Assembly (NCBI GenBank): GCA_020432595.1
Contig: JAGQGA010000199.1
Span: 1 to 8,638, forward strand
Source: Anaerolineales bacterium
GTDB taxonomy: Bacteria; Chloroflexota; Anaerolineae; Promineifilales; Promineifilaceae
Length of the DNA: 8,638 bases
Reading direction: 5' to 3'
Positions 1-8,638 of this stretch are shown here, in pieces. The notes beneath the pieces are model-generated. The model was given only the letters and a program-made list of their open reading frames with translations. It was not told where the DNA came from and ran no database searches. Position 1 is the stretch's first letter; each line of letters starts with the position of its first letter. The position numbers were made by a program, and so were the translations under genes.

Positions 1-1081
1 CCCCCACCGTTTGCGGCACAGGCTGGTCAGTTTGCTGGCACATCTTGCGGATAAGCTGCGGATGGTCGCCGGGAGCCAGGAAGCGGGCATCATTGGGGTT
101 GACGATAGAAACAAGCGGGTCAGCCCCCTCGGCCAATGTTACCAATTCCGCATAAGAATATGCCTGCCCTGCCGCCGCCCAAGCCGCTCGGCACTGCTGC
201 AAAATCCACAGCCCCATCACATTCTTCAACAGCCGATACGTGCCATACACCCCGCCCTCGTTGGTCACATTGGCCGCCAACGCTTCCGGCGTAAGAATTG
301 GTTGATCCACTTCCAACCCCACCAAACTCCAGGTGCCGCTGCTGATGTAGGCAAAATTCGGTGTTGTGGTTGGCACAGCCGCCACCGCACTGCCTGTATC
401 GTGGCAAGCAGGGGCAATGACGGGGATGCCTTCATACGCACCCAGGCGGGTACCCGGCGGCACAATTTCGGGGAAGATGGTGGTGGGGATGCCCAGATCG
501 AGCATAAGGTTGGTGGCCCAACGGCCGTTTACCGGGTCAAACATCTGCGTCGTCGTCGCGTCGCTAAACTCACACACCTTTGTTCCCGTCAGCCAAAAAT
601 TAATCAAATCCGGGATCATCAAAAAGGTGCTGGCAATTTGCAGCTGTGACGAACGGCTCGCCACCAAGCTCAGCATTTGATACAGCGTATTCAAGGATAA
701 AAACTGGCTGCCCGTCTGGGCAAAAATCGCTGCCTGCGGCATCATCGCCAACGCCCGCTCCATCATCCCCAGCGTCCGCCTGTCCCGATACGTCACCGGG
801 TTGCCAATCAAATGATCGTGCCTGTCCAGCAAGCCAAAGTCCACCCCCCACGTATCTACCCCAATAGCGGCCGGCTGCAACGCTTTCCCCTTATCAATCC
901 CGGTCTGAATATCCCTCCATAGCCGCAAAATATCCCAATGCAGCGTCCCATTCACCGTCACCGTCACATTTGGGAAGCGATGTAGCTCCTCTAGGTGCAG
1001 TCCCGTGCCATCAAAATGCACCGCCATCACCCGCCCTGATTCCGCTCCCAAATCCACTGCCAAAACTGTTTTCTTTGCCAT
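1..1081 (-). CDS. rhaB: Rhamnulokinase RhaB, FGGY family (3' end cut by window edge)
   Basis: ATP-dependent kinase that converts L-rhamnulose to L-rhamnulose-1-phosphate in the cytoplasm, after RhaA. Translating the minus strand from the ATG at 1081 gives 360 residues without a stop, running off the left edge; the family is usually about 470-490 residues, so roughly the last quarter is missing. FGGY-kinase motifs seen: an N-terminal phosphate-binding DLGAESGRV (residues 10-18), GVDTWGVDFGLLD (74-86), HDTGSAV (227-233) whose D228 aligns with the catalytic Asp, YISSGTW (245-251) at the start of the second domain, and a TDQPVPQT segment (351-358) typical of rhamnulokinases. The ribosome site is weak (AGG about 6 bases before ATG). 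rhaA lies upstream on the same strand, but an opposite-strand toxin-antitoxin module separates them, so read-through from rhaA or an unseen promoter is needed. Contains one AACGGCCGTT at 520. Confidence 0.93.
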   Translation of the reverse strand, partial: MAKKTVLAVDLGAESGRVMAVHFDGTGLHLEELHRFPNVTVTVNGTLHWDILRLWRDIQTGIDKGKALQPAAIGVDTWGVDFGLLDRHDHLIGNPVTYRDRRTLGMMERALAMMPQAAIFAQTGSQFLSLNTLYQMLSLVASRSSQLQIASTFLMIPDLINFWLTGTKVCEFSDATTTQMFDPVNGRWATNLMLDLGIPTTIFPEIVPPGTRLGAYEGIPVIAPACHDTGSAVAAVPTTTPNFAYISSGTWSLVGLEVDQPILTPEALAANVTNEGGVYGTYRLLKNVMGLWILQQCRAAWAAAGQAYSYAELVTLAEGADPLVSIVNPNDARFLAPGDHPQLIRKMCQQTDQPVPQTVG

Positions 1082-1089
1082 AAAAAACC

Positions 1090-1126
1090 TATGCTATAAT
1101 CTACTTAATCTATTTTGCGGAGCATA
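1090..1126. repeat. Short inverted repeat flanking the toxin-antitoxin start, possible operator
   Basis: TATGCT (1090-1095) and its reverse complement AGCATA (1121-1126) flank the -10 box and the presumed transcription start, with a 25-base spacer, about three helical turns centre to centre. Antitoxins often bind such operators to repress their own operon. Arms of six bases can arise by chance, so this is only a candidate. Confidence 0.25.
1092..1100 (+). promoter_or_regulatory. Extended -10 promoter of the toxin-antitoxin operon
   Basis: TGCTATAAT matches the extended -10 consensus TGnTATAAT exactly and lies 31 bases before the antitoxin ATG, so transcription should start near 1107. No good -35 box stands at 16-18 bases; TTGCCA at 1075-1080 is 5/6 to consensus but only 14 bases away. 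Extended -10 promoters can work without a -35. The site lies within the 50-base gap between two divergent start codons (rhaB at 1081, antitoxin at 1132). The link to the toxin operon is inferred from position and strand. Confidence 0.6.
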
Positions 1127-1131
1127 ATCGA

Positions 1132-1410
1132 ATGTATGCAATAGAATTCCAAACACATATCGAAGATGGCATCATTGAAATTCCTGTAGAACAACGCGCT
1201 GCCCTCTTATCCTTGCCAGCAAGCACGCCCATTCGAGTGATCATTCTCGCACCTGAACAAACAGAAGCCCCTAAAGAAACAATTAGCAAAGACCTTGTAC
1301 AAGATGCCCAAGACAAGGGATATGATTCTTTCATAGATTACTTGTTAGATCATCCTGTGCGTATTCCCAATATAACCTATCTCACAAGAGAAGAAGCCAA
1401 TGCCCGCTAA
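1132..1410 (+). CDS. Antitoxin-like protein paired with a PIN-domain toxin
   Basis: A 92-residue acidic protein. The N-terminus (MYAIEFQTHIEDGIIEIP, residues 1-18) is a beta-strand-rich segment of a kind I know from small proteins encoded just before PIN-domain ribonucleases. The middle carries VIIL (about 36-39), and the C-terminus ends in a charged LTREEANAR tail, which could be the toxin-binding part. A GCGGAG ribosome site ends 9 bases before the ATG. The last 11 bases overlap the downstream toxin gene, as in many type II toxin-antitoxin operons, which implies coupled translation. The expected role is to bind and silence the toxin and repress the operon; this is inferred from gene order and not from a named DNA-binding fold. 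Local GC is about 38-40 %, lower than the rhamnose genes around it. Confidence 0.72.
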   Translation: MYAIEFQTHIEDGIIEIPVEQRAALLSLPASTPIRVIILAPEQTEAPKETISKDLVQDAQDKGYDSFIDYLLDHPVRIPNITYLTREEANAR

Positions 1411-1834
1411 CCCAGCTTCACTTTGTTTCATAGACAGCAATCTTTGGCTTTATGCCATGCTACCACAACAGGATCAGCAAAAGGAAGTTCGTGCTAAACA
1501 ACTCATTACTGATAATCGTGGTCAGATTGTTATCAGTACGCAGGTAGTTAATGAAATCACCAATAACTTGCTGAGAAAAGGCAACTTCACTGAACATGCA
1601 ATTCGTATGACAATTCGTTCGCTTTACCATGATCTTCAAATCATGCCAATGAGCCAGACTATTCAAGAACGTGCCTCGGAATTACGCGAAAAACTTTCTC
1701 TTTCCCATTATGATGGTCTCATTCTCGCCGCTGCTCTTTTGTCTGGTGTCACCATTCTGTATTCGGAAGATATGCACAACGGGCTTATCGTTGAAGGCCA
1801 GCTTACGATTGTGAACCCTTTTGCCTCTCAATAA
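1400..1834 (+). CDS. PIN-domain ribonuclease, VapC-like toxin
   Basis: A 144-residue protein of normal PIN-domain length. The acidic metal-binding residues are in the expected order: D12 in FIDSNLWLY (10-18), E52 in VVNEI (49-53), D105 in HYDGLILAAAL (103-113), and E123/D124 in LYSEDM (120-125). In this family they hold Mg or Mn ions for RNA cleavage, usually of tRNA or rRNA. The ATG lies inside the end of the antitoxin gene (11-base overlap), so expression is likely coupled to it. Its TAA stop (1832-1834) directly abuts the rhaA stop on the other strand (1835-1837), with no base between them. The gene is AT-rich compared with rhaA and rhaB and carries no AACGGCCGTT, which fits acquisition from elsewhere. 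The cellular target cannot be read from the sequence. Confidence 0.85.
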   Translation: MPANPASLCFIDSNLWLYAMLPQQDQQKEVRAKQLITDNRGQIVISTQVVNEITNNLLRKGNFTEHAIRMTIRSLYHDLQIMPMSQTIQERASELREKLSLSHYDGLILAAALLSGVTILYSEDMHNGLIVEGQLTIVNPFASQ

Positions 1835-3091
1835 TTAGCGGTGTGCTAACACCAGCTTTTCATAACTCCTAATTTCAGCTAAGTAAGCCATCCCGACGGG
1901 GACGTTTTGCTGCTGGCAATAATAGTCCCATACTGCGCCAAAAGGCATTCCCTTCAACTCCTCTAGCAAAGCCAGCCGGCCGGTAAAATCCCCCGCCAAT
2001 TCCATCTCACGCAGCTGCACGGCCGGCTCCAGCAAGGCTATGAGCAGGGCACGAATGGCGTTGCGCGTGCCAATGATCCAGGCAGCCACACGGTTGATGC
2101 TGGCATCAAAGAAATCTAGTCCGATGTGGACACGGTTGAGGTAATTGCCACGCACAATTTCCTGCATGATGGCTTGCAACTCATCCGTCAGGGTGACAAC
2201 ATGGTCACTGTCCCAGCGCACCCCGCGACTGACATGCAGCAGCAGTTCCGGTACATAGAGCAACACCGAGGAGATTTTGTCAGAGATGGTTTCGGTGGGA
2301 TGGAAGTGCCCTGCATCCAGACACAGCACTTTGTGCCGCGACATGGCGTAACCCATGTAAAACTCGTGGGAGCCGACGACATAGCTTTCGGAGCCAAGTC
2401 CGAACAGCTTGCACTCGACAGCATCAAGGTTGTGGGCGGGGTCTAGCTCTTTGGCAAATACCTGGTCGAGGCTTTCTAGCAGCCGTTGGCGCGGGGCGGT
2501 GCGGTCGGCGGGGGTGTCTTTGTAGCCATCGGGTATCCAGACGTTGGTCACGCAAGCTGTCCCCAATTGTTTGCCAATGTGCGCCCCAATCTCGCGGCTG
2601 ATGCGGCAATGCTCAATCCAAAAATCGCGTACACCTTTGTCTGAACTGGCGAGGGTGAAGCCACTATCGGCCATGGGGTGCGAAAAGCAGGTGGGGTTGA
2701 AGTCAATGCCGTGGTTGTTTTCTTTGGCCCAGGCAATCCATTTGTCAAAATGATGGGGTTGCCAATCGTTGCGGTCGAGTTTTGCGCCATCGGCATCGCC
2801 GTAGATGGCATGTAGATTCAGGCGGTGGGTGCCGGGGATGAGGCTGTAGGCTTTGTCGAGATCGGCGCGGAGTTCAACGGCCGTTCGTGCCTTCCCCGGA
2901 TAATTCCCCGTCGCCATAATCCCCCCACTCAACCCCCGGTCTGGGTCTTCAAACCCAATCACATCATCCCCCTGCCAGCAGTGCAGGCTAATCGGAATCT
3001 CCGCCAGCCTCCCCATCGCCCTATCCACATCCACCCCCAATTCCCCATACCGTTCTTTGGCTAGTTCGTAGGCTTGTTCAATCTTACTCAT
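1835..3091 (-). CDS. rhaA: L-rhamnose isomerase RhaA
   Basis: Cytoplasmic metal-dependent enzyme that interconverts L-rhamnose and L-rhamnulose (EC 5.3.1.14), the first committed step of the phosphorylating pathway. The 418 residues match the usual length (E. coli RhaA is 419). Residues aligning with the E. coli metal and active-site set are all present with a constant offset of eight: E226, D259 and H262 in LDAGHFHP, H286 in LLLHVSR, D294 in VRWDSDH, and D326 in HIGLDFFDA. The C-terminal arm ([20 protein letters not shown], from 355) is also typical. AGGAAG (3097-3102) stands 5 bases before the ATG at 3091, supporting this start. It follows rhaM after a 67-base gap holding a hairpin, and ends back to back with the PIN toxin gene. 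One AACGGCCGTT at 2876. Confidence 0.96.
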
Positions 3092-3114
3092 CTTAACTTC
3101 CTAAAGAATATGGC

Positions 3115-3157
3115 GCGTGGTGCGTGTGCGTAAAAAGCTACGCACCACGCACCATGC
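3115..3157. repeat. Intergenic hairpin between rhaM and rhaA
   Basis: Inverted repeat: GGTGCGTG (3119-3126) plus TGCGT (3127-3131) pair with ACGCA (3140-3144) plus CACGCACC (3146-3153), with C3145 bulged and an 8-base loop. Weaker pairing extends outward to 3115/3157. The arms consist of repeated words of the TGGTGCG type, so the element is both palindromic and low in complexity. No T-run follows in the rhaA direction, so it is not a simple intrinsic terminator. It fits a dispersed palindromic element or an mRNA-processing or stability hairpin that sets relative amounts of rhaM and rhaA message. Confidence 0.6.
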
Positions 3158-3158
3158 C

Positions 3159-3482
3159 CTAATCCAAATGAAACACCTCTTCCAACGCCACCATCATCTT
3201 ATCCGCGTGTGCCCCATCCGGAGACTCAAAATAGGGAGACATGAAATCTTGCCATTTGGCGTTAATCGCTTCCCCGTCCATGCCATTTAAGGCCGCCTGA
3301 AAGCTGTCTGGCGTTTCAAAATAGCCAAACAGCGTGCCATCCTCGCGCATAAAGAGGGAGTAGTTGTGCCAGCCGTGCTTGCTAAGAGCCTCTAACATCT
3401 CCGGCCACACGGCCTCGTGATGCTTTTTGTATTCTTCGAGCATCTCTTGTTTCACTTTTAAAATAAAGCCAATGCGTTTCAT
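3159..3482 (-). CDS. rhaM: L-rhamnose mutarotase RhaM
   Basis: Small cytoplasmic enzyme interconverting alpha and beta anomers of L-rhamnose, feeding RhaA the anomer it prefers. The protein is 107 residues, close to the 104 of E. coli RhaM. Counted from the alternative ATG at 3485, the key residues are Y19 and H23 in EEYKKHHEAVWPE, Y42 in WHNYSLF, and W78 in AKWQDFM; they correspond to E. coli Y18, H22, Y41 and W76. The paired second Trp of E. coli is Gln here. Two adjacent ATG codons exist (3485 and 3482). I prefer 3482 because AAGGA (3488-3492) is then 5 bases away rather than 2. That ribosome site overlaps the stop codon of the preceding epimerase gene (gap about 6-9 bases), so the two are probably translated in a coupled way. 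Confidence 0.93.
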   Translation of the reverse strand: MKRIGFILKVKQEMLEEYKKHHEAVWPEMLEALSKHGWHNYSLFMREDGTLFGYFETPDSFQAALNGMDGEAINAKWQDFMSPYFESPDGAHADKMMVALEEVFHLD

Positions 3483-3491
3483 CATAATCCT

Positions 3492-4289
3492 TTAGCGTGC
3501 GCCACAAGCCTGTAGACAAGCCTGCATGTGCCCCCGTGCCTCAGCCGCGATGATGCAGCATTGTTCTGTGCTATATTCCTTGGCACCAATCACTTCCAAA
3601 TCAAGCGAGCCAGCATAGCCATGTTCATGCAGCGTGCGAATGAAACCGACCAGGTCAATGTCGCCACGGCCGTTTGCCTGATCTTCTGGTTTGCCTGGGC
3701 CTTGTTGACGACCTTTGCAGTCGCGGATGTGGAGGTGCTTGACGCGGGGAAGAACGGCCGTTATTGCCTCCACCGGATTCTCATTAGCGCGGTAAATATG
3801 GGAAGGATCCATATCAATGCCAAACGCAGGCGACGAAATCGCCTCCATCACCTTCAGCGTCGTCGGCGTGTTATAGATACTCGCCCCCACATGCGCCTTC
3901 ACGCACAGCGTCACCCCATACTTTTCCGCCATCTGCGCCAAGCTGCCTAGCGAATCAATAGATTGCTGTAAGCTGGCTTCGTCATCCGTTTTACCCCCAG
4001 GGCCGCAGTTGATGATGGGAATACCGGCAGCAACGGCCGCTTGCATTGCCATCTCCATCGTGGCTGGGTCTTGCGAAGGCTGCTCCATCGCCAATAGCTC
4101 CAACCCATAAACTTGCGACAGTCGCTTGATTTCTGGCGTGATCTCCTGCCACCGCTCTAAAACAAGATGTTCACTCATGCGGGGAATGGCCGAAATCTCA
4201 ATGCCATCATACCCTGCCATCGCTAGATATTTGAAGGCGGTTTCCATGTCATACCCACCAAACAAAACTGAATTTGCGCCTAATTTCAT
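3492..4289 (-). CDS. Sugar-phosphate isomerase/epimerase, xylose-isomerase-like TIM barrel
   Basis: A 265-residue soluble protein of the AP-endonuclease-2/xylose-isomerase-like TIM-barrel superfamily, which rearranges sugars or sugar phosphates using a divalent metal. Seen in order: GYDGIEIS (26-33) on an early strand, CVKAHVGASIYNT (129-141), GIDMDPSHIYRA (157-168), HLHIRDCKG (185-193) and GSLDLEVIGA (227-236). Likely ligands are D161 or H164, H185 and E232. The position that commonly carries a metal-binding Glu (E-N-H) reads K131-A-H133 here, so chemistry may differ. The start at 4289 is chosen because GAGGAG (4295-4300) is 5 bases away and homology begins with MKLG. A longer frame from 4346 would begin inside a hairpin and add 19 residues unlike the family. 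The substrate is unknown; its place in a rhamnose operon suggests a related 6-deoxysugar. Confidence 0.82.
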   Translation of the reverse strand: MKLGANSVLFGGYDMETAFKYLAMAGYDGIEISAIPRMSEHLVLERWQEITPEIKRLSQVYGLELLAMEQPSQDPATMEMAMQAAVAAGIPIINCGPGGKTDDEASLQQSIDSLGSLAQMAEKYGVTLCVKAHVGASIYNTPTTLKVMEAISSPAFGIDMDPSHIYRANENPVEAITAVLPRVKHLHIRDCKGRQQGPGKPEDQANGRGDIDLVGFIRTLHEHGYAGSLDLEVIGAKEYSTEQCCIIAAEARGHMQACLQACGAR

Positions 4290-4294
4290 GGTTT

Positions 4295-4300
4295 CTCCTC
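4295..4300 (-). promoter_or_regulatory. Ribosome binding site deciding the epimerase start
   Basis: GAGGAG on the minus strand, 5 bases before the ATG at 4289. It is a near-perfect Shine-Dalgarno sequence and lies about 7 bases past the end of the 4307-4354 hairpin in the transcript, so the hairpin leaves it exposed. Confidence 0.8.
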
Positions 4301-4306
4301 GTGTAA

Positions 4307-4354
4307 AGTGGCTGGTGGCTTGTACCAGCAACCAGCAACAAGCCACCAGCCACT
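4307..4354. repeat. Perfect 17-base inverted repeat between aldo/keto reductase and epimerase
   Basis: The left arm 4307-4323 (starts AGTGGCTGGTGG) and the right arm 4338-4354 are exact reverse complements over 17 bases, with a 14-base loop itself made of ACCAGCA repeats. Counted on the transcribed strand, the whole element is built from GCTGGT/GTGGCT words. It fills most of the 72-base gap between the two genes and ends just before the epimerase ribosome site. No T-run follows on either side, so an intrinsic terminator is unlikely. Its make-up parallels the hairpin at 3115-3157, which suggests a class of intergenic elements in this genome. Confidence 0.8.
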
Positions 4355-4356
4355 AG

Positions 4357-4370
4357 CACAATTAATTGTG
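4357..4370. repeat. 14-base perfect palindrome over the aldo/keto reductase stop codon
   Basis: CACAATTAATTGTG reads the same on both strands and includes the TAA stop at 4364-4362, following the His-Asn C-terminus. It lies directly beside the 17-base inverted repeat. It could be an operator-type site or simply chance helped by an AT-rich centre. Confidence 0.5.
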
Positions 4371-5342
4371 TCCCAAGACAGGGTGAGGCCGATAGGGTGC
4401 TTCCAGGGCTGCAATCTCCTCATCGGTTAGGACGATATCCACTGCCTTGACAGCATCTTCTAAATGTTCCAGTTTGGTTGTGCCAATGATGGGTGCGGCG
4501 ATGTTGGGTTTACTGAGCATCCAGGCCAAAGCCACCTGAGCCGCACTAACGCCTTTTTGCTGGGAAACGGCCGTTACTGCCTCCGCCACGTCAAAATCAC
4601 TGTCACTGTTATACAACGCATCGCCAAAGGGATCATGCTGGCTACGTACAGACTTCCGCTCACCGCCCCGCGTCCGTTTACCCGTGGCAAAGCCTCGCGC
4701 CAAGGGGCTCCAGGGGATAATACCAACCCCCTCGGCCACACACAGCGGGTTCATTTCACGCTCCTCTTCACGATAAATAATGTTGTAATGATTCTGCATG
4801 GAAACAAAGCGCGTCCAGCCATGTAAATCAGCCGTGTATAACGCTTTGGCAAATTGCCAGGCAAACATGCTGGAGGCGCCGATATAGCGCACCTTACCCG
4901 CTTTCACCACATCATGCAGTGCCTCCAACGTTTCCTCAATCGGCACGCTGTAGTCCCAGCGATGAATCTGGTACAAATCAATGTAATCTGTGCCGAGCCG
5001 TCGCAGCGAAGCATCAACCTGATCCATGATATGTTTGCGCGAGAGACCACTGCCATTGGGGTCATCCGACATTGCGCCCCGCACTTTGGTTGCCAGCACG
5101 ATATTTTCCCGTTTGGCATACTTTTTCAAAACTCGGCCCGTCACTTCCTCGCTCACGCCAACAGAATAGACATTGGCCGTATCAAAAAAGTTGATGCCCA
5201 ATTCCAGGGCGCGTTTGACGTGCGCTTCACAGTCCGCTTCGCCCAACGTCCATTCGCGCCAGTTGGGGTCGCCATAAGTCATCATGCCCAGACAGATGCG
5301 CGACACGTTTAAACCGGTTTTGCCTAATCTTGTATATTTCAT
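4362..5342 (-). CDS. Aldo/keto reductase, YajO-like
   Basis: An NADPH-dependent oxidoreductase of the AKR superfamily (TIM barrel, cytoplasmic), 326 residues. The catalytic tetrad is intact: D54 and Y59 in NFFDTANVYS, K86 in LATKV, H127 in YQIHRWD. Long stretches match my memory of E. coli YajO: IHRWDYSVPIEETLEAL, GKVRYIGASSM, IIPWSPLARG, VALAWMLSKPNIAAPIIGT. The start at 5342 is chosen because AAGGAG (5352-5357) is 9 bases upstream and homologues begin MKYTRLGKTG. An alternative GTG at 5363 would overlap the rhamnosidase TGA by 4 bases (GTGA), a common coupling arrangement, and add seven residues. In this operon it might reduce an aldehyde such as the L-lactaldehyde formed by the later aldolase step, but this is inference. 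One AACGGCCGTT at 4566. Confidence 0.88.
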   Translation of the reverse strand: MKYTRLGKTGLNVSRICLGMMTYGDPNWREWTLGEADCEAHVKRALELGINFFDTANVYSVGVSEEVTGRVLKKYAKRENIVLATKVRGAMSDDPNGSGLSRKHIMDQVDASLRRLGTDYIDLYQIHRWDYSVPIEETLEALHDVVKAGKVRYIGASSMFAWQFAKALYTADLHGWTRFVSMQNHYNIIYREEEREMNPLCVAEGVGIIPWSPLARGFATGKRTRGGERKSVRSQHDPFGDALYNSDSDFDVAEAVTAVSQQKGVSAAQVALAWMLSKPNIAAPIIGTTKLEHLEDAVKAVDIVLTDEEIAALEAPYRPHPVLGHN

Positions 5343-5351
5343 TTTTATTGT

Positions 5352-5357
5352 CTCCTT
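5352..5357 (-). promoter_or_regulatory. Ribosome binding site deciding the aldo/keto reductase start
   Basis: AAGGAG on the minus strand, 9 bases before ATG 5342. It sits within the seven codons that a GTG start at 5363 would add, which argues that the GTG is not the main start. Confidence 0.65.
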
Positions 5358-5359
5358 GC

Positions 5360-8170
5360 TCACTTCCCCTGCCAGCGATAGGCAAAGGCGTATGTCCCAC
5401 TGCCTACTTCGATGACCACATCCTGACCTTCCTGAACGGCCGTTTCTACCCCCTCAAACGCTTGCCCGACAGCCCCAGGCAAATGAATCGTCGCCCTCGT
5501 ATTGGGCGGGATAGTGACCTCCACCCGCATCATCCCCTCTTTCACTTCCCAACCCGACACAATTTCACCATAAACGGATTGATAAGTGGCCTTTGCCCAA
5601 CTCAACTTTTCATGGGGATGAGGGTGAATCACAATGTGCTTGTAACCTGGCAGTGCCTTATCCAATCCTGCCACATAACGATAGAGCCACCCTCCCACAC
5701 AGCCAAAGGCATAGTGGTTGTATGACGTAACCTGCACCGTGCCATCTGGCTTAATGGCATCCCACTTTTCCCAAATCGTGGTTGCGCCCTGCTCCACTTC
5801 ATAGAGCCAGGAGGGGCATTCAGTTTGGAACAGCAATTTATAGGCGATGTCAGAACGGCCGTTCTCGCACAACACATCCAACAAATACGGCACAGACACA
5901 AACCCCGTGTCCAACTTATACCCATTTTGGGCGATGAGTTTGACGAGTTGGTGGGTGAGCAACGGCCGTTTCTCCTCCGCCACCGCCCGCGCCTGCAACG
6001 CCAACACATACATCCCCTGATAATGATGCAGCGGCAGCTTACCCTCATCATCCACATACTCCGCCGCAAACGCCTCTCGGATTTTACCGTTCAGAGACGA
6101 ATATCGCTGGTAATCATCTTCTCTGCCCAACACCTGCGCCACCTGCGCCATCAATTCCGTGTTGTAAGCATACGAAGTAGAAGCCGTTATCTCCTTAGTA
6201 TATTCCGCACCCAGCATGGGACTGCCGTGAACGGCCGTCAAACTCGGCATCAACCAATCGCCAAAATGAAAACCCGTATTCCACAAATATCGCTGCCGTT
6301 CACGAGCCTCTGGCGTCAACTCCTCCCCCAGCCGCTCAGGGACACCCATCTCCGCCTCACGCTGCACATAATCCAGCCAGCGCACCATCGTCTCGTAATT
6401 CTCAGCCAAAACGCGCTCATCCCCATAAAATTGATACAGCACCCAGGGTACAACCACACACGCATCCCCCCAACCCGCCGACGTATGCTGCCCAGCGTGC
6501 AGCGTATCAAACATCTCAATATAGCTCTGCCAATACGGCACAATCACCGGCACTTGCCCATTCTCCCGCTGATCCTTTTGCAAGCTGTACAGCCAGCGCG
6601 TAAAAAAAGGATAGACATCCATGTTAAAGCAAGCCGTCGCAATAAAAATCTGGGCATCTCCCGTGAAACCAGCCCGTTCGCGCTGCGGACAATCGGTAGG
6701 CAGCGAAGCCATATTGCCCCGTTGGCTCCAATAAATATTCTTCAGCAACTGGTTCAGCCGCTCATCGGAGCAGGCAAAGCTGCCCGAATCACGCATATCA
6801 GACACCATCACCAACCCCACAAAATCACCCAGTTGGGGTTCGCCCGGATAACCCGTCAGGCGCACATAACGAAAACCGTGCATGGTAAACAGGGGTTCAT
6901 ACTGCTCCGCGCCACCCCCCTTCGCCACATACACATCCCGCTGGTCTTTGTTACGAGTATGGATTTGGTGCAGGGCATTGCCCTCGGCATCCAGCATCTC
7001 AAAATAATCCAACACAATTTCCGTTGGGGCAGCAGCCTGCACCTGCATCCGCATTTTGCCGTTGATGTTTTGCCCAAAATCCACCACCGTTTCGCCTTTG
7101 GGTGTGTGCAAAATGGCAACAGGCGCGATCTCTTCCACCACACGCAGCGGCTCACCATAATGCGCCACCAGATTGGCGTAGCCATAATCGGCAATATTCA
7201 CAGCCTGCCACGCCTGGTCGTCAAAATCTGGTTCATGCCAGTTGCCCAGTTCCAAATTGGCATCATATCGCTCGCCAATGGATAAATCGGAATAGACCAG
7301 TGCGCCTGTGGCTGATTTGAAATCGCTGTCGGAGATGATGGTGGTAGAACGGCCGTTTTCATACACCACCTCCAACTGCACCAACAACGCCAACATATCC
7401 CCATACAAACAACTACTCCCTGGCAAACCCACCCGCCCACAATACCAGCCATCCCCCAGCACCGCCCCCAAAACATTGGCTCCTGGCTTGATGAGATCAG
7501 TCACATCATAGGTCTGATATTGCAAGTAGCTGTCATAAGCCGTCGCTTCGGGCGCAAGTTCCAAATCGCCCACACGCACCCCATTCAGTGTCAACTGATA
7601 CACGCCATGCGCGGTGGCATAAAGTCTGGCTTTGCTGATGGCATTCTGCGCCACAAAGCCCTTGCGTAAATATTGGCACGGATTGAGCCGAGCATAATCA
7701 TCCCCTGGCATGGGCGAATTCATGCCAAAGTTTTGGAAGGCGGGAATCGTGGGTTCGGGCTGGGCTGGTTTCTGCTCTGGTTCAATCCATTGGGCTTGCC
7801 AATCTGTGGCATGGAGGAGGGCGGTTTCCCAAACGGCCGTTTCACTCCATCCCGTCACCACATCCCCCTCATCCCACACCCGCACCCGCCAAAAATAACG
7901 CTGCCGCGACACCAAATCCGCCCCCGCATACACCACAGCCACCGACTGATCCGACAACACCTTGCCCGAATCCCAAACGAACTTCTCCCACTCCTCCGTT
8001 ATGGACACCTGCACCTGATAAGCCGTCTGCCTCACACCACGCCGATTGGCCGCCAGCTTCCAGCTTAAAGACGGCCGTTTCACATCAATCCCCAAAGGAT
8101 TTTCAAGGGATTCGCACAGCAGAGAATAGAGAGATACGCGCTCGTTTGTCATTATTTCATCCATCATCAT
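5360..8170 (-). CDS. Alpha-L-rhamnosidase, glycoside hydrolase family 78
   Basis: Hydrolyses terminal alpha-L-rhamnose from glycosides with inversion. The 936 residues show the full GH78 plan: an N-terminal fibronectin-like/beta domain (about 10-120, SLENPLGID and RPSLSW), the carbohydrate-binding beta domains (about 160-450, FGQNINGKMRM at 365-375), an (alpha/alpha)6 barrel (about 455-835), and a C-terminal beta domain (about 840-936). Catalytic-site acids match Bacillus RhaB (D567, E572, D579, E841) in spacing: D493, E498 and D505 in DCPQRERAGFTGDAQ, and E801 in TTIWEKWD. There is no hydrophobic signal peptide, so the enzyme is probably cytoplasmic and acts on imported rhamnosides. The start is uncertain: ATGs at 8170, 8167, 8164 and 8152 are in frame and none has a strong ribosome site; GGATGA precedes 8152. 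It is the first gene of the rhamnose run and carries five AACGGCCGTT sites. Confidence 0.95.
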   Translation of the reverse strand: MMMDEIMTNERVSLYSLLCESLENPLGIDVKRPSLSWKLAANRRGVRQTAYQVQVSITEEWEKFVWDSGKVLSDQSVAVVYAGADLVSRQRYFWRVRVWDEGDVVTGWSETAVWETALLHATDWQAQWIEPEQKPAQPEPTIPAFQNFGMNSPMPGDDYARLNPCQYLRKGFVAQNAISKARLYATAHGVYQLTLNGVRVGDLELAPEATAYDSYLQYQTYDVTDLIKPGANVLGAVLGDGWYCGRVGLPGSSCLYGDMLALLVQLEVVYENGRSTTIISDSDFKSATGALVYSDLSIGERYDANLELGNWHEPDFDDQAWQAVNIADYGYANLVAHYGEPLRVVEEIAPVAILHTPKGETVVDFGQNINGKMRMQVQAAAPTEIVLDYFEMLDAEGNALHQIHTRNKDQRDVYVAKGGGAEQYEPLFTMHGFRYVRLTGYPGEPQLGDFVGLVMVSDMRDSGSFACSDERLNQLLKNIYWSQRGNMASLPTDCPQRERAGFTGDAQIFIATACFNMDVYPFFTRWLYSLQKDQRENGQVPVIVPYWQSYIEMFDTLHAGQHTSAGWGDACVVVPWVLYQFYGDERVLAENYETMVRWLDYVQREAEMGVPERLGEELTPEARERQRYLWNTGFHFGDWLMPSLTAVHGSPMLGAEYTKEITASTSYAYNTELMAQVAQVLGREDDYQRYSSLNGKIREAFAAEYVDDEGKLPLHHYQGMYVLALQARAVAEEKRPLLTHQLVKLIAQNGYKLDTGFVSVPYLLDVLCENGRSDIAYKLLFQTECPSWLYEVEQGATTIWEKWDAIKPDGTVQVTSYNHYAFGCVGGWLYRYVAGLDKALPGYKHIVIHPHPHEKLSWAKATYQSVYGEIVSGWEVKEGMMRVEVTIPPNTRATIHLPGAVGQAFEGVETAVQEGQDVVIEVGSGTYAFAYRWQGK

Positions 8171-8195
8171 ATTCTTGTACGCAAAACAAGAAATG

Positions 8196-8302
8196 ACACA
8201 GAGTTACACAGAGATAAGAAAGAGTTTCACAGAGAAAGCGAGAAAAACAACTCTTTTCTTCTCCCTGCTTCTCAGTGTCTTCTCTGTGAGCCTCTGTGTA
8301 AC
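8196..8302. repeat. CACAGAG repeats forming a split inverted repeat
   Basis: GTTACACAGAG (8203-8213) and TCACAGAGAA (8227-8236) each have an exact reverse complement on the right: TTCTCTGTGA (8280-8289) and CTCTGTGTAAC (8292-8302). The spacers differ between the arms. A third ACACAGAG copy starts at 8196, and an inner pair AAAGAGTT/AACTCTTT (8219-8226, 8249-8256) offers an alternative fold. The region is purine-rich on the left and pyrimidine-rich on the right. I recall similar CTCTGTG-type intergenic words in many environmental genomes, but cannot check this here. Confidence 0.7.
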
Positions 8303-8371
8303 GTTTTTGGTTCTGGCTTGTCCAGGTTAAGTTTTATGGGTAACAGCTTCATATTACACAAAAGAGAAAAT

Positions 8372-8392
8372 CTTTGCGCCTTTGCGTGAAAC
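8372..8392. repeat. CTTTGCG direct repeat
   Basis: Two CTTTGCG copies (8372-8378 and 8380-8386) separated by one base and followed by TGAAAC. They stand 11 bases beyond the dehydrogenase stop codon. The word resembles dispersed intergenic CTTTGCG motifs that I remember from unrelated bacteria; this recollection is unverified. Confidence 0.45.
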
Positions 8393-8402
8393 TTCTTGAT
8401 CT

Positions 8403-8638
8403 CTATTTCACATAAACAACTGTTTCATTTTCCAGCGACTCAATTGCCGCCGCCAACACCTTTTGCGCTGCCAGCCCTTCCGCCGCCGAGCCATCAATAT
8501 CGGTCGGAGCCACACCCTCGCTCACCTGCTCCAAAAAGCGGTGAATGCGGCTTTTGAAGGTGTTTTCAAAGGAGTGGAAACCGCCAAAAACAGGGTCGGT
8601 ATAGACCGTTTTCTCCAAATTACCCGCCGGATAAAGCG
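8403..8638 (-). CDS. Probable Gfo/Idh/MocA oxidoreductase, C-terminal end (5' cut by window edge)
   Basis: The frame is open from the right edge to the TAG at 8405-8403 and gives 77 residues. The TTG at 8618 is not a real start, because the frame continues upstream as LYPAGN before the LEKTVYTDP segment. The end RIHRFLEQVSEG, then DIDGSAAEGLAAQKVLAAAI and ESLENETVVYVK, matches the last helices and strand of NAD(P)-dependent Gfo/Idh/MocA sugar dehydrogenases, where a helix after a D-G-x-x-A/G-L motif ends the protein. The Rossmann domain and catalytic residues are outside the window, so the substrate cannot be judged. It lies upstream of the rhamnosidase on the same strand after a 232-base gap and may be a separate transcript. 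Confidence 0.7.
   Translation of the reverse strand, partial: LYPAGNLEKTVYTDPVFGGFHSFENTFKSRIHRFLEQVSEGVAPTDIDGSAAEGLAAQKVLAAAIESLENETVVYVK

Follow-up and report, generated by a model that had tools for sequence, protein, structure and literature searches.

Short words that recur densely throughout a genome, coding DNA included, are familiar as Chi sites and DNA uptake sequences, which are oriented. The function, origin and persistence of highly iterated palindromes (HIPs) have been a long-standing puzzle in cyanobacteria. According to the available parts of Elhai 2015 (PMC4390886), the class occurs at about 500-2500 copies per Mb (section 2.3), HIP1 (GCGATCGC) and the alternate HIPs are GC-rich palindromes that some lineages swap, and the palindrome or its core is expected to have a methyltransferase, DmtA/DmtC in the cyanobacterial case. 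The same parts call the relationship between HIPs and methyltransferases a mystery and propose a repair-type drive for HIP1.

Here we describe the perfect palindrome ACGGCCGT, which is almost certainly the HIP of one Chloroflexota order, probably Promineifilales. In GC-rich palindromic form, copy number and lineage swaps it resembles the cyanobacterial HIPs, as far as the available parts of PMC4390886 describe them, and a methyltransferase would be expected here too, but its sequence, with a CGGCCG core, is unrelated to HIP1 and belongs to a different phylum. The order would give a second, independent HIP case. Being a palindrome without strand sense, ACGGCCGT is not an oriented mark like Chi, KOPS or uptake sequences. 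No description of it, or of the 10-mer AACGGCCGTT that surrounds many copies, was found in the literature searched.

The palindrome in a rhamnose operon

The window (the whole 8,638-nt stretch analyzed) is a rhamnose operon, probably from a member of the Anaerolineae, with every gene on the minus strand. It encodes an FGGY carbohydrate kinase (2..1081; PF00370, PF02782) that extends beyond the window edge and by inference is probably a rhamnulokinase, followed in coordinate order by the L-rhamnose isomerase RhaA (1835..3091; PF06134), an L-rhamnose mutarotase (3159..3485; PF05336), a xylose-isomerase-like TIM barrel (3492..4346; PF01261), an aldo/keto reductase (4362..5363; PF00248) and a GH78-type alpha-L-rhamnosidase (5360..8170; PF17389, PF08531, PF05592, PF17390, PF25788).

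Twelve copies of ACGGCCGT, nine of them inside AACGGCCGTT (10-mer coordinates in brackets), are spread over five of these genes. The kinase gene carries one at 521..528 (520-529), read as Asn-Gly-Arg, and rhaA one at 2877..2884 (2876-2885), read as Thr-Ala-Val; the relative L001 has ACGGCCGT at the same rhaA place, with 71% DNA identity over the gene. The TIM-barrel gene holds copies at 3666..3673 (Asn-Gly-Arg) and 3754..3761 (3753-3762; Thr-Ala-Val), and the aldo/keto reductase gene one at 4567..4574 (4566-4575; Thr-Ala-Val). The remaining copies lie in the GH78 gene and are read as Thr-Ala-Val at 5436..5443 (5435-5444), 6231..6238 and 7833..7840 (7832-7841), as Asn-Gly-Arg at 5855..5862 (5854-5863) and 7349..7356 (7348-7357), and as Lys-Arg-Pro at 5962..5969 (5961-5970) and 8071..8078.

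These numbers match the nine 10-mers and twelve cores of the initial annotation, as does the split over three frames (six Thr-Ala-Val, four Asn-Gly-Arg and two Lys-Arg-Pro, given there as Arg-Pro). Its hundredfold excess for the core was slightly high, the 8-mer exceeding expectation 81-fold on base composition and 75-fold on a second-order Markov model (Poisson P 5e-19). The thousandfold excess for the 10-mer holds on base composition (1076-fold) and falls to 630-fold on the Markov model. Synonymous shuffling of the window ORFs with proteins fixed left a mean of 1.4 and a maximum of 5 copies in 100 shuffles, compared with the 12 observed; this shuffle ran on long ORFs picked mechanically, including an antisense one, and their frame split is 7/3/2 rather than the 6/4/2 of the real genes.

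Abundance and upkeep of single copies within the order

Genome-wide counts come from relatives of the window, many of their genomes fragmentary, and the first homology scan covered the best 80 of 591 matches. Whole-genome counts in 27 of the 56 genomes of the nearest relative's order reach 991-2101 copies of ACGGCCGT per Mb, inside the range of about 500-2500 given for HIPs in the available text of PMC4390886, and many genomes of the order carry around 1-2 per kb. None of 361 sampled members of the class outside the order exceeded about 120 per Mb.

Among octamers with 57 or more occurrences on both strands of the pooled samples from 24 genomes, ACGGCCGT has the highest observed-to-expected ratio, at 47-fold over the second-order Markov model. 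Other GGCC palindromes are rare (GGGCCC 0.1-fold, AGGCCT 0.3-fold, TGGCCA 0.5-fold). Synonymous shuffling of the pooled samples left 74 copies compared with 585 observed. Copies also lie between ORFs, and their flanks are unrelated. Pairs less than 30 bp apart are scarce (10 vs 35 expected); spacing is otherwise near random, with an excess at 60-100 bp (65 vs 42) that persists when the rpoBC loci are removed. The pooled counts, shuffle and spacing were computed without eight contained loci, and samples read N throughout for G018, G036 and G046 and in part for G042 and G057. Five repeat-bearing stretches of G010 contained no HIP.

Single copies are retained individually. Across a 15-18 kb region with 82-90% identity between relatives, 86-96% of ACGGCCGT copies were kept compared with 25-47% of other 8-mers (percentages from ordered genome pairs, which are not independent). 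The conserved block around copies is exactly 8 bp, and retention extends to synonymous positions and to the intervals between ORFs. A match to rpoB was obtained in 54 of the 56 genomes; 40 were used, 22 of them strong-HIP. Relative to HIP1 as presented in the available parts of PMC4390886, upkeep of single sites is a quantity measured in the Chloroflexota order.

The initial annotation had proposed selection at the DNA level, or a mutational or repair bias, for a HIP1-like element with another sequence. Maintenance at the DNA level and a place in the HIP class are supported in the relatives by the whole-genome counts, the codon-preserving shuffles, the site-by-site conservation and the 8-bp plateau: the excess over Markov expectation extends from the window to these genomes, and the enrichment survives with protein sequence held fixed in both. 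Because copies stay at the same positions, a bias that does not hold individual sites in place is disfavored.

Some phage and plasmid-like contigs carry ACGGCCGT at 1-4 per kb, and phage contig L311/L323 reaches 3.3 per kb compared with 2.1 for the highest host; the viral scans select dense contigs by design, and several loci in their lists come from a single contig. In practice the palindrome is a strong signature that could help to bin genomes and to assign phages and plasmids to these hosts.

Flank variants and a candidate methyltransferase

Three genomes place a different flank on the CGGCCG core, two with TCGGCCGA and one (G050) with GCGGCCGC, the NotI site. The outer base pair thus varies by lineage while CGGCCG is constant. 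In these swaps the core stays and the flank changes, unlike the swaps of cyanobacterial HIPs described in the accessible parts of PMC4390886.

A permuted amino-methyltransferase of about 660 aa was found in 28 of 30 strong-HIP genomes and in 15 of the 26 others (Fisher p 0.003, kinship ignored), several of these 43 finds being fragments at contig ends or split in two parts. The search for a cognate enzyme advocated in the initial annotation thus yielded a candidate, one that also occurs outside the strong-HIP genomes. It was not found in the strong-HIP genomes G047 and G048, of which G047 also yielded just a piece of rpoB. The enzyme has a DPPY exocyclic-amino active site, and an insert of about 300 residues interrupts its domain. 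This insert, together with restriction-modification gene neighbors in some genomes, sets it apart from Trm14/Trm11, whose targets are tRNA, and from other DPPY amino-methyltransferases. Its Foldseek and VIA-align lists consist mainly of methyltransferases that act on RNA or small molecules, and rotifer m4C enzymes appear lower down the Foldseek list. Long enzyme branches (0.9) are also seen in G052, G053 and G062, all without HIP.

A NotI-family endonuclease (PF12183) adjoins the candidate in G022, G029 and G050. The family was matched in 4 of the 56 genomes of the order compared with 0 of 14 control genomes, leaving 52 of 56 without a match. The neighbor gene and the G050 palindrome recall NotI-type restriction-modification, from which the system differs in that its sites are grossly enriched rather than avoided. 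The permuted family with NotI-type neighbors also contrasts with the DmtA/DmtC enzymes named in the parts of PMC4390886 available to us. We lean toward this methyltransferase as the writer of the HIP. CGGCCG contains no adenine, and N4-methylcytosine is therefore the likely mark. Of the roles named in the initial annotation (methylation target, repair or segregation mark, recombination signal), that of a methylation target is the one to which the conserved methyltransferase and its occasional NotI-family neighbor point, by inference.

Other writers were considered and set aside. C5 methyltransferases (PF00145) occur in just 26 of 56 genomes and 17 of 30 strong-HIP genomes and fall into several unlike subfamilies. 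Ordinary PF01555 enzymes give up to 27 matches per genome, yet G013, G033 and G047 have only weak ones; these weak matches led to the discovery of the permuted enzyme. For Dnd phosphorothioation, which targets GGCC, dndC exceeded the cut-off in 5 of 56 genomes. Strong Dam-family matches (PF02086) occur in 26 of 30 strong-HIP genomes vs 10 of 26 others (p 0.0002), an association stronger than the candidate's. By eye these proteins divide into at least three sequence types; they were Dam by family model in 5 of 5 scanned and by PDB match in 2 of 2. The Dam family targets GATC, and we rejected it as the writer, despite the stronger association, because GATC is absent from the palindrome.

Six genomes (G015, G054-G058) are enriched in CGGCCG without the ~660-aa enzyme. 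No such enzyme was found in G015 or G054, where ACGGCCGT is still 16-37-fold up, and the C5 proteins compared from G015, G054 and G055 are not one close family. Where the candidate enzyme occurs without a strong HIP, other octamer palindromes stay at or below 5.3-fold. These octamer-palindrome values count some overlapping loci twice.

Proposed drive and its alternatives

We consider moderately probable, as a whole, a reading in which the HIP is written by a solitary methyltransferase and spread by a repair drive, a counterpart of cyanobacterial HIP1 that differs in sequence, phylum and candidate enzyme. The copies would be targets of the solitary ~660-aa enzyme, acting through its DPPY site, and this enzyme would descend from a restriction-modification pair of NotI type, the endonuclease of which most genomes lack. 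The methylated palindrome would bias mismatch repair toward itself, so that sites are gained and kept. Because repair would favor the methylated palindrome, DNA dwelling in these cells, phages included, would fill with the site, and a shift in the enzyme's flank preference would swap the entire palindrome set. The repair step is the weakest: Elhai's repair model alone predicts no fixed outer base pair, and we prefer a repair drive to plain selection only tentatively, giving it somewhat less than an even chance. The enzyme's presence in 15 of the 26 genomes that have no strong HIP, the two strong-HIP genomes in which it was not found, the stronger Dam-family association and the six CGGCCG-enriched genomes without the enzyme all count against its role as writer.

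A bolder form, speculative and on balance unlikely, would make a methyltransferase freed from a NotI-type pair a genome-writing drive. Host, plasmid and phage DNA would be turned into and kept as NCGGCCGN palindromes, the enzyme's flank preference would set which, an enzyme change would rewrite a lineage's set, and phages would gain from a density above the host's.

Selection for a function of the (methylated) site in the cell, as a mismatch-repair strand mark, a bidirectional Chi-like stop to a recombination nuclease or a self mark that protects resident DNA, with every copy slightly advantageous, losses purged and no biased repair, is a serious possibility, if not one we would bet on. It accords with the retention of single copies at synonymous places and between ORFs, with the density near 1-2 per kb, with the scarcity of pairs under 30 bp, as if near-duplicates add nothing, and with the density of L311/L323 above any host, as a self mark would favor. 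However, selection alone does not readily account for about 15000 sites selected one by one in a single genome, or for their exchange for another flank in other lineages of the order, and 15 of 26 genomes keep the enzyme without a strong HIP.

More doubtful still is a palindrome bound by a non-methylating protein (a nucleoid, segregation or repair factor) with the methyltransferase as a bystander. The exact 8-bp footprint would suit it, as would the candidate's occurrence without HIP and the lack of PF00145, typical PF01555 or dndC proteins common to all HIP genomes; the enzyme's NotI-family neighbors and the G050 palindrome do not, and thousands of sites, on phage contigs too, far exceed known segregation or occlusion marks. 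A remnant of restriction pressure, with sites tolerated where methylated and counter-selected elsewhere, or a NotI-type addiction effect, is very improbable. It is favored by the NotI-family gene, matched in 4 of the 56 genomes vs 0 of 14 controls, and by the rarity of other GGCC palindromes, but restriction should lower counts, which here are 47-fold up and raised on phage contigs also, and 52 of 56 genomes lack a NotI-family match. An origin in codon or dipeptide usage, or in copies of a dispersed repeat, has a negligible chance despite the six of 12 window copies read as Thr-Ala-Val, given the synonymous shuffles, the three frames, the inter-ORF copies and the unrelated flanks.

For the methylation and repair account, the flank swaps on one core, a HIP-losing clade, phage carriers and one candidate enzyme make comparative tests feasible, and the methylome, enzyme specificity and repair bias could be compared across lineages differing by one base pair. 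The part of PMC10746286 available to us makes no mention of palindromes or a methyltransferase. Motifs given for Chloroflexi in the accessible part of PMC6329791 are GANTC, TTAA and GCWGC. The Thermus regulator TTHA0973 has one promoter site that reads AACGGCCGTT (PMC6651687), which, on the available portion of that paper, we judge unrelated to the HIP.

Abundance of the palindrome in the window and its probable order

The 8638-bp window carries, on its minus strand, an operon for rhamnose catabolism (FGGY kinase, RhaA, RhaM, xylose-isomerase-like TIM barrel, aldo/keto reductase, and GH78 rhamnosidase). The initial annotation had described 12 copies of the palindrome ACGGCCGT and 9 of the 10-mer AACGGCCGTT in all three reading frames; counting in the window sequence confirmed both numbers and their positions, and the frame assignment was borne out. 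Relative to a Markov-2 model of the window, ACGGCCGT is 75-fold and AACGGCCGTT 630-fold enriched. Codon usage does not explain this, as synonymous shuffling with the proteins held fixed gave a mean of 1.4 copies compared with 12 in the window. Inside the operon, between the kinase gene and rhaA, a 92-aa ORF without a Pfam match and an overlapping PIN-domain gene (window 1132-1834, plus strand) resemble a toxin-antitoxin pair; ACGGCCGT is absent from this segment.

Among the best 80 of 591 loci, the RhaA nearest to that of the window (77% identity) is found in L001, a locus of an Anaerolineales MAG that is likewise dense in ACGGCCGT (10 copies in 12 kb). The window's rhaA has one copy, which occupies the same place in L001, where adjacent third bases differ; L001 has a second copy not present in the window. 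Because of the nearest RhaA, the ACGGCCGT density, and the shared copy, we infer that the window may come from a member of L001's order. This order, of which 56 genomes were counted, is probably Promineifilales, because two homologues of the candidate methyltransferase discussed below are named Candidatus Leptofilum, which NCBI puts there.

The L001 genome contains 6777 copies in 5.9 Mb, compared with 392 of the reversed word. Across the order, 27/56 genomes exceed 900 ACGGCCGT per Mb (991-2101; reversed word, 7-66 per Mb), whereas 0/361 genomes outside it rise above about 120 per Mb (class sample of 396 genomes, 35 from the order). Readable samples were available for 25 high genomes; in 24 of them ACGGCCGT is roughly 50-120x base composition, the exception being G033 (10x, 4 copies in 21 kb). 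Pooled over 444 kb of 24 high genomes with overlaps removed, 703 copies were counted compared with 15.0 expected (Markov-2). Single-base neighbours reach 0.25-2.8x in the high set, with no pile-up. Spacing is near random, with 10 gaps below 30 bp compared with 35 expected. With the rpoBC loci left out, gaps of 60-100 bp number 65 compared with 42 expected. Other GGCC palindromes are depleted in the pooled genomes (GGGCCC 0.1x, AGGCCT 0.3x, TGGCCA 0.5x).

Conservation of individual copies

When rpoB from 22 high genomes was aligned by codon and compared as ordered and mutually overlapping pairs, copies were kept in 898/1277 comparisons at 70-75% identity (10.5% of other 8-mers), 262/336 at 75-80% (13%), 46/48 at 80-85% (23%), 40/41 at 85-90% (31%), and 32/32 at 90-95% (53%). 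Where both proteins retain Thr-Ala-Val, the word was kept in 42/42 overlapping comparisons (20, 6, 10, and 6 by bin), compared with 15-49% for other four-fold tripeptides.

A 15-18 kb region of four genomes (G010-G013), picked without regard to the palindrome, kept 86-96% of copies compared with 25-47% of other 8-mers. The word is common to all four in 25/33 ungapped columns, 8 gapped columns being excluded, and identity is 0.95-0.98 over its eight bases and 0.69-0.93 beyond. Three G012 copies outside mechanical ORFs are kept in 4/4 genomes (with changed flanks), in 3/4, and in the 3/3 that align there. At L142, a G010 locus, repeats at 8284-8364 and 18020-18124 fold as RNA into long hairpins (-61 and -33 kcal/mol, respectively). 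Other parts of G010 and G014 contain many short matches to them, and the palindrome is absent inside both.

Alternative flanks and a candidate methyltransferase

In sampled DNA, TCGGCCGA replaces ACGGCCGT as the enriched word in G002 and G032 (84 compared with 2.6 expected in 69 kb), and GCGGCCGC does so in G050 (38 compared with 1.0 in 27 kb; both Markov-2, overlaps removed). The favoured 10-mers are AACGGCCGTT, TTCGGCCGAA, and CGCGGCCGCG (pooled samples, overlapping loci included). The CGGCCG core is enriched 3.8-8.3x in G015 and G054-G058; ACGGCCGT is still foremost in G015 (16x) and G054 (37x), and no flank is clearly ahead in G055-G058. The candidate, a permuted methyltransferase, was not found in these six genomes. 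In an rpoB tree of 40 genomes with some weakly supported forks, ACGGCCGT genomes spread over several clades, among which lies one without strong enrichment (G039, G040, G042-G045); G002, G032, G015, and G054 cluster together.

NotI-family endonucleases were matched in 4/56 order genomes and 0/14 controls. The gene directly adjoins the candidate methyltransferase in G022, G029, and G050; the fourth match, in G030, is weak and adjoins a different methyltransferase. A 96-residue NotI-like remnant follows the candidate in G062. GCGGCCGC, the palindrome of G050, is the NotI site. The G050 and G022 proteins had no PDB match by phmmer, and their family membership therefore rests on the Pfam model. 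PF01555 methyltransferase matches are unusually many (19-27 per genome) in G010-G012, G022, G030, and G031.

Two further words were raised in relatives. In G027, an order genome of 4.0 Mb nearly devoid of ACGGCCGT (14 copies), the control word TGCCGGCA was counted 3665 times; it is also raised in G028 (886) and is possibly another iterated palindrome of the order. CGATATCG, at 14x and 29x base composition in G003 and G004 samples (Anaerolineae/Chloroflexi MAGs, with L002 and L004), is perhaps another elsewhere in the class.

Mobile elements and possible driving forces

Viral contigs were scanned for clusters of three copies spanning no more than about 100 bp, yielding 16 stretches, 5 with 19-49 copies, and for pairs, yielding 66; both scans select dense contigs, biasing densities upwards. 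One of the five, part of a 65.5-kb contig that encodes a terminase, a Mu-type portal, and head proteins, carries 71 copies in 21.3 kb (3.3 per kb). Among 84 portal/terminase relatives, only this contig's two loci and L350 (22 copies in 5.9 kb, found via its terminase and later by the pair scan) exceed 3 copies and 8x. The pair scan gave 38 rich loci among 63 new ones, on fewer contigs than loci, with densities of roughly 1-4 per kb. Among the first five dense stretches, two have partition and FtsK or terminase-like genes, as expected of plasmids or phage-plasmids. A search of the available viral loci for the candidate enzyme gave a single weak match, to L324, which lacks the palindrome.

We read the palindrome as the product of a solitary methyltransferase of NotI-type descent, which would write it by methylation. 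The counts, the retention of single copies, the flank swaps, and the association of enzyme and palindrome are observations; the enzyme's specificity, the methylation, and the force behind the sites are inferred. Methylated GmeC has been proposed to steer mismatch repair towards a palindrome, with doubts named by Elhai himself (PMC4390886). The central GGCC supplies a GC step of this kind. Such a repair drive is a tentative explanation that would account for the filling up of phages and the wholesale swaps; by itself it leaves the fixed outer base pair unaccounted for. Selection for a functional mark, which we consider only slightly less likely than the drive, accounts just as well for the retention of single copies.

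ACGGCCGT has three traits of the highly iterated palindromes, the class that includes HIP1 of cyanobacteria: a single dominant octamer, a density within ~500-2500 per Mb, and independence of frame and codon choice; its cognate enzyme is a candidate only. The system behaves as HIP1 does, yet it is not HIP1. The openly accessible papers searched yielded nothing joining CGGCCG with a methylation motif or describing an overrepresented palindromic octamer in Chloroflexi, and ACGGCCGT as a whole word in one paper only, on DNA encryption; AACGGCCGTT occurs in four. The HIP1 word itself, GCGATCGC, occurs 7 times in 6.5 kb (26x) of L326, a viral contig of 70% GC among the terminase relatives.
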